DNA of 64,000 nucleotides, taken from contig NZ_CP109328.1 of assembly GCF_035918155.1 (NCBI RefSeq), forward strand, positions 992,001-1,056,000, read 5' to 3'. Shown here piece after piece: positions 1 to 64,000 of the stretch. The DNA is from Streptomyces sp. NBC_01591 (GTDB lineage Bacteria > Actinomycetota > Actinomycetes > Streptomycetales > Streptomycetaceae). The notes under the pieces are model-generated. The model searched no databases. It was not told the origin of the DNA and was given only the letters and a program-made list of their open reading frames with translations. A program made the translations under genes and the position numbers. The stretch's first letter is position 1. Every line of letters starts with the position of its first letter.

Positions 1-327
1 GATCTCCTCCGCCAGGCCGCCGGAGGCCAGGCGGGCATTGCCCTGCACCGCCGACAGCGTGGTGGAGAACACCACCTTGGGGAGCGCCTTCCAGACCGCG
101 GCAAACTCGAGCGTTGAGAAGTCGAGCGATGGATTCTGGTCGACGGTCTCCCAGTACAGCATCGTCTCGTACAGCCGTCGTCCCAACAGGTGGACACCGG
201 CCTCTCGCACCTCGTCGGTAGCGAAGCGAAAGACCTCCTCGTCGGGCGGCGTCCAGTCGAAGCCGCCGTCCGGCCCGACGATGTAGCCGTCCAGTGAGAC
301 GCCCATCGAATACGTCACGCTGTGCAT
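1..327 (-). CDS. Dihydrofolate reductase-like (RibD C-terminal family) protein, 3' end outside window
   Basis: The 109 codons present begin MHSVTYSMGVSLDGYI and continue through GPDGGFDW and LLGRRLYETM. This is the N-terminal pattern of the small actinobacterial DHFR/RibD-C proteins (usually about 180-200 residues), which are NADPH-binding Rossmann-like reductases of mostly unknown substrate. The start is fixed by AGGAGG seven bases upstream of the ATG at 325-327. The C-terminal part runs off the left edge. It is not the housekeeping folA, and substrate cannot be inferred. The family assignment is by motif recognition only. Confidence 0.85.
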   Translation of the reverse strand, partial: MHSVTYSMGVSLDGYIVGPDGGFDWTPPDEEVFRFATDEVREAGVHLLGRRLYETMLYWETVDQNPSLDFSTLEFAAVWKALPKVVFSTTLSAVQGNARLASGGLAEEI

Positions 328-412
328 CAGAAGTCCTCCTCGGTAACGGGTTCGACAGTACGACCGCCGGACGCCGCAGGACTCATCGCGACGCGAGATC
401 CACTGGGTCGAG

Positions 413-705
413 TCACCTCACGAGATCATTTCGTTGAGAAAACCTCAGTGACTCCTGTTTTCCACCGTCCAGTGCCAGCGAACCAGACCGGATGGCTTCC
501 GGCGTTGCCTGATCGGCGGTCAGGCTGGTGACCTCGTGCACAATTTCCTTGGACAGCCGGTTGCCAAGGTGGTCGAAGGTGTCTCGGCGGATCCGGAACA
601 CTTGTGCCGCACCAGGAAACGTGATGCCCTCGGCGGGCGCGATCCAGATCGCCCGACGCACGACCCTGCGCCCACTACGGTCCTCGGTGGCATGATGTTC
701 GCTGC
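413..705 (-). pseudogene. ISAs1-family transposase fragment
   Basis: A reading frame on the minus strand contains FPGAAQVFRIRRDTF, SKEIVHEVTSLTADQATPEA and an Arg-rich GRRVVRRAIW stretch. These match the C-terminal third of ISAs1/H-repeat transposases (normally about 370-400 residues). The conserved RGHWGIEN-type block that should follow is lost, so the fragment is decayed at both ends. It abuts the 3' end of the neighbouring regulator gene and no terminal repeats were found. Confidence 0.7.
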
Positions 706-792
706 CCGGCGCGGCCGGTCCGTCCTCCGGCATACTTTCGGCCCGGATCTTACCGATGGACTCCGAAGGCACGCCGGAATGACGGTTCGACG

Positions 793-1626
793 TCACCGTG
801 CGCACAACCGGTCCAATGCCGACTGGCTCTCATCGTCCGCGGCGCGGCAGATCATCAACCGCTGGTCCGGATCTTGGAGGGGCATAAGCACTTCGAAGTG
901 CACGGCGATCACACCGGCGCCCGGATGCCGCATCACCTTGTGTCCGCGGCCGTTGACCTTCACGTCTCGTTCGGCCCACAATCGCGCGAATTCCTCGTTA
1001 CGGGTGCTGCATTCGGTGATGAGGTCGGTCAACGCCTGGTCCTCCGGGTGCGCGGCCCACGCTGCGCGCAGGTGAGCGATTCCCTCCCGCACGACGCGCT
1101 CGCGGTCGACATAGAGCTCGCGTATTTCCGGGTGTACCAGGCACAGCCACATCGCATTGCGCTGCGCCGGCGGCAGGGTTTCGAAATCCAGCAGCAGCCT
1201 GGCCATTTCGCTGTTCCAGGCCAGGATGTCGTAGCGGTGGTTCATCAGCATGGCCGGCAGTGGCGACAGGTCGGCGACCAGCCGGGCCAGCGGCGGCGCC
1301 GCAGTGGTGGCGGGCTTGTCGGCGTTGCGGGGGCGCTGCTGGGCCAGGCTGAAGAGGTAGGCGCGTTCGCCGGGGGCCAGGCGCAGCGCCCGGGCCAGCG
1401 CCTCCACCACGTTCGCTGAGGGCCGCAGTCCCCGGGCCTGTTCCAGCCGCACGATGTAGTCGATGCTGACCCCGGCCAGTTCGGCGACCTCTTCGCGGCG
1501 CAGTCCTGGGGTCCGACGGGCCTGCTGACGCGACGGCAGGCCGAAATCGTCCGGGTTCAGGCGTTCGCGCCGGGTCCGCAGGAATGCGGCCAGCTCCTGT
1601 GTCGTGTCCACCGTGCGGGTCGTCAT
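793..1626 (-). CDS. MmyB-type helix-turn-helix transcriptional regulator
   Basis: 277 residues. An XRE-type HTH lies at about residues 12-75 (FLRTRRERLNPDDFGLP, then RTPGLRREEVAELAGVS, the family hallmark), followed by a MmyB-like PAS-fold ligand-binding domain (about 110-270) with NHRYDILAWN and the FARLWAERDV region. It is divergently transcribed from the aldo-keto reductase at 1744, with about 117 bp between starts. In this family that arrangement usually means the regulator controls the divergent oxidoreductase or transporter gene. Length is normal and the gene looks intact. Ligand unknown. Confidence 0.9.
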   Translation of the reverse strand: MTTRTVDTTQELAAFLRTRRERLNPDDFGLPSRQQARRTPGLRREEVAELAGVSIDYIVRLEQARGLRPSANVVEALARALRLAPGERAYLFSLAQQRPRNADKPATTAAPPLARLVADLSPLPAMLMNHRYDILAWNSEMARLLLDFETLPPAQRNAMWLCLVHPEIRELYVDRERVVREGIAHLRAAWAAHPEDQALTDLITECSTRNEEFARLWAERDVKVNGRGHKVMRHPGAGVIAVHFEVLMPLQDPDQRLMICRAADDESQSALDRLCAR

Positions 1627-1656
1627 GTTCGGCCCAACAGACAGGGTAGGACTGGT

Positions 1657-1729
1657 GTTCCCAGGAACTTCTTTCCCTTATCCCCGGCTCGCGGCGGTCA
1701 CAGACTTGTGCTCGACAACGGATCACAAG
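1657..1729. promoter_or_regulatory. Divergent control region of MmyB regulator and aldo-keto reductase
   Basis: The intergenic region holds two inverted repeats: GTTCCCAGGAAC at 1657-1668, and CTTGTG at 1705-1710 paired with CACAAG at 1724-1729. Either could be the operator of the adjacent regulator. Operator function is inferred from position only. Confidence 0.4.
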
Positions 1730-1743
1730 CACAGGAGGACACG

Positions 1744-2808
1744 ATGTCGCTCACCCTCGACACCTACCGGCTGCTCGGCCGCTCCGGGCTGCGGATCTCA
1801 CCGCTGGCGCTGGGCGCGGCGACCTTCGGCACCGAGTGGGGCTGGGGCGCCGAGCAGGACGAGGCGCGCAAGCTGTTCGACCTCTACGTCGAGCGCGGCG
1901 GCAACTTCATCGACACCGCCAACACCTACACCAATGGCAGCTCTGAGCGCTTGCTGGGTGAATTCACCCGCGACAACCGCGAAAGCCTGGTGCTGGCAAC
2001 GAAATACACCACGCTGCGCCGGCCCGGCGACCCGAATTCCGGGGGCCCTCACCGCAAGAGCCTTTTCGCGTCGGTGGAAGCCAGTCTGCGACAGCTGAAT
2101 ACGGACTACATCGATCTGCTGTACCTGCACGTGTGGGATTTCACGACACCGGTCGGGGAGATCCTGCGCGGCATGGACGATCTGGTCCGGCAGGGCAAGG
2201 TCTTGTACGTGGCGATCTCCAACGCCCCGGCCTGGCAGGTGTCGCGCATGCAGGCGATCGCCGACCTGCGCGGCTGGTCGCCGCTGGTCGCGCTGCAGAT
2301 CGAATACAACCTGATCGAGCGTACCGGGGAACGTGACCTGATCCCCATGGCACGCGAGATGGGGTTGGGCGTGGTGCCGTACTCGCCACTGGCCGGCGGG
2401 GTGCTCACCGGCAAGTACAGCCGCGACGACCTGACCGCGGCGAACGCCGCGGTCGACGACGGCACCCGTAAGAATTTCAACATCGCCAACGGCGGGCTGA
2501 CCGAACGCAACTTGGACATCGCTGATGTCGTGATGGAGGTCGCCGCGGAGCTGGGCCGCACAACCGCCCAGGTCGGGTTGGCCTGGACCCTGCAGAACCC
2601 GGACGTGACGGCATCGCTCATCGGCGCCCGCACTCTCGCGCAACTGGAGGACAATCTGGGTGCCCTGGAGGTCGACTTCACGGCCTCCCAACTGGCCCGC
2701 CTCGACGAGGCCAGCGCGATCGAACTCGGCTTCCCGCACGACATGCTCGCCAGCGACAGGATGCGCGCGGTGACCCACGGCGACCTGAAGGTCGAAACCC
2801 GCCGCTGA
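1744..2808 (+). CDS. Aldo/keto reductase
   Basis: 354 residues from ATG 1744, chosen because AGGAGG at 1733-1738 sits five bases upstream; a longer frame open from 1708 lacks this. The family tetrad is visible: Asp57 and Tyr62 in GGNFIDTANTY, Lys87 in LATKYT, His129 in LLYLHVWD. C-terminal LIGARTLAQLEDNLGALEV is the NADPH-binding segment typical of the AKR family. It is a cytoplasmic NADPH-dependent carbonyl reductase or alcohol dehydrogenase of unknown substrate, probably controlled by the divergent MmyB regulator. Intact and of normal length. Confidence 0.92.
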   Translation: MSLTLDTYRLLGRSGLRISPLALGAATFGTEWGWGAEQDEARKLFDLYVERGGNFIDTANTYTNGSSERLLGEFTRDNRESLVLATKYTTLRRPGDPNSGGPHRKSLFASVEASLRQLNTDYIDLLYLHVWDFTTPVGEILRGMDDLVRQGKVLYVAISNAPAWQVSRMQAIADLRGWSPLVALQIEYNLIERTGERDLIPMAREMGLGVVPYSPLAGGVLTGKYSRDDLTAANAAVDDGTRKNFNIANGGLTERNLDIADVVMEVAAELGRTTAQVGLAWTLQNPDVTASLIGARTLAQLEDNLGALEVDFTASQLARLDEASAIELGFPHDMLASDRMRAVTHGDLKVETRR

Positions 2809-2822
2809 TACCCGATATCGGG

Positions 2823-2856
2823 CCCCGGGGGCAGCACTGCTACCCCCGTCGGGGTG
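2823..2856 (+). terminator. Hairpin terminator after aldo-keto reductase
   Basis: CCCCGGGGG-c-AGC / GCT-a-CCCCC-gt-CGGGG can fold into a strong stem with a three-base loop just downstream of the stop at 2808. No U-tract follows, as is common in high-GC actinobacteria. Confidence 0.65.
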
Positions 2857-2934
2857 ATCATCGGCAGACCTCTGCCGTGGATATGGGTCGTGATTCCTCT
2901 GACGAATCCGGGGCGTTGACCCAAGGCCGGGTGG

Positions 2935-4640
2935 TTAGGGCTCGTAAAGAATCAACACGTTGGTTTGGTCTCTGTCGTGAGGGTCGCGCCGTGTGCGGTG
3001 GCGTGGACGAGGAGTCCTGCCAGGGTGCTGAGGTGTGCTGCTGGGGGCTGGGGTGTGTGCGTGCTGGTCCATCAGTCGTCGGATCTCGCTGGTGGTGTGG
3101 CGGATGGTGTCCTTGCTGACGGCGAAGAGGTGGGCCAGCACGGTAGGCGGCAGAGCGAGGTTTTGTTGCAGCACGGTGGCCAGGACCCGGTCGGCCAGGT
3201 CGAGTTTGGCTTTGCGGCCGCCGCCCGGGGCCCGGCGCCGGGTGCCGCCGTCGCGTCGGGTGGCCGGGTCCTGTTTCTGCAGCGCCTGCCAGCCAGGGGT
3301 CAGGGTCTCGGTCAGCTCGGCCAGTGCGGTGCAGGTCATGCCGGTCAGCGCGGGATGTGACAGGGCACCGCGGTCGAAGACCGCCGCCGGCCCGGGCGTC
3401 GGCCTGGTGGGGTCTGCCGGGCTGGCGGGGTGGGGGTGCACGGTGTAGTTCCATTCGCCGTGGAAGGCATGTCCGGTGACCGGCGCCGCGTTCAGCTCGG
3501 TGTCGCTGACCTTCACACCGGTGGGATAGGTGCCGGTGTCGAGTTCGGCGTGGACGGTGAGACCGGTGCGGGTGGTGGTCGCGGCGATGGACTGCACGAC
3601 GACCTCGTGGCTGTTCAGCGCTCTGCCGCGCCAGTTCATGGTGATCGCGGAGAACAGCCGATGCTCCACCTTGTTCCACTTCGATGTGCCCGGCGGCATG
3701 TGGCAGACCGTGACGGCCAGGCCGGTCCGGGCGGCGAACGCGGCCAACTCGGTCTTGAAGGCCCGGGTGCGGTAGCCGTTGGAGCCGCCGGCATCGGCAG
3801 TGATCAACAGACGTCTGGCCTGCGGGTAGTCGAGGCGTCCTTGCCCGTTCCACCAACGGCGGATCGATTCGACCGCGAAGGCTGCGGTGTCGTGATCCGT
3901 ACCGACATTCACCCAGCCGGTGTCCGCCGCCAGATCGTAGATGCCATAAGGCAGGGCCTTGCCCAGTGCATCGCTGGGGAAGTCATGGACGTCAACCCGC
4001 ACGGGTTCACCGGCCGGCCGCCATTGACGTCCCGCATTCTTGAAATCCCCGACGACTTCCTTCTTTTTCGTGTCCACACTGACCACCGGCTCGCCCTCCG
4101 CCTGATGGTCCTTGACCTGGTCGTTGATGTACCGGAACTGCGCGTCCCGGTCGGGGTGCTGAGCGCCCTCAAGGGTCTTGGCATTGGCCTGCAGACTGAA
4201 ACCGTTCTCCCGCAGCAGCCTGCCCACGGTCGGCGCCGACGCGGTATGGCCCTGCCGCGTCAGCTCCCCGGCCAGAGACCGCAGCGACTTGGTCGTCCAC
4301 CGCAGCGGCGACATCGGATCCCCCGCTCATCCGGCTCGACCAGCGCCAGCAACGCCGGAACGAGCAGCCGGTCAAGCTTCTCGGCGCTCTTGCGACCGCC
4401 GCCGTCCCGGCGGACCCGGCCATCGGGCAGTGGGTCCTCACCGCCCTCCAACTCGAAGACACCCTTCCGCACCGTCGTCTCGCTCACCCCTGCGGCACGC
4501 GCGACGGCCCGGACCCCACCGTGCCCCAGCAGCCGGGCCTCGGCGGCCAGCGCCAGCCGCTGCTGCCGCTCATTCAGATGAGGGAACAACACTCCGAATC
4601 TCAGGGCAAGTTGGTCACGAACCTCACTCGGTATGCGCAT
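2935..4640 (-). pseudogene. ISAzo13-family (DDE) transposase, frameshifted
   Basis: The N-terminal frame (4640 down to about 4320) starts MRIPSEVRDQLALRFGVLFP and carries a helix-turn-helix (GVRAVARAAGVSETTVRKG). The catalytic frame (from about 4325 down to 2935) contains VVSVDTKKKEVVG, LLITADAGGSNGYR and CHMPPGTSKWNKVEHR, the ISAzo13 catalytic signature. The two join at a run of five G: the first frame reads LVEPDERG and continuity with DPMSPLRWTTKS needs a -1 shift there. That may be a one-base deletion or a slippage site. The stop codon TAA at 2935-2937 comes from the target duplication, and the last ~50 residues look atypical, so the C-terminus may also be shifted. Confidence 0.8.
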
Positions 4641-4694
4641 ACCACACCAACGACAGGGAGACCGTGAAGCAACGTGTTGATTCTTTACGAGCCC
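2938..4694 (-). mobile_element. ISAzo13-family insertion sequence
   Basis: The two ends carry perfect inverted repeats of about 25 bp (from GGGCTCGTAAAGAATCAACA on the left; its complement ends at 4694). The flanks show a 3-bp duplication TTA at 2935-2937 and 4695-4697. The element contains one transposase split by a frameshift. Its right end directly abuts the next IS, sharing the TTA(G) target. Confidence 0.85.
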
Positions 4695-4698
4695 TTAG

Positions 4699-6360
4699 CC
4701 TCGATGTTTCGTGACGGTCCGTTGGTTTCTCCGGTGGGCCGTTTCGGCTTGTCGGGGCGGCTGTGTGCATGTTGATGGCCCGGCTGTCGCGTCGGGTGGG
4801 CGTCGGGTTCCACGGCTCCGAGGGCATTCGGCTGCTGGTCGGGGTGGGTCGTTGTTGCTGTTCAGTTGGGGTTCGGCAGGGCTTGGAGCCGGGCGAAGGC
4901 GCTGGTGATCGTGTCGGTCCAGGGCCAGTGGCGGGCCAGGCGGAGGATGCGTCGGCGGCTGGTGGTGACCAGGCGGGCTGCGGCGGTGAACAGTCGCAGC
5001 CGTAGGCGTTTGGGTTCCCAGCGGCGGGCCGTGCCGGTCAGGGCGAGCATCGGCATCCATGCCAGCAGGTCCAGGGCGAGCTGGACGATCTCCAGCCAGA
5101 CCTGGTTCTGGGCAGTGTGGTGCAGGGGCGGGTTGCGCAGGCCGGTGTCGCGGGCCGCGTGGATCCGGTCCTCGGCGCGGGCGCGCTGGCGGTGCCGCAG
5201 TTCCAAGGCCGCGATCGCGGTGCCGGTGGTGTTGGTGGCGAAACAGGTCAGACGCATGCCGTCGGTGTCGGTGAACCTCAACTGCGCTCCGGGATGGGGA
5301 CGTTCCTTGCGCACAATCAACCGCATCCCGGCCGGCCAGCCCTTGAGGAGGTCCCCGGCCAGTCCGGCCACCCAGGCGCCGTCGCGGAGCTGGCTGTCAG
5401 GTTCGACCGCTGCCGTCCAGGCCGAGTCCGGGACCCGCAGCACAGCGTGGTGGACGGCGTCGGTGATCGTCATACCGACCGAGTAGGACAGCCACCGGCC
5501 GCGCGCAGTGAGCCAGTCCAGGAACTCGTGGGTGCCGCCGGCGGAGTCGGTGCGGATCAGGGTGCGGCGGCCGCGCCGGTACTGCTTGGGCAACTGGGCC
5601 AGGGCCAGCCGGGTGGTGGTGATGTGGTCGGCCGCGGTGTTGCTGCCTGCGTTGCCCGGCCGCAACAGGGCGGCCACCGGCTCCCCGGACCCGGCCGACC
5701 CGTGGTCGACGAACGCGACCAGCGGATGGTGCCCGAAGGTTCGCTTCCAGGTCGCGGTGGCGTCCTGCTTCTCGGAGTGCGCCAGGACCAGCACGCCGTC
5801 GATGTCCACGATGACTTGACCGTTCGCGTCGGGGGCATCGGCCTGGGCCAACTTCCATACGTGCTCGCGCACTTCGGCCCTGGCCCGGCGGATCGCGGCC
5901 AGCGCATGAGAGCCGGCCCCGGCCAGGGTGTCCACCAGTCTGGAGACGGTGGGATCGGAGGCCACTGGTCCGAACAGCGCGGGCTCGGCCCGCAGCACCG
6001 CCACGTCTGACAAGCAGTCCCCGCCCAGCGCGACCGCCAGCGCGAGGTCCAGCAGGATCTTGCCCGGGTCGTGCACCGCCCGCGGCTTGCGCCACGGCGC
6101 CAGCGCCGCCGATATCGCCGTGTCCAGACCGGTCTTGCGGACGGTCTCCGCCAGCAGCACCCCGCCGGCCTGCGAGACCACCGCGCCGCCGTCGCCCTGG
6201 ACGCGGACAGGCGGATACGACCCGATACGCTTGTTCACCTGGAGAGTGCTTCTTTCCTTGCAGCTGACAGGACCCTCACCGAGTCCCATCGTTGCAGGTC
6301 AGAAGCATTCTCCGTTTATCTGATCAAGACCCGGACAAGCCCGCTCGCAAGGGCGCGAGG
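4699..6360 (-). mobile_element. IS1380-family insertion sequence, copy A
   Basis: 1,662 bp flanked by the 4-bp duplication TTAG (4695-4698 and 6361-6364), with ends CCTCGATGTTTCG... and ...GGGCGCGAGG. It has the same length as copy B at 12892-14553 and the same target sequence TTAG. It carries one intact transposase. Confidence 0.88.
4862..6238 (-). CDS. IS1380-family transposase (intact copy A)
   Basis: 458 residues from GTG at 6236-6238 (VNKRIGSYPPVRVQG), chosen by alignment with copy B, which starts at the equivalent GTG. Family motifs include DPTVSRLVDTL, VIVDIDGVLVLAHSEKQDA (first catalytic Asp region), TLIRTDSAGGTHEFLDWL (second) and the C-terminal WLEIVQLALDLLAWMPMLAL. It acts on the terminal repeats of its own element. 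No frameshift or internal stop, so this is probably the active copy that could also mobilise copy B in trans. Confidence 0.92.
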   Translation of the reverse strand: MNKRIGSYPPVRVQGDGGAVVSQAGGVLLAETVRKTGLDTAISAALAPWRKPRAVHDPGKILLDLALAVALGGDCLSDVAVLRAEPALFGPVASDPTVSRLVDTLAGAGSHALAAIRRARAEVREHVWKLAQADAPDANGQVIVDIDGVLVLAHSEKQDATATWKRTFGHHPLVAFVDHGSAGSGEPVAALLRPGNAGSNTAADHITTTRLALAQLPKQYRRGRRTLIRTDSAGGTHEFLDWLTARGRWLSYSVGMTITDAVHHAVLRVPDSAWTAAVEPDSQLRDGAWVAGLAGDLLKGWPAGMRLIVRKERPHPGAQLRFTDTDGMRLTCFATNTTGTAIAALELRHRQRARAEDRIHAARDTGLRNPPLHHTAQNQVWLEIVQLALDLLAWMPMLALTGTARRWEPKRLRLRLFTAAARLVTTSRRRILRLARHWPWTDTITSAFARLQALPNPN

Positions 6361-6681
6361 TTAGCCGTTTTCCCGGCCCGGCAGGGGCGCACCCTCCAGG
6401 AAGGCGTGATAGGTCTCGACGGCTTCCGGATCGACTTCAGGGTTGGAGGGGCCGTAGCGGGTGTCGGTGCGGTCCCGCTTCGGCCCGGAGACCCAGAACT
6501 CCTCGTTGGTCTGCACGTCGTAGAAGTTCGCATCGAACATCCCCCCTGCCCGGCGCAGTGTCCTCCCGTGAAAGTACCCAGTGCTCCAGGTCTTCGAGAA
6601 GTCCACCCACCCGATCCACGAGGGTCCGCGGTCGGTGTTGTAACCAGTCTTCAACTGCACGAACATGAGACGTCGAGGCAT
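6361..6681 (-). CDS. Small conserved Streptomyces protein of unknown function (106 aa)
   Basis: From ATG 6679-6681 the protein reads MPRRLMFVQLKTGYNTDRGPS, with WIGWVDFSKTW, FHGRTLRRAGGMFDANFYD and C-terminal FLEGAPLPGRENG. I recognise this as a conserved small Streptomyces family, often mislabelled in databases as a DXP synthase, with no known function. Its TAA stop (6361-6363) is inside the TTAG target duplication of IS1380 copy A, so the element inserted exactly at the end of the gene without damaging it. The open frame extends upstream into an IS1380 end remnant, which is not part of the gene. Confidence 0.75.
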   Translation of the reverse strand: MPRRLMFVQLKTGYNTDRGPSWIGWVDFSKTWSTGYFHGRTLRRAGGMFDANFYDVQTNEEFWVSGPKRDRTDTRYGPSNPEVDPEAVETYHAFLEGAPLPGRENG

Positions 6682-6764
6682 ACGCTCAGGGTCCTGCACA
6701 GACCGCACCCGTGACCAGCCATTTTGCGGGCGCCTACGAGACCCCGCGCCACCGCCGACAAGGG

Positions 6765-6923
6765 CTCGGGCAGGTGGGTACGGCCCGATGCGCTCGTTCA
6801 CCTGGAGAATGCTTCTTTCCTTGCAGCGGGCAGAACCCCTGGCAAGTCCCATCGTTGCAGCTCAGCAGCACTCTCCACCTATCTGATCAAGACCCGCACA
6901 AGCCCGCTCGTGAAAGCCCAAGG
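6765..6923 (-). mobile_element. IS1380 terminal remnant
   Basis: This stretch closely follows the transposase-start end of copies A and B: the CACCTGG(A)GA..TGCTTCTTTCC leader, CATCGTTGCAG, TATCTGATCAAGACCCG and a final CCCAAGG followed by TTAA. Only about 160 bp of that end survives, including the former GTG start and first codons (VNERIGPYPPA). It is a third, deleted copy. Confidence 0.75.
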
Positions 6924-7100
6924 TTAACTCCGCACGCTCTGCCTCGCTGAGTGCCATCCGCCGGTCAGCGAACGCGAGCGCCACTTGCGCACCGTCTCCG
7001 TGGATACCCTGAAATCCGCTGGCACACGTGTGTTTGACGCGCCTTCCGCGCAGGCAGAACGATCCGGGCCCGCTCCGCCACACGAGGTGGGACGTGCCAC
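6924..7100 (-). pseudogene. IS630-family transposase N-terminal relic
   Basis: The DNA matches the intact IS630 transposase gene at 41660-43009 in its helix-turn-helix part: CTCCGCACGCTCTGCCTCGC, GAACGCGAGCGCCACTTGCG and CCCGCTCCGCCACACG all have close counterparts near 42710-42920. The remaining peptide RRMALSEAERAELT corresponds to LVLSEAERAELTRW. It is heavily deleted. Confidence 0.65.
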
Positions 7101-7185
7101 ACAGGGCCGCCGTACCTCATGTGTGATGAACTATGGCTCGGTTTCGAGATGTTGATCTCGTCTCGGCAAGAAAGTGGGAGGGATC

Positions 7186-8928
7186 GTGAACCTTGGCGGG
7201 GGGACGTGGCAGCGACTGACCGCCGTGGTGCTCGTCATGGCGGTGGCGGCTGGGTGTACGGGGCAGGGCGAAGGGCCGGACGGCGGAAACGACAAAGACC
7301 TGCTGCGGAACCACGACTGGACGCAGATGCCAGGCACCACCGCGCGGAACGACATCCTGCGGGTCAGCGCATCGGATCGGCACATCGTGGAGCAGGACTC
7401 CTCCGGCGGCCAGCCCAATCCCCCGCTGAACCTGGCCGGCCCGCATCTGAGGTCCGATGGCGACTTCACCGTCACCGCACGCATGTCCGGTGTGGGCGAC
7501 GATGACGGCGACTCATGGCTGCGGCTGTACGGACGGGTACCGGTCATCTACGACGAGTGGCGGCAGGAGCGGCCCTCACTCCGCGTAGGCGTGACCGCCG
7601 ACGGACAAGTGAAGGTACAGATATGGGACGGCGAGGGCGACGAGCCAGCCACCTCCAAGGTTTTCGACTGCGGCTGCTCCGGGACGGTGACGCTCGCCGT
7701 GTCGAGCATCGGTGACACCTTCCGCGTGAAAGCCGACGGGCGGCTTCTGGGAACCGTGCAGGACCCGGGGGTGTTCGCCGAGGGCACTGTCTGGTTCGGT
7801 CTGGAGGCGGACGCGGGCGAAGACGAGCGCCGCGAGGGATGGCGTCTGACGCAGCTGATCGCGCGGGCAGAGAGCGGTGACTCGCTCCGCGTGGTCAACG
7901 CGCCGCAGCTACGCCAGGAGCAGTCCGACGACTCGCTGCGTGCGCGGGCCGCAGACGTGGGGCGGCCGTTCGACGTCGGCGCCGCCCTAGCCGAGAACCC
8001 GCTGCTCACCGACTCCCGCTACCGGGCGCTCGCGGGGAGCCAGTTCTCCATGCTCACTCCGGAGAACGCGTTCAAGCCACAGTTCCTCCACCCGCGCCGG
8101 GGCGTCTACGACTTCCGCGACGCGGACCTACTCGTACGCTTCGCCCGCGCAAACGACATGAAGGTGCATGCGCACACCCTCGTCTGGCACGAGGCTCTGC
8201 CCAACTGGATGCGGGAGAACGACGATCCCGAGGAGGTGCGCCGGACCATGCTCCGGCACATCGCCACGGTCGCCGGTCACTTCAAGGGAAAGGTCGCGGA
8301 ATGGGACGTGGTCAACGAGCCCATGTCCGACGACGAGAAAAGCTACACCAACGGGGATCTTGGTCTGCGCTCCGAGCAGAGCCCGTGGTTCGAGGCCATG
8401 GGCGAGGAGTACATCGACGAGGCGTTCAGGGCCGCCCACCGGGCCGATCCGAAGGCACGGCTATTCCTCAACGAGTACGGGGTCGAGGAGGAAGGCGAGC
8501 GGTGGGACGCCCTTTACGATCTGGTCAAGCGGCTCAAGGAACGGGGCGTACCGATCGACGGCGTGGGTTTCCAGAACCATGAGTACGCACCCGGCGACCG
8601 CATCGACCCGGAGACCTTCCGCAGCCATGTGCGGGATCTGGCGGAGCTCGGGGTCCAGGCGCGGGTGTCGGAGATGGACGTCCCCATAGGCGAGGACGAG
8701 GAGGACGGGCGGGAGACCCAGGCCGACGAGATGGTGGGCAAGCTGCGGGTCTGCCTGGAGGAGCCGAACTGCACATCGTTCTCCACATGGGGATTCACCG
8801 ACCGGTACGGTTCCACCGCCGACACCAAGATCTATCCTCCGCGCACGGCCGATTCCCTGCCGTGGGACGCGGCCCTGCGGCCGAAGCTGGCGTACGAGCG
8901 CCTGCTCGAGGCCTTTGACGAGGCGTGA
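7186..8928 (+). CDS. GH10 endo-1,4-beta-xylanase, predicted lipoprotein
   Basis: 580 residues from GTG 7186, preferred over an upstream GTG at 7174 because GGGAGGG lies just ahead of it. A signal peptide with a hydrophobic core (LTAVVLVMAVAAGC) suggests lipid attachment at Cys24. Residues about 45-230 form a concanavalin/LamG-like beta-rich region (DGDFTVTARMSG, SLRVGVTADGQVKVQIW). Residues about 260-575 are a GH10 barrel: HTLVWHEALPNWM, WDVVNEP with acid/base Glu378, ARVSEMDVP with nucleophile Glu496, and STWGFTDRYG. It would cut xylan backbones at the cell surface. Monocistronic, with a strong hairpin downstream. The N-terminal domain is unusual in lacking a standard CBM13 or CBM2 signature. 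Confidence 0.9.
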   Translation: MNLGGGTWQRLTAVVLVMAVAAGCTGQGEGPDGGNDKDLLRNHDWTQMPGTTARNDILRVSASDRHIVEQDSSGGQPNPPLNLAGPHLRSDGDFTVTARMSGVGDDDGDSWLRLYGRVPVIYDEWRQERPSLRVGVTADGQVKVQIWDGEGDEPATSKVFDCGCSGTVTLAVSSIGDTFRVKADGRLLGTVQDPGVFAEGTVWFGLEADAGEDERREGWRLTQLIARAESGDSLRVVNAPQLRQEQSDDSLRARAADVGRPFDVGAALAENPLLTDSRYRALAGSQFSMLTPENAFKPQFLHPRRGVYDFRDADLLVRFARANDMKVHAHTLVWHEALPNWMRENDDPEEVRRTMLRHIATVAGHFKGKVAEWDVVNEPMSDDEKSYTNGDLGLRSEQSPWFEAMGEEYIDEAFRAAHRADPKARLFLNEYGVEEEGERWDALYDLVKRLKERGVPIDGVGFQNHEYAPGDRIDPETFRSHVRDLAELGVQARVSEMDVPIGEDEEDGRETQADEMVGKLRVCLEEPNCTSFSTWGFTDRYGSTADTKIYPPRTADSLPWDAALRPKLAYERLLEAFDEA

Positions 8929-8950
8929 GGCATCAGGGCTCCCGGACCAC

Positions 8951-8989
8951 TGGGGCCCTACCCACGCTGAAAGCATGGGTAAGGCCCCA
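8951..8989 (+). terminator. Long hairpin terminator after xylanase
   Basis: TGGGGCCCTACCCA pairs with TGGGTAAGGCCCCA with a single mismatch (14-bp stem, 11-base loop), 22 bp after the stop. A competing hairpin GGCCCC/GGGGCC follows immediately. Confidence 0.8.
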
Positions 8990-8994
8990 CCTCG

Positions 8995-9342
8995 GGGCCA
9001 GCTTTAACGGCGCCGCCGGTACGCGGTCCGACGCTACGCACGGAAGTCACGAGTTCTTCGTCGTGAACATCAGCACGAAGACGCTCGACGGCAAGGTGAG
9101 CTGGACCAACGACAACACCGGCAATCAGACTATCGATGTGAGCGGTGGACGCGACGGACTGGAGGAACGTGGACTGGCCGGTGGCTCACGCGGCTGCGAT
9201 CGCCTGGCACGCGGTGAAGGCAGGGAATGTCCTGTCTCTGGAGCCCGAGCTGTACGCGGGTACTGGTATCACTCCGCTGAACCCCGCCTGACCCCGTACC
9301 CCAGGCGAGGCGCCGCGGTGGGCACGGGTTCAGTCCAGATGG
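8995..9342. other. No intact gene; two short coding-like remnants
   Basis: On the plus strand, HEFFVVNISTKTLDGKVSW followed by TNDNTGNQTIDV (about 9045-9140) and, in another frame, DWRNVDWPVAHAAAIAWHAV ending LNPA* (about 9155-9291) look like protein-derived text. Neither has a start codon with an RBS and I cannot name them. They are probably ends of deleted genes. Confidence 0.4.
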
Positions 9343-9593
9343 GTGGTCGTATGCGCCCGGCTCCCAGTCGGCGAACAGCGCCTCCGCCGTCTCGGTTCGT
9401 TCCGGCGCCGTGGACGTGGCCGGCCACCAGTTCTCCACCTGATGCGCGTCCACGAGGACGAAGTCCCGTACCCGTCGAAGCCACCCGGGGTCGCCTGCCA
9501 CGCAGATATGGACGGGTGCGTCATCGGGCAGGTCCTTGATTGCGTCGCGAAGCTGCGCGGCATTCCAGACCTGCGGGGTGTGCTCGAAAGCTG
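9343..9593 (-). pseudogene. DUF6225-like small protein, degenerate
   Basis: The minus strand encodes AFEHTPQVWNAAQLRDAIKD, PVHICVAGDPGW, DFVLVDAHQVENWWPATST and APERTETAEALFADWEPGAY, matching the ~85-residue Streptomyces DUF6225 family. The usual GGFDGYR core is replaced by WLRRV, which is explained by one inserted and one deleted base that cancel out. No plausible start codon lies near AFEHTPQ, and the frame runs on past the normal C-terminus, so I call it a decayed gene. It is divergent from Ku. Confidence 0.6.
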
Positions 9594-9682
9594 TGTCCCG
9601 GCGATCACGACAATGGTGATCAGGCGTCGGGCGGGGAAGGAGCCAAGGAGCACGGCACCGCAGGTCGAGGTGGTGACCCAAG

Positions 9683-10672
9683 ATGGCCAGACCGATATGG
9701 ACGGGGATCGTCTCCTTCGGGCTCGTCTCGCTGCCGGTCGCGTTGTATACCGCGACCGACAGTCACACGATCCGCTTCCACCAGCTCCAGCGCGGCACTG
9801 CGGACCGGATCCGCAACCGGCGTGTCAATGAGCGCACCGGTGATGAGGTGGACCTGGACGAGATCGTCAAGGGTTACGACACCGGCAGCGAGTACGTGAT
9901 TGTCGAGCCCGAGGAGCTCGACGACATCGCGCCGGGGCGGTCCAAGGCCCTGGAGGTGTCCGAGTTCGTCGATCTCGACATGGTGGAGCCGATCTTTTTC
10001 GACAGGACGTACTATCTCGGGCCGCGGGGCGAGCAGTACGGCAAGGTATATGCCCTGCTCCAGAGGGCCCTGGCGGAGTCGAACAAGGCAGGCATCGCGA
10101 CGTTCGTGATGCGCGGGCGCGAGTACCTCGTCGCTCTGAAAGCCGAGGACGACCTGCTGACCCTGCATTCCCTGCACTGGGCGGACGAGATCCGCGACCC
10201 CCACGAGGAGGTCCCCGACCTGCCGGACAAGACGGAGCCGACCGCCGCCGAGGTGAAGATGGCCCACCAGCTCATCGACGCCCTCACCACCGACTGGGAC
10301 CCGGAAGACTTCCACGACACCTTCCAGGAGAAGGTCGAGGCGCTGATCGAGGCCAAGGCCACAGGCGAAACCGTGGAGAAGGCCGAGCCGGCCGCGCAGC
10401 CCACCGGTGTGGTCGACCTGATGGAAACCCTGCGCGCCAGCGTCGAGCGGGCCCGCAGCCCGAAGGACACCGGGGAGAAGGCCGGCGCCTCTGAGAAGAC
10501 CGGGCGCGGGAAGAAGCCTGCCGCGAAGAAGCGCACCAGGGCCTCGGGCGCCGGGTCGCTGCGGTCGCTGACCAAGGCCGAGCTGTACGAGAAGGCCGCC
10601 AAGGCAGGGATCAAAGGGCGTTCCGGCATGACCCGTGATCAGCTCGCCGACGCCCTCGCCAAGGGCAGCTGA
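9683..10672 (+). CDS. ku: Ku protein (non-homologous end joining)
   Basis: 329 residues starting MARPIWTGIVSFGLVSLPV, the signature opening of bacterial Ku. The Ku core beta-barrel spans about residues 1-260 (FHQLQRGTADRIRNRRV, YLGPRGEQYGKVYALL, MAHQLIDALTTDWDPEDFHD). A lysine/alanine-rich tail (about 265-290) leads to a SAP-like segment, LTKAELYEKAAKAGIKGRSG. Ku homodimers thread onto broken DNA ends and recruit LigD. No ligD lies beside it here, as is usual for the several ku paralogues in Streptomyces. Intact; start chosen at the family-consensus Met. Confidence 0.95.
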   Translation: MARPIWTGIVSFGLVSLPVALYTATDSHTIRFHQLQRGTADRIRNRRVNERTGDEVDLDEIVKGYDTGSEYVIVEPEELDDIAPGRSKALEVSEFVDLDMVEPIFFDRTYYLGPRGEQYGKVYALLQRALAESNKAGIATFVMRGREYLVALKAEDDLLTLHSLHWADEIRDPHEEVPDLPDKTEPTAAEVKMAHQLIDALTTDWDPEDFHDTFQEKVEALIEAKATGETVEKAEPAAQPTGVVDLMETLRASVERARSPKDTGEKAGASEKTGRGKKPAAKKRTRASGAGSLRSLTKAELYEKAAKAGIKGRSGMTRDQLADALAKGS

Positions 10673-10838
10673 GGCCGCCGCGGCCGACTGCTTCGGGGCT
10701 CTGGGAACGTCTTGCGGATGTGCGGCTGGGCGGGGGCTGACCCACAGGCGATGGGAACGGCGCTGACGCGCAAGGTGTAGCCCTGGCCACCTCGAGCGCT
10801 CCGCGTTCGGCGGGTTCCAGCTCGGCGGCAGTTCGGCT
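10673..10838. other. Intergenic sequence, no gene recognised
   Basis: Between the Ku stop and the ISL3-type end I see no convincing ORF, hairpin or repeat. Confidence 0.4.
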
Positions 10839-11295
10839 GGCTTTATCGACGACTCACGGGTTCTGGCACAGATCTTGGGGAGCGGTCGCGGGGCGTCCGC
10901 CCCCTTCGGCGACCGGTCTACCGTTGAGCCGTGACATGGAACGAAGCTGAGTACCTCGACTGCCTGCACTCCGAGCGGCGTGGCTACGCATGGGTAATGC
11001 AGCATCACGGCGGGCTGGCGCCGAAGGAGGCCAGGGAGGCCGCCCTGGAGCGATACCCATACGAACCGGCTGAGGCGCCGTACCGCGGACTGATCTTTCA
11101 CGACGAGGCGTGGCACTGGGCGATGCTGGCGATCCACAGCGATCGGTACGTAGCGGAACACCCCGAGCTGGTTCATCCGTCACCTGACTACCGAGCCCTC
11201 GAGCAGCCAATCAACGAGCGCAATCGAACACCGAGGTAACGCTCCGCGACCGCTCCCCAAGATCTGTGCCAGAACCGAAACTGGTGAACAAAGCC
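10839..11295. mobile_element. ISL3-ended MITE-like element with a passenger ORF
   Basis: A 33-bp sequence is perfectly inverted at 10859-10891 and 11244-11276 (core GGCACAGATCTTGGGGAGCG). Beyond it, weaker homology runs to GGCTTT(A/G)T at each edge. The same end sequence occurs once more at 43554-43620 beside an ISL3 transposase relic. The element lacks a transposase and instead contains a 102-codon ORF. No clear 8-bp duplication is seen at the edges. Confidence 0.6.
10931..11239 (+). CDS. Passenger protein of unknown function (102 aa)
   Basis: From GTG 10931: MTWNEAEYLDCLHSERRGYA, then WVMQHHGGLAPKEAREAALERY, GLIFHDEAWHWAMLAIH and HPSPDYRALEQPINERN. It is hydrophilic and Trp/His-rich with no membrane segment or signal peptide. 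I do not recognise a family with certainty. It lies wholly between the inverted ISL3-type ends and may be a cargo gene of that element. Its C-terminal codons run toward the right inverted repeat. Confidence 0.6.
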   Translation: MTWNEAEYLDCLHSERRGYAWVMQHHGGLAPKEAREAALERYPYEPAEAPYRGLIFHDEAWHWAMLAIHSDRYVAEHPELVHPSPDYRALEQPINERNRTPR

Positions 11296-11297
11296 AC

Positions 11298-11339
11298 GGC
11301 CAGACGCTCGGCTGGGAAACCCCAGCCGAGCGTCTGGCC
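11298..11339. terminator. Perfect 19-bp hairpin terminator
   Basis: GGCCAGACGCTCGGCTGGG pairs perfectly with its complement across a four-base AAAC loop. It lies 60 bp downstream of the ccdA stop (minus strand) and after the passenger ORF (plus strand), so it can serve both. Confidence 0.85.
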
Positions 11340-11401
11340 AAACTTCCCGCGGCCTGATCGAACCGACCACGCGTTGCGACGACCGCTAGAATCCGCCTCC
11401 G

Positions 11402-12166
11402 TCAGATTCCAACGGTGAAGTCGCTGGACCATGTCTGCATCTGTTGCACCAGGAGGTCCCAGGCGCCGGTCAGCAGCAGCACGCCGGTGGCGATCATCAT
11501 CGTGCCACCGATGCGCATGACCCACACATAGTGGCGCTTGGCCCAGCTGAAGGCACCGAGTGCTTTGCGGAAGGCGATGGCGGTGAGGATGAAGGGGACA
11601 CCGAGACCGAGACAGTAGGCGACGGTCAGTATCGCGCCCCGGCCCGCGCTCGCCTGCTCGGAAGACAAGACGATCACGGAGCCGAGAGTGGGACCGACGC
11701 ATGGCGTCCAGCCGATCCCGAACAGGGCTCCGAGGACGGGGGCGCCGATCAGCCCGGCGGTGGGCCGCCTGTGGAAGCGGAACTCACGCTGCGTGAGCCA
11801 GGGCATGAGCCCCATGAAGAACACACCCAGCAGGATCATCAGCACGCCAAGTACCTTGGATAGCGTGCCCTGGTACTCCAGCAAGGTGGAGCCGAAGAAG
11901 CCGAAGAGTGCTCCGCCGGAGACGAACACGGCGGTGAAACCGAGGACGAACAGGAAGGCGCCGGTGGCCATCCGCCCCCGCCGCGCCTCCGCCAGGTCGG
12001 TACCGACGACGCCGGTGACATAGGAGAGGTAGCCGGGGACCAGCGGCAAGACGCAGGGAGAGAAGAAGGATACGAGCCCGCCGAGCAGAGCGATCGGCAG
12101 GGCGAGCAGCAGGGCACCGTGCTCCACTGTCTCGTTCTGTGCGGCCAGTGCAATGAGTGCGGACAC
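11402..12166 (-). CDS. ccdA: CcdA-type cytochrome c biogenesis / thiol-disulfide transmembrane protein
   Basis: 254 residues from GTG at 12164-12166, one base after the TlpA stop. Six hydrophobic segments are visible. The two redox cysteines sit in FFSPCVLPL (Cys38) and GWTPCVGPT (Cys156), the defining positions of CcdA/DsbD-beta proteins. It passes electrons from cytoplasmic thioredoxin across the membrane to an extracytoplasmic thioredoxin-like partner, here most likely the TlpA protein encoded just upstream. No resB/resC/ccsA cytochrome-maturation genes accompany the pair, so its targets may be other extracytoplasmic disulfides. Confidence 0.92.
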   Translation of the reverse strand: MSALIALAAQNETVEHGALLLALPIALLGGLVSFFSPCVLPLVPGYLSYVTGVVGTDLAEARRGRMATGAFLFVLGFTAVFVSGGALFGFFGSTLLEYQGTLSKVLGVLMILLGVFFMGLMPWLTQREFRFHRRPTAGLIGAPVLGALFGIGWTPCVGPTLGSVIVLSSEQASAGRGAILTVAYCLGLGVPFILTAIAFRKALGAFSWAKRHYVWVMRIGGTMMIATGVLLLTGAWDLLVQQMQTWSSDFTVGI

Positions 12167-12167
12167 G

Positions 12168-12782
12168 TCATTTCTCCCCGACGATCGGCTGCACCATCTT
12201 CAGCAGGGCGCTTTTATCGAGCGCTCCTATTGCTCGTGCTGCGACTTTTCCGTGCCGATCGATGACGAGTGTGGAGGGAACCGGCTGTATGCCCAGAGTG
12301 CCCCTTTGGAAGCGGAGAAGCAGCCTGCCTGAGCGGTCGTAGAAGCTTGGATAGGTAATGCCTTGATCGCGCTGAAAGGCCATGGCAGGAGCCGGACTTG
12401 CGTCACGGGTGTTGATGCCGACGAACTGCACGCCCTGACTTTTGACATCCTGGTAGACCGTCTCAAAGCCTTTGGCCTCAGCACGGCAGGGCGGGCACCA
12501 TGAACCCCAGACGTTGAGCACCACGACTTTCCCCCTGTAGTCCGCAACGTCCAAGACCCTGCCATCGACGGTCTTGCCGGACAGGTCCGGGGCCATGACA
12601 CGCTGGCTCGCGGGTACGGCGTCGGTGCCGTCCTTCCCTGCGACGAAGTTCGGTTCGCCACTACTGCCTGACGTGCCGCCAGAAGCGCACGCAGTGAGCA
12701 GTAACGCGCAGGCTGCGGAGGCGATCACGATCGGTACTCCACGCATACGGCCAACGGCGGTACTGGAGTCTTTCGCACTCAT
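12168..12782 (-). CDS. TlpA/ResA-family thioredoxin-like lipoprotein
   Basis: 204 residues. A signal peptide ends in the lipobox LTAC (Cys32). A thioredoxin fold follows: GKVVVLNVWGSWCPPCRAEA with active-site Cys96 and Cys99, the cis-Pro region QPVPSTLVIDRHGKV, and the TlpA/ResA insertion FQRDQGITYPSFYDRSG. It is a membrane-anchored extracytoplasmic thiol reductase, the natural partner of the following CcdA, with which it forms a tight two-gene operon. An IS630 element sits about 90 bp upstream, so the promoter region may be truncated. Confidence 0.92.
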   Translation of the reverse strand: MSAKDSSTAVGRMRGVPIVIASAACALLLTACASGGTSGSSGEPNFVAGKDGTDAVPASQRVMAPDLSGKTVDGRVLDVADYRGKVVVLNVWGSWCPPCRAEAKGFETVYQDVKSQGVQFVGINTRDASPAPAMAFQRDQGITYPSFYDRSGRLLLRFQRGTLGIQPVPSTLVIDRHGKVAARAIGALDKSALLKMVQPIVGEK

Positions 12783-12891
12783 GTGAAAAGTTTCCCATGG
12801 CCGTTCAGGAGGATCCGGGCAACCCCCTGCCGGGGAACCGTTGCCTCTGGTGAAGCTTCTCAGCTGCCAGTTACTGACTTCGGCGTATTAG

Positions 12892-14553
12892 CCTCGATCT
12901 TGCATGACGGTCCGTCGGTTCTTCCGTCGGGCCGTTTTGCTGTTGCGGATGTGCGAGGGCATGTTGGTGGCCCGGTTGTCGCGTCGGGTGGGCGCCGGGT
13001 TCCACTCCCGGGGTGGTCGTGCAGGTTGTTGGGACGGGTGAATTTACTGGTCAGCCGGGGTTCGGTAGGGCCTGGAGCCGGTCCATGGCGCTGGTGATCA
13101 CGGATGTCCAGGGCCATCGGGCGGCCAGGCGGAGCCAGCGGCGGCGGCCGGTGTTCACGAGCTGGGCGGCGGCGGAAAACAAGCGGAGGCGGAGGCGCTT
13201 CGGCTCCCAACGGCGGGTTTCGCCTGTCAGGGCGAGCATCGGCATCCAGGCGAGGAGGTCGAGCGCGATGGAGACGATCTCCAGCCAGATCCGGTTCTGG
13301 GCTGTGTCGTGCAGGGGCAGGTTGCGCAGGCCGGTATCGCGGGCGTTTCGGATGCGGTCCTCGCAGCGGGCCCGCCTGCGGTGACGCAGTTCGAGGTCGG
13401 CGAGCTGGCCGCCCTTTGTGTTGGTCGCGAAGCAGGTCAGTCGCAGCCCGTCAACGTCGGTGAAGCGCAACTGGGCGCCGGGGTGTGGCCGTTCCTTGCG
13501 GACGATCAGCCGCATGCCCTTGGGCCAGGTGCTCAGGTCGGGCATGTCGGTGATCTCTGCGACCCAGGCGCCGGGCCGTTCGGTGCCGTCGGAGTCGTAG
13601 GCCGGTGTCCAGGCCCGTTTCGGGATCTTCAGCACAGCCTGGTGGATGGCGTCGGTGATGGTCATTCCGACCGAGTAGGACAGCCACCGGCCGCGGCGGG
13701 AGAGCCAGTCGAGGAAGGCGTGGGTGCCGCCGAGCGGAGTCGGTGCGGACCAGCGTCTGCCGTCCCCGCCGCAGGTGTTTGGGCAGTTGGGCCAGGGCGA
13801 GGCGGGTGGTTTCGATGTGATCGCTCGCGGTGTTGGAGCCTGCGTTGCCAGGCCGCAGCAGCGCGGCCACCGGTTCCCCGGAACCGGCCTGGCCGTGGTC
13901 GACGAACGCAACGAGCGGATGGTGACCGAAGGTCTTCTTCCAGGTCGCGGTGGCGTCCTGCTTCTCGGAGTGCGCAAGCACCAGCACGCCGTCGATGTCC
14001 ACGATCACGCTGCCACCGGCGGCCGGATTGTCTTCACCGGCCAACTCCCATACTCGCGTGCGCACTTCGGCTCGTGCCGCGCGGATCGCGGTGAGCGCCT
14101 TCGGCCCGGCCGCGGCGAGCGCGTCGATGAGCCGGGAGACCGTGGGGTCCGATGCCACTGGACCGAACACGTCGGCCTCGGCCCGCAGCATGGCGACATC
14201 AGCGAGGCAGTCCCCGCCCAGAGCCGTCGCGAGTGCGATATCCAGCAGGACCTTGCCCGGATCATGCATCGTCCGCGGCTTGCGCCAGGGCGCCAGCGCC
14301 GCCGATATCGCATCGTCCAGGCCCAACGTGCGGACCGTCTCGACCAGCAGCACCGCCCCGGCCTGCGAGACCGCCCCTCTGCCGCCGCCCTCGACGCGGA
14401 CACGTGGGTACAACCCGATACGCTTACTCACCTGGAGAGTGCTTCTTTCCGTGCAGCCAACAGGACCCTAGACAAGTCCCATCGTTGCAGGTCAGAAGCA
14501 CTCTCTGCTTATTTGATCAAGGCATGGACGAGCACGCTCATGAAAGCGCGAGG
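12892..14553 (-). mobile_element. IS1380-family insertion sequence, copy B (nested)
   Basis: 1,662 bp with TTAG duplicated at 12888-12891 and 14554-14557. It lies inside the terminal region of IS630 copy C. Same length, ends and target as copy A, but the sequence has diverged (for example GATCTTGCATGAC against GATGTTTCGTGAC at the left end), so it is not a recent duplicate. Confidence 0.88.
13051..14431 (-). pseudogene. IS1380 transposase, frameshifted (copy B)
   Basis: Starts at GTG 14429-14431 (VSKRIGLYPRVRVEG) and is collinear with copy A. The frame breaks after TLVRTDSA: an extra base near 13734 (GCCGCCGAGCGGAG here, GCCGCCGGCGGAG in copy A) moves the rest, from GGTHAFLDWL through the C-terminal LQALPNPG, to another frame. 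The second catalytic Asp region lies at the break, so the protein should be inactive. It could still be moved by copy A. Confidence 0.88.
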
Positions 14554-15631
14554 TTAGGGTCTGTCCGGTCTGTCGAGAGCGAGGCCCGTCCCGGCGAGGA
14601 ATCCGCCGAGGATGCCGTGCCGGTACTGCAGCGCCTTGAGCCGCCTGCGGAGCAGAGTCTCCAGCTCGCCGAGGGTGCGGGCGGCCAGGTTGGCCAGGCT
14701 CCGCTTGATATGCGCCCACAGGCCCTCGACCGGGTTGAGGTCGGGCGCATACCCGGGCAGCAGGACCACCGTCAGCCAGTCCCGCTCGGCAACGAGTGCC
14801 TTCATCGTCTTGGAGACGTGGGTGCTCAGCCGGTCCCACACCACGATCAGCGGGGCCTTGAGCAGTTGGTGGGCGCCATCCAGCAGGCGGATGCAGTCCG
14901 CCTCGCCCAGCGAGCGACGCTCGCCCTTGCGGCCGGTATGCCGACGCAGCCGGCAGCACAGACGGGCGGGCAGCCCCGGCCGGAAACACAGCAGACCGGC
15001 CACCGAGAGCCGTCCCCGGCTGCGGCCGGACACCTTGATCCTCGGGGTGATGCCGCGCCGGCCCCAGGTGCGGCCCTTGGGCGGCCGACCGGTCACACCC
15101 GCTTCGTCCTCGAAGTAGATGAACGCGCCGGTCGCCGCCCGGAGGGTTTTACCTCCTGCCAGGTCACCTCCCGCCATGCGGTGATCGCGTCCTCGTCGCG
15201 TTCGGCGGCAGGCCGGGCGGGATCTGCACGCTGTAGCCCATGCGGTGCAGCAGCCGAGTGACCCCGGAGACACTGTAGGAGAGGTGGAACTTCCGCCCGA
15301 TCAGCGTGCGTACCCGGGCGGCGGTGCACACCTGGTCGTCCGCCCAGCCGTGCGCGGCCGGCCCCTCATCAAGCCACATCGCGAGCTTGGCCTGCAGGTG
15401 GGGGCCGAGCCGACAGTCGTAGCCGGAGGGGCCTCTGGAACGCAGCGCCTCGCGTCCGCCCGTCCTCCAGGTACGGCGCCACTGGTAGACCGACTTCTCA
15501 CTCACCCGTAACTCCCGGGCGATGCACGGGACTTCCACGCCGTCATCGAAGAGGTCAACGGCCCGCATCCGTACCTCTTCCCGGCGCCTGCGCTGCTCGG
15601 CGGTCAGCCCGCCCCCATCCGGATACCGCAT
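14554..15631 (-). pseudogene. IS630-family transposase, broken (copy C)
   Basis: orfA begins MRYPDGGGLTAEQRRRREEV (HTH, VSEKSVYQWRR) and orfB carries the catalytic part: FIYFEDEAGVTG, LIVVWDRLSTHVSK, PGYAPDLNPVEGLWAH. Three frames are involved. A one-base deletion in orfA (GATCCCGCCCGG here, GATGCCCGCCCGG in copy D) breaks GYSVQMPARP. A second junction, at GTAAAACCC just after AGGAGG, looks like the natural -1 frameshift between orfA and orfB. IS1380 insertion separates the gene from its own terminal repeat. Confidence 0.82.
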
Positions 15632-15751
15632 GCCTCCGGCGTACCAGCCCGGACGGACCGCGTCACCCCTCCCGACACAAATCCAGACCCCGAAACGCCG
15701 AAATCAGTAAGGCGCGGGGTGTGTCGTCTTCCCTGCCGAAGCCGTTCCTGC

Positions 15752-16129
15752 CTATGGGTGTTCGCCGAGTTGGAGGAGGCCGGCGAGGGAGAAGCACAGG
15801 GCGCCGGTGAGGGTGCCCCAGTTGGCGATGTCGGCGTTGACCGGGTTGCCGGTGGCGGGGCGGGTGTAGGCGGCGAGTGCGGAGACCATGAAAAGGAGGG
15901 AGCCGAGCTGGTTGACGGCGACGATCCGCCAGCCAAGGTTGTGCGGGCGGGCGCATGGTCGGCCGTGGCAGATCTCGACGAAGGCCAGGTGGCCGGAGAC
16001 CAGGAAGAGGACGCAGCCGATCACGTCGGGCGTCCAGATCAGCCGGTTGATCTGTTGGACGTTCAGGCCCTGCAGGAAGGAGTCCAGCAGGTTGACGGCG
16101 AAGACGAGGGTGCCCGTGACCCGGTGTTA
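15752..16129 (-). pseudogene. YrhK-like membrane protein, N-terminally truncated
   Basis: The frame opens after a TAA near 16130 and reads VTGTLVFAVNLLDSFLQGLN, QQINRLIWTPDVIGCVLFLV, SGHLAFVEICHG, VAVNQLGSLLFMVSALAAYT and TLTGALCFSLAGLLQLGEHP. The pattern of repeated membrane segments with a LIWTPD-type loop resembles YrhK-domain proteins, which have no established function. The upstream part is replaced by a transposase fragment, so the original start is lost; a GTG at 16022-16024 could start a shorter product. Confidence 0.55.
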
Positions 16130-16139
16130 TATCCCGGGA

Positions 16140-16258
16140 CCTGCTGCTTGGTGTGTGATGTCGGATCGTGCCAGGAGATAGTGGCTTCGCCGGTGAAGCG
16201 GCGGGCCATGAGGTCGGTCATGGCGAGGTGGATCACGGCTTCGGAGAGGGCGGGCAGG
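16140..16258 (-). pseudogene. IS5-like transposase C-terminal fragment
   Basis: The minus strand reads YETLPALSEAVIHLAMTDLM followed by ARRFTGE. This is the C-terminus of IS5-related transposases (normally RYETLPETSEAxIxxAMxxxMTRRL). About 35 codons remain between the YrhK relic and the direct repeat. Confidence 0.6.
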
Positions 16259-16440
16259 GTTTCGTAGCCGCGGGGGGACGTACGCCGCACGGTGCGCCGT
16301 GGCGAAGCCCCAGGAGCTCCCATCTCCGACGTTCAAATGCCGGTGCGGGTGGTGGGACCAGTGAGCGCGGCGACGTCCGGCTGGCCGCGGGCTGGTACGG
16401 TCACGGCGCATCGTCCCCGAACACAAGGAATCGGCTCCTA

Positions 16441-16632
16441 ATGATGGCTCAGTTGGCACGGTATCGCCGTCACATGATCATGCTCGTCGTCGTCGGCGTC
16501 CTGCTGATCATGGTTTCTCGGATGGGGCAGTCCTCAGGGGGCTTCCTTGCCACCGGAATCGCCGCAGTCGTGCTCGGGGTGGCTCTCCTCGTCGTGACGA
16601 TAGTGGGCGGACGTCGTCCTCAGCGCCCATAG
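16441..16632 (+). CDS. Small membrane protein (63 aa), repeat copy 1
   Basis: MMAQLARYRRHMIMLVVVGV, then LLIMVSRMGQ, GFLATGIAAVVLGVALLVVT and a basic tail GGRRPQRP. It has two predicted membrane helices with a short loop and a basic C-terminus. Function unknown; such small integral membrane proteins are common in Streptomyces. AAGGAAT about ten bases upstream is a weak RBS. It is followed at 16703 by a strong hairpin. The second copy differs by Ile to Val at residue 13. Confidence 0.65.
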   Translation: MMAQLARYRRHMIMLVVVGVLLIMVSRMGQSSGGFLATGIAAVVLGVALLVVTIVGGRRPQRP

Positions 16633-16702
16633 CGGGCCTCCGCTTCCTTCGCTAGCCAACCGAGCCCGACCGACGGCACATGCCCTCGCTCAGCGTACGA
16701 AG

Positions 16703-16740
16703 CGGGCCCGGTCCTCCGAACCGCCGGAGGACCGGGCCCG
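16703..16740 (+). terminator. 16-bp hairpin terminator, repeat copy 1
   Basis: CGGGCCCGGTCCTCCG at 16703-16718 pairs perfectly with 16725-16740 across a six-base loop, 70 bp after the small membrane protein. In copy 2 (41101-41138) one stem base is mutated. Confidence 0.8.
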
Positions 16741-16868
16741 TGCCGTGCGCCGACCCGCCCAAGCGATGTGTCGTTTCGGGGTGGTAGTTGGTGTGCTGGG
16801 AGTGGTGTGGGCTGTCCGATCCGGGCCGTAGAGTGGGTGCCCTGGCCGAGATCTGGGAGGGACGGGGC

Positions 16869-17222
16869 ATGGAGGCAGCCACCGCACGGTTCATTGAGGA
16901 GTCCACGGCTCTGCCGCCTGCGGCGCTCGCAGCGTTGTACGAGGACTCCCTTGACCGCTGGAACCGGGGCGGCCGCGATGCCAGCCGTGCGACCAGGGTC
17001 TCCGCGTCGGAGAACTCCGCGATCGAACGTGCCGTCCGCACCGCTCTCCTCCGCCGCACCCACGAACTGGACGCCTTCCGCCCGCACCTCTGCTTCGACA
17101 TCAAACCCGCCTGCTCGATCGCCGCGCGCGCTGTCTGCAAGCGTACGAAACTGACGGAGGAGCAGTACCGGGTGCTGCTGGACCCGTTCGCGGCGGCAGG
17201 GGTCACGGTCCCAGAGTGGTGA
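16869..17222 (+). CDS. Conserved protein of unknown function (117 aa), repeat copy 1
   Basis: From ATG 16869 (GGGAGGG upstream): MEAATARFIEESTALPPAAL, LYEDSLDRWNRGGRDASR, SASENSAIERAVRTALLRRT, HELDAFRPHLCFDIKPACSI and C-terminal LLDPFAAAGVTVPEW. It looks soluble and mostly helical. I know of no function. The longer frame from 16788 lacks an RBS. The gene is duplicated at 41268-41621 with a Glu to Gly change near the C-terminus. Confidence 0.7.
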   Translation: MEAATARFIEESTALPPAALAALYEDSLDRWNRGGRDASRATRVSASENSAIERAVRTALLRRTHELDAFRPHLCFDIKPACSIAARAVCKRTKLTEEQYRVLLDPFAAAGVTVPEW

Positions 17223-17345
17223 GTACCGAGACCTAGACGGCAAGGCAGCGACCCGCCTGTCCCTGCTGACCTCCATGCCCGGTGTCCCGATCGACGCGTT
17301 CGACGAGATTGAAGGCGAGGCTGCGGCGCTTTGGTGCGGGTGGGT

Positions 17346-18192
17346 TCAGTCGGTGATCACGAGGTTGTCGGTGCTGTTCCACTGGGCGGTGAGTTCGGGC
17401 GCCCAGCCGGTGGCGGCGGTGTTGCCGTAGCCGATGTCCAGGCTTGCTGACGAGTCGCTGCTGATGCCCCGGGGCACTTTCAGGTGTCCTTCACGGGCGT
17501 GGAACTGCCGCGCTGCTGCCAGGTTGGCCGCCCACTTCGTATCCTGCGTCTGCTTCACCGGCCGTTCGTCTTCCTGGGCCGGTGTGATTGTGAGGGTGTT
17601 CTCCAGGATCCACTGCTGTACGGGCAGGAGCTGTTCCCACCCGAACCGCTGCGCCGTGACGCAGCGTCCGAGGTCTTCGCCCTGGACGACGACGTCGCCC
17701 GCAGCCTCGGGGAGTGTGCCGCCGGCCTGGACGTGGTTCTGGACGAGGCGGTAGCAGCGCTGCCACGTGGTGTCCCATGCCGGGCACCATCCCGGATCGA
17801 TCGCGTCCAGCTCGTCCCGCCGCGTTTCGGTCATCGCGCCGGCCGCCGAGGGGACGGGGCGGCCGGCCGTGCGGAGCTCCTCGTTCTCCCGCGCCCTCCG
17901 GGCCGCTGCCCTCGCGTTCTTCGCCCGCACCCCGATCGGATGCCCCTCCCACACCGCGGTGGTCGGAGGGAGGAAGCGGCCGTGGGCGGCGGCATACACG
18001 CGGGCGACGGCGACCCCGTCCGCCCAGGCCGCCTCCTGCTCGGACCACACCATCCCGACCTTTTCCAGCTCGGTCACTCGCCCGGCTTCCATCGTTCCGG
18101 CCGTGTAGGCGCGGCGCTGCTCGGCGATCCGCTGCCCGAGCGGATACCGGCCGACGCCGCCCGTGCCGCTGAGGTCACTGCGCTCTGGCGTC
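17346..18192 (-). pseudogene. Helicase-associated (HA) domain protein, 5'-truncated
   Basis: Upstream codons SDLSGTGGVGRYPLGQRIAE and QRRAYTAGTMEAGRVTELE lead into KVGMVWSEQEAAWADGVAVA, ELDAIDPGWCPAWDTTWQR, VQAGGTLPEAAGDVVVQGED and a C-terminus ending NLVITD. These are tandem helicase-associated repeats that normally follow a DEAD/DEAH helicase core of several hundred residues in actinobacteria. No helicase core is present: the frame simply opens in flanking DNA. A second fragment of the same family is at 51906-52220. An ATG at 18090-18092 could start a 248-residue product. Confidence 0.65.
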
Positions 18193-18472
18193 TCGCCGGC
18201 ACTTGACGATCAGCGCCGGTTGTCGCCGGGGGCGAGCAGGCTGGTGACCTCGGCGATCGCCTCCGGGTAAGGGAGGAAGCGCACTTCCGGACTCGCGCTG
18301 GTGGTCGGTGTCGACATCGGGCCGGGGCTCACGGCATCCGGTGGATGCGATCGCAAGGCGGAGGAGGCACCGGCCACGCAACCGTTCGAGTTCGATAAGA
18401 GTCTAGTGACCGGAAACTTTTCTCCTGGAAGTCACCGCCCGTTTTCCCGCGTCCCAGCAGAGGATCTCTCCA
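18193..18472. other. Short gap; one doubtful 35-codon ORF
   Basis: On the minus strand, 18210-18317 reads MSTPTTSASPEVRFLPYPEA then IAEVTSLLAPGDNRR*. It has no convincing RBS and I cannot name it. Nothing else is recognisable. Confidence 0.3.
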
Positions 18473-19360
18473 ATGCCGATTCCCCCGCACAACCGTCGCG
18501 CCTCCCGTGCCGTTGCTGCCACCCTCAGCGCTGCCGGCCTGATCGCACTGGCTGCGGCTCCTGCCGCCTTCGGCGATGAAACCGCACCCGAGTTGGTCAT
18601 TGGAGGCATCGAGCCGGTCAACGGGGTGAAACCTGGGAGCAGCTTCGATCTGTCGGCAACCGTGGCGAACAAGGGCACCAGGGCGGCCGAGAAGGTGTGG
18701 GTCTCCTACGGCGTCACCCGAGGACTCGACTTCGCGGAGGTTCCCTCCAACTGCCGGACACAGCAGGTCCGGTCCTACGACGAGATGCCCGAGAGATGGA
18801 TCGCGGTGTGTGCGTTCGACCAAGTGGTGGAGCCGGGCACCGTCTACACGCCCGAGAGGCCTCTCCGCGTCGAGGCACTGGACCGCGCGCTCAACGACGA
18901 GCTGCGAGTGAATGTCTGGGACGTCGATCCCGGAGCGGACGAGAACGGCACCCAGCCGGTGGCGGGAACCGCGCCGGCGGTGAAACTGGTCGAGGGACAG
19001 GCCGGGAGCGAGGGGACCGCACGAGTTGTCAATGTGCCCGTCAGCTCCGTTAACACGGCCGACTACCAGGTGACGGGTGCCGCGCTGAAGGGAAGCGTCG
19101 GTGACACGGTGAAGATGAAGGTGAAGTTCATCAACGCTGGGCCCGCCTGGATCCTGACCAAACAGGGGGAACGGTCCGTCAGCGTCATGATCACGCCTCC
19201 CGCCGGAACGTCGGTCGTCAAGCGCGGCCAGTTCTGCCAGGCCAAGGGTAAGGCGTACGTCTGCGGCATGCGGTCGCTAAACGAGGCCAGTTCGACGACG
19301 GCGAACAGGCCGCCGGGCGCGAGCGCGTCGTGGACGTTGCGCAGTGCGCGGTCGGGGTGA
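18473..19360 (+). CDS. Secreted protein with conserved-repeat (DUF11/CARDB-like) modules, C-terminus replaced
   Basis: From ATG 18473: a classical signal peptide (RRASRAVAATLSAAGLIALA, cut near AAFGDE). Two beta-sandwich-like segments follow: LSATVANKGTRAAEKVWVSY (about residues 62-81), and GSVGDTVKMKVKFINAGPAW then SVSVMITPPAGTSVV (about 205-255), typical of extracellular repeat modules. At about 19278 the sequence stops resembling a secreted protein and becomes the reverse strand of a methyltransferase gene, so the last ~27 residues are foreign and the native C-terminus (often with a membrane anchor) is lost. Function unknown. Confidence 0.65.
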   Translation: MPIPPHNRRASRAVAATLSAAGLIALAAAPAAFGDETAPELVIGGIEPVNGVKPGSSFDLSATVANKGTRAAEKVWVSYGVTRGLDFAEVPSNCRTQQVRSYDEMPERWIAVCAFDQVVEPGTVYTPERPLRVEALDRALNDELRVNVWDVDPGADENGTQPVAGTAPAVKLVEGQAGSEGTARVVNVPVSSVNTADYQVTGAALKGSVGDTVKMKVKFINAGPAWILTKQGERSVSVMITPPAGTSVVKRGQFCQAKGKAYVCGMRSLNEASSTTANRPPGASASWTLRSARSG

Positions 19361-19376
19361 GTCCGCGAGGGCGCCA
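19278..19376 (-). pseudogene. SAM-dependent methyltransferase fragment
   Basis: About 33 codons reading MAPSRTHPDRALRNVHDALA then PGGLFAVVELASF. This is the conserved segment before motif IV/post-I of class I methyltransferases. Both ends are missing. Confidence 0.55.
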
Positions 19377-19403
19377 TCTCCTCCACGCTGCTGCTGCGCC
19401 CGG

Positions 19404-19899
19404 CTGCGCTCCGGGTCCAACAAGAACGCCACATACACCGCCTTCCGCGAGGTCGGACGGGCCATCCGTACCATCCAGCTGCTGCGCTACCTCTCCGACG
19501 CCTCGCTGCGCCGCAGAGTGACGGCGGCGACACAAGGTGGAGGCGTTCAACAACTTCTCGAAGTGGGTCGTTGTCGGCGGCATGCTCGCCGACAACGACC
19601 CCCTTGAGCAGGAGAAGGCCGCGAAGTTCAACGCCCTGCTGGCCAACGCGATCATCTCCCACAACGCGCTGGACATCGCCGAGATCGTCCGCCGGCTGCA
19701 GGACGAAGGAGAGAAGGTCGACCCGGAGGACCTGGCGCAGGTCTCGCCGTACCTGACCGAGCACATCCGCCGCTTCGGCGGATACTCCACCCACGAGCTC
19801 GCCGACGAACCCGACGCCTACGACCCGCACCTGGACGTCGACTTCACCCCGATCTGCGGCGACGGCCCGCCGACCGACGGATTCAGCCAGGCCGCGTGA
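19404..19899 (+). pseudogene. Tn3-family transposase C-terminal fragment
   Basis: SNKNATYTAFREVGRAIRTI, QLLRYLSDASLRRRVTAATn is followed, after a frame change near 19525, by KVEAFNNFSKWVVVGGMLAD, NDPLEQEKAAKFNALLANAI and PEDLAQVSPYLTEHIRRFG. These are the C-terminal DDE blocks of Tn3 transposases (full proteins about 1,000 residues). Two bases appear lost at ACACAAGGTGGAG. No Tn3 terminal repeat was found downstream. Confidence 0.8.
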
Positions 19900-20003
19900 G
19901 CCGGCCAATGGCCGGGTGCCGAGCGGGCCGGGCGCGTGTCGGCGAGCACCTCACGGTGCCGTGGCACCGCGTCCGAGGGCTGATCGCGGGAACCGGGTTG
20001 AGG

Positions 20004-20570
20004 TCACAGCAATCGGTCGACCAGCCCGTCGATGTAGTCCGGGGTGAGCGGGCCCATGCCGAACAAGACGCGGATATACATCGGGGCCAGGATGTGGTCC
20101 AGCACGTCGAACGCGTCGGGTGCGTGCTCGCCTCGGTCGCGGGCGCGATCGAGCATGGACTGCAGTTGCCGCATGCGTTCGGCGCGGAGGTCGTCACCAG
20201 CCTGCAGGCCCTGCTGACCGTTGCTCGACAGGGCGACGGCTAGGTGCAGCACCGCCGGGCCGTCAGGTCCGGTGATCTCGCAGGCCACGTTGGCCGCGTA
20301 AGTGCGCAGGTCGCCGACCAGGCTCCCGGTGTCGGGCATCGGCGACTGCGTGTTGAGGCGGGTGAGCGCCACGTCGGTGAGCAGGGTTTCCAGGCTGCCC
20401 CACCGGCGGTAAATGCTGCTGTCGGCTACGCCTGCGCGGGCTGCGACGTCGCCGACGGTGAAGTTGCCGTAGCCGCGCTCGCTGATCAGGTCGGTGACGG
20501 CCTGGTGCACCTGCGCGCCGACGCGGGCGCTGCGCCCGCCAGGCCGCCGGGCTCGCTGTCGCTCGTTCAT
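20004..20570 (-). CDS. TetR-family transcriptional repressor
   Basis: 188 residues. N-terminal HTH: QVHQAVTDLISERGYGNFTV, GDVAARAGVADSSIYRRWGS (about residues 20-65), followed by an all-helical ligand domain (TetR_C-like, AVLHLAVALSSNGQQGLQAG, YIRVLFGMGPLTPDYIDGLV). It is divergent from the MFS efflux gene at 20722, with two palindromes in between, so it most likely represses that pump and itself until a drug or metabolite binds. Intact. Confidence 0.93.
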   Translation of the reverse strand: MNERQRARRPGGRSARVGAQVHQAVTDLISERGYGNFTVGDVAARAGVADSSIYRRWGSLETLLTDVALTRLNTQSPMPDTGSLVGDLRTYAANVACEITGPDGPAVLHLAVALSSNGQQGLQAGDDLRAERMRQLQSMLDRARDRGEHAPDAFDVLDHILAPMYIRVLFGMGPLTPDYIDGLVDRLL

Positions 20571-20580
20571 GCCCCCACCT

Positions 20581-20652
20581 TAACGCAGTCAAGACTTGCG
20601 TTTGCGGGGCGAGCCTCCTTACAGTCACCTAACGCAGTCGCTGACTGCTTTA
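20581..20652. promoter_or_regulatory. TetR operators in the TetR/MFS divergent region
   Basis: TAACGCAGTC occurs twice as a direct repeat (20581-20590 and 20630-20639) and each copy starts a palindrome: AACGCA...TGCGTT at 20582-20602, and TAACGCAGTC-GCT-GACTGCTTTA at 20630-20652 (9 of 10 arm bases match). The placement between divergent starts is as expected for TetR auto- and cross-regulation. Confidence 0.65.
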
Positions 20653-20721
20653 GAGCGCTCAGGTGTATCGCCACCCGCGTCGACCGTGGCCGGGCGCAAC
20701 TACCGATTGAGGGGAATTCCC

Positions 20722-22191
20722 ATGGCTGCATCGCATGCGACCGTAGGCAGTCGATCAAACCGGGCCGTGCTGCTCACGGTGACCTGTCTAGGCCAATTCA
20801 TGGTCCTGCTCGACAACACGATTGTTGGAGCGGCGCTGCCCGATATGCAGCACCGGCTGCACACTCAGCTGACCGGTCTGCAGTGGATCGTCGACGCGTA
20901 CGTACTGCTGGTCGCCATGCTGCTGCTGTCCGGCGGTGTCTTCGCCGACCGGTTCGGCCGCAAGCGGGTGTACCTGACCGGCGTGGCGGTATTCACCGCC
21001 GCGTCGCTGCTGTGCAGCCTCGCGCCCTCGGTCGGCTGGCTGGTCGCCGGCCGGGTGCTGCAGGGCATCGGGGCCGCGGCGCTGAGCCCTGCCTCGCTCG
21101 CCCTGCTCGCCGCCGCCTATCCCGTGCCGCAAGAACGAATCAAGGTGATCGGGCTGTGGGCCGGATTCAGCGGAATCGGTCTGGCCGCAGGCCCCGTGGC
21201 CGGCGGCGTGCTGACAGAAGCCTTCGGCTGGCCCGCCATCTTCCTGGTCAATCTGCCCATCGGCGTGGTCCTTCTGCTGGTCGGCCTGCGCCACCTCGGC
21301 GAGTCCCGCAATCCGAGCGCCCCCGCGATCGACATCCCGGGCACGGTGCTGTCCGTTCTGGCGGTGGGGGTACTGACCTACGGGCTGATCGAGGGTGGTG
21401 CCCGCGGCTGGACCTCACCGGTCATCCTGGGCAGCTTCGCCGCCGCGGTGATCCTCCTCGCCGCCTTCGTCGCCGTCGAAGCGCGTCGCTCCGCACCGAT
21501 GCTGCCGCTGCGGCTGTTCCGGCAGCGCCTGTTCACCGTGTCCAACACCGCCATGGTCGTGGTGGGGTTCGCGCTCATGGGCTCGTCGTTCTTCTTCTCC
21601 CAGTTCTTCGTCTACGTCCAGGGCAGCTCGATCCTGCGCGCCGGCCTGCAGACCCTGCCGGTATCCCTCGCCATGGTGATCGTCAGCCCGTACGCGGGCC
21701 GGCTCGCCGCCCGGTACGGCTTCCGAATCGTGGTTACCACCGGCCTGGCCCTGGCCGGCCTGGGACTGCAGGCGCTCGGTATGGTGCACGCCGACACCGG
21801 CTACGGGAACGTGTGGTGGCGGCTGGGACTCGCCGGCATCGGCTTCGCCCTGGCCATGTCCCCACTGACAGGCGCCGCCATCCAAGCAGTCAGCCCGCAG
21901 GAAGGCGGCCTCGCATCAGGCATCAGCAGCACCACCCGGCAGATCGGCGCGGTGCTCGGCGTGGCGGTACTCGGAGCCATCGTCCGCACCCGGCAATCCG
22001 GCGGCGCCTCCTTCGAGACCGGCCTCAACAGCGCCTTCCTCGCTGCCGGCACCGTCACTTTGGCCACCGCCGTGTTCACCGGCCTGTGGCTGGCGAGGTC
22101 CAAGCCCGCGGAAGGCTCCGCGGCGCCGCATCGTTCCACCGATCCAGATGCGGTCACCACCTCGAACGAGGCATCCGTGAACAGCCGTTGA
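20722..22191 (+). CDS. MFS drug efflux transporter (DHA2, EmrB/QacA type)
   Basis: 489 residues from ATG 20722, just after GAGGGG; an open frame from 20596 lacks an RBS. About 14 membrane segments. Motif A variant FADRFGRKRVYL follows TM2 and motif C-like GFSGIGLAAGPVAGGVLTEA lies in TM5; the N-terminal MVLLDNTIVGAALPDMQ (motif D1) is typical of 14-TM drug:H+ antiporters. It likely exports a toxic organic compound and is probably repressed by the divergent TetR protein. Intact. Confidence 0.93.
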   Translation: MAASHATVGSRSNRAVLLTVTCLGQFMVLLDNTIVGAALPDMQHRLHTQLTGLQWIVDAYVLLVAMLLLSGGVFADRFGRKRVYLTGVAVFTAASLLCSLAPSVGWLVAGRVLQGIGAAALSPASLALLAAAYPVPQERIKVIGLWAGFSGIGLAAGPVAGGVLTEAFGWPAIFLVNLPIGVVLLLVGLRHLGESRNPSAPAIDIPGTVLSVLAVGVLTYGLIEGGARGWTSPVILGSFAAAVILLAAFVAVEARRSAPMLPLRLFRQRLFTVSNTAMVVVGFALMGSSFFFSQFFVYVQGSSILRAGLQTLPVSLAMVIVSPYAGRLAARYGFRIVVTTGLALAGLGLQALGMVHADTGYGNVWWRLGLAGIGFALAMSPLTGAAIQAVSPQEGGLASGISSTTRQIGAVLGVAVLGAIVRTRQSGGASFETGLNSAFLAAGTVTLATAVFTGLWLARSKPAEGSAAPHRSTDPDAVTTSNEASVNSR

Positions 22192-22204
22192 CAATCACAA
22201 CCGC

Positions 22205-22345
22205 CTTGGCCGGGAGAAGCGGCTGCGCGCCGAGGGCGTCGACATCACCATGCCGCTGCCGAGGACCCCTGGGTGAACGCTACTTCCAGGTCACCGACCC
22301 CAGCGGCGTGATCGTCCAGTTCATCGAGTGGGTCACCCCGCCCCC
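22205..22345 (+). pseudogene. VOC/glyoxalase-family C-terminal fragment
   Basis: EKRLRAEGVDITMPL, then after a frame change GERYFQVTDPSGVIVQFIEW and VTPP. This is the C-terminal beta-alpha-beta-beta-beta module of a glyoxalase/bleomycin-resistance protein, including the GxRxFxxxDPdGxxxxf hallmark. The N-terminal module is missing, replaced by the MFS gene's 3' end. Confidence 0.65.
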
Positions 22346-22372
22346 AGCCCCGGGAACACCTGAAGCCCCACC

Positions 22373-22398
22373 GGGCCAGGGTGATCCGGCCCTGGCCC
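22373..22398 (+). terminator. Hairpin terminator
   Basis: GGGCCAGGG (22373-22381) pairs with CCCTGGCCC (22390-22398) across an eight-base loop, downstream of the glyoxalase fragment and MFS gene. Confidence 0.6.
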
Positions 22399-22456
22399 GG
22401 CGACGCCCCGCCAGGGCCGTGTGCGACATCCCGCAACCACGCAAAGGACCCCGACC

Positions 22457-22550
22457 TTGTCCCCTGACCCGACCACCGTGCACCCGCTGCCCGCCCACGA
22501 ACGCGTGGTGTTCCTCAACCCGCTGGTCACCTCACCGAACCTGGGCGAAG
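22457..22550 (+). pseudogene. Vat/CatB-like xenobiotic acetyltransferase, N-terminal fragment
   Basis: A TTG start after AAAGGA gives LSPDPTTVHPLPAHERVVFL then NPLVTSPN. This is the characteristic opening of hexapeptide-repeat xenobiotic acetyltransferases. The gene ends abruptly about 33 codons in and none of the left-handed beta-helix repeats are present. Confidence 0.6.
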
Positions 22551-23439
22551 CCGTTGAACGCCTCGACCTTGTTCGTGGCGGCGCTTGCTGACTGCAAGAG
22601 CAACCGCCGGCACGAGCGAGGCTACGACCGGAACCAGCGGCCGGTCACGGCCTCGCTCGCGCTGTGTGCGCCATCTGCCCCGCCCCTGGCCACAGGATCC
22701 GCGTGCGTATGGGTTCAACACGCTGCACTTGACAGGGAACGAACCTGGTCCGACGAGACCACCCACGCCATCCACGAAGAACAGACCCTGCGCCCCGCCT
22801 GACATTTCCTCGGCGATGGGGCGGTGAAGTGGTACGGCACGATCATCAGCCCGGCACTCGCGGACGCCGCCCACTGGAGCAGCGCGGCCAGCACTGGTCT
22901 CCGATGCTCAGATTTGGCCCAAGTGGAGGGCGGCGGTGCGCGCGGGTAGGCCAGGGTGCGAGGTATGGATGTGAACTACTGCCCACCCCCGGTGCCTTGG
23001 TCCTGGTCTGCTGGGGGTGCCGACACGGACGGCGCGGGTACGGGGCTGGTGGGCGGGTTCTGTTCGGTTGTGCCGCTGCTGGCGAAGATGAGCAGGCCGA
23101 TGAGCATGATGAGGACTTTGGTGGCCTACAGGAAGAGCTGGGAAGTTACTCGACCGCTTCCAAGGCCACGGCGTAGTTCTCCCGGGTCCGCCTGATACGG
23201 CGAACGTCCGCAACCACAGCCGGACCGCACGGCGATGGACTATGGCGCTCCGTGGCGGTGCTCACCGTCCGCCGCTCCGCCGACGGAGCGGCATTGATGC
23301 CGAGTCGCCGACGGTCTGGCCCCGTAGCCAGCGCTTTCGTCCTCAGCGACCTGAGGACTGATGGTGTCGCAACGGCGAAGCGTCTTTCCGGCAGGCGCGG
23401 TGCTGTCCGCCGTCGTGCGCAACAGCCCTGGGTCGGCCG
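22551..23439. other. Region without an intact gene
   Basis: Only short coding-like stretches are seen. An example is DGAVKWYGTIISPALADAAH (plus, about 22818-22880), which I cannot assign. A short minus-strand ORF within it is listed separately. Composition is mixed and no terminal repeats were recognised. Confidence 0.4.
22976..23107 (-). CDS. Possible small membrane-anchored peptide (43 aa)
   Basis: MLIGLLIFASSGTTEQNPPT followed by a Pro/Ser-rich tail, PVPAPSVSAPPADQDQGTGG. One hydrophobic helix then a low-complexity extracellular-type tail. There is no clear RBS and an in-frame TAG lies 18 bases before the start, so it may be the end of a truncated gene. Confidence 0.3.
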   Translation of the reverse strand: MLIGLLIFASSGTTEQNPPTSPVPAPSVSAPPADQDQGTGGGQ

Positions 23440-23796
23440 TCAGAATGCCTCCCGAACTGTGCGAGGAACGCTGCTACCGGTTCGACTACGTCATTCCGGT
23501 CGGTCCCCCCGATCCGAAGGCCCGGGCGGCAATCTGGCAGCGCTACCTCGGCCCAGCCGCCGACGACATCAAGCTGCATCGACTGGTGCTGGCCAGTGAG
23601 ATGTTCACACCTGCCGACATCGAGTTCGCCGCCCGCAAAGGCTCCCACGCTGCATTCGAACGCGAAGTCACTGACCGCAAAGGCGCGCCGGCCAGCACCG
23701 AGGACTACCTCGCTGCCATCGCCGACCCGTCCCACACTCACCGACCAGGCTCTCACCAAGTTCAGAGAAGACATCGAGCACCACGCGCGCATGTGA
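23440..23796 (+). pseudogene. AAA+ ATPase C-terminal fragment
   Basis: ELCEERCYRFDYVIPVGPPD, PKARAAIWQRYLGPAADDIK, LASEMFTPADIEFAARKGSH match the sensor-2/lid part of AAA+ ATPases related to ClpX/FtsH-like proteins. After AAIADP a one-base change moves the remainder (PTLTDQALTKFREDIEHHAR M*) to another frame. The Walker motifs and N-terminal part are missing. Confidence 0.65.
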
Positions 23797-23884
23797 TGTC
23801 GGGTGTTCCCGGCCGGGCCAGCACCCGCCGAGAACCCGACGTTGAAGTCGAACTGGCTGGCGAGCAGAAGGCGGGCGAGCGGAG

Positions 23885-24190
23885 TCACGATACGAGCCCC
23901 CTTCGCTCGCCGTCAGAACGCGGTCGCAGACGTGCCGGACCGTCGCGTGGTCGTGAGAGATGAACAGAAAGTCGAGCGCCAGCGCGGAGGCCGTCTCGTC
24001 GACTACCAGCAGCTCCGGCCGGTCGCCAGTGCACGCGGGCGATGACTACACACTGGCACCGGCCGCCGGACAGCTCATACGGGCACCGCTTCCCGTGCGC
24101 GGGGGGCGAGGCCCCGGCGGCGCGGGCTGAGCGACCTGTACAGGTCATGGAACACCAGCTGGAACCGGGGGTGTGGCGGCCGGAGTTCAC
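23885..24190 (-). pseudogene. Oligopeptide-type ABC transporter ATPase, decayed
   Basis: Across several frames the minus strand preserves FQLVFHDLYRSLSPRRRG, YELSGGRCQ (a degraded signature, normally LSGGQCQR), ELLVVDE and LFISHDHATVRHVCDRVL (Walker B to H-loop). This is the C-terminal half of a DppF/OppF-like ATPase. It lies just upstream of, and opposite to, the intact operon, whose importer belongs to the same superfamily. Confidence 0.6.
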
Positions 24191-24401
24191 GTTCCCGCGG
24201 TCGGAAGCGAGCGGCGCCGGCGCCGATGAGGGGCAGGGCCTGGACCGGATCGCGGCGGCGATGTCGTGCGCGCGGTCGGCTGGTGCAGCGGTCGGCGCCG
24301 CCCGCGTGACGGCGACGGAAAGGAGGGCGCACAGGAGGTTCCGGGGGCGTACGGCGGCTGGCACGGGTCCTGCATCGGAGAGTACTCCACCCATAACAGA
24401 T

Positions 24402-24420
24402 GACAATGAAAACGATTATC
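24402..24420. promoter_or_regulatory. Fur-family (Fur/Zur-like) box upstream of the metallophore-type operon
   Basis: GACAATGAAAACGATTATC is a 19-bp imperfect palindrome with arms GACAAT/ATTATC. It has the size and arm sequence of a classical Fur-family box (GATAAT...ATTATC). It is strikingly AT-rich for this DNA and ends 92 bp before the first start codon of the operon. It does not resemble the TTAGGTTAGGCTAACC-type DmdR/IdeR iron box. The metal (Fe, Zn, Ni or other) cannot be decided from sequence. Confidence 0.6.
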
Positions 24421-24512
24421 GATAAGGTCTCCTCGGTCAATCGAGCGCGCCCTGCCGGTGTCGCCACTGTGACCGGAACACGCCTCAATCCGCGCCGTGA
24501 GAAAGGGAATTC

Positions 24513-25769
24513 GTGGCTCATCTGCTGATGGTCGAGAGCTGGGTCGGGTCCATGGGCAGACTGCTGCCAAGAGCCATTCGCGAGGCAGGTCACGAGTTCA
24601 CCTTCCTGACCCGTGACCTGCACCACTACCTGCGCTCCGCTCCGGAGGGCACCGCGCACCCCCTCCTCGCAGCCCGCCATGTGCTCACCACGAACACCAA
24701 CGACACCGACGCACTGCTGCCCTTCGTCGAGCGCACCCACGACGTCCTGCGCTTCGACGGAGTGATCACTTCCTGCGACTACTACCTCCGGACGGCTGCG
24801 CAGATCTCGGGGCGCCTTGGGCTGCCCGGCCCCACGCCCGAGGCGGTCGAGAACGCGTGCCGCAAGGACTCGACCCGCCGAGTCCTGGCCGAGACCGGTT
24901 TACCGGGACCTCGGTTCGCTGTGTGCGCGGACTGGGCCGAGGCCGCCGCAGCGGCCCACGACATCGGCTACCCGCTGGTACTCAAACCCGTGGACCTGTG
25001 CGCCGGGATGTTCGTACGCCGCGCCGACGACGAGGCCGCCCTGGCTCACGCCTACCGCGCGCTCGCCGCCTTCCCCGTCAACGCCCGCGGACAGCGCCGC
25101 GACCCTGTAGTGCTGCTCGAAGAACTCCTCGAGGGCCCGGAAGTAAGCATCGAGACCGTGTCCCACGGCGGAGCCGTGCACGTCATCGGCGTCACCGACA
25201 AAAGCGTCGGCGGAGCCCCTGCGTTCGTCGAGACCGGCCACATGTTCCCCGCCGTCCTGGACCCGGCGGACACCGAGGCCGCCGAAGAGACCGCGCGCCG
25301 GGCGCTCAAGGCCCTCGGTCTCGACCAGGTCGTCGCCCACACCGAGATCAAGCTGACGGCCGACGGGCCACGCCTCGTCGAGGTCAACCCCCGGCCCGCC
25401 GGCAACCGCATCACCGAGCTCGTACGTCACGTGACCGGCATCGACCTCGCCGCCGCCTGCGTGGACGTCGCCCTCGGCCGCGCGCCGGACCTCCGCCGCC
25501 GTGCCACCGGACTGACCAGCGCCGCCATCGGCTTCCTGGTACCCGACCAGGACGGCGTACTGGAGACCGTCGACGGCGCCGACACCGTCCGCGCGGCCGA
25601 CGGCCTGCTGGAACTCCAGCTCGCCGACCCCGGCAAGGCCGTCAAAGCCGCCGGCAGCAACAACGAGTACCTCGGCCACGTCATGGCCGGTGACGCCCAG
25701 GGCCCCGCCGCCCGGACACGCGTCGAAACCCTCCTCGCGCAGCTGCGTCCCCGGGTGGTGACCCGATGA
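24513..25769 (+). CDS. ATP-grasp ligase (operon gene 1)
   Basis: 418 residues from GTG 24513 (GAAAGGGA five bases upstream). An N-terminal preATP-grasp fold (about 1-110) is followed by ATP-grasp: GYPLVLKPVDLCAGMFV with Lys158, VVLLEELLEGPEVSIETV, and the metal-binding EIKLTADGPRLVEVNPRPAG with Glu290 and Asn292. Relatives are carboxylate-amine ligases of the L-amino-acid ligase / carnosine-synthase kind, which form amide bonds through an acyl phosphate. It probably joins two amino-acid-like units of the product. Leu130 is encoded by TTA (24900-24902), the rare codon needing bldA tRNA. The stop overlaps the next start by 4 bp. Confidence 0.85.
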   Translation: MAHLLMVESWVGSMGRLLPRAIREAGHEFTFLTRDLHHYLRSAPEGTAHPLLAARHVLTTNTNDTDALLPFVERTHDVLRFDGVITSCDYYLRTAAQISGRLGLPGPTPEAVENACRKDSTRRVLAETGLPGPRFAVCADWAEAAAAAHDIGYPLVLKPVDLCAGMFVRRADDEAALAHAYRALAAFPVNARGQRRDPVVLLEELLEGPEVSIETVSHGGAVHVIGVTDKSVGGAPAFVETGHMFPAVLDPADTEAAEETARRALKALGLDQVVAHTEIKLTADGPRLVEVNPRPAGNRITELVRHVTGIDLAAACVDVALGRAPDLRRRATGLTSAAIGFLVPDQDGVLETVDGADTVRAADGLLELQLADPGKAVKAAGSNNEYLGHVMAGDAQGPAARTRVETLLAQLRPRVVTR

Positions 25770-26599
25770 CCGCCCCCACCGGCATACGCGCCGCAGCCGC
25801 CTCGTACGACGACCTCGTCCAGCTGGTGCTGGCCGGCCGCATCGGCCCCGATCCGCGCACCCAGCGAATCGCGGTCGCCTTCACCACCCGACAGGCGGTA
25901 CGACACGAAGGACGCGGCTCCGGCTACCGGAACGAAGTGCTGAGCCTGCGCCTGGCCGAAGTCGTCGGGTCCTGTGCGGTCGAGCCGGGCGAGCTGCCCG
26001 ACGGCGCCGTCGAGGAATGCGTCGGCGCGGACATCGCCCGCCTCGTCGAACACGAACTGCCCCCGGTCCGGGTCGCCGCCCTCGACGCGTACCTCATGCA
26101 CGCCCTGCCGCACAGCCCCGGGAACGGCGCACGGCCCTGCCCGCTGACCGCCGGAACGTCGCTGGAGAAGTCCAGGGCCAGGGCCAAGGCCGTGGTGGAC
26201 CTCATCGACGCCTCCCCCGGAGCGACCGTGCTCGTGGTGGGAGTGGTGAACTCGCTGCTGGAGGCCCTGCGGGCACGCGGCCTCGCGTACATCCCCTGCG
26301 ACCTCAAGGGCGGCACGACCGAATGGGGCGAAGCGGTACGCACCAACTCCCTGGCGGAGCTGGAGCGCTGCGACGCGATCCTCGCCTCCGGCATGACCCT
26401 CGGCAACGGCAGCTTCGAGCCACTGCGCCGGCACGCACAGCGCCACGGCACACCTCTGGTGATGTTCGCGCAGACCGGCAGTGCGGTCCTGCCGCGCCTG
26501 ATCGGCTCCGGCGTCACCGCGGTGTGTGCGGAGCCGTACCCCTTCTTCTGGCTGGACGGCGGCCCGGGGACCATCCACCGCTACGGAGACGCCCGATGA
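25766..26599 (+). CDS. DUF364-like Rossmann protein, putative heavy-metal chelation family (operon gene 2)
   Basis: 277 residues. The N-terminal ~110 residues (IAVAFTTRQAVRHEGRGSGY) resemble the DUF4213 domain. The C-terminal part (ATVLVVGVVNSLLEALRARG, YIPCDLKGGTTEWGEAVRTN, ILASGMTLGNGSFEPLRRHA, PLVMFAQTGSAVLPRLIGSG) resembles DUF364, annotated as putative heavy-metal chelation. A family structure is known to combine an enolase-N-like and a Rossmann-like domain; no reaction has been established. Start and stop overlap its neighbours (ATGA at both), so it is made in step with the ligase and PLP enzyme. It could bind the metal or the product, or act as an enzyme. Confidence 0.72.
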   Translation: MTAPTGIRAAAASYDDLVQLVLAGRIGPDPRTQRIAVAFTTRQAVRHEGRGSGYRNEVLSLRLAEVVGSCAVEPGELPDGAVEECVGADIARLVEHELPPVRVAALDAYLMHALPHSPGNGARPCPLTAGTSLEKSRARAKAVVDLIDASPGATVLVVGVVNSLLEALRARGLAYIPCDLKGGTTEWGEAVRTNSLAELERCDAILASGMTLGNGSFEPLRRHAQRHGTPLVMFAQTGSAVLPRLIGSGVTAVCAEPYPFFWLDGGPGTIHRYGDAR

Positions 26600-27687
26600 C
26601 CACGATCCTCCTCGGCTCCGCACGCGCCACGGGCAACCGGGAGCTCCTCGGCCTGCTCGGCCGCACCCCTCTCGCCCGCGTCACGGTCGACCTGCCCTGC
26701 CCGCAGCCGGGCTTCTGGGCCAAGCTGGAAGGACTCGGCGTCGGCGGCATGAAGGCCCGTGCCGCCGTCTCCATGTTGCTGGGCGCCCAGGAACGCGGCG
26801 AACTGCGGCCGGGCGCGCCCGTGGTGGAGTCCACCTCCGGGACGCTCGGCATCGGACTGGCCTTCGCCGGACAGGCCCTCGGCCACCCGGTCGTGCTGGT
26901 CGGCGACAGCGAGCTGGAACACTCGATGCGCCAGCTGCTCCGCGCGCACGGTGTCCACCTAGAACTCGTCGACCGCCCGGCGGCCGAGGGCGGCTGGCAG
27001 GCCGCCCGGCTCGCCCGGCTGCGCCAACTGCTCACCCTGCTGCCCGACGCTTACTGGCCCGACCAGTACAACAACCCGGACAACACGGCGGGTTACGCCT
27101 CACTCGCGGCTGAGCTGGCCACCCAGCTCGATCACCTCGACGTGCTGGTCTGCAGTGTCGGAACCGGCGGCCACAGCGCCGGCATCACCGGACCGCTGCG
27201 ACGCCACTGGCCCCGCCTGCGGCTCATCGGCGTGGACGCCACCGGCTCCACCATCTTCGGACAGCCTGCCAGGCCCCGCCTCATGCGCGGCCTCGGCAGC
27301 AGCATCCACCCGCGCAACGTCACCTACGACGCCTTCGACGAGGTCCACTGGGTCGGCCCCGCCGAGGCCGCCGACGCCTGCCGCCGACTGGCCCGCGGTG
27401 CCTTCGTCAGCGGCGGCTGGAGCACCGGCGCCGTCGCCCTCGTCGCCGCCTGGGCCGCCCGCGTCCACCCCGGCGCGGTCGTCGCCACCGTCTTCCCCGA
27501 CGGACCGCACCGCTACCTCGGCAGCGTCTTCGACGACGACTTCACCACCACCCACGGCATCGCCCCCGCCACCGCCGCCACCCGCCCCGTCGAGATCTCA
27601 CACCCCAAGGCCGTGGAAGCCACCGGCTGGGCCCGCTGCCGCACCGTCACCGATCCGCTCGCCACTCCCCAGGAAGAGAAGCCGTGA
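26596..27687 (+). CDS. PLP-dependent cysteine-synthase-like enzyme (operon gene 3)
   Basis: 363 residues. Fold type II PLP enzyme. Lys53 in GVGGMKARAAVSML is the expected Schiff-base lysine; VESTSGTLGIGLAFAG replaces the usual PTSGNTGIGLA, so the Asn that contacts the PLP oxygen in classical CysK is absent; SVGTGGHSAGITGPL is the phosphate-binding loop. Such divergent CysK/CysM relatives often make beta-substituted alanines (for example 2,3-diaminopropionate precursors) from O-acetyl- or O-phosphoserine. Here it likely supplies an unusual amino-acid building block. The longer open frame from 26017 overlaps gene 2 and is not the start; ATG 26596 overlaps the preceding stop. Confidence 0.85.
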   Translation: MTTILLGSARATGNRELLGLLGRTPLARVTVDLPCPQPGFWAKLEGLGVGGMKARAAVSMLLGAQERGELRPGAPVVESTSGTLGIGLAFAGQALGHPVVLVGDSELEHSMRQLLRAHGVHLELVDRPAAEGGWQAARLARLRQLLTLLPDAYWPDQYNNPDNTAGYASLAAELATQLDHLDVLVCSVGTGGHSAGITGPLRRHWPRLRLIGVDATGSTIFGQPARPRLMRGLGSSIHPRNVTYDAFDEVHWVGPAEAADACRRLARGAFVSGGWSTGAVALVAAWAARVHPGAVVATVFPDGPHRYLGSVFDDDFTTTHGIAPATAATRPVEISHPKAVEATGWARCRTVTDPLATPQEEKP

Positions 27688-28739
27688 AGGCCGGCCTGCG
27701 CACCGTACGCCTCGACCTCGCCGAGCCGCTGCGCATCTCCCGCTCCACGATGGCGGCCCGCGAGGCCGTGTGGCTGACCATCGAGCACGAAGGGCAGCAT
27801 GGCCACGGCGAGGCCGTCACCAGCGTGTACTACGGACTCGACGCCAACGCCCTCGGACGGCTGCTGCACACGCAATCCCAGTGGCTGGCCGGGTTCACCG
27901 ATCCCGAGACCGCCCTGGAAGACTTCCGGGTTGGTGCCGGACACGCCGCCCCGCCGGCTGTGACCGCCGCCGTAGAGTCCGCGCTGCTCGACCTCGTCGG
28001 CAAGCGCGCAAGCGTCCCGGTCCACCAGCTCCTGTGCGCCCGAGGTGCCCCGCCCCGTGCCGCGACCGCCCGCACCATCGGCATCACCGCACCGGAGCGA
28101 GCCCAGGCGCAGGCGGCCCGCCTCGTACGCGACGGATTCTCGGTCCTCAAACTCAAGGCCGGCGCTCCGGACGCGGCCGAAGACCTGGCCCGTGTGCGGG
28201 CCGTCCGCACCGCCGCCCCCCACGTCCGGCTGCTTCTCGACCCCAACGGAGCATGGACCGTCCAGGAGTCCGAGCGACTGCTCCCACTCTTCGCGGAACT
28301 GGGCGTCGAAGCTGTCGAGCAGCCATTGGCGCCCGGCGATCCCGAGGCACTGGCGAAGCTCGCGGAGCGCTCGCCGCTTCCCGTCATCGCGGACGAGGAC
28401 GCGGTCGACCTGGAGGACGCCCGCCGCCTCGCCGGGAGGGTTCAAGGCATCAACGTCAAGCTGGCCAAGTGCGGCGGCGTCAGCGCCGCCCTGCGCATCG
28501 CCGAACTGGTCGCGGGCACCGGAACCGAGCTGATGCTCGGCTGCCTGACCGCCAGCACCCTTGGCATCGCCCCCGCTGTCCACCTCGCCGACCGCGCCCG
28601 CTGGGTCGACCTCGACGGCCACCTGTTGCTCGCCGACGACCCGTGGACGGGCATCGGCGGTACCGACGGCACCGTACGGGCGAGCCGGGACCCGGGCCTG
28701 GGCATACGCGAGCGCGGCGCCGAGGAGGCCGCGGCATGA
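27684..28739 (+). CDS. Enolase-superfamily dipeptide-epimerase-like enzyme (operon gene 4)
   Basis: 351 residues from GTG 27684 (overlapping the previous stop). Muconate-lactonizing subgroup: Lys156-x-Lys158 in VLKLKAG, metal ligands Asp186 (LLLDPNGAW), Glu212 (VEQPL) and Asp237 (IADEDAVD), and the opposite-face lysines Lys259 and Lys262 in INVKLAKCGG. This residue set is that of L-Ala-D/L-Glu-type dipeptide epimerases and OSBS/NAAAR enzymes. In this operon, epimerisation of a dipeptide or N-acyl amino acid made by the ATP-grasp ligase is the simplest reading; the substrate is unknown. Confidence 0.85.
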   Translation: MKAGLRTVRLDLAEPLRISRSTMAAREAVWLTIEHEGQHGHGEAVTSVYYGLDANALGRLLHTQSQWLAGFTDPETALEDFRVGAGHAAPPAVTAAVESALLDLVGKRASVPVHQLLCARGAPPRAATARTIGITAPERAQAQAARLVRDGFSVLKLKAGAPDAAEDLARVRAVRTAAPHVRLLLDPNGAWTVQESERLLPLFAELGVEAVEQPLAPGDPEALAKLAERSPLPVIADEDAVDLEDARRLAGRVQGINVKLAKCGGVSAALRIAELVAGTGTELMLGCLTASTLGIAPAVHLADRARWVDLDGHLLLADDPWTGIGGTDGTVRASRDPGLGIRERGAEEAAA

Positions 28740-29995
28740 AGACATGGCACGAGATACGCAGCTTCCCGCTCGCGATCCGGCTCCTCCTGGTCAACCAGCT
28801 CGGCGTCAACACCGGCTTCTACCTGCTCGTCCCGTACCTCGCCCTGCACCTGAGCGAGGACCTGGGGATGTCTGCGGCCGTCGTCGGCATCGTGCTCGGC
28901 GTGCGCAACCTCAGCCAGCAAGGGCTGTTCCTCATCGGCGGGACGGCGTCGGACCGGCTCGGAGCACGCGGCGTCATCATCGCCGGATGCGCCCTGCGCA
29001 CCGTCGGCTTCGGACTGTTCGCACTCGGCGACGGACTGCCCGTGCTCCTCGCCGCGTCCGTGCTCAGCGGTCTGGCCGGCGCCCTTTTCAATCCGGCGGT
29101 ACGGGCCTATCTCGCCCTGGAAGCAGAGGAGCGCAAGGCGGAGGCGTTCGCCCTGTTCAACGTCTTCGCCACCATTGGCGCCCTGATCGGACCACTGCTC
29201 GGCAGTGCACTGCTGCTGGTCGACTTCCGTGTCTCCGCACTCACCGCGGCCGGGATCTTCGCGGTGCTCACCGCCGCCCAGGCCCTGGTGCTGCCGGCCC
29301 GCCAGGTCGCTCCGACTGGCAGCACCGTCGTCGCCGACTGGCGCGAGGTGATCGGCAACCGAGGTTTCCTCGCCTTCGCCCTGGCCATGGTCGGCATGTT
29401 CACGCTGGAGAACCAGCTGTACCTGCTGCTGCCCGACGGGGCCCGGCGGGCCACCGGCTGGGAAGGCGCCGCCGGGCTTGTCTTCCTCATCGGCACGCTC
29501 GCCAACCTCTGGCTCCAGTTGCGCATCACCACCGCGCTGAAGAAGCGGGGCAGCAGGGCGCGCTGGATCAGCGCCGGACTCGTGCTGATGGGACTGTCCT
29601 TCGTACCGCCGATGGCGATGTCGGGGCACGACAACACCCCTGACGATCTCGCAGACGCGGTGCTGCGCGCGCTGCCCGTCCTGGCCGGTGCCCTGCTGCT
29701 CCACCTGGGCGTGATGCTGGCCCAGCCGTTCGTGATGGAACTGGTCCCCGGCTTCGGCCGAGCCGAACTCACCGGCACCTGCTTCGGCCTGTTCTACATG
29801 GTCTCCGGCATCGCCGCCGCCGTCGGCAACACGGTCGTCGGCTGGGCCATGGACACCGGTGAACGCACCGACACGCCGTGGCTGCCGTGGGCGTGCTGCC
29901 TGGCCTTCGGACTCTCCTCCGCCGCCGGTGTCGCCTGGCTGCACCGCCGCCGGGTCCTTCCGGCCCGCCCCACGTCCGTTCCGGCGACAGCATGA
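28736..29995 (+). CDS. MFS exporter (operon gene 5)
   Basis: 419 residues, about 12 membrane helices. Starts MKTWHEIRSFPLAIRLLLVN; the loop after TM2 has the motif-A-like GGTASDRLGARGVIIAG; AELTGTCFGLFYMVSGIAAA lies in the C-terminal half. It resembles MdtH/YceL-like drug exporters. Start overlaps the upstream stop by 4 bp. Set between biosynthetic genes and an importer, it is the likely route by which the product leaves the cell, as for many siderophores. Confidence 0.88.
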   Translation: MKTWHEIRSFPLAIRLLLVNQLGVNTGFYLLVPYLALHLSEDLGMSAAVVGIVLGVRNLSQQGLFLIGGTASDRLGARGVIIAGCALRTVGFGLFALGDGLPVLLAASVLSGLAGALFNPAVRAYLALEAEERKAEAFALFNVFATIGALIGPLLGSALLLVDFRVSALTAAGIFAVLTAAQALVLPARQVAPTGSTVVADWREVIGNRGFLAFALAMVGMFTLENQLYLLLPDGARRATGWEGAAGLVFLIGTLANLWLQLRITTALKKRGSRARWISAGLVLMGLSFVPPMAMSGHDNTPDDLADAVLRALPVLAGALLLHLGVMLAQPFVMELVPGFGRAELTGTCFGLFYMVSGIAAAVGNTVVGWAMDTGERTDTPWLPWACCLAFGLSSAAGVAWLHRRRVLPARPTSVPATA

Positions 29996-30009
29996 GGAGC
30001 ACGCCACCC

Positions 30010-30816
30010 ATGACCGCCACCACTGCGAACCTGCTCACCGACAACCCCGCGCTGTACGAGACCTGCTTCCCCGACCCCGAACGGCTCGCCGGACGCTGGG
30101 CCGAGGACTGCCTGCGCCGGTACGGGCCGCCCGGCCCACGCGTCCTGGACATCGGCTGCGGCACCGGCCGCGACGCCGCCCACCTGCACCGCGCAGGGCG
30201 TACGGTCACCGGCGCCGACCTGTCCGACGCGATGCTGGAGTACGCCCGCGTCCGGCACCCCGGTCCGGCATACGTCCGGGCCGACCTGCACGGCTTCGAC
30301 TTCGAAGAACACTCCTTCGACGCCATCGTGTGCCTCGACAGCGCCCTGCTGTACTGCCACACCAACGACCAGCTCGACAGGTTCCTGGCATCCTGCCGCC
30401 GCACACTGATGCCTGGCGGACTGCTCGTCGCGGAAATGCGCAACGGCGCCTTCTTCCTCGGCCGCACGGAACTCCTCGACGCTCCGTCCACCAACGGTTT
30501 CACCTGGCGGGGAACCGCCTACCGCTCCACCACCACCCTGACCGTGGACAGGACCGCCCAGCTGCTGCGCCGCACACGGGTGTGGACCGCCGACGACGGC
30601 ACCGCGCCGGTCGAGCAGCGCTCCGCGTGGCGCCTGCTCTTCCCCCAGGAGCTGCGCCATGTCCTGGCCGCCCACGGCTTCGAGGTGCTCGCCCTGTACG
30701 ACGGGCCGGGCCCGCGCACCGAACCACCGTGGCAGGAGGGCGACCTGCCCGCCGCGACAGCCGACGCAGATCGGCTGCATCTGGTCGCCCGCCTCATCCC
30801 AGCACCCCGCCCCTGA
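30010..30816 (+). CDS. Class I SAM-dependent methyltransferase (operon gene 6)
   Basis: 268 residues from ATG 30010 with GAGGAG ten bases upstream, 14 bp after the MFS stop. Motif I is RVLDIGCGTGRDAAHL (Asp47, Gly49-x-Gly51), then DLSDAMLEYARVRHPG and DAIVCLDSALLYCHTNDQLD; the C-terminal part carries a beta-rich insertion (TLTVDRTAQLLRRTRVWTAD). It fits small-molecule methyltransferases and would tailor the product (N-, O- or S-methylation cannot be distinguished). No close sequence clue to substrate. Confidence 0.85.
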   Translation: MTATTANLLTDNPALYETCFPDPERLAGRWAEDCLRRYGPPGPRVLDIGCGTGRDAAHLHRAGRTVTGADLSDAMLEYARVRHPGPAYVRADLHGFDFEEHSFDAIVCLDSALLYCHTNDQLDRFLASCRRTLMPGGLLVAEMRNGAFFLGRTELLDAPSTNGFTWRGTAYRSTTTLTVDRTAQLLRRTRVWTADDGTAPVEQRSAWRLLFPQELRHVLAAHGFEVLALYDGPGPRTEPPWQEGDLPAATADADRLHLVARLIPAPRP

Positions 30817-30861
30817 ACCCCTCCGCTTCCATCCGCCCGTACAGCAGCAAGGAACACCCCC

Positions 30862-32448
30862 ATGAACGACACCTCTGTGAACGACCCGCGCTTCCCCGGT
30901 CTGCGCCGCCGAGGCGTCCTCGCGGCAGGTGCCGTCGGTCTCGGCGCCCTCGCCGTCACCGGCTGCGCCGGCACCGGACCGGCCGCCGACACCTCCAAGG
31001 CCGACGGCAAGCCCCGGCGCGGCGGACGGCTGCGCGCCGCGTTCGCCGGCGGCGGCGCGAGCGAGACGCTCGACCCGCACCTTGCCAACCTCTTCGCGGA
31101 CGTGGCCCGCGCCAAGGCCCTCTTCGACAAGCTCGCCGACTACGGCCCCAACCTGTCCGCCCAGCCGCGGCTCGCCGCGACGTGGGAACCGAGCGCCGGC
31201 CTGAACCGCTGGAAGGTCACGCTGCGCAAGGCCGGTTTCCACAACAGCAAGCCGGTCACCGCCAAGGACGTCCTGTACAGCTATCGGCGCATCACCGATC
31301 CGAAGCAGGCGTTCCGCGCGAAGGCGTCCCTGGAACCCATCGACCTCGATGCGAGCCGTGCGCTGGACGACCGGACCGTCGAGTTCGTCCTCAAGCGCCC
31401 GACCGCCGAGTTCCCCAACGTGCTCGCCGCGTTCGGCGCGTACATCGTGCCCGAGGGCGAGCAGGACTTCGACAACGAGCCGGTGGGCAGCGGCCCCTTC
31501 CGCTTCGTCTCCTTCGCCCCTGGCAAGTCCGCGGTCTTCCGGCGCAACGAGGACTACTGGGACGGCGCCCCCTTTCTGGACGAGCTGGAGTTCATCGTCG
31601 CCAACGAGGAGTCCGCCCGCGTCAACGCCCTCCTCGGCGGCCAGATCGAATACGCCCACGAGCTCAACCCCACCACCGCCCGCGCCCACGAAGGCAAGGG
31701 CCGGATCGAGATCATCCGGCTCCGCAACAGCGCCATGCAGTCCTTCGCGATGAAGACCGACCGCCCTCCCTTCGACGACAAGCGCGTACGGGAGGCGTTC
31801 TTCCTGATCGCCGACCGGAAGGAGCTGGTCGACGGCGCCCTGTCCGGCGCCGGCGAGATCGGCAACGATCTGTTCGGCAAGGGCTACGAGTACTACGCCG
31901 CGAGTCTGCCCCAGAGGGAACAGGACCTCGACCGGGCCAAGGCACTGCTCAAGCAGGCCGGCGCCGAGGATCTCAAGGTCACCCTCGACACCTCGCCCGT
32001 CGCCGCTGGATTCGCCGAAGCCGCCACCATCTTCCGCGACCAGGCCGCCCGAGCGGGTGTGACCATCACCGTCAGGACCGGCAGCAAGGACAGCTACTGG
32101 AAGGACATCCTCGAATCCGGAACCCTTTGCTCCTACCGCTCCGGCGCCATGCCCATCGAGACCCACATCTCCCAGCGCCTGCTCACAGGTTCCACCACCA
32201 ACGCCACCAAGTGGCAGCACAAGGACTTCGACGCCCTCTACCAGCAGGCACAGTCCACCAAGAACAAGACCGCCCGCGCCGCAGTCCACGAGCGCATGCA
32301 GCGCCGCCTGTACGCCGAAGGCGGCTTCCTGGTCTGGGGCTTCGCCGACTGGATCCTCGGCACCGCCCGCAACGTCCGCGGCGTCGAGACCAAGGCACCG
32401 GCCAACTCCCTCGACTGGGCGCGCTTCGACAAGGTGTGGCTCGCGTGA
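30862..32448 (+). CDS. ABC transporter substrate-binding lipoprotein, peptide/nickel type (operon gene 7)
   Basis: 528 residues. Signal peptide with twin arginines (LRRRGVLAAGAVGLGALAVT) ending in lipobox VTGC (Cys35), suggesting a Tat-exported lipoprotein. Mature part is a family-5 solute-binding protein (GGRLRAAFAGGGASETLDPH, PVTAKDVLYSYRRITDP, DFDNEPVGSGPFRFVSF, NEDYWDGAPFLDELEF), the OppA/DppA/NikA fold. NikA-type members bind metal complexes of small chelators, which suits recapture of a metal-loaded product. A 45-bp gap before it is the largest in the operon and could hold a second promoter. Confidence 0.92.
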   Translation: MNDTSVNDPRFPGLRRRGVLAAGAVGLGALAVTGCAGTGPAADTSKADGKPRRGGRLRAAFAGGGASETLDPHLANLFADVARAKALFDKLADYGPNLSAQPRLAATWEPSAGLNRWKVTLRKAGFHNSKPVTAKDVLYSYRRITDPKQAFRAKASLEPIDLDASRALDDRTVEFVLKRPTAEFPNVLAAFGAYIVPEGEQDFDNEPVGSGPFRFVSFAPGKSAVFRRNEDYWDGAPFLDELEFIVANEESARVNALLGGQIEYAHELNPTTARAHEGKGRIEIIRLRNSAMQSFAMKTDRPPFDDKRVREAFFLIADRKELVDGALSGAGEIGNDLFGKGYEYYAASLPQREQDLDRAKALLKQAGAEDLKVTLDTSPVAAGFAEAATIFRDQAARAGVTITVRTGSKDSYWKDILESGTLCSYRSGAMPIETHISQRLLTGSTTNATKWQHKDFDALYQQAQSTKNKTARAAVHERMQRRLYAEGGFLVWGFADWILGTARNVRGVETKAPANSLDWARFDKVWLA

Positions 32449-33398
32449 CCGGACTCCGGCCCTGGATCGCCCGGCGGCTCCTGCTCGGTGCGGCACAGAC
32501 GGCAGCCGTCGTGCTGCTCGTCTTCGCCCTCACCGAGGCGCTGCCGGGCGACGCCGCCGTCGCCCTCGCTGGCGACCAGCCCGACCCGGAGCGCATCACC
32601 GCCATCCGCGAGGCGATGGACCTCGACCGGCCCGCACACGAACGCCTGGCGGACTGGGCGGCCGGGCTGCTGCACGGGGACTTCGGCACCTCCCTGGCCT
32701 CCGGTCGCCCCGTCAGCACGTACATCGCCGAAGGCTTCGGGCCGACACTGCTGCTCGCCGCCCTGACGGTCGCGCTCCTCATCCCCGTCGGTGTCGGCCT
32801 CGGTGTCCTCTCCGCCCGCCACGAGGGCCGATTCGCGGACCGGCTGATCAGCTCGGTGACGCTCGGCGCCTACGCCGTACCCGAGTTCGCCTTCGGCATA
32901 CTGCTGGTCACCGTCTTCGCCCTGCGCCTGGGGTGGCTCCCGCCGACCGCCGTCGGCTACGGCACCGACCTCCTGGCCCACCCCGCCGCGCTGGTGCTGC
33001 CCGTGCTCGTCCTGCTCTCCCGCCCCGTCTGCTCCCTGGCCCGACTCGTACGCGCCGGCATGATCGACGCACTGGCTTCGCCCTACGCGGCACACGCCCA
33101 CCGCTACCGCGTTCCGGGCGTCCGCATCCGCTACGGACACGCTCTTCCCAACGCCATCGCGCCCGCCACCCAGCAACTCGCCCGCACCATCGACTGGTTG
33201 CTGTGCGGCGTCATCGTCGTGGAAGCGATGTATGTGATCCCCGGCCTCGGCACCGTCCTGATGAACGCCGTCGCCGAGCGGGACGTACCGGTCGTCCAGG
33301 GCCTCGCCGTCGTCTTCGGCATCACCACCGTCCTCCTCAACCTCGGCGCCGATCTGGTCACGCGCCGCTTCGCCCCGCGGACGGAGGTGGCCGCATGA
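32445..33398 (+). CDS. ABC transporter permease 1, DppB/NikB type (operon gene 8)
   Basis: 317 residues from GTG 32445, overlapping the preceding stop. Six membrane segments. The N-terminal TM1 and long extracytoplasmic loop (DAAVALAGDQPDPERITAIR, DFGTSLASGRPVSTYIAEGF) and the BPD signature RYRVPGVRIRYGHALPNAIA are those of Opp/Dpp B-subunits. It pairs with permease 2 to form the channel. Confidence 0.92.
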   Translation: MTGLRPWIARRLLLGAAQTAAVVLLVFALTEALPGDAAVALAGDQPDPERITAIREAMDLDRPAHERLADWAAGLLHGDFGTSLASGRPVSTYIAEGFGPTLLLAALTVALLIPVGVGLGVLSARHEGRFADRLISSVTLGAYAVPEFAFGILLVTVFALRLGWLPPTAVGYGTDLLAHPAALVLPVLVLLSRPVCSLARLVRAGMIDALASPYAAHAHRYRVPGVRIRYGHALPNAIAPATQQLARTIDWLLCGVIVVEAMYVIPGLGTVLMNAVAERDVPVVQGLAVVFGITTVLLNLGADLVTRRFAPRTEVAA

Positions 33399-34177
33399 AG
33401 TCCCGTTTCGCACTCGGCGTCGTCGTCGGCGTTCCTCTCGCCCTGGCCCTCCTCGGACCGCTGTTCACGGGCGGCCCGGGGCCCCGGGCCGCTTCGTTCA
33501 CGCTCGGCGGCGGACACTGGCTCGGGACCGACTTCGTCGGCCGGGACGTCTGGCGCCAGGTGCTGCTCGGGGGACGTTCCGTGGTGGTCGTGGCGCTGGC
33601 CGCGACCACCCTGGCCTACCTCGTGGCGGTCCCCATCGGCCTCGCCGGCGCGCTCACCCACCGCGCCTGGCTGGAAGAGCTTGCCATGCGGCCGCTGGAT
33701 GTGCTGCTCGCCGTGCCGTCACTGCTGATGATCCTGCTCGTCTCCGCCGTCTTCACGCCCGGTGCCGTCGGTCTCGCCATGCTGGTGGCGCTCGTCAACA
33801 TCCCCGACGCCGCCCGGATCGTACGGGCCGCGGCGGCCGAGGCCGCATCGCGTCCGGCGGTCGAAGCACTGCGGATGCAGGGCGAGACGTGGTGGCGCAC
33901 GGCCGTCGGCTACGTCGGCCGGTCCCTCACGCGTACGCTCGCCGCCGACGCCGGCGTACGGCTGACCGGTGTGCTGTACCTCGTCGCCACCGCGGCGTTT
34001 CTCGGCGTCGGCGTCGAGCCGGACGCGGCCGACTGGGCGGTGATGGTGGACCGAAACCGCACCGGACTGTACGTCCAGCCCTGGGCCGTGGTCGTGCCCG
34101 CGCTGCTCATCGTCGGCCTCACCATGGGGACCAATCTGCTCGTCGACGCCCAACTGGAGAAGAGGAAGCGGAAGTGA
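33395..34177 (+). CDS. ABC transporter permease 2, DppC/NikC type (operon gene 9)
   Basis: 260 residues from ATG 33395 (ATGA overlap). GGGHWLGTDFVGRDVWRQVL is the diagnostic DppC/OppC motif; RPLDVLLAVPSLLMILLVSA and a divergent EAA loop (EAASRPAVEALRMQGETWWR) follow. Slightly shorter than typical C-subunits. About five to six membrane helices. Ends next to the ATPase gene with a 4-bp GTGA overlap. Confidence 0.92.
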   Translation: MKSRFALGVVVGVPLALALLGPLFTGGPGPRAASFTLGGGHWLGTDFVGRDVWRQVLLGGRSVVVVALAATTLAYLVAVPIGLAGALTHRAWLEELAMRPLDVLLAVPSLLMILLVSAVFTPGAVGLAMLVALVNIPDAARIVRAAAAEAASRPAVEALRMQGETWWRTAVGYVGRSLTRTLAADAGVRLTGVLYLVATAAFLGVGVEPDAADWAVMVDRNRTGLYVQPWAVVVPALLIVGLTMGTNLLVDAQLEKRKRK

Positions 34178-35709
34178 ACGCCGACAACGCCGTGAACGCG
34201 GTCGCGGAGATCGAGAACCTGCGCGTGGAGGTCGGCGGCCGGGCCATCGTCGACGGCGTCGATCTGCGGGTGCTCCCCAGCACGATCACCGCCCTCGTAG
34301 GCGCGTCCGGCAGCGGCAAGACAACCACAGGCCTCGCCCTGCTCGGGGAGTACCCTGCCGGCGCACGCGTGACCGGCAGCGTACGAGTACCCGACGGCCT
34401 GGTCGGATACATCCCGCAGCACCCGAGCGCCGTCCTCAATCCCGCCCGCCGCATCAATGCCCTGCTTTCCGACATCGCCCGCACGCAGATACGGCACCTG
34501 CCACGGCAAGGCCGCCGAGCCGCTATCCGCAAGCGCGTCCTGCGCGCCCTGTCACTGGCCCAGATACCCGACGCCGAGGCGATGCTGGGCCGCTACCCCC
34601 ACCAGTTGTCGGGCGGCCAACAGCAGCGCGTCGTCCTCGCACAGGCACTACTGCTCGGAGCCAGGGTGGTGGTGGCCGACGAGCCGACCACCGGCCAGGA
34701 CGCGCTGACGAAACGAAACATCGTCGACCAGCTCGCCGCCGTGGCCCAGGAAGGAATCGCCGTCGTCCTGCTCAGCCATGACCTCGATGTCGTACGCGCA
34801 CTTGCCGACGAGGTTCTGGTCATGCGTGACGGGCACGTGGTCGAGTCCGCGCCGGCCGAGCGCCTGTGGCTCACCCCACGGCACCCCTGGACAGCCGAAC
34901 TCCTGGCATCCGGAACCACCACCGGACCCATCGAACCAGCATCCGAAGGAGACACGGTCCTCCAGACCGGGCCCCTCACCGCCCACCACGGCCGAACGGC
35001 AGTACTCCGCACGCCCGGGCTCACCCTACGCACCGGCGAATGCCTGGCCGTTGTCGGCCGCTCGGGCAGCGGAAAGACCACCCTCGCCCGCTGCCTGGCC
35101 GGCCTGCACCGGAACCACGACGGCGAGATCCGTCTCAACGGCACCCCGCTTCCGCGCAGCCTCAGGGACCGCACGCGCGAGCAGCTCGCCGCGGTCCAGT
35201 ACGTCTTCCAGGACGCCAGGGCGGCGTTCGACGAACACCGCCAGGTCCTCCACCAGGTAGCCCGAACGGCGGTGCGGCTGCGCGGGACGGTCGAGGAGGA
35301 TGCCCTGGCCGAAGCACTCACCACTCTCGTCGGCCTCGGCCTGACCGAGGACCTCGTACACCGTCGCCCTGGCCGACTGTCCGGCGGCGAACTCCAGCGC
35401 GCCGCGCTGGCCCGCGCCCTGCTGGCCCGGCCACGCGTGCTGATCTGCGACGAGATCACCTCAGGCCTCGACACCGTCACCCGGCAGAGCATCCTCGACA
35501 CGCTCACCGGACTCGTGTATGGCCGAGGCGACCTGTCTCTGATGCTGGTCACGCACGACCTCACCACAGCTGCCCTGGCCACCCGTATCGCCGTCCTGGA
35601 GGCCGGCCACCTCGTCGAAGAGGGACCGGCACAGCAGCTCCTCACCACGCCGCAGCACCCGTCCAGCGTGCGGCTGTTGGAGACCGCCGGGGCCAGGATC
35701 GATCCATGA
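34174..35709 (+). CDS. Fused double ABC ATPase, DppD-DppF type (operon gene 10)
   Basis: 511 residues from GTG 34174. Two complete nucleotide-binding domains in tandem. NBD1: Walker A GASGSGKTT, signature LSGGQQQR, Walker B VVVADEPTTG, H-loop LLSHDLD. NBD2: Walker A GRSGSGKTT, YVFQDARAAF, signature LSGGELQR, Walker B VLICDEITSG, H-loop LVTHDLT. The second Walker B has Glu-Ile in place of Glu-Pro, a conservative variation. One polypeptide replaces the separate D and F subunits. Last gene of the operon. Confidence 0.93.
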   Translation: MNADNAVNAVAEIENLRVEVGGRAIVDGVDLRVLPSTITALVGASGSGKTTTGLALLGEYPAGARVTGSVRVPDGLVGYIPQHPSAVLNPARRINALLSDIARTQIRHLPRQGRRAAIRKRVLRALSLAQIPDAEAMLGRYPHQLSGGQQQRVVLAQALLLGARVVVADEPTTGQDALTKRNIVDQLAAVAQEGIAVVLLSHDLDVVRALADEVLVMRDGHVVESAPAERLWLTPRHPWTAELLASGTTTGPIEPASEGDTVLQTGPLTAHHGRTAVLRTPGLTLRTGECLAVVGRSGSGKTTLARCLAGLHRNHDGEIRLNGTPLPRSLRDRTREQLAAVQYVFQDARAAFDEHRQVLHQVARTAVRLRGTVEEDALAEALTTLVGLGLTEDLVHRRPGRLSGGELQRAALARALLARPRVLICDEITSGLDTVTRQSILDTLTGLVYGRGDLSLMLVTHDLTTAALATRIAVLEAGHLVEEGPAQQLLTTPQHPSSVRLLETAGARIDP

Positions 35710-36682
35710 CGACCACTGTTTCCGACGGTGTGTTTTGGCCCCACTGGAATCCGCCCTCCTCGACGCTTTCTCGTCATTGCAACACCTTTGGGGTCTTGCG
35801 TTGCGACGAGATCTAGAACTCACCCCGGTACCCCGGGGCCAAAAGAGGCCGCCCTACTGCGGTCGGCGCGGCACCAATACCGGCGGTGGGTGACCCGGAG
35901 CTGCTCACCGGTTGGTGACCGAGGGGGGATTTCGGGCCGCTCGTCCGTCTCGGTGCGGCTGGGTGGCGACGCACCCGGCGGCGGCCAGCGCCCCCGGGCA
36001 CCTGCGTACGGGCGGGCGCCCCGGGCCGGTCCGGCGGACGGGCTGTTCCGCGTCATCACACGGGCATTCGCAGTGTTCGTACGGCGCTTCGGCGCGGCCG
36101 CTGTTCACGGCGGCCCGCTGCCCGGTGTCACCGGTGGCACTGTCGCGGAGGACACCGGTTCGGGTGGTTCCTCTGTGGGCCTGTCACCTGTTGCGGGGGG
36201 TGCGTCGTTTCGTGCTGCGGTTCTTGCGCCGGGCCTTGCGGCCGGGAGGGCGGGTCGGGGCGGTGTCGGCCGACTGCGTGGTCAGGGCGGCGAGGGTGAG
36301 TGCGGCCAGGTCGATCCAGTTCTCGGGGAGCCCGAGCTTGAGTACGTGGCGGCTGAGACATCGCTCCCGTACCCCGTACTCGCAGACCTGGCCCTGGGCT
36401 GCTGCTCGGCGAACCGGTGAGGCTCTCGTAGAGCCGGTCCTTCCATGCCGTGTCTGCCGCCGCATACCGCGCGTGCCGATGTACGGGAAGCGCTTCGCTC
36501 GCGGACACGGCCACCGACGGGAAGCCACCCGTGCCCCATGCCCCGCAGGACCGGCCGTCAGCCAGCGCAGCCTCTACAGGCTCACTCCGTCCCCGGCCCG
36601 GCACTCTGTGTCGGGACGTGGCGCGCCACCACCGCTTCCAGCTCGGCCCGGACCTCCGGAGGGATCCCGCCCGGCGAGAGGA
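35710..36682. other. Gap with unassigned coding-like remnants
   Basis: GTTTTGGCCCCACTGG near 35731 and CCCCGGGGCCAAAAG near 35830 form a loose inverted pair. On the minus strand 35905-36108 reads VNSGRAEAPYEHCECPCDDA... with a TGPGRPP motif like degraded Zn-finger proteins. At 36184-36528 a frame contains SRHVLKLGLPENWIDLAALT then LAALTTQSADTAP with a very basic tail, which looks like the end of a transposase or integrase. No intact gene or terminator is clear. Confidence 0.35.
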
Positions 36683-37048
36683 TCAGCTCGTCCAGGTCTT
36701 GATCTGAGCGGCGACTTCCCGCGCCGGGAGCCCATCCCGGGCGGCGCGGGCCAGCGGGAGAACGGTGTCCAGGCCAGGGCTCACCGGCTGGCCGCACGCC
36801 GACAGGTAGGCCGCGGTCACGGTGGCCGCGAACAGCAGGTTCCGCATCTCCAGGCTCGGGTTCCTGGCCAGCTCGCACAGCAGCGCCGCAGCCTTGTGAT
36901 GGGGCTCGGGGTAGACCTCGTGGTCAAGGATCTCCGCCCGGTGACGTGCTTCCGCCGCGACCGGGACGCCGTAGTCGACGACCTGGGGGTCTCCCGGAAT
37001 CTGCTGCGCCACGGCCAGGATCCATGCGAGATCGATGCGGAGGTTCAC
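36683..37048 (-). CDS. Fic/Doc-family toxin component
   Basis: 121 residues: MNLRIDLAWILAVAQQIPGD, VVDYGVPVAAEARHRAEILD, PHHKAAALLCELARNPSLEM, RNLLFAATVTAAYLSACGQP. This matches the short Streptomyces Doc-like toxin family. The canonical Fic motif HxFxxGNKR is not present in full; the equivalent position reads LEMRNLLFAATV, as in this divergent subgroup, so AMP- or phosphoryl-transfer activity is uncertain. The start overlaps the antitoxin stop by 4 bp (ATGA), the usual TA coupling. Confidence 0.78.
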   Translation of the reverse strand: MNLRIDLAWILAVAQQIPGDPQVVDYGVPVAAEARHRAEILDHEVYPEPHHKAAALLCELARNPSLEMRNLLFAATVTAAYLSACGQPVSPGLDTVLPLARAARDGLPAREVAAQIKTWTS

Positions 37049-37308
37049 GCGGCGTCCCTCGTTGCCGTCTCCGCCACTTTGTCCGGGAGGCCGGGGTACC
37101 GGTCCTCGCCGACTTCCGCCTCGAACTCGTCCGTGTACGCGGCTAGGAACGCCGCAGCGCCCGCCATGAAGGCGGCGCGTGACTGGTTCACATCGGCCTC
37201 GATCAGGTCGGCCACGTACCCCTGGAAGCTCAGGCCGCGGCGCCTGGCCCGGTCCTCGGCGGCTGCTTTGACGTCTTCTTCCAGCCGGATGTTCGTCTGC
37301 TTTCCCAT
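37045..37308 (-). CDS. Ribbon-helix-helix antitoxin of the Doc-like module
   Basis: 87 residues from ATG 37306-37308: MGKQTNIRLEEDVKAAAEDR, ARRRGLSFQGYVADLIEADV (RHH DNA-binding fold, about residues 4-45), then a toxin-binding tail (AAFLAAYTDEFEAEVGEDRY). A longer frame from 37341 would run through the operator and is unlikely. It should neutralise the following toxin and repress its own promoter through the perfect palindrome 10 bp upstream. Confidence 0.8.
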   Translation of the reverse strand: MGKQTNIRLEEDVKAAAEDRARRRGLSFQGYVADLIEADVNQSRAAFMAGAAAFLAAYTDEFEAEVGEDRYPGLPDKVAETATRDAA

Positions 37309-37318
37309 ACCAGCACTG

Positions 37319-37348
37319 TAGCTATGTGCCGGTACCAGCACATAGCTA
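37319..37348. promoter_or_regulatory. Toxin-antitoxin operator palindrome
   Basis: TAGCTATGTGC (37319-37329) and its exact complement GCACATAGCTA (37338-37348) are separated by eight bases. It lies immediately upstream of the antitoxin start, the expected site for autoregulation by an RHH antitoxin. Confidence 0.8.
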
Positions 37349-37438
37349 CGAGGAGAGTTCGGTCCGGGACCTCGGACCCGAAGGGGGAGGTGGGATCATT
37401 CCGGGGGCAAGAGGGACAGGCATGCTGGGAGGGGCAAC

Positions 37439-37966
37439 ATGATCGACCTTGAAGAGCGCGTGAACCGCGTGTTCAATCCGGACCTGCGCCCCCTCGTCAG
37501 CGAGGCATACCGCTGCTACGTCTCCGGATCGGCCCGCGGCGCGATCGTCCTGACGTGGACGGCTGTCTGCGCCGACCTCATTGCCAAGGCCCAGATCCTC
37601 CACGAAGAGGGCGAGAGCGACGCGAAGGACCTGGTCGCCGATGTGGAGCGAGCCCAGGGCAGCGCGGAGACCGTGGCGATTCCGATCATGCTCGCCCTGG
37701 AGAAGACTCTGCTCGACACGGCGGAGAAACTCGAACTGATCGACTTCACCCAGCGAAAGCAGCTGGAACGGATCCGCGACGACCGCCACCTGTGTGCGCA
37801 CCCGTCCATCCGGCCCCTCGGCGAACTCTACGAGCCGACGACGGAGTACGCCCGCGCCCACCTCGCGGCCGCGCTGGAAGCCGTGCTCATCCATCCTCCG
37901 AGCCAAGGCCGCAAGATTGTCGGCAGCTTCCTCAAGCACGTCGTCGACCCCTGCGCTTGCCGATAA
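37439..37966 (+). CDS. HEPN-like / unknown protein, apparently truncated
   Basis: 175 residues from ATG 37439: MIDLEERVNRVFNPDLRPLV, SEAYRCYVSGSARGAIVLTW, then IDFTQRKQLERIRDDRHLCA-HPS. The RxxxxH-like RIRDDRHLCAH in a helical protein recalls HEPN ribonuclease or scaffold domains common in defence proteins, but this is weak evidence. The last residues (PCACR) arise from an extra C at GACCCCTGCG: in the next frame it continues DPALADNLIRPG up to an integrase-type IS. The native protein was probably longer. Confidence 0.5.
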   Translation: MIDLEERVNRVFNPDLRPLVSEAYRCYVSGSARGAIVLTWTAVCADLIAKAQILHEEGESDAKDLVADVERAQGSAETVAIPIMLALEKTLLDTAEKLELIDFTQRKQLERIRDDRHLCAHPSIRPLGELYEPTTEYARAHLAAALEAVLIHPPSQGRKIVGSFLKHVVDPCACR

Positions 37967-38077
37967 CCTCATCCGCCCTGGTCGGAGTTGGTGTGCGGGG
38001 TGTACGGGATGTCGAGCGCGGTCGGTCGAGTCTGCTCCGTCGCGCGGCTATCGATCAACGCGGCATGATGACCAACC

Positions 38078-39175
38078 GTGCTGCTGCGACTGGCCTACTT
38101 GAGCATGGCGAACGCGTTCGCCATGCTGCGCCTGCTACCGATGAGCGATCGGGACAAGGACGTGGAGATCCTCGCCCTGCGCCACCAACTGTCGGTGCTG
38201 GAGCGCCAACTCGGTAAGGAGAAGGTGCGGTTCAGCCCGAGCGACCGGGCGTTCCTGGCGGCGCTGCTGCACCGGCTGCCGCGGGACGTGCTGCGCAGGC
38301 TGCGGCTGCTGGTCCGGCCGGACACGGTGCTACGTTGGCACCGCGACCTGGTCGCCCGCCGCCACGCCGCCGAGTCCAAGCCGAAGCGCCCGGGTCGGCC
38401 CCGCACCGTGCGCTCCATCCGTGCCCTGGTGCTGCGCCTGGCACGGGAAAATCCCACGTGGGGCTACCGGCGCCTCCACGGCGAGCTGCTGGTGCTGGGC
38501 GTGACGGTGGCCCCCTCCACGGTCTGGGAGATCCTGCGGGAGGCCGGGATCGATCCGTCACCCCAACGGAGCTCAAGTACGTGGGCGGGCTTCCTGCGCT
38601 CGCAGGCCGACGCCCTGCTGGCGTGCGATTTCTTCGAGACGGTCACCTTGTCCGGGGCACGGATGTACGTGCTCGCAGTGATCGAGCACGGCAGTCGGCG
38701 GATCCGGATTCTGGGCGCCACGGCACACCCGACCGCCGCCTGGGTGGCGCAGGCCGCGAAGAATCTCGTCATGGACCTGGAGGACGCACGCTGCCGGGCG
38801 CGGTTCTTGATCCGGGACCGGGACGGGAAGTTCCCCGCCTTGTTCGACGCGATCCTCGCCGATGCGGGCATCGAGGTTGTGCTCAGCGGCGTCCGGATGC
38901 CGAGAACGAACTCGATTATGGAGAGGTGGGTGCAGACCTGCCGGCGCGAGCTGCTGGACCGCACGTTGATCTGGAATCAGCGGCATCTGCTCCACGCCTT
39001 GCGCGCGTTCGAACAGTTCTACAACTCCCATCGGCCGCATCAGGGCATCGCGAATGCCCGCCCGCTGTATCCATTGCCCACGCCGATCACTGATCCGGAC
39101 GAGATCGCCCGCCTCGACATACACCGCTGCGATCGCCTCGGCGGCATTCTCCACGAGTACCGACATGCCGCATGA
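38078..39175 (+). CDS. Integrase-core (IS3/IS481-like) transposase
   Basis: 365 residues from GTG 38078. N-terminal HTH/helical region (DKDVEILALRHQLSVLERQL), HTH_21-like ENPTWGYRRLHGELLVLG, then a retroviral-type core: LLACDFFETV (Asp), RFLIRDRDGKF (Asp) and MPRTNSIMERWVQTCRRELL (Glu). The C-terminus has FEQFYNSHRPHQGI. The full D-D-E set is intact. I did not find convincing terminal repeats, so element limits are left open. Confidence 0.88.
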   Translation: MLLRLAYLSMANAFAMLRLLPMSDRDKDVEILALRHQLSVLERQLGKEKVRFSPSDRAFLAALLHRLPRDVLRRLRLLVRPDTVLRWHRDLVARRHAAESKPKRPGRPRTVRSIRALVLRLARENPTWGYRRLHGELLVLGVTVAPSTVWEILREAGIDPSPQRSSSTWAGFLRSQADALLACDFFETVTLSGARMYVLAVIEHGSRRIRILGATAHPTAAWVAQAAKNLVMDLEDARCRARFLIRDRDGKFPALFDAILADAGIEVVLSGVRMPRTNSIMERWVQTCRRELLDRTLIWNQRHLLHALRAFEQFYNSHRPHQGIANARPLYPLPTPITDPDEIARLDIHRCDRLGGILHEYRHAA

Positions 39176-39744
39176 CCTCAATGGATGACGTTTTCGGCAA
39201 GGGCAACGCCACGCTCGACGCGACGCTGGCCCGTACGGATGCCGACGCCAAACACACGAGGTAATCCGAAACATCAAAAACGCCCCCTCCAAGAATTGGC
39301 GAATCCCAGGGACCGCCGATAGCACGAGGCCCGGCGACGAGCACGACCAGTGAGCGCGGAGTCGACACTGCGCCCGCGGCTGCTGTCCGCCGAGCGGATC
39401 GAGCCGGTGTGCTCCTGGGCGCTGCTGACGCCGAGCAGCTGCCCGCGCGAAAAGGCCGGCGGGATCCTCGGGCCTGGGATTTCCTGCGTCCTCCCCTGCG
39501 CGATCCCTTGCGGCATCTCTTGAGCCCGTCTTTCGAGGCACCAGGCGTTTGTGCAGGTCATCATGCCTGTAGAGGCGTGGTCGGGGTGCTGGCATCCCCT
39601 CTGTGGCTGCGTAGGTCACGAGTAAGAACGTTTGTCGACGCGTTGTGAGAACGACCGTGGGTCAGAAGCCTCGGAAATGTTTGTGAGAAGTAGGAGCGGT
39701 CGGGCGGTCGCGTCGACTCGGCGGCGGTCTGCATTGGCTGGTGG
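39176..39744. other. Gap without an intact gene
   Basis: A 28-codon fragment MTSMDDVFGKGNATLDATLA... (plus, from 39174, in another frame than the transposase) is the only protein-like text. Otherwise no ORF, repeat or hairpin is convincing. Confidence 0.35.
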
Positions 39745-40377
39745 TTAGGGCAGCCCGATCGGTGCGGACCTCAGCGGGTGACCGTTCAGCTCGCCGCAGC
39801 CCTCTTCGTCCCACCAGATCCCACCTTGCGTGGTGAGGTAGGGGTGTAGTCCGCGGACGTCTCCACCTTCATGAAGTGCTTGCGCGACCGCGTGGAGAAG
39901 GCTCGCCAGATCGGGCCAGGATTCGGTGAAGTCACCGCCACCGCTGTGGCCCGCCCAGCCGAGACGCCCCGTGTCAGGACCAGGACGTTGGTCGATGACC
40001 TGTGCCGCGCCATCGGCGCTCTCAGCCCAGGGAACCCAGAGGCGGTGCCACCAAGGCTCCTCTTCCCAGGGGCGAGGGGTCAGGCCCTCGTTCTCCGCCG
40101 CGACGTCCATGCAGGTCTGCCAATGGTCCACGATGCCGCTCACTGCGAGCGGGGACTGCTCCGGCAGGATGGTTGTCCAGGCGCTCACGCCGTTGTGGCA
40201 TTGCAGAGATTCAGCGAGATCATCGGGCAGTCGGGCGCCGAGGATCCGTTCCGCATTTCGGATCTCGTCCGGTGTCGCTGGCGGATTGAGGAGTGCGAAA
40301 TCGGAGGCCACGTGAGTGGCCAGCCAGGCGTCGATCAGGCGCCAGGACTCCGACGGGGGCAAGATCTGCTGTGGCAT
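39745..40377 (-). CDS. SMI1/KNR4 (SUKH) family protein
   Basis: 210 residues from ATG 40375-40377: SWRLIDAWLATHVASDFALL, NPPATPDEIRNAERILGARL, PDDLAESLQCHNGVS (the SUKH hallmark block, about residues 10-75), then WVPWAESADGAAQVIDQRPG and C-terminal HPYLTTQGGIWWDEEGCGEL. SUKH proteins include many immunity proteins of polymorphic nuclease toxins. It is the first of three such genes in the window. No toxin gene is adjacent. Confidence 0.85.
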   Translation of the reverse strand: MPQQILPPSESWRLIDAWLATHVASDFALLNPPATPDEIRNAERILGARLPDDLAESLQCHNGVSAWTTILPEQSPLAVSGIVDHWQTCMDVAAENEGLTPRPWEEEPWWHRLWVPWAESADGAAQVIDQRPGPDTGRLGWAGHSGGGDFTESWPDLASLLHAVAQALHEGGDVRGLHPYLTTQGGIWWDEEGCGELNGHPLRSAPIGLP

Positions 40378-40652
40378 GGCGTCATCCTGCCCCACACGTC
40401 TGACAAGGCGAATCGAGGCCCCTGCCGACCGATGAAGCGAGGTCAGCCAGCGGCTTGCTGTCCGGCTCGGGCGCGGGTTGTGGCGAGACGGTAGGAGTCG
40501 GTTCCGGTCTTCGATGATGCCGCCCCGCCACGGGCCGACGTGGGCCGACCACGGGCTCGACCACCGCAGGCCAGGGCTATCACGCTGCTCCTGGACCACG
40601 GTCCCGGCCGCCGCGCCGGCACCCTGCTGCAGGATGGTGATCGGTGTCGTTT
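40378..40652. repeat. Fragment repeated at 43097-43195
   Basis: About 100 bp around 40525-40622 (ACCACCGCAGGCCAG, CACGCTGCTCCTGGACCACG, CCCGGCCGCCGC) recurs with small changes at 43097-43195, same orientation. Either strand can be translated and I could not decide which, if either, is coding. It is probably the end of an unidentified IS or cargo gene broken at both places. Confidence 0.45.
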
Positions 40653-40838
40653 CAGGGTTTCGTAGCCGCGGGGGGACGTACGCCGCACGGTGCGCCGTGG
40701 CGAAGCCCCAGGAGCTCCCATCTCCGACGTTCAAATGCCGGTGCGGGTGGTGGGACCAGTGAGCGCGGCGACGTCCGGCTGGCCGCGGGCTGGTACGGTC
40801 ACGGCGCATCGTCCCCGAACACAAGGAATCGACTCCTA

Positions 40839-41030
40839 ATGATGGCTCAGTTGGCACGGTATCGCCGTCACATGGTCATGCTCGTCGTCGTCGGCGTCCT
40901 GCTGATCATGGTTTCTCGGATGGGGCAGTCCTCAGGGGGCTTCCTTGCCACCGGAATCGCCGCAGTCGTGCTCGGGGTGGCTCTCCTCGTCGTGACGATA
41001 GTGGGCGGACGTCGTCCTCAGCGCCCATAG
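40839..41030 (+). CDS. Small membrane protein (63 aa), repeat copy 2
   Basis: Same as the protein at 16441-16632 except Val for Ile at residue 13 (YRRHMVMLVVVGVLL). Two predicted membrane helices and basic C-terminus. A near-perfect hairpin follows at 41101-41138. Function unknown. Confidence 0.65.
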   Translation: MMAQLARYRRHMVMLVVVGVLLIMVSRMGQSSGGFLATGIAAVVLGVALLVVTIVGGRRPQRP

Positions 41031-41267
41031 CGGGCCTCCGCTTCCTTCGCTAGCCAACCGAGCCCGACCGACGGCACATGCCCTCGCTCAGCGTACGAAG
41101 CGGGCCCGGTCCTCCGAACCGCCGGAGGTCCGGGCCCGTGCCGTGCGACGACCCGCCCAAGCGATGTGTCGTTTCGGGGGTGGTAGTTGGTGTGCTGGGA
41201 GTGGTGTGGGCTGTCCGATCCGGGCCGTAGAGTGGGTGCCTTGGCCGAGATCTGGGAGGGACGGGGC

Positions 41268-41621
41268 ATGGAGGCAGCCACCGCACGGTTCATTGAGGAG
41301 TCCACGGCTCTGCCGCCTGCGGCGCTCGCCGCGTTGTACGAGGACTCCCTTGACCGCTGGAACCGGGGCGGCCGCGATGCCAGCCGTGCGACCAGGGTCT
41401 CCGCGTCGGAGAACTCCGCGATCGAACGTGCCGTCCGCACCGCTCTCCTCCGCCGCACCCACGAACTGGACGCCTTCCGCCCGCACCTCTGCTTCGACAT
41501 CAAACCCGCCTGCTCGATCGCCGCGCGCGCTGTCTGCAAGCGTACGAAACTGACGGAGGAGCAGTACCGGGTGCTGCTGGACCCGTTCGCGGCGGCAGGG
41601 GTCACGGTCCCAGGGTGGTGA
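41268..41621 (+). CDS. Conserved protein of unknown function (117 aa), repeat copy 2
   Basis: Same as 16869-17222 except for a C-terminal VTVPGW in place of VTVPEW and silent changes. GGGAGGG lies upstream of ATG 41268. The IS630 insertion begins 14 bp after the stop, leaving the gene intact. Confidence 0.7.
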   Translation: MEAATARFIEESTALPPAALAALYEDSLDRWNRGGRDASRATRVSASENSAIERAVRTALLRRTHELDAFRPHLCFDIKPACSIAARAVCKRTKLTEEQYRVLLDPFAAAGVTVPGW

Positions 41622-41634
41622 GTACCGAGACCTA

Positions 41635-43055
41635 GTGTGATGCGCCAGAAAAGGTGATCTTAAGTCTGCCGCTGGTTTTCGGTGCTGGGTGGGCTGATTT
41701 TGGTGAGGTAGTCGGCGAGGGACTTGAGGATCTCGTCGGCGGTCTTGGTCCAGGTGAACGGCTTCGGGTTCTCGTTCCAGGTGTCGATCCAGGCGGTGAT
41801 GTCCTTCTCCAGGGCTGTCACGGAGGTGTGGACGCCGCGGCGGATGAGTTTGTCGGTCAGCAGGCCGAACCACCGCTCGACCTGGTTCATCCAGGAAGAG
41901 CCGGTCGGGGTGAAGTGGACGTGGAAGCGGGGGTGTTTTCCCAGCCACGTCTTGATCTCGGCGGTGTTGTGGGTGGCGTAGTTGTCACAGACCAGGTGGA
42001 CGTCGGGTCCGGTGGGCACGGCCTTGTCGATCCGGATCAGGAACTTCTTGAACTCGATGGCGCGGTGGCGGCGGTGCAGTTCCGATATGACGGTGCCGTC
42101 GGCGATGTTGAAGGCGGCGAACAGGCTGGTGATCCCGTGCCGGTAGTAGTCGTGGGTCCGGCGTTCGGGCATGCCCGGCATCATCGGCAGTACCGGCTGC
42201 GAGCGGTCCAGTGCCTGGATCTGGCTCTTTCCATCGACGCAGAGAACCACCGCCTTCTCCGGCGGCTGGTGGTAGAGGCCGACGACGTCGACGACCTTGG
42301 CGACGAACTGCGGGTCGGTGGACAGTCTGAAGGAGTCCTGCAGGTGGGGCTTGAGGTCGAACTTCTTCCAGATCCGCCCGACGGTCGATTTCGACAGCCC
42401 GCTGTGCTTCGCCATCGAGGCACGCGACCAGTGCGTGTCCTTGCCCGGGACGGACTCCAGAGTCGCCACGAGTACGTCCTCGACCTGGTCGAGCAGGACC
42501 GAGGGCGGCCTGCCGGGGCGGGGCTCGTCCGTCAGTCCGTCCAGACGCAGGGTGATGAACCTGGAGCGCCAGCGGTTCACCGTCGCGTGGGCGATGCCGA
42601 GTTCGGCCGCGACCTCCTTGTTCGTCCCGCCCTCCGCACACCGCAGCACGATCTTCGCGCGCAGTGCCAGGAACTGCGCGGTCTTCGCCCGCCGCGCCCA
42701 GCGCGTCAGCTCCGCACGCTCGGCTTCGCTGAGCACCAGGTCCGGCTTGCGCCGGCCCGGCCGCGGCTCATCCACCAAGCCCGCCAGCCGCCGGGCCACG
42801 AACCGCGAACGCCACTTGCGCACCGTCTCCACGGACACCCCACAGTCCGCCGCCACAGCGGTACTTGACGCCCCGTCCGCACAGGCCAGGATGATCCGCG
42901 CCCGCTCCGCCACACGGGCCGGCACCCCGCCACCCGCCCAGCGCAGCAACTCCGCACGCTCCTCAGCGGACAGCACGACTTCGACAGCACGAGGGCCTCG
43001 ATGCGACATAAAAACAGCCTACAGACTTAAGACTGCCTTTTCTGGCGCATCACAC
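41635..43055 (-). mobile_element. IS630-family element, second type, intact
   Basis: 1,421 bp. Terminal repeats GTGTGATGCGCCAGAAAAGG, mirrored at 43036-43055, with weaker pairing further in (TCTTAAGTCTG). Flanked by TA at 41633-41634 and 43056-43057. It contains one full-length transposase. Not closely related to the other IS630 pair in the window. Confidence 0.92.
41660..43009 (-). CDS. IS630-family transposase (intact, 449 aa)
   Basis: Two N-terminal HTH modules (ASSTAVAADCGVSVETVRKW, TNKEVAAELGIAHATVNRWR; residues about 40-130), then HWSRASMAKHSGLSKSTVGR and the DDE core: VLCVDGKSQIQALDRS (Asp), DVHLVCDNYATHNT (Asp) and WMNQVERWFGLL (Glu). No frameshift, unlike the other IS630 copies here. 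A relic of a related gene lies at 6924-7100. Confidence 0.94.
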   Translation of the reverse strand: MSHRGPRAVEVVLSAEERAELLRWAGGGVPARVAERARIILACADGASSTAVAADCGVSVETVRKWRSRFVARRLAGLVDEPRPGRRKPDLVLSEAERAELTRWARRAKTAQFLALRAKIVLRCAEGGTNKEVAAELGIAHATVNRWRSRFITLRLDGLTDEPRPGRPPSVLLDQVEDVLVATLESVPGKDTHWSRASMAKHSGLSKSTVGRIWKKFDLKPHLQDSFRLSTDPQFVAKVVDVVGLYHQPPEKAVVLCVDGKSQIQALDRSQPVLPMMPGMPERRTHDYYRHGITSLFAAFNIADGTVISELHRRHRAIEFKKFLIRIDKAVPTGPDVHLVCDNYATHNTAEIKTWLGKHPRFHVHFTPTGSSWMNQVERWFGLLTDKLIRRGVHTSVTALEKDITAWIDTWNENPKPFTWTKTADEILKSLADYLTKISPPSTENQRQT

Positions 43056-43553
43056 TAGCGGTTCGTGGTCGGGCCCGCCCCGACCATGGGCCCGACCACG
43101 GGCCGACGTAGGCCGACCAAAGACCCGACCACCGCAGGCCAGAGCCAACACGCTGCTCCTGGACCACGATCCCGGCCGCCGCACCGACACCCCGTTGCAC
43201 GGGAGCCCCGGCAGCCGGGGCGATCGGCGATGTGCTGCCCGTGCGATGACCGGCGTGACCGTCCGCCGTTCCCTTGGCGCAGGCCCTCAGGCTCCCGCGC
43301 CCAGCATCCGCGCCGCCCAGGCCGACCTGCTCGACGCTCTCCCCGGAGAGGGCCTGTCCGACCTCGACGAACTGCGAGCCCGAGGCGTGCTCGGCACGAG
43401 CCCGGCTGCGCCCCCGTCCCCGCGGCGGACCCTCGGAACCGGTGGCCACGCCGACGAGGAACAGCCCCACCATCCGGCCTGACAATGACCAGAGCTGCGT
43501 TTGCCTTTCAGGGAATCGGCTGAGATCTGCTTCTTTCCCGGCTGGGCCAGTTT
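43056..43553. other. Region with a repeated fragment, no assigned gene
   Basis: 43097-43195 is the partner of the fragment near 40525-40622. Further on, the plus strand reads VTVRRSLGAGPQAPAPSIRA then AQADLLDALPGEGLSDLDEL (about 43258-43390), protein-like but unnamed. No start or terminator is clear. Confidence 0.4.
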
Positions 43554-44030
43554 GGCTTTGTTCACGAGTCGTGGTTCTGGCACAGATCTTGGGGAGTGGT
43601 TGCGGAGGGTGACCGTGGTGTTCGATTGCGAGACCCGGTTTCGCGTGAAACCACGCATGCCGCAGCAGCGCCCCACCCGCGGGTTGGGGAACGAACGAGG
43701 ACGGCAAGGTCGCGTCGATCGATCCTGGAGGGCCGGTGTTACACCTCTCGCTGGCGGATGCGTGGGCAGTGCGATTCACGGACGCCACACCGTCTCGGAA
43801 ATCCGCTCGGCAGCACGTAACAGCACAAGGCACAGTAGCCGCATGGATGAACGAGGACTGGACCGCGACGGAACGATCGCACGCGAAGGCGCACTGGACC
43901 GAGTGCGGGCAGCGTTCGTTGCGGAGTAGTTCGAATCCGGCTCGCCCGTAGAGCTGCCTCTTGATCTTCTTGATGCGGTTCACGGCGCCCTCGATGCTGG
44001 CATGGTTCCTCAACTGGTGTGAATCGGTGA
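43554..44030 (-). pseudogene. ISL3-family element relic
   Basis: The left edge repeats the end sequence found at 10839-11295 (GGCTTTGTTCAC, then GGTTCTGGCACAGATCTTGG). Near 43895-44025 the minus strand encodes HASIEGAVNRIKKIKRQLYG then RAGFELLR, the conserved C-terminus of ISL3 transposases. The sequence between is scrambled and most of the transposase is gone. Confidence 0.65.
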
Positions 44031-44089
44031 GGAGTTTGGCATCGCCTGCTTCTCCGGAGGCGGGTTCGACGGCCTGGCCGGCAAGCACG

Positions 44090-44345
44090 AAGCGGCCGTG
44101 CGAGTGGTGGAAGGGGGCCGGAAAACCCTTGTACTCCACCTTGGTGACCACGACCCGAGTGGTGAGCATCTGTTCAACTCGCTCGCCGAGGACGTGATCG
44201 CGTTTGCGGAGGCCGCGGCCGCCGGTGGAGTTCGAGCGAGTCGCGGTGACCCCCGAGCAGATCGTCACCTACGGCCTGCCGACCGTTCCACCCAATGCGA
44301 CCGACCGGCGCTCGTTTTCCGGCACCGCCACCACCCAGGCCGAGG
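44090..44345 (+). pseudogene. TOPRIM-like / plasmid-type protein fragment
   Basis: KTLVLHLGDHDPSGEHLFNS and LAEDVIAFAEAAAAGG, then in the next frame VEFERVAVTPEQIVTYGLPT, VPPNATDRRSFSGTATTQAE. The LxxGDxDPSG pattern is that of TOPRIM-like hypothetical proteins on actinobacterial plasmids and phages. A one-base shift near 44225 and missing ends make it a relic. Confidence 0.5.
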
Positions 44346-44448
44346 ACCCCAAGGCGTCCCCGTCTACAAGCTGATGGTGGCGGCGCTGATGGCGAGCATG
44401 ATGCTCCTCACAGAGATCCCCTTTCTGCCCGCCGGTTAGGTTGGCGGG

Positions 44449-45099
44449 ATGAGCGATCAACTGAATGTAGAAGGCCAGGCGGCCCAGGTCGAGGCGGCGT
44501 GGGGCCGCATCGTGGCGTGGCTGGAGCAGCATGCCCCCACCTCGTACGCCTCCCTCCTGCCGCCCGCGACGGACGAAGAGATAGCCGCCGCCGACTCCCA
44601 GCTGAGGCAGCACCTCGGGTTCGGGCTGCCCGTGGAGCTGGGCGCGCTGTGGCGGCTGTGTGGCGGTGTGGAGCACCAGTACATCGAGGCTAATGAGGAA
44701 GAGGGCGAGGTCGGGTCGGGGGCGTTCTTGCCTGGCGGGATCCTGCTCGGCCCGGCGGATGCGCTCGGTCCGCGGCTGCCCGAGATCGGCCGCAGCGACG
44801 GGTGGGGCGCCGCGGTGGTTCCGTGGCTGACCGGCGACGAAACAGGCCCCGAGTCCGGGCACTACGTGGGCGCGGATGGCGTCGGAAACTGGTCGCTGCC
44901 GGACAACCTGGCCTGCGACAAGCCCGGCTATCCGTCGATCGCCGCCTATCTCGAAGCTGTGCACCGCACGCTCACCGAAGGGCCGGCGGATGCCATGGGG
45001 CCAGATGTGCCCGGCCTGGTGTGGGGCTGCCTGGTCTGGGATGACCCCGGCAGCCCGCTCCTGGACGATGCGCTGGAGCACTGGCGCCCCGTCCACTGA
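44449..45099 (+). CDS. SMI1/KNR4 (SUKH) family protein, possible nuclease immunity protein
   Basis: 216 residues from ATG 44449: VEAAWGRIVAWLEQHAPTSY, ASLLPPATDEEIAAADSQLR, QHLGFGLPVELGALWRLCGG (the SUKH block, about residues 15-75), then GAAVVPWLTGDETGPESGHY and YLEAVHRTLTEGPADAMGPD. It converges tail to tail (57 bp) with the secreted protein that ends in a NucA/NucB-like DNase domain. SUKH proteins are known immunity proteins against nuclease toxins, so a protective role is plausible, though convergent orientation is not the usual toxin-immunity arrangement. Confidence 0.85.
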   Translation: MSDQLNVEGQAAQVEAAWGRIVAWLEQHAPTSYASLLPPATDEEIAAADSQLRQHLGFGLPVELGALWRLCGGVEHQYIEANEEEGEVGSGAFLPGGILLGPADALGPRLPEIGRSDGWGAAVVPWLTGDETGPESGHYVGADGVGNWSLPDNLACDKPGYPSIAAYLEAVHRTLTEGPADAMGPDVPGLVWGCLVWDDPGSPLLDDALEHWRPVH

Positions 45100-45156
45100 C
45101 CACGCCCCGCCCGGGGGCCCGCCTGGCTGACGGACCTCCGGGCAGACGTGCAGTGG

Positions 45157-48100
45157 CTACGGCTTCTTCATCTCGCAGATGAGGTTCACCGCACCGGTGT
45201 TGCAGTCCTTGAACCACAGCTGACCGGGATTGACGGCGAACTCGTCGTCGTCGATGACCCGCATCTGCGCCAGGAACTCGTTGCCGTACTTGTTCATCGC
45301 GCCCTGGTTGACGAACCCCGACATCGAGGAACGGCCGCACTTCTCGCTGAACGTCGGCGCGTCGTAGCGGGTGTCATCAAGGAGGTGTTCACTGCCGTCG
45401 TCGGCCTTCGCCGCTACGGTCTGGATGCACTCGCCACCCCCGGCCGTGCCGGCCGGGTTCAACCCGCCCGCGGAAGCGGGCAGGCCGACAGACTCGTACG
45501 TCGAGGCGAACGGCACCTCATCACAGTTCACCTTGTCCGGTGTCGGAAGGGGGACCTGCGGACGGAACTCCGGGTGTAGGAACGTCTTCGGATGAGGCAC
45601 GAATCCCTTGGTGGGAACGTACCCGTCCGCTCGGTTGCCGCCGTAGTAGCCGCAGACCCGGCTACGGATCTTCTTCTTCGTCCACGTGGAGTCCACACGG
45701 CCGTTGTCCGCGTCGGGACGGTAGTGCAGTGGCTTGTCGATGGTCCCGAGGCCCTTGATCCCGGACTTGCTCTGAACCATCCACAGGTGAGCCGCAGCGG
45801 CCGGGTAGCGGGCAGCATCCATCTGGTACTCGGGAACGTACTGCGTCAGCACACATCCCGGCACGCCGTAGGAATCGACCTTGTCGCAGCGCACATCGAT
45901 GCCGGGTGAGCGGCCATCGCCGCTGTCAGTTTCGTCGTCCTTGCCCTCGACCGGCTCGTACTCGCTCTCCGGGTTGAAGATGAACCAGACCGGCAGCTTC
46001 CTGGACAAGCCGGCGTCGGAGGGGCCGACGCCGTCGGTGGACCCGTCCCACTTGTGCGTGGCGGTACCGGTGGCCATGTGGGAGTCGACCGGTGTGCCGT
46101 CGCCGCCACCCTTCCAGCTGAGGTCGCCGTAAAAGTCGAAGTTCCTCACATCCCTGCCGTCAGTGGCACCTTCGCAGGCACCGCTGAAGCACATCGAGTC
46201 GATGTGAGCGATGGGGTTGCCGTCGCCGAACAGTACGGACCTGTCATGCCCGGGGAAGTCGTTGTGAACCGGGTTCATCTGGATCCACGTCTTGATCGTC
46301 CCGTCGTGCCGGTCGGTCTTGACCTGGAAGGCGATCTCGAACTTGGCGTGGTGTTCTTCGATCTTGATGCCGTTGAGGTAGTACTCCTTCGTGTAGTTCA
46401 GGTCATAGAAGACACAGGCTTCGTTACGGGTGATCAGCGACTTCTGAGCCTCCCCGTACAGCGACGGCTGGCACCAGGAGCCGGTGACGACCGGATCGGG
46501 GTAGGAACCGGCCCGCGTCTTGTTCTGCTCGGCCAGTTCCTTCGCGGCCTTACGGGTTCCTTCCAGCGACCGCTCATCCTTCGGCAGGATGGTGACCGTC
46601 TCACCGCCCTTGCTCACGGTGCGCGACGAGCTGCCCTGCTTCCAGTCAGCAATACGCTGCGGGTCGTTGAAGTACGCCGCGACGTCGGAGTTCAGGTCCG
46701 GCTGCGGCAGCTTGATGTCGATCAGCCGAGCGCGGTTGTAGTCCCGGTTCCCAGCGGTGAACCCGTAGTCCTTGATCGGGCCCACGTTGCCCGCCCGGTC
46801 CACGCTGCGCGTCTGCGTCACGTGGTTGCCGTCAGCGGCCGGCGTTGCGGTGTAGGAGGCTTCGGGCGCTACGGCCTTGCCGGACAAGGCCGGCGTGGTG
46901 GTGCGTACCGATGCCCAGCCGTAGTCCTCGGCGTCGTCCTCGTACGGGTCGAAGCGGTACTGCACCTCATACGGAGACGGGTCGCCGGTCGTGACGTCGA
47001 AGAGGCCCTCGATTCCGGCGCCGCCGCCGCCCCAGTTCTCCGGGTAGGTGGCCGAGGTGACGCTCTGCGGCACATCAGGGGCGGTGGTGTCGACGACGAA
47101 CTGGGTCCAGGGGGACCAGCTGAGGTTGTAGTGCGTGCCGTCGTACGCGTTCGTGCGGAACTTGTACGTCTTGCCGTCCTGGAGCTGTCCGGCCGGGACG
47201 GTGACGGAGGCCGGCTTGCCCGAGGCGACGAAGGCGGACACGATCAGGCCCTCGCCGGCAGGGGTGGTGATCGGCGTGTTGGTGGCGGCGTCGTAGACCT
47301 GGAAGGTGCCGTTGACGGTGTCGCCGTCCGGGTCGGTGAAGGTGTCACGCAGGGTCGGGGTGGTGGTGTTCACCGCCCACACGCCCGCGTACGACCGGAA
47401 GGGCGCGCCGGCCTGCCGGTTCGTGCCGTCGGAGGGGCGGTAGTTGTAGGTGACGGACAGCTTGGGCTGGTTGGCCGCATTGTTCGCGGAGTTGACCCGC
47501 TTCCACGCCTTGGTGTCGTCGGTGGCGGCGCGCAGACCCATGTGGCCGCTGGTTGCCTTGGCGGACGCCCAGGACTGGACGAGCGTGTCGACGTCGGCGT
47601 TGATCCACCCGTCGGGCTGGGTGGCGGCGCAGTCCGGGTTGCCCTTGGTCTGCGTGGAGGAGTGGTACTCCTGCTTCCAGGTGGGCTGCGACGTCCACCG
47701 CGAGGACGTGGAGGGGGCGCTGGTGTCCCAGACGGTCCAGGACTGGGCGCTGCAGTCGGTGTTGCCGGAGTGGAAGTTCCACAGCGCCAGGTTGGTGTCG
47801 ACGATCAGCGCGTCCTGGATCGGCGTGGTGTTCCAGGTGATGAACGAGCGTGCGGTGCGCGGGGTGCCGTCGGCGTTCTTGGTGCCGGGGTTGCCGAGGT
47901 CGAGTTCGGTGTCGGTGGACCAGTCGACGGTCTCGCCCTGCTGCACGTAGGTGTCGAAGGTGTTCGACAGTGCGGAGGTGGACGGGTCGACGGTGACCGG
48001 GTACTGCGTATCAGGGTCGGCCAGGTAGTCGGCATCCGGCGTGACGACCAGGTCGACCTCACCGGCGCCCTTGTCGACGACCTGCATGTCGACGCGGACC

Positions 48101-48981
48101 CTGTTGGTGTGCTCCCCGGAGGTCTTGTCGACGGCCGCGTCCCACATGACCGGGGCGGGCATCGTGGCCCGCACGGCATTGGTCTTCACGTCGGTGAAGG
48201 TGACCGAACCGTCTCTGTTCGCCTTGGCCTTGAGGCCCTTGGCCTTGACCGGGAGGGTGTAGGCGTAGCCGCTGGCACTCGGCCGCTCCGCGATCTCGAC
48301 GAACTGCTCGAAGCCGGTGCGGGTCGCCTCCACGATGACATCCGCCCCGGGCACCGCGTTCTTGTAGCGGGCGCGCGTACCCTCCAGCACGGGCTCCGGA
48401 AGACCGCCCTTCCACTGCAGCGTCACGCTCTCGTCGCCTTGGCCGAGGGTGACCAGGTCGCGGGGCGCGGCGTCCTTCGCGGCACGCATGGAGGCGGCTT
48501 TGGTGCCGCCCTTGCCGGCCAGGCGCAGGCCCTTGGGGTGGTTCTTCGCGCCCACGGAGCCGTCGGCCGCGCGGGCAAGGGTGACGTCGACCTGCTGCCA
48601 CTTCCCGCCGCGCCAGACGCGTTCGGGACCGGAGGTGAGCTCCGTGGTCAGGGTGCCGTCGGGGTTGGCGACGGTGTACGTCGTCTCGGTCGTCTCGTCG
48701 GTGACGACGACCTTCTTACCGGTCTTCTTCGCCTCCAGGATCGCCCACGCCTTGGAGCCCTTGGCATGTGCGGCGGCCCAGGCCATGTCGGAGGCGAGGA
48801 TCTCGCCCTCGGACGGCTGCTGGGCCTTCGTCGGGGCCGACTTCGGCTCGGGGGTTGCCGCGACGGCCGTACCGCCGGCGACGAAAGCGGCCTCGGCGAC
48901 CAGCAGCAGCGCTGCTGCCGCCGCCCTACGGGACATCCGTCTGCCCCGTTTCGGCCCGGAGAACTGTGTGTCAAGAGACAC
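45157..48981 (-). CDS. Secreted DNRLRE-domain protein with C-terminal NucA/NucB-like deoxyribonuclease domain
   Basis: 1,274 residues from GTG 48979-48981 (AGAGGAAGG nine bases upstream). Signal peptide RRAAAAALLLVAEAAFVAGG cut near AVAATPE. Residues about 120-330 are a beta-rich region seen ahead of DNRLRE domains (VTLQWKGGLPEPVLEGTRAR); about 330-540 is DNRLRE (NTFDTYVQQGETVDWSTDTE, HMGLRAATDDTKAWKRVNSA). Fibronectin-like Pro/Thr segments follow, then a Cys-rich middle domain (about 880-1090). The C-terminal ~125 residues hold NCDEVPFASTYES (Cys1153-Asp-Glu1155), the NucA/NucB hallmark. It likely is an extracellular or contact-delivered DNase. No RHS repeats. Confidence 0.82.
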   Translation of the reverse strand: MSLDTQFSGPKRGRRMSRRAAAAALLLVAEAAFVAGGTAVAATPEPKSAPTKAQQPSEGEILASDMAWAAAHAKGSKAWAILEAKKTGKKVVVTDETTETTYTVANPDGTLTTELTSGPERVWRGGKWQQVDVTLARAADGSVGAKNHPKGLRLAGKGGTKAASMRAAKDAAPRDLVTLGQGDESVTLQWKGGLPEPVLEGTRARYKNAVPGADVIVEATRTGFEQFVEIAERPSASGYAYTLPVKAKGLKAKANRDGSVTFTDVKTNAVRATMPAPVMWDAAVDKTSGEHTNRVRVDMQVVDKGAGEVDLVVTPDADYLADPDTQYPVTVDPSTSALSNTFDTYVQQGETVDWSTDTELDLGNPGTKNADGTPRTARSFITWNTTPIQDALIVDTNLALWNFHSGNTDCSAQSWTVWDTSAPSTSSRWTSQPTWKQEYHSSTQTKGNPDCAATQPDGWINADVDTLVQSWASAKATSGHMGLRAATDDTKAWKRVNSANNAANQPKLSVTYNYRPSDGTNRQAGAPFRSYAGVWAVNTTTPTLRDTFTDPDGDTVNGTFQVYDAATNTPITTPAGEGLIVSAFVASGKPASVTVPAGQLQDGKTYKFRTNAYDGTHYNLSWSPWTQFVVDTTAPDVPQSVTSATYPENWGGGGAGIEGLFDVTTGDPSPYEVQYRFDPYEDDAEDYGWASVRTTTPALSGKAVAPEASYTATPAADGNHVTQTRSVDRAGNVGPIKDYGFTAGNRDYNRARLIDIKLPQPDLNSDVAAYFNDPQRIADWKQGSSSRTVSKGGETVTILPKDERSLEGTRKAAKELAEQNKTRAGSYPDPVVTGSWCQPSLYGEAQKSLITRNEACVFYDLNYTKEYYLNGIKIEEHHAKFEIAFQVKTDRHDGTIKTWIQMNPVHNDFPGHDRSVLFGDGNPIAHIDSMCFSGACEGATDGRDVRNFDFYGDLSWKGGGDGTPVDSHMATGTATHKWDGSTDGVGPSDAGLSRKLPVWFIFNPESEYEPVEGKDDETDSGDGRSPGIDVRCDKVDSYGVPGCVLTQYVPEYQMDAARYPAAAAHLWMVQSKSGIKGLGTIDKPLHYRPDADNGRVDSTWTKKKIRSRVCGYYGGNRADGYVPTKGFVPHPKTFLHPEFRPQVPLPTPDKVNCDEVPFASTYESVGLPASAGGLNPAGTAGGGECIQTVAAKADDGSEHLLDDTRYDAPTFSEKCGRSSMSGFVNQGAMNKYGNEFLAQMRVIDDDEFAVNPGQLWFKDCNTGAVNLICEMKKP

Positions 48982-49212
48982 GAAGTGATGCCTTCCTCTT
49001 GGGAATTCGATCGTCTGTGCGAAGCGCACAGACGGATGACGGTATGCACGCCAAGCGGAGGGCAGTAGTCCGGTTCCGGTCGTACGGAGGGCTTCGGATT
49101 GTGCAGGCCGTGATGGAGTTGATCTTGCAGGGGTGAGGCGCCTCAAACATCGGATTAGTCACACACTGGCGCAGGGCGAGGGGAGTACGCGGCTACTCGC
49201 CAGTCACCGATT

Positions 49213-49249
49213 CGCGGACATTCCGCGAACGATCCGCGGATATTCCGCG
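49213..49249. promoter_or_regulatory. Tandem 15-bp palindromes, possible operator
   Basis: CGCGGACATTCCGCG (49213-49227) and CGCGGATATTCCGCG (49235-49249) are near-identical palindromes with centres 22 bp apart, about two helical turns. They lie about 235-270 bp upstream of the nuclease-protein start and 195 bp before IS630 copy D. The spacing suggests cooperative binding of two dimers on one face of the DNA. The regulator is not identified; it is not the Streptomyces LexA or Zur consensus as I know them. Confidence 0.5.
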
Positions 49250-49443
49250 AGTAAACCGTGGATCTCGGACGAACCGACGACAAAGCCTCAGGCGGTTCTC
49301 AAGTCGTCGTGCCGAGTGGTGAATTCTGGCTGGAAACAAGCGTCCGGGCCTTCGACGCCGAGGAGAGATGCGGGCGACCACCCGGTGCAGGCGGAGTCAC
49401 GCAGTGCTACACGCCACCTGGCCGTAGACAGCTCAGGGGCCTA

Positions 49444-50617
49444 CTGACTTCGGCGTCTTGGGGTCTGGATTTGTGTCGGGAGGGGGACGCGGTCCGTCCG
49501 GGCTGGTACGCCGGAGGCATGCGGTATCCGGATGGGGGCGGGCTGACCGCCGAGCAGCGCAGGCGCCGGGAAGAGGTGCGGATGCGGGCCGTTGACCTCT
49601 TCGAGGAGGACGGGGAAGTCCCGTGCATCGCCCGGGAGTTACGGGTGAGTGAGAAGTCGGTCTACCAGTGGCGCCGTAGCTGGAGGACGGGCGGACGCGA
49701 GGCGCTGCGTTCCAAGGGCCCCTTCGGCTACGACTGCCACCTCGGCCCACACTTGCAGGCCAAGCTCGGGATGTGGCTGGAGGAGGGGCCGGCCGCGCAC
49801 GGCTGGGCGGATGACCAGGTGTGGACCGCCGCCCGGGTACGCACGCTGATTGGGCGGAAGTTCCACCTCTCCTACAGCGTCTCCGGGGTCACTCGGCTGC
49901 CGCACCGCATGGGCTACAGCGTGCAGATGCCCGCCCGGCCCGCCGCCGAACGCGACGAGGACGCGATCACCGCATGGCGGGAGGTGACCTGCAGGAGGTA
50001 AAATCCTCCGGGCGGCGACCGGGGCGTTCATCTGCTTCGAGGACGAAGCGGGCGTGACCGGCCGGCCGCCCAAGGGCCGCACCTGGGGCCGACGCGGCAT
50101 CACCCCCAGGATCAAGGTGCCCGGCCCCGGCCGCAGCCGGGGACGGCTCTCAGTGGCCGGGCTGCTGTGCTACCGGCCCGGGCTGCCCGCCCGCCTGTGC
50201 TACGGGCTGCGGCGGCGCACCGGCCGCAAGGGCGAGCGCCGCTCGCTCGGCGAGACGGACTACATCCGCCTGCTCGACGGCGCCCACCAACTGCTCAAGG
50301 CCCCGCTGATCGTGGTGTGGGACCGGCTGAGCACCCACACCTCCAAGACGATGAAGGCACTCGTTGCCGAGCGGGACTGGCTGACGGTGGTCCTGCTGCC
50401 CGGATACGCACCCGAGCTCAACCCGGTCGAGGGCCTGTGGGCGCACATCAAGCGGAGCCTGGCCAACCTGGCCGCACGCGCCCTCAGCGAGCTGGAGACT
50501 GTGCTCCGCAGGCGACTCAAGGCGCTGCAGTACCGGCACACCATCCTCGGCGGATTCCTCGCCGGAACCGGCCTCGCTCTCGACAGACCGAACTGACCCA
50601 GATATGCCGAAGTCAGG
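49444..50617 (+). mobile_element. IS630-family element, copy D
   Basis: About 1,174 bp. Ends CTGACTTCGGCGTCTTGGGG (left) and the complement of CCTGACTTCGGCATATC (right), flanked by TA at 49442-49443 and 50618-50619. Partner of copy C in the opposite orientation. The transposase is frameshifted. Confidence 0.85.
49519..50596 (+). pseudogene. IS630-family transposase, broken (copy D)
   Basis: orfA starts at ATG 49519 (MRYPDGGGLTAEQRRRREEV, HTH VSEKSVYQWRRSW) and ends prematurely at REVTCRR* because one G is missing (GTGACCTGCAGGAGG here, GTGACCTGGCAGGAGG in copy C). orfB reads KILRAATGAFICFEDEAGVT, LIVVWDRLSTHTSKTMK, PGYAPELNPVEGLWAH, with the DDE residues intact. Without the lesion, orfA and orfB would overlap at AGGAGGTAAAA, a natural -1 frameshift site. 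Copies C and D thus carry different inactivating deletions. Confidence 0.85.
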
Positions 50618-50718
50618 TAACGGGCAGTCCACAGACTGCCCGACTCGCCGGAAAGTTACGGGGCCGTGATCGCTCGCCCCGAAGCAGCTCCACCGACCTC
50701 ACTATCCGCTGCTGTGTC

Positions 50719-51039
50719 ATGACCGATGCAAGGTCCGGTCACTGCGCAGCGGTATGAAGTTCCAGTCCAGCCTCTGCTCCTCGTCCACTACCGGCGTGTA
50801 GTCGTTGAGGGGCTGGTTGCTCGAGAGACGTGGCGATCGCCTCCATGAGCAGCGGCAGGGACGTCCACATCTCGTGTGATCCGCGCATAAGGCCTTCCGC
50901 GGCCTCGGCTTCGTGGACGCGCCCCCGGTCGATCTCGGGACGGTGGTCCAGTACGAGGCAACCCCCGCCGACGTTCCGCGCGATGGGGATCAACTGCGGA
51001 TGTCCGTACAGGAGGCTGCTGACCCCGATCTTCATGAAG
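50719..51039 (-). pseudogene. SMI1/KNR4 family protein, 5'-truncated and frameshifted
   Basis: KIGVSSLLYGHPQLIPIARN, VGGGCLVLDHRPEIDRGRVH, MRGSHEMWTSLPLLMEAIAT-SLEQ, then in the next frame QPLNDYTPVVDEEQRLDWNF-I. This is the C-terminal half of an SMI1/KNR4 protein (third in the window). The IS6 element has removed its N-terminal half, and one base change near 50820 shifts the tail. Confidence 0.65.
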
Positions 51040-51905
51040 GGCGCTGTCAAGTTGTTGAGTATGTCGGTGTTTGACGGTGCGTCGTGGCCTGGTGGGGCCC
51101 GCGGTCCGGGCCTGTGGTCAGGCCGTGGTGGGCCGGCCGGCAGCTTGGGTGATCTGGTCCCAGATCGCGAAGCGGACGGTCATCTCGGCTCGGTGGTCGG
51201 AGGCTGTCATCAGGTGGCGGTGAGGGCGGAAGTGGGGTGAGATGCCGCTGAACGCGGACAGGAACCGCTGGGCCCCGCCGACGGAGCGGAATCCCTTCAT
51301 GGCGCGTTCGCGCTGCCGCGTGGGCTGGTGGGAGTTCTCCGCCCGGTTGTTCAGGCCCTTGTGGGATCGGTGTTCCCCCGAGGGCATGACCTCGCGGTGC
51401 GCCGCGCCGTAGGAACGGAGCTTGTCGGTGACGACCACCCGCGGCACCGTACGGGTCTTCTTCATCAGGCGGCGGAAGAAGCGTCCTGCCGCGGCCTTGT
51501 CCCGGCGGCTCTGCAGGAGGATGTCGAGCACGTTGCCGTCCTGGTCGACGGCCCGCCACAGGTACTTCTGCTCTCCGTTGATCTTCACGAAGACCTCGTC
51601 CAGGTGCCACTTGTCCCCGGGCCGTGGCCGACGGCGGCGCAGTCCGTCCGCGTAGGCCTGGCCGAACTTGGCGGACCAGCGGCGGATGGTCTCGTAGGAG
51701 ACGCTGACGCCGCGCTCGAGCATCAGCTCCTCGACCTCGCGGAAGGACAGCGGGAAGCGGAAGTACAGCCATACCGCGTGCGCGATCACCTCCACCGGGT
51801 ACCGGTGGCCCTTGTACGACGGCGACGCGGACGACACGAACGAATCCCTCCCCGGCACGACCAACCAGAAGATCATCCCACCCGGCCAGCCAACGTGACA
51901 GTGCC
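51040..51905 (-). mobile_element. IS6-family insertion sequence at a deletion junction
   Basis: 866 bp with inverted ends GGCGCTGTCAAGTTG (51040-51054) and the complement of GGCACTGTCACGTTG (51891-51905). The flanking 8-mers differ (TCATGAAG left, TCCCGAGC right), so there is no target duplication. The left flank is an SMI1/KNR4 gene and the right flank a helicase-associated gene, both cut at the element. This fits IS6-mediated deletion or recombination between two copies. Confidence 0.85.
51118..51837 (-). CDS. IS6-family transposase
   Basis: 239 residues from GTG 51835-51837 (VSSASPSYKGHRYPVEVIAH), the usual start for this family. HTH LSFREVEELMLERGVSVSYE then DDE core: KWHLDEVFVKINGEQKYLWR (Asp), VVVTDKLRSYGAAHREVM (Asp), GLNNRAENSHQPTRQRER (Glu). 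The open frame continues upstream without a stop into the helicase-associated gene fragment, giving a potential 319-residue fusion from an upstream GTG. Intact. Confidence 0.93.
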   Translation of the reverse strand: MSSASPSYKGHRYPVEVIAHAVWLYFRFPLSFREVEELMLERGVSVSYETIRRWSAKFGQAYADGLRRRRPRPGDKWHLDEVFVKINGEQKYLWRAVDQDGNVLDILLQSRRDKAAAGRFFRRLMKKTRTVPRVVVTDKLRSYGAAHREVMPSGEHRSHKGLNNRAENSHQPTRQRERAMKGFRSVGGAQRFLSAFSGISPHFRPHRHLMTASDHRAEMTVRFAIWDQITQAAGRPTTA

Positions 51906-52220
51906 TCCCGAGCTGCTCCAGCTCGGCGACGCGCCTGGCCTCCAGCGTCCCGGCCGCGTAGGTGCGGCGTTGGTCGGCGATCCACTGTCCGAGCGGATAC
52001 CCGCCGACCCCGCCCCAGTCCTCCGGGGTGACGGCCGTGTACGGCACCCGCAGCATGGTGTTCCCGGTCTCGCGCACCGTCCGGCCGCCTCGATCCCGCG
52101 CCGCCAGTAGGCGCCTTCCGGGTCGATGACCCGCAGCCGCACGAACTGCGCCGCCGCCCCGGGGTCGCGTTCCTCGCTGAACCGCAGCACCCCGCCGCCG
52201 CCCCGCTCACCCGCACGCCT
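51906..52220 (-). pseudogene. Helicase-associated (HA) domain fragment, fused in frame to IS6 transposase
   Basis: VLRFSEERDPGAAAQFVRLR, VIDPEGAYWRRGIEAAGR, then after a one-base shift VRETGNTMLRVPYTAVTPED and WGGVGGYPLGQWIADQRRTY, ending AELEQLG at the IS6 border. Same family as the fragment at 17346-18192, but a different portion and only moderately similar. The region 52221-52355 holds no recognisable gene. Confidence 0.65.
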
Positions 52221-52355
52221 GTGGTGAGTCCGCGTTCTCGTCTCTGGTGTTCGTACCGTCGGGGGTGTCGCGTCGTTGATCACACGAAGTCCGACCCGAC
52301 GACCAGGGCTCATGAGACACCCAGGCCGCGAAGAACACCTGCACATCCACATGCG

Positions 52356-53801
52356 TCAGGCCGCCCCGGCCGGTGCGATACGAGCGGCCAGGAAGGCGAA
52401 TGCCAGTGCCAGGGCGGCCTGCACGGTCACGGCGACGGCGAAACCGTGGGGCAGTCCGGCGGCGGGACCGCCCGCCGTTGCGGCGGCCGCGGCGTGGAAG
52501 ACGCCTCCCAGGAGCGCCACGCCCAGGCCGAGACCGAGCTGCTGCAACGTGGTGAAGAGCCCACCGGCGACACCCGCCGCCCACGTCGGTGTGCGGGACA
52601 GGACCGTGCGGAGGACCGGCCCGTACATCAGGGCCTGAGTGACACCGAGCACGATCAGGAGCGGCTGCAGGGCCGATGGGGACCCACCGTGGGTGCCGTT
52701 CACGGTGAGGGCGAGGCTCAGGAGCACAGCCGCTTGCCCGATGGCCGCACCCGTCATCGTCCAGCGTCCGGTGCGGCGTTCCACGGCCGGCAGGGCGAGG
52801 GCGGTGACGACGAACGCCGCGCCGAACCCGAGCAGCAGCACGACGGTGCCCCAGGCGTCCACGCCGAACGCGCCCTGGGAGAGTGCCGAGAACTCGTACA
52901 GGAAGGCCCCGTAACCGGTGAAGAACAGCAGCGTCATGATCAGGCCCTGGCGTACGGCCGGGGTGCGCAGCAAGCTCGGCGGTACGACGGGCAGTTCGTC
53001 GCGGCGTTCCGCGGCGCGTTGCGAGCGGGCGAAGACGGCGAGCACCGCACCGCCTGCGGCCAGCATCGCGAGCACCGGGGCAGGACCGCCCGCGGAGGTG
53101 CCGAGCGTCAGGGGCACCACGACGAGGAGCAGGCCCGTGCCGAGGAGCGCGGCCCCGCGCAGATCGAGCGCGAGCGGTGCCGTCGAGCGCGACTCGGGCA
53201 CGGTGCGCAGGGCGAACAGCGCGGCCGCTCCTATCGTCCCGGTGAGAATCTGGACGAGCCGCCAGCCCCAGTGGTCACCGGCGGCCTGGGCCACGGCGCC
53301 CGCGAGGAGCTGTCCGGTGACGGTCGCGATGCCGCTGACGGCGGCGAACAGTGTGACGCCCAGCGCCCGCAGCTTCTCGGGTGCCGTGGACTGGATGGTG
53401 GACAGGACCTGCGGGGTGAACAGGCCCGCGGCGATGCCCAGTACGGCGCGCAGCGCGACGAGTGTGACCAGGTTCGGTGCGAGTGCGGCGAGGACGGAGG
53501 CCACGCCGAACGCGCCGACGCCGGCCGCGAGCAGCCGGCGCCGTCCGAACCGGTCGCCCAGGCGCCCCGCGACGACGAGGGTCGCGGCGAACGCCGTGGT
53601 GTACGCGGACAGCACGAGCTGTCCGCCCGACACGGTCACGCCGAGGTCATCGGTGATCGCGGGTTCGAGCAGGTTGACCGACCCGAACGTCATGTTCACG
53701 GGCAGGTAGGCGACGAGCAGGACGGCGAGGCCGGCGCCGGTGAGGGCGCGCGCCGGGTGCGGCGCCACAGTGTGCGCGGTGGGAACGGTCTGTGTGGTCA
53801 T
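52356..53801 (-). CDS. MFS transporter (DHA2-like, about 14 TM)
   Basis: 481 residues from ATG 53799-53801. Motif A AGRLGDRFGRRRLLAAG after TM2, motif C-like AVSGIATVTGQLLAGAV in TM5, NMTFGSVNLLEPAITDDLGV in TM1. Probably exports small organic molecules by proton antiport. Divergent from an MmyB-type regulator with 99 bp between starts and paired GGTACCAG repeats in between, so likely controlled by it. Intact. Confidence 0.92.
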   Translation of the reverse strand: MTTQTVPTAHTVAPHPARALTGAGLAVLLVAYLPVNMTFGSVNLLEPAITDDLGVTVSGGQLVLSAYTTAFAATLVVAGRLGDRFGRRRLLAAGVGAFGVASVLAALAPNLVTLVALRAVLGIAAGLFTPQVLSTIQSTAPEKLRALGVTLFAAVSGIATVTGQLLAGAVAQAAGDHWGWRLVQILTGTIGAAALFALRTVPESRSTAPLALDLRGAALLGTGLLLVVVPLTLGTSAGGPAPVLAMLAAGGAVLAVFARSQRAAERRDELPVVPPSLLRTPAVRQGLIMTLLFFTGYGAFLYEFSALSQGAFGVDAWGTVVLLLGFGAAFVVTALALPAVERRTGRWTMTGAAIGQAAVLLSLALTVNGTHGGSPSALQPLLIVLGVTQALMYGPVLRTVLSRTPTWAAGVAGGLFTTLQQLGLGLGVALLGGVFHAAAAATAGGPAAGLPHGFAVAVTVQAALALAFAFLAARIAPAGAA

Positions 53802-53830
53802 GACCACGACCCTGCGCCCACCGTCATCCT

Positions 53831-53861
53831 GGTACCAGGAGCCCAGCTATAGGGGTACCAG
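53831..53861. promoter_or_regulatory. Repeated GGTACCAG sites in MFS/MmyB divergent region
   Basis: GGTACCAG occurs at 53831-53838 and 53854-53861, 23 bp apart, with a TATAGG -10-like box between. GGTACC is itself palindromic. Candidate binding sites for the adjacent MmyB-type regulator. Confidence 0.5.
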
Positions 53862-53900
53862 TACTAACTGGATCCACCGGCCCCGAGCCATGACACTGGG

Positions 53901-54794
53901 GTGGTGACCTCTTCGACACCCGACCGCAGCACCCTCGGCGCCTTCCTGCGCGCCCGCCGCGCCCGCGTCACCCCCGGTGAGGTGGGCCTGCCCGCAGGCG
54001 GCCGGCGCCGTACACCCGGTCTGCGGCGCGAGGAGGTCGCGCAGCTCGCCGGCGTCGGGGTCACCTGGTACACATGGCTCGAACAGGGGCGGGCCAAGAA
54101 CGCGTCCGACCAGGTACTGAACGCGGTGGCACGCGTCCTGCGCCTGGATGCCGCCGAGCACCGCCACCTGATGGTGCTCGCGGGCCGTAGCACGGCCACC
54201 GAGCCAGGACCGCCCATGGACCTGCGCCCCGAGCACACCGCCGTCCTGGCCAAGCTGCTGCCGTACCCGGCCGCCGTGCAGACTGACTGCTACGACCTGG
54301 TCGCGGCCAATCGCACCTACCGGTACCTGTTCGCCGACCTGGACGCGTACCCGGTCGAGGAACGCAACTGCGCCTGGCTGATGTTCACCGAACCGAGCTG
54401 GCGCAACAGCCTGGTCGACGAGAACAGCGTCCTTCGCGAAATCACCGCGAAGCTCCGCACCCGCCAGCCGGAACACCGCGACGACCCCCGCTGGAACGCG
54501 CTGATCACCCGGCTGCGTCAGGAGTCGCCGGACTTCGTACGGCACTGGGAGTCGTACGAAATCGTGGGCGACCGCACCCAGCTGCGCCGCTACCAGTCAC
54601 CGCGCGTCGGCGCCCTCGACGTCCAGTTCCAGAGCCTGTGGCTGGACCGGGCGCGGGGCGAGCGGATCATCGTCATGACGCCCACCGACGTCGCCACCGC
54701 CCAGCGTCTGGAACGCCTCGACTCGCTGGTCGGCGCCGCACCGGCGTGGACCTCCCGCGGCGACTCCGCCGACGGTTCGGCCGCAGGGGCCTGA
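53901..54794 (+). CDS. MmyB-type helix-turn-helix transcriptional regulator
   Basis: 297 residues from GTG 53901 (a second GTG at 53904 is equally possible). HTH: LGAFLRARRARVTPGEVGLP, RRTPGLRREEVAQLAGVGVT, WYTWLEQGRAKNASDQVLNA; MmyB ligand-binding domain from about 110 (QTDCYDLVAANRTYRYLFAD, RNCAWLMFTEPSWRNSLVDE, YQSPRVGALDVQFQSLWLDR). Second member of this family in the window; both sit divergent to an oxidoreductase or transporter gene, the usual arrangement. Confidence 0.92.
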   Translation: MVTSSTPDRSTLGAFLRARRARVTPGEVGLPAGGRRRTPGLRREEVAQLAGVGVTWYTWLEQGRAKNASDQVLNAVARVLRLDAAEHRHLMVLAGRSTATEPGPPMDLRPEHTAVLAKLLPYPAAVQTDCYDLVAANRTYRYLFADLDAYPVEERNCAWLMFTEPSWRNSLVDENSVLREITAKLRTRQPEHRDDPRWNALITRLRQESPDFVRHWESYEIVGDRTQLRRYQSPRVGALDVQFQSLWLDRARGERIIVMTPTDVATAQRLERLDSLVGAAPAWTSRGDSADGSAAGA

Positions 54795-54842
54795 GCACCG
54801 GCCCCGGGCCGGCCTGAGAGCTGCACCCCGACGCCGTACGTC

Positions 54843-55342
54843 CTGTTGGCGGCACTGGCCCGCTGCAGCATCACCAAGCCCGAGGAGATCGCCTACTACC
54901 TCGCCTACGCACCACTGGAGACGACCGTGGAGGAGCTGGTGCGGATCGCCGGGACACGCTGGGCGATCGAGGAGTGTTTCCAGGCGGCCAAGAACGAGTG
55001 CGGCCTGGACCAGTACGAGGTGCGCCGCTACCCGGCCTGGTACCGGCACATCACGCTCGCCATGCTGGCCCACGCCTTCCTGGCCGCGATGACTGCCCGG
55101 GCCCGTGAAAAAGGGGCTTCACAAGTGGGACTGCCGAGGCCGTCGAGCTCACCGTGGCGGAAGTTCGGAGACTCCTGGCAGCTTGTCTCGCCCAGCCCCC
55201 GCACCTGCAGCACCCCCGCGGTCACCACCATGCGGTGAGATGGTCGAATTGGCGCCGACGACGCCAAGCAGTTGCCCGCCGATGCCACTACCGGCGTCGG
55301 CTGAACACGATCGAGGGGCGGTCTCCGAAAGACCGCCCCTGA
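54843..55342 (+). pseudogene. IS701-like transposase, C-terminal fragment
   Basis: [80 protein letters not shown] (the Glu of the DDE triad lies in AIEECFQ), then after a frame change near 55115 [19 protein letters not shown] and [13 protein letters not shown]. The first two thirds of the transposase are absent. Confidence 0.75.
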
Positions 55343-55413
55343 CAAGCCCTCACCCACTACACTCCAGGCGCTCGGCATCGTCCCAGCTCAGGACGCAAAG
55401 TCCTGCTGGAGTA

Positions 55414-56437
55414 CTAGGGCGCGTATTTGGTTGTGATCAAGGGATGCTTCGGGTGAGCTGCTTGATCCAGATCATCGAGGCGCGAAGCTGGAGGCCCTGC
55501 GAGGTAACTCCCAGGTGTCTTGTCGTATCGGGTGGCGATGCCACGCCAGGCCTTCAGCTTGTTGATCAGGCGCTCGACAGTGTTCCGCTCCTTGTAGGGG
55601 TCGGCGTCGTGGCTGACGGGCCTGCCGCCTCGGCTGCCCTTCTTCTTTCGGTTGGCGGCTTGGTCCTTCTTCTCGGGGATGACTGCCTTGATGTGGCGTT
55701 TGCGCAGGTGGGCCCGGTTGCCGCGCGACGAGTAGGCCTTGTCCCCGGCGACCGCGTCCGGGCGGGTGCGGGGGCGGCCAACGGGCCGGCGGACCCGTAC
55801 CTTATTGAGCACGGAGATGAGCTGCGGGCTGTCCGCGGCCTGGCCGGCGGTCAGGGTGAATGCCAGCGGGCGGCATTTACGGTCGGCGGCAAAGGTGGAC
55901 CTTGCTGGTCTGTCCGCCCCGCGAGCGTCCCAGGAGGGCGGCCTTCAGACGGAGTTTCCGCCGATGCCGGATACGTCGTCGCTCTTCCCGCGCGGGATCG
56001 GTCCCGGCGTCCTGCCTGTTTTGTCCTTCGGGGCTGCCCCTTTTGATCTGGTTTTCTTCTGTGGCAGCCTTTTCCAGGGCAGTGAGGACGTCCTCACCCA
56101 GGTGCATCCCGGCGGCGTCGTGGTGAGCGCGCGCGGTCGTGGAGTCCACACTGACCAGGGACAGGTTCACCTCCCCCCGCTTCGCAGCCTCCGCGATCAG
56201 GCCCTCCAGCAGGGCCTCGAAGACACCGGCGTCACGCCATTGCCGGAAGCGGTTATGGATGGTCGACCAGGCACCGAACTCCTGCGGCATCTCCCGCCAC
56301 TGCCCACCGGTCCTGAACCGCCAGATCACGCCCTCGAACTGCTGCCGCAGCCGCTCGGGGTACGGGCCGTATCTCCCGATCGGTAGATACGGCCCAATGA
56401 ACTCCCACTCCACGCCCGTCAGTTGCGCGCGAGTCAT
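55414..56437 (-). pseudogene. IS5-family transposase, frameshifted
   Basis: orfA-like part from ATG 56435-56437: TRAQLTGVEWEFIGPYLPIG, FRTGGQWREMPQEFGAWSTI, LVSVDSTTARAHHDAAGMHL (first Asp). After GGQTSKVHL an extra base near 55895 shifts the frame to AADRKCRPLAFTLTAGQAAD, DAVAGDKAYSSRGNRAHLRK (second Asp) and KERNTVERLINKLKAWRGIA (Glu). The C-terminal tail is shifted again. Many IS5 elements fuse two frames by slippage, but two shifts suggest decay. Confidence 0.82.
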
Positions 56438-56509
56438 CCAAGATGATCTTCCGGATCAATCCCTCCCGTAAGGGTCGATCCCTAGAACGATCACGACTCG
56501 ATATATGCC
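55418..56509 (-). mobile_element. IS5-family insertion sequence
   Basis: About 1,092 bp. Inverted ends: left GGCGCGTATTTGGTTGTGAT, right the complement of GGGCATATATCGAGTCGTGA. CTAG is duplicated at 55414-55417 and 56510-56513. The target is at the stop codon of the neighbouring reductase gene. Transposase frameshifted. A solo copy of one end is at 57570-57616. Confidence 0.75.
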
Positions 56510-57433
56510 CTAGTGGCCTGCGGACTGCAGTTCCCGTACCACGCGGGTCGCCACCGGCACGAGCACACCGTGGCGGTCGGCCGCGCGCAGCAGCGCTCCG
56601 CCGATGGCGTCGAGTTCCAGCGGCCGGCCCGCTTCCGCGTCGCGCTGCATGGAGGATTTGGCGTCGGGAGGGAAGGCGTCGTAGCGCGCCAGGGCCTGAG
56701 CGGGGTCCACCGGTGCGCCGCAGGCGCGGCTGACCGCGGCGGTTTCGGCGACCAGGCTCTCCAGCTCCTCGTGGTGGCGGGTGCGGACCTCTCCGAGGGG
56801 CGCGCCGTACCGGGTGGTGAGGAGGGCGAAGGGGGCGAGGAAGGCCATTTTTGCCCACAAGGCTGTGGTCTCGTCCTCAGTCAGGCGGGCCGTCACGCCC
56901 GCGGCGGACAGGGCGGTCGCCAGGGTTTCGACGTGGGGGCGGGGTGCCGTGCCGGCGGCCAGGTCGACCTCGACGAACGGGCTGCCGTGCTCGATGACGA
57001 CGGGCCCGGTGCCATCGAGGGCAAGGCGGGTTGACTCCACGCGGATCACTCCGGGGGCCACCCGGTCAGGCCGGTAGCGAGCGCGGAGGGTGGCGGGGTG
57101 TTCGACGCCGTTCAGCAGCGGTACGACGAGGGCGTCGCCGAGGGCTGCGGGCGGGACGCGGGTAAGTGCGGTATCCAGAGCGATCTGCTTGACGGTGATC
57201 AGGCACGCGTCGACCGGCTCTCGCAGTTCGGTGTCCGTTTCCACGGCTGCGGTGAAGTCGCCGAACTGGCGGCTATGTACCTCGATCCCGCTGCTGCGCA
57301 AGGTGTGTGCCGTGGCTTCGCGGGCCAGGCAGATTACGCGGTGGCCGGAGCGGGACAGCAGGGCGGCCAGCAGACCGCCGATGCCGCCCGGACCCAAAAT
57401 GGCCACCGTGGACTTACTCGTCATGAGCGTCAC
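56510..57433 (-). CDS. Ketopantoate reductase-like (PanE/ApbA) oxidoreductase
   Basis: 307 residues from GTG 57431-57433 (AGAGGA eight bases upstream; ATG at 57422-57424 is an alternative). Rossmann fingerprint TVAILGPGGIGGLLAALLSR (GxGxxG-like GPGGIGG), ACLITVKQIALDTAL, VPLLNGVEHPATLRARYRPD (NG hallmark), TTALWAKMAFLAPFALLTTR and DAKSSMQRDAEAGRPLELDA (the KxSMxxDxxxgrptEld signature). NADPH-dependent 2-dehydropantoate reductase fold; a distant paralogue may use another 2-oxoacid. Its TAG stop lies in the CTAG duplicated by the adjacent IS5 insertion, so the gene is left whole. Confidence 0.88.
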   Translation of the reverse strand: MTLMTSKSTVAILGPGGIGGLLAALLSRSGHRVICLAREATAHTLRSSGIEVHSRQFGDFTAAVETDTELREPVDACLITVKQIALDTALTRVPPAALGDALVVPLLNGVEHPATLRARYRPDRVAPGVIRVESTRLALDGTGPVVIEHGSPFVEVDLAAGTAPRPHVETLATALSAAGVTARLTEDETTALWAKMAFLAPFALLTTRYGAPLGEVRTRHHEELESLVAETAAVSRACGAPVDPAQALARYDAFPPDAKSSMQRDAEAGRPLELDAIGGALLRAADRHGVLVPVATRVVRELQSAGH

Positions 57434-57569
57434 GAAGTTGTCCTCTCGTAGGTCGGCCCCGATGATCGGTGGCCGCCTTCAAGACGATCTTTGCAGAGGT
57501 GCCCGCCATGCGTGCGACTGGGGGTGCGGACCAGAACGCGCAGAGGCGCCGTATCAGGAGAGCTTGATC

Positions 57570-57616
57570 CTCAACCGGACCACCCAATGATCACGACTCA
57601 ATACGCGCCCTAGCGC
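57570..57616. mobile_element. Solo IS5-type end remnant
   Basis: GATCACGACTCAATACGCGC followed by CCTAG repeats the end of the IS5 element 1.1 kb away (GATCACGACTCGATATATGC, CCTAG), in the same orientation. The rest of that copy is absent. Confidence 0.6.
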
Positions 57617-57832
57617 CGTCCGCGCGCGTCTCTGCAGGTTTGTCCCGCAGCACCACTGCGGCTCCACCATCGAGATGGTCAGCGCCTCGTCATCCGCCAG
57701 CTGCGCCATGTCTTGCCAGGTGTCGGTGATTTTCAGACGAAAGGCGCTGAACAGCCGACGGGAACTTGGGCAGCGAGCACGCTGAACGCGACGGTGTCCG
57801 CGTTTGTTGGAGGTTGGCTCAGCTTGGAGAGC

Positions 57833-59390
57833 ATGACGGCTGCGGAGTTGCAGGAGACGTTCGGCATCAGCCGGGCAGACTGGCGGCGGGTGGCAACCGA
57901 TCCTGGTATGCCCAAGCCAATAGACCCGAAGTACACCCAGGGCGAGACGGAGTGGTCCGGCCCCGGCTTCGTCCGTTGGCTCGCCGCCGACTACCCCGAC
58001 CTCGCACACCTAACCCCGCACCTTCTGCGGCCCGCCGGCCAGGTGGAGTCGAAGTACATCGGCGGCCTGTACGGCAAAAACGAGCCCGAGCTGCGCGAGG
58101 AGCACTTCGCCGGCCACTGGCGCACCGGCTACGGACGTCTGGCCGTGGTCTATCCGCGTCACCACGCCTTCAGCCCCCGCCGGGCGCTGGAGCACCTGTC
58201 CCAGGCGGACACGGTCGTCATGGTCCACGCCGACTGGAGCATCTACGGGCTGCCCAACCTCGTTGCTGTCGACCGCGCCCGGCCGGAGCTCGAATACGAG
58301 CCGAGGTGGTCGGAGGTGGCCGCCCACGTCGGCGCTCCGGTGCCGTGGTGGCCGGCGGACCTGCGACGCCGGGAACACCTCACCACCTGGTCCCCGGGCA
58401 AGAAACCGGCGGCAGTGGAAGTGGTGACCTGGCCGTCGTGGGAGCCGCTCTACGACATGGCCCTGCGGGAGGCACAGGGCACGCCGGTACGGGTCGCCTG
58501 CTTCTCCCTCGGCCACGAGATGCGCCGCCGCGCGGTCGAGCACGTCGACTGGGAGATCGGCCAGATGAACGGGGACGACGACTCCGACTCCTCCGCCTTC
58601 GCCAAGCGCCGGGCGGCGCAGCGCGACTCCATGGTGATCCCGGCCTTCCCCGACCGCACCGATCCCGGCGCGAGCGAGGCCGAAGACGAGGAGTCGATCC
58701 GCGAGGGCGTGGCACAACTGTGGCGGCGCACCGACGAGCTGGCCGTGGAATGTCTGGAACAGATCGCCATGTGGAGCGGGGCGTACATGCCGTTCGGCGG
58801 CTCCTTCTCGGTGAACACCGCGGACGCCACCCCCGCCGGACGGGAATGGGTCCGACGCGTACAGAAGAGCGAACCGACAGCCATTCACCAGGTGTGGGAA
58901 AGCGAGATCAAGGAGGTCACCGGCACCTTCACCGACCCCGTCACGGGCGCCCCGGTCATCACGAAAAAGGGCTACTACATGTTCCGGCCCAGTGACGAAG
59001 TGACCTTCCACTCCTACGCTCCCCGCCGGCAGCGAGATCAAGGAGGTCATCCTGGACAACCCCATCTGGGTCCGCGTCCAGGACGGCACGCTCTACCCGG
59101 CCCCGACGATGGACGCCCCCGGCCTGTCCTGGGGCTACACCGGCTCCGGCCCCGGCGCCCTCGCCACGCTGATCGGCCGCCTCCTGGACGACGGAGCCGC
59201 CCACGCCCTCACCTACGGCGACAAAGGCGACGTACTGAACGGCGAACCCAAACTGGAGAAGTTCCTCCAGCTCAAACACCAGACCGGCACCCGCCTCAAC
59301 CGCCGCCTGCTGGAAAACGTACGGGCAAACGGACCGGACAACCTCAGCCTCCTCACCCGCCTGCGCCTCGGCCGACCCGATCCCTCCTGA
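57833..59390 (+). pseudogene. Large unknown protein, disrupted by a single frameshift
   Basis: From ATG 57833 (GGAGA upstream): AAELQETFGISRADWRRVAT (a possible N-terminal HTH), GFVRWLAADYPDLAHLTPHL, LAVVYPRHHAFSPRRALEHL, VPWWPADLRRREHLTTWSPG, FSLGHEMRRRAVEHVDWEIG. After EVTFHSYA the frame is lost by one inserted base near 59020; it resumes as AGSEIKEVILDNPIWVRVQD, APGLSWGYTGSGPGALATLI ending RLRLGRPDPS* at 59390. Repaired it would be about 518 residues. I do not recognise the family; the C-terminal part resembles proteins of actinobacterial integrative elements. A sequencing error is possible. Confidence 0.55.
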
Positions 59391-59547
59391 CACATCCGCT
59401 CCGTAGCCCCGAGAAGGCCGGCCACGCGGGATCGTGGCGGCAAGGACGAACGCGGCGTCCGTCCCGGGCACATCCCCGGGACGGGCGCCGCCGTTACTCC
59501 GTCACGCCGTGGCCCACTCCAGGCCGGGGCCGCCCAACTGGTGAAGC

Positions 59548-60150
59548 TTGACGGCGGAGAGCTTGGCGAGCGGCAAGCGTGTCCCCGCCGAGGTCCTCAA
59601 GGCAGCCCGTCTCCGCGACAGCCAGACCAAGCGGACCAAAGTCCTGGCGGTACTGCACGACATGGTTGCCCGCGGCGAGCCCGTCACCTTCGCGGCCGTC
59701 GCCAAGACCGCCGGGGTGTCCAACTGGCTGGTCTACGCCGAGGGCGTCCGTGAGCACATCGACGCCGCCCGTGCCCGGCAGGCCGTGCACCCGCCGAAGC
59801 CCAGCACAGGGGCTTCCGTCAGCTCGGCGGGCTTGAAGACCGATCTGGCGCTGGCTCGCCAGGAGATCACCGCACTGCGGGAGGAGCGGGACAAGCTCAA
59901 GGACGCCGTGCGACGACAGCTGGGGCAGCAACTCGACCAGGTCGGCACGGGCGAGCTGGTGGCCCGCATCGACGAGCTCAGCCGCCAGAACGCCGAGCTG
60001 ACCGCCGAGAGAGACGCGCTGACTCGGGGCAAGGCCGAGCGGGAGGAGAAGCTTGCCGAGGCGGAGGAGGACCGGGACGCGGCTCGCGCGAGCCTGCGCA
60101 GGATGATGCGCAGGAAGAACACCAACCCGGATGTCCCCGAAGCCGGATGA
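59548..60150 (+). CDS. DUF6262-family (Tn554 TnpC-like) transposition accessory protein
   Basis: 200 residues from TTG 59548. N-terminal HTH-like part (RTKVLAVLHDMVARGEPVTF, AAVAKTAGVSNWLVYAEGVR) and a long coiled coil (about 95-190: LALARQEITALREERDKLKD, RIDELSRQNAELTAERDALT). Tn554-type elements encode two tyrosine integrases followed by such a protein. No intact integrase precedes it, but an integrase relic lies at 61200-61560, so it is probably left from a broken element. Confidence 0.72.
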   Translation: MTAESLASGKRVPAEVLKAARLRDSQTKRTKVLAVLHDMVARGEPVTFAAVAKTAGVSNWLVYAEGVREHIDAARARQAVHPPKPSTGASVSSAGLKTDLALARQEITALREERDKLKDAVRRQLGQQLDQVGTGELVARIDELSRQNAELTAERDALTRGKAEREEKLAEAEEDRDAARASLRRMMRRKNTNPDVPEAG

Positions 60151-60309
60151 GCCCTGTCATCGGGCGGAGCCGGTTCCCGCCGCCGAGTGGGAACGCCCTC
60201 GCAGAGCACCTCGTCACAATTTCTCTGAGCTGCGGTGATGTCCCACAAACCGGAGCCGGTGGCGGTCTACCGCCTGGCTCGCGGCCCGGAATCGCGGTTG
60301 CTGACCAGA

Positions 60310-61035
60310 TCACTCCGTTACGGGCAGGCACTCGGCGAGCAGGTCGATGACGTCGTGCCAGGCGCGCTGCGCGTGCTGTGGGTGGTAGCCGACGCCGGGG
60401 ACCACGGGGTGGTCGACCGGCGGGTGGTGGAAGGCGTGCAAGGCGCCGCCGTAGACCACGAGGCGCCAGTCGACGCCCGCGGCCTGCATCTCGGCGGTGA
60501 ACGCCTCCCGTTGCGCGGGCGGCATGATCGGGTCTTCCGACCCGACCCCGGCCCACACCGGGCAGCGAATGCGCGCCGCCTCGCCCGGTCGGCCCGTGGT
60601 CAGTGCGTTGACTGTCCCGATCGCGCGCAGGTTGACGCCATCGCGCCCGAGTTCCAGCCCGACGGCGCCCCCGGTGCCGTAGCCGACGGCGGCGATCCGG
60701 TCGGGGTCGGTCCGCGGTTCGGCGCGCAACACGTCGAGAGCCGCATGGCCGATGCCCCGCATCCGGTCGGGGTCGGCGAGCAGTGGCATGCAACGGGCCA
60801 GCATCTCCTCGGGGTCACCCAAATAGCGCCCGCCGTGAAGGTCGAAGGCCAGCGCTACGTATCCCAGCTCGGCGAGAGCATCGGCCCGGCGGCGCTCGAC
60901 GTCGCTGAGCCCCGTGCCCTCTGGTCCGAGCAGCACCGCGGGCCGGCGGTTGACACCGGCCGGGAGTGCGAGGTGCCCGATCATCGTCAGACCGTCGGCC
61001 GGGTACTCGACTGTGCGCGTTGTAATCGTCGTCAT
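60310..61035 (-). CDS. Dienelactone hydrolase-family protein lacking the usual nucleophile
   Basis: 241 residues from ATG 61033-61035. Alpha/beta hydrolase core: PAVLLGPEGTGLSDVERRRA, YVALAFDLHGGRYLGDPEEM, IAAVGYGTGGAVGLELGRDG, IRCPVWAGVGSEDPIMPPAQ (Asp), LVVYGGALHAFHHPPVDHPV (His). At the nucleophile elbow, where DLH has GxCxG and esterases GxSxG, this protein has G-Y-G-T-G: the Cys/Ser is replaced by Gly. A known-looking subgroup may share this, but classical hydrolysis would need another residue. Between remains of a Tn554-like element. Confidence 0.8.
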   Translation of the reverse strand: MTTITTRTVEYPADGLTMIGHLALPAGVNRRPAVLLGPEGTGLSDVERRRADALAELGYVALAFDLHGGRYLGDPEEMLARCMPLLADPDRMRGIGHAALDVLRAEPRTDPDRIAAVGYGTGGAVGLELGRDGVNLRAIGTVNALTTGRPGEAARIRCPVWAGVGSEDPIMPPAQREAFTAEMQAAGVDWRLVVYGGALHAFHHPPVDHPVVPGVGYHPQHAQRAWHDVIDLLAECLPVTE

Positions 61036-61199
61036 GGGACTGGACCGTAGTGATCGTCGAGCCCGGTCGGGCCGGTGTTCACCGCTGGCAGAACGGCGCG
61101 GGTGTGCCTCTGAAATGCGGCGATGGCTCACAAGATCCGTCACAAACCCCGTTCCCGCGGGGGCATCGACGCCCAGCAACATGCCTAACTTCCCTTAAC

Positions 61200-61560
61200 A
61201 AGCAACAAGGGCCTGAACTGAACTGTGACCGGGCCCTGGTCGCGTTCTGGATCTCTGCCGGAGTAAGGGCTTCGGAGCTGATCGGCATTCGCCATTGCGA
61301 CGTCGCCCCTGGCGAGCAGTTGATCAGTGTGGTGCGCAAGGGTTCCCAGGCGGTGCAGCAGGTGCCGGCATCGGCGGACGCTATGGCTGCGCCTGTATCA
61401 GCAGGAGGTACACGGCGAAGTGCCGCGCGGTCGCAAGCAGCCGCTGTGGTGGACGCTGCGGCGCCCCTATCGCCCGTTGACCTATCACGGCGCCCATCGC
61501 ATGTTCGAGCGGGTCAACACCTCGCTCGGAGCCGACTGGACACTTCATGATCTGCGGCAC
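61200..61560 (+). pseudogene. Tyrosine recombinase (Tn554-like integrase) relic
   Basis: DRALVAFWISAGVRASELIG (the catalytic Arg box AGxRxSEL), IRHCDVAPGEQLISVVRKGS (catalytic Lys region), then in another frame VWLRLYQQEVHGEVPRGRKQ, PYRPLTYHGAHRMFERVNTS and LGADWTLHDLRH, cut within the HxLRH box. The downstream Arg/Tyr are missing and one frameshift is present. Confidence 0.75.
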
Positions 61561-61863
61561 AGGGGTTTCCCCGGCAGCGGCCCGCTCCCGCTCCACCACC
61601 ACCCCGACCACTGTGCCCGAGAGCCGGCCCCGGCCGAAGCCGCCGTCCCCGCCCACCGGCAACAGGGCGCGCCCACCAGGGCGCGGGACGCGGCCGGTTG
61701 GTGATGGCCGGCAGGCAGCGCCGTACCGGCGCCGGCGTGCTGGCGGGGACGGTGCTGGCCCGGCTCCTCGCACACGGCAAGTTCCGGATCCCCACCGCCC
61801 CGCCGGACCGGCCACGTCCGATAAGGGTGACGTGCTACCGGACAAGGGCACTAGAGTCCTGGC

Positions 61864-62652
61864 ATGCGCATCGCAGGCCCTCTCGACGAGCTCCCCGACA
61901 CCAATTTGAGTTTGGCTGTGGTCAGTCAGCTGATGGAAGCGGGCACGCTGCCGCTCTTCCAACCCCCGGTGCCTGAAGGCGCGCATGTCTGCATGGATGC
62001 GTGCGATGCCGTCTGCGAGGAGTGGCTCGACGGCCTCGACAGCTTCGACTACCGACAGGACGTGGCCGACGCCCTGCTCGGACTGCCCGTCACCGAAGCC
62101 CAGTGCGCCACCGTACGGGAACTGAAGTGGCACACCTCCTCGAAGGCCATTGCCCTGGTCTGGAGCGAGTGGGGCGGCGAGTGCGAGGAGTTCCACATTC
62201 GCGCACTCGACGGCATAGGCGCGGCCCTTCCCGGCCTGGAAGCACTGCATCTGGAACTGACCGAGGTCACCGACCTAACGCCCCTGACCTCCTGTGACCG
62301 GCTCCGTGCGCTTACCCTGGCCGGGGGTTATGACGACGAGACCGACCTCGCGCCTCTCGCCGGCACCCGCATGCTGACCTCGCTCGCAATGCGCTCCAAA
62401 CGAGTGGAGGACCTGCGCCCCCTGAGCGGCCTCCCGCTGGAGCACGTCTCCCTCGACGGGTGCCACGACGGCAACGGCCACCACGTGATCGACCTCGCAC
62501 CACTGGAGCACATCACATCCCTGCGCACGCTCCGCTACCGCCGCTTCGCCCGCATCCGCGGGGACGAGCACCCGGCCCTTTCCGCATTCGGCAACGCCCG
62601 GGTCATCGACAGCCTCGCTGCACGCGGTGTCGACCTCAGCTTCGACTGGTGA
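61864..62652 (+). CDS. Leucine-rich-repeat-like protein of unknown function
   Basis: 262 residues from ATG 61864. N-terminal ~90 residues (LPDTNLSLAVVSQLMEAGTL, ACDAVCEEWLDGLDSFDYRQ) are unassigned; from about 115 a series of LRR-like units appears (LPGLEALHLELTEVTDLTPL, CDRLRALTLAGG, TRMLTSLAMRSKRVEDLRPL, LPLEHVSLDGC, ITSLRTLRYRRFA). No signal peptide or membrane helix. Probably a cytoplasmic protein-binding scaffold. Partner unknown. Confidence 0.75.
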   Translation: MRIAGPLDELPDTNLSLAVVSQLMEAGTLPLFQPPVPEGAHVCMDACDAVCEEWLDGLDSFDYRQDVADALLGLPVTEAQCATVRELKWHTSSKAIALVWSEWGGECEEFHIRALDGIGAALPGLEALHLELTEVTDLTPLTSCDRLRALTLAGGYDDETDLAPLAGTRMLTSLAMRSKRVEDLRPLSGLPLEHVSLDGCHDGNGHHVIDLAPLEHITSLRTLRYRRFARIRGDEHPALSAFGNARVIDSLAARGVDLSFDW

Positions 62653-62778
62653 CACGCTGCAGAGCAGCCTGACCGGATCGGGCGGGGCCGGCCGGTGACC
62701 GCGCCGGCCGACGTTGCCGCCAGATCGCGGGGCAATCAGACGAGTGACCAGCTCATCGGGCTGACTCGCTGCTGATCT

Positions 62779-63012
62779 TCATTGGCCTGGTGACCCTCGA
62801 TGTTCCCGGGGCCCTGGCTGCGATCTTTCGGTTTTGGGGAGGTGGGGTGAGAGGCAGCCTTCCCCGAGGACGCGTACGGATGCGAGGAAGGCCCGGTGCA
62901 CGCGGTGTCCGGTTGCGTCGATGCCGTTGGCGAACTGGCGCAGGACCTCGCGCCGCTCGGTCGCGAGGTGGTCGCCGCACAGCCATGCCGACCAGACGCG
63001 GTCCGGGGGGTG
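62779..63012 (-). pseudogene. Unidentified coding remnant
   Basis: The minus strand reads VWSAWLCGDHLATERREVLR, QFANGIDATGHRVHRAFLAS, VRVLGEGCLS, then a tail ending GSPGQ*. Amphipathic and protein-like but with no start codon; probably the 3' part of a gene cut by the neighbouring IS110-type element. I cannot name it. Confidence 0.35.
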
Positions 63013-63071
63013 CCCCTATCTGTTTCGTCAACCCTGTCAGGGTCGGTTCGTGGGAGTTGGTGCTGGTTTTT

Positions 63072-63100
63072 GGGAACGTCCCGCGAAGCGGGACGTTCCC
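63072..63100. ncRNA. Perfect 13-bp hairpin beside IS110-type transposase; terminator or part of an IS guide RNA
   Basis: GGGAACGTCCCGC and its exact complement are separated by GAA. It lies about 100 bp downstream of the transposase stop (minus strand). IS110-superfamily elements carry a structured bridge RNA in a non-coding end (downstream in the IS1111 group). A plain terminator is equally possible. Confidence 0.35.
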
Positions 63101-63202
63101 GGCGGATCGGGTGCCTGATGGGCAGCCCGGTGGCCGGCACGGCGGGGGTGGCCGTGCCGGTGCGCGCGTGATGGGGTCAGGAAGGGAGGGGCGGTGGTGC
63201 TG

Positions 63203-64000
63203 TCAGGCCGCGAGGCCGATGTCGCCGGGGGTTCGTGGTTCGTAGAGGGCCCCGGTGCGGATCATTGCGTGGATGACGTTCACACGTTGGCGGGCCAGGC
63301 GGAGGATCGCTTGGGTGTGGGTCTTGCCGCGTGCGCGTTGACGGTCGTAGTAGGTGCGGGAGGAGCGGTCGGATTTGCAGCCGATCGCGGCGAACGCGGC
63401 CTGGAAGAGGGCGCGTTTGAGGAGTCGGTTGCCGCGGTGGGGTGCGTGCTCGCCACGGATGGAGGTGCCCGAGGACTTGGTGGCGGGGGCGAGTCCGGCG
63501 TAGGAGGCGAGGTGTCCTGCGGTGGGGAAGGTGGTGCCGTCGCCGATGGCGACGATCACGGCGGCGGTGGTCCTGACGCCCATGCCGGGCATGGAGGTCA
63601 GGAGGTGGAAAAGAGGGAGGGCCTCCAGCAGGGCGGCGATCTCCTGCTCGGCCTGGCGGCGCTGGGTGTGGGCGGCGGCGAGCTGGGCGGCAAGTCCGGG
63701 CACGATCAGCGCGCTGGCCTCGGTGCCGGGCACGATGACGGTCTGCTCGGCAAGCGCGTCGAAGATCTCCGCGGTGAGGTGGTGGGCCTTGCGCGAGCCG
63801 TGCGCCTTGAGCAGGGCCTCGCAGCGGGCGTGGCCCAGTTTCTTCAGCCTGGCCGGGGAGCCGTGCCGTTCAAGGAGGGCCAGGATGTAGGGGTAGCCCA
63901 GCCGGGGGCCGACCACCCGCTCCAGGGTGGGATGGATCTGGGAGAGCAGGCCGCGCAGCCGGTTGGAGGTGCGGTTGACCTCGCCGGCCAGGTCGTTGTC
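63203..64000 (-). CDS. IS110-family transposase (DEDD), 5' end outside window
   Basis: The 265 residues present, in frame to the right edge, start DNDLAGEVNRTSNRLRGLLS. They contain the middle coiled-coil (IVPGLAAQLAAAHTQRRQAE) and the Transposase_20 domain: LFHLLTSMPGMGVRTTAAVI, GHLASYAGLAPATKSSGTSI, HRGNRLLKRALFQAAFAAIG, YYDRQRARGKTHTQAILRLA. The N-terminal RuvC-like DEDD part is beyond the window. IS110 enzymes use an RNA guide and leave no target duplication. Confidence 0.9.
   Translation of the reverse strand, partial: DNDLAGEVNRTSNRLRGLLSQIHPTLERVVGPRLGYPYILALLERHGSPARLKKLGHARCEALLKAHGSRKAHHLTAEIFDALAEQTVIVPGTEASALIVPGLAAQLAAAHTQRRQAEQEIAALLEALPLFHLLTSMPGMGVRTTAAVIVAIGDGTTFPTAGHLASYAGLAPATKSSGTSIRGEHAPHRGNRLLKRALFQAAFAAIGCKSDRSSRTYYDRQRARGKTHTQAILRLARQRVNVIHAMIRTGALYEPRTPGDIGLAA

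Follow-up and report, generated by a model that had tools for sequence, protein, structure and literature searches.

To our knowledge, few zincophores are known, and most of them are of the NRPS or opine type. The staphylopine and pseudopaline (Cnt) systems combine a small amino-acid-derived chelator with an exporter and a NikA/Opp-type importer. The pathway to [S,S]-EDDS in Amycolatopsis japonicum is reportedly NRPS-free and dependent on an SbnA-like enzyme, with a core set said to comprise SbnA-like, SbnB-like and lyase-like genes, and we take the compound to fall under the “aminopolycarboxylic acid metallophores” of antiSMASH 7. The existence of that class is documented (PMC10320115), and [S,S]-EDDS is described as a metallophore under Zur control (PMC6103462, PMC9252823). 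The coelibactin cluster of S. coelicolor is likewise assigned to a zincophore, with Zur in its zinc-bound form as the repressor (PMC5472717); coelibactin itself is presented as a putative non-ribosomal peptide (PMC3430247). For DUF364 proteins, a role in chelator synthesis was suggested in 2010 (PMC2954201), and our literature search found no resolution of that proposal; a DUF364 protein increased prodigiosin production in Serratia (PMC4046660), which has no obvious link to metals.

Here we describe a Streptomyces operon that is likely to encode a Zur-repressed zinc metallophore (zincophore). This reading draws on gene content, conservation of the genes as a unit, an upstream box of the type found at znuA, and residues compatible with active enzymes in two of the gene products (C and D); Zur binding, all substrates, the product, the direction of transport and the metal are predictions from sequence. 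In the window (the whole 64,000-nucleotide stretch of DNA analyzed), the layout of open reading frames places ten genes, A to J, at 24513-35709, all on the plus strand and read in one direction. Neighboring genes overlap by 4 bp at 8 of 9 junctions and are preceded by a Fur-family palindrome at 24407-24421, which confirms this arrangement as set out in the original prediction. The features are as follows.

24401..24426, plus strand: Zur-type box including its conserved flanks; the 15-mer core, TGAAAACGATTATCG, spans 24407-24421, some 106 bp upstream of gene A
24513..25769, plus strand: gene A, ATP-grasp L-amino-acid ligase-like (Pfam ATP-grasp_4 and LAL_C2)
25766..26599, plus strand: gene B, DUF364 protein (PF04016), predicted enzyme
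26596..27687, plus strand: gene C, SbnA-like fold-type II PLP enzyme (TIGR03945; closest solved chain SbnA)
27684..28739, plus strand: gene D, dipeptide epimerase-like enzyme of the enolase superfamily (closest solved chain 3jva)
28736..29995, plus strand: gene E, MFS transporter (MFS_1, 107 bits)
29992..30816 (start 29992 or 30010), plus strand: gene F, SAM-dependent methyltransferase (Methyltransf_25, 80.5 bits)
30862..32448, plus strand: gene G, family-5 solute-binding protein of NikA/Opp type (SBP_bac_5, 258.7 bits)
32445..33398, plus strand: gene H, ABC permease (BPD_transp_1, 85.3 bits)
33395..34177, plus strand: gene I, ABC permease (BPD_transp_1, 60.1 bits)
34174..35709, plus strand: gene J, fused double ABC ATPase of NikD + NikE type (two ABC_tran stretches, 169.4 bits)

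Each of the described systems shares something with this locus and differs from it. Pfam searches of the ten genes returned no NRPS domain, adenylation and condensation modules included, in contrast to coelibactin; no SbnB gene (ornithine cyclodeaminase family, OCD_Mu_crystall) and no IucA/IucC synthetase, in contrast to staphyloferrin B of Staphylococcus aureus; and no nicotianamine-synthase-like or opine dehydrogenase domain, in contrast to Cnt. The absence of NRPS, NIS synthetase and opine dehydrogenase, as originally claimed, is therefore upheld for the ten genes. The CntA, CntC, CntD and CntF models of NCBIfam do match genes G, I and J, all below their cut-offs. The locus resembles that of [S,S]-EDDS, a Zur-controlled zincophore, in its predicted Zur control, its SbnA-like enzyme and its lack of an NRPS. 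Relative to the EDDS-type core set given above, the ten genes lack both an OCD_Mu_crystall and an argininosuccinate-lyase domain (Pfam), and they include a ligase, a DUF364 protein, an epimerase and a methyltransferase.

The synteny counts cover the best 80 of 309 relatives, i.e., the closer ones. Within these, A-J are complete, ordered and on a single strand at 69 of the 80 loci. S. anulatus NRRL B-2873 (L089) is one strain in which all ten are present. A locus was considered assessable when more than 1,500 bases before and more than 10,300 after the DUF364 start were available; 65 of the 80 qualify, and 64 of these carry all ten genes in order. The remaining 15 are short, five of them nonetheless showing complete A-J (hence the total of 69), and L105, also among the best 80, is without H-J. 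Five window genes outside the operon were checked at the same 80 loci (best 80 of 309): four had no match and one was matched at five. The DUF364 and ATP-grasp genes, at 65% identity or more, are both present in the same 15 of 61 genomes, and the operon's DUF364 gene occurs in 99 of 392 sampled Streptomyces species (about a quarter). In a set of 20 family-1 loci, the full unit is found at 17; the other three, of which two belong to the more divergent loci, have no importer, so import may not be part of every version of the operon.

Gene C had been called CysK-like. It is a fold-type II PLP enzyme, but its nearest relative is SbnA rather than an ordinary CysK: the NCBIfam profile search gave 235.8 bits for TIGR03945 (SbnA) versus 155.8 for cysKM, 80 bits apart, and SbnA is also the nearest solved chain in the structure-sequence comparison. 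As the score falls short of the curated TIGR03945 cut-off (349.95 bits), the enzyme is SbnA-like and not an SbnA equivalog. In SbnA, Arg132, Tyr152 and Ser185 are described as the residues that select O-phosphoserine (PMC12414870). The equivalents of the first two are kept in gene C, as R138 and Y158, whereas the Ser185 position is Gly189; the SbnA variant 5d87 likewise has Gly there. K53, R138, Q157 and Y158 are invariant across the 15 rows of alignment A3 (the window, 8 of 20 family-1 loci and 6 of 18 family-2 loci). Gene C probably catalyzes a beta-substitution on O-phosphoserine. Because it is closest to SbnA, the chemistry of the operon is not wholly outside known classes: the predicted O-phosphoserine-based beta-substitution is common to staphyloferrin B. 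For the A-J operon and its enzyme set, our literature search found no description. The genome has five OCD_Mu_crystall matches, the nearest on the same replicon lying about 600 kb away (C2:414786).

For gene A, the closest solved chains are the L-amino acid ligase BL00235 (3vot) and then BacD. Gene B passes the PF04016 cut-off and has the two-domain fold of 3l5o, and the DUF364 structures Dhaf4260 (3l5o) and PH1506 (3npg) are only 14% identical to it; alignment A2 of this protein has 38 rows (the window, 32 of 38 loci and five homologues). Gene D is akin to L-Ala-D/L-Glu epimerases and DgcA (NCBIfam), and its catalytic and metal positions line up with those of the Dipeptide Epimerase 3jva, giving it the residues expected of a dipeptide epimerase. 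K156, K158, D186, E212, D237, K259, D309 and D311 are each at least 98% conserved over 74 rows, from which rows with less than 85% coverage or a stop were omitted; we take the KxK pair (K156, K158) and K259 to be catalytic, D186, E212 and D237 to be metal ligands, and D309 and D311 to form the C-terminal DxD. Gene E, whose top NCBIfam match is MdtH (168.9 bits, below the cut-off of 469), is a probable exporter. The top match of gene G is Opp5A_nikA (138 bits, below the cut-off of 600), and nickel_nikD and nickel_nikE are among the top NCBIfam matches of gene J; NikA-like proteins also take up peptides and other metals.

The most plausible identity for the palindrome is a Zur (zinc) box, to which Zur would bind. 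A match to at least 12 of 14 box positions lies within 300 bp before gene A at 78 of 79 assessable loci (within the best 80 of 309 relatives). A published Zur motif of S. coelicolor, tGaNNatSatNNtCa (PMC5472717), has 11 defined positions, and the box agrees with it at 9 of them. In its strict form this motif occurs at 10 places in the own genome, eight of which are copies of two terminal-repeat sites; as none lies at the operon or at znuA, a looser pattern and then a matrix were applied. Seven places match TGAAAATNATTWTCA with at most two mismatches: one is at the start of znuA, another falls where a regulator-like frame begins, and four are copies of one site within a coding frame in the terminal repeats; five of the seven are not at zinc genes, judging from the genes inspected. 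The matrix was built from 76 of 80 boxes, comprising 12 distinct 15-mers and omitting L116 (gene A at contig end), L130 (weak), L113 (-165) and L122 (-255). Of 30 Streptomyces znuA loci (taken from the ZnuA loci of 41 genomes), 29 have an upstream score of at least 17 under this matrix, L182 being the exception, versus 0 of 419 control windows from those loci. The operon thus has, under a shared matrix, the znuA-like promoter box of the Streptomyces Zur regulon. In 1500 shuffled znuA regions (half reverse-oriented), the 99% score level was 14.1 and the maximum 22.7, so chance alone can produce a lone site scoring near 19 and the weight rests on recurrence across loci.

If the operon works as a zincophore system, zinc shortage would take Zur off the box at 24407-24421 and A-J would be co-transcribed. 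Gene C would combine the carbon skeleton of O-phosphoserine with the nitrogen of a second amino acid (proposed by comparison with SbnA, whose nucleophile amino acid is glutamate) into an ethylenediamine-type aminocarboxylate, which, SbnB being absent, would be retained rather than cleaved to diaminopropionate. Gene B would modify or condense this core; going by their families, gene A would ligate it with another amino acid, gene D would epimerize the dipeptide-like product and gene F may methylate it. Gene E would export the product, gene G would bind the metal complex and H-I-J would bring it in. The metallophore system originally proposed is still the best-supported reading, given the conserved unit, the box shared with znuA and a second family with DUF364 and SbnA-like proteins, although details of metal and class change; the suggested epimerized, methylated pseudo-dipeptide agrees with the enzyme families and stays a predicted product. 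A more specific version, to which we give somewhat less than an even chance, is a new zincophore class: an ATP-grasp-ligated, epimerized aminocarboxylate pseudo-dipeptide with an uncleaved phosphoserine-derived core and a DUF364 step new to enzymology.

Zinc might be only the signal, with a broad-spectrum, staphylopine-like metallophore serving the uptake of nickel, cobalt or copper chelates. The importer is nearest to models of NikA-E/Opp type, and staphylopine is reported to contribute to broad-spectrum metal uptake (PMC5719457), but the znuA-type box argues against this, and the best Nur-box match before gene A (8/12; 0.60 versus 0.53 in the control) does not exceed the coding-control maximum; we regard it as unlikely. 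The operon could also serve to make a siderophore and answer to an iron regulator, since its 15-mer fits the general 7-1-7 pattern of Fur-family sites. DmdR is the main iron regulator in Streptomyces, however, and in 77 regions before gene A the best match to its box covers on average 0.51 of positions, versus 0.50 in coding DNA. The Fur-type palindrome of the original prediction is thus best taken as a Fur-family box that points to zinc rather than iron, and an iron-controlled operon is highly improbable.

The gene content leaves room for two further functions. The relationship of gene A to the dipeptide ligases BacD and BL00235, the epimerase-like gene D and the MFS protein (gene E) would suit a secreted zinc-chelating antibiotic or antimetabolite dipeptide, with the ABC system for recycling or self-protection; yet the ten genes include no resistance- or target-like member (Pfam, NCBIfam), the importer is retained at 64 of 65 assessable loci (within the best 80 of 309), and the box is of znuA type, which makes this very unlikely. 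Nutrient scavenging, i.e., uptake and remodeling of external cell-wall-like dipeptides with no chelator synthesis, would agree with the relatives of gene D, L-Ala-D/L-Glu epimerases and DgcA, and with peptides as frequent cargo of family-5 importers, but it leaves the ATP-grasp ligase, the SbnA-like synthase, the MFS protein and the box unexplained, and we give it hardly any credence.

As a zincophore candidate, the operon is compact, widely conserved and free of NRPSs, and it occurs in Streptomyces that are easy to handle; it makes both the function of DUF364 enzymes and the means of Streptomyces zinc acquisition beyond ZnuABC directly testable. Aminocarboxylate chelators are of interest as biodegradable stand-ins for EDTA, EDDS being one considered for that replacement (PMC9252823). 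A second cluster family, with a different DUF364 protein and a different SbnA-like enzyme, is present in 70 of 392 Streptomyces genomes. If the new-class reading is true, two alternative DUF364/SbnA-like zinc systems would occur in about four of ten Streptomyces species (99 + 70 of 392) and would be among the commoner metal-scavenging strategies of the genus. SbnA is nearest to the family-2 PLP enzyme in both cases tested (n = 2), the importer is FecCD/Peripla_BP_2 or Nik-type, and the operon-box matrix scores about 17 or more at 16 of 18 loci; at L065 and L066 no box was found in the DNA scanned, the operon start lying near or beyond its end. Family 2 perhaps corresponds to the SCO0472-SCO0476 region of S. 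coelicolor, a candidate counterpart. No more than 5 of the 392 genomes contain both families, versus 18.9 expected, a count that takes no account of phylogeny.

Ten genes, all in the same direction, occupy 24513-35709, and eight of their nine junctions are 4-bp overlaps (the sole gap, F/G, is 45 bp), which bears out the co-directional, mostly 4-bp-overlapping operon of the original prediction. Its family calls were also right, with one refinement: the NikABCDE-type importer comprises four genes because its NikD-like and NikE-like halves are fused.

Operon features (genes on the + strand, 24513-35709; family assignments by Pfam and NCBIfam)
24407-24421: operon box, a palindromic 15-mer ahead of A
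A: ATP-grasp L-amino-acid ligase
B: DUF364
C: fold-type II PLP enzyme
D: enolase superfamily
E: MFS
F: methyltransferase
G-J: family-5 binding protein, two permeases, one fused double ATPase

Scanning one genome per species for DUF364 relatives gave 309, and the best 80 loci were taken for synteny (78 Streptomyces, one Wenjunlia and one "Actinobacteria bacterium" by title). The proposed co-occurrence of the ATP-grasp, DUF364 and CysK-like genes was found there: A-J are complete, ordered and on a single strand in 69 of the best 80 of 309 loci, and complete in 64 of the 65 among them with enough flanking DNA on both sides; L105, also among them, is without H-J. Five window genes from outside the operon were compared with these best 80 of 309 loci: an MFS gene is matched at five of them and the other four genes at none. 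The DUF364 and ATP-grasp genes (at least 65% identity) are both present in an identical 15 of 61 genus genomes, with the ATP-grasp gene matched in two pieces in one genome (G054 C1:8429453-8430692). Judged by this synteny, the ten genes are one unit. A second set of 20 genus loci holds all ten genes in 17; L053 shows several short matches, L052 and L060 have A-D only, and L058 has A-E only. Since L058 and L060, both without the importer, are among the more divergent of the 20, the importer may not be part of every operon version. In a 396-genome phylum sample, the DUF364 alignment found six genus members (own genome and both families described here included) and, outside the genus, one weak match.

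The box lies ~106 bp upstream of A, and a match of at least 12/14 occurs within 300 bp in 78 of 79 assessable loci among the best 80 of 309 (L130, 11/14). A matrix built from 76 boxes of these best 80 of 309 loci (12 distinct) scores at least 17 upstream of 29 of 30 loci of the zinc importer gene znuA and in none of 419 control windows from those loci (maximum 15.7). Dinucleotide shuffles of the znuA regions (1500, half in the wrong orientation; 99% level 14.1, maximum 22.7) tell us less than the control windows. Within two mismatches of TGAAAATNATTWTCA lie seven places of the own genome (nine hits, both strands). Besides the operon box and the znuA start, these are four terminal-repeat copies of one coding-frame site and a site where a regulator-like frame begins. 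Reversing the pattern as a control yields no hit. The published S. coelicolor Zur motif is likewise of 7-1-7 type (PMC5472717), and its strict form matches neither the operon nor znuA in the own genome. An iron-box match upstream of A is unsupported, and a Nur box there is weakly supported. Given these results and the kinship with znuA boxes, we read the box as Zur's, the zinc-responsive repressor being its putative ligand.

The conserved unit and znuA-type box make a metallophore operon repressed by zinc the best explanation, and probably the correct one. The substrates and the step order are predicted. A comes closest to two L-amino-acid ligases, BL00235 and BacD. The own genome has no PF04016 match other than B, whose model fits solved DUF364 proteins; for these, a 2010 paper proposed flavin, pterin or siderophore-like chelator synthesis (PMC2954201). 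The "CysK-like" call for C stood as to PLP fold-type II but not as to nearest family, which is SbnA (235.8 bits in NCBIfam, below the 349.95 cut-off) rather than cysteine synthase (155.8); SbnA is closest in PDB too. SbnA couples glutamate with O-phosphoserine (PMC12414870). Two of SbnA's three phosphoserine-selecting residues are kept in C, Ser185 being glycine. The operon contains no SbnB-like gene; the genome has five SbnB-family members outside it, the closest on the same replicon ~600 kb off. D, predicted to be dipeptide-epimerase-like, retains the lysines, metal ligands and DxD of dipeptide epimerases across 74 aligned rows.

The operon would work as the EDDS and staphylopine systems do, by making, exporting and re-importing its product. 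It is classed with neither, however, because their defining genes are absent. A search confined to open-licence papers found no published description; should the DUF364 step be confirmed along with the epimerised pseudo-dipeptide, the operon would be a new class.

Sorting 392 genus genomes by best DUF364 match, classed by E-value, gave 99 of this first family, 70 of a second and 3 others. Second-family DUF364 is ~40% identical to B, each of the 18 loci fetched has a PLP gene with 26-33% identity to C, and both PLP enzymes tested are closest to SbnA. Three loci were looked at more closely: L070 has a methyltransferase, GHMP kinase, FecCD permease, ATPase and Peripla_BP_2, L062 an MFS gene and CobW GTPase, and L066 a Nik-type importer; importer genes in L064-L066 are 44-51% identical to G-J. 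Whole-locus matrix scans found a site scoring ~17 or more in 16 of 18; L065 and L066 have none, and in both the DNA scanned stops close to the operon start or before reaching it. At most five of 392 genomes have both families (expected 18.9; Fisher p = 6.6e-6, phylogeny ignored). Alternative systems for a single need would give such low coexistence, and descent could as well. In L070 the GHMP kinase adjoins the PLP enzyme and might supply an O-phospho-amino acid substrate. The CobW-family GTPase beside the L062 cluster lies at L062:13981-15270; CobW-type genes are often tied to zinc shortage.

The window is C2:992001-1056000 of the own genome. Pattern sites at C1:65162, 179168, 8627125 and 8741127 are mirrored at C2:65159, 179167, 1093548 and 1207552, which suggests that the two replicons share terminal inverted repeats of at least ~180 kb and that the operon sits on a linear 1.27-Mb replicon. 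Downstream of the operon, an open frame at 38078-39175 reads as integrase/transposase-like and is unmatched at the best 80 of 309 loci.
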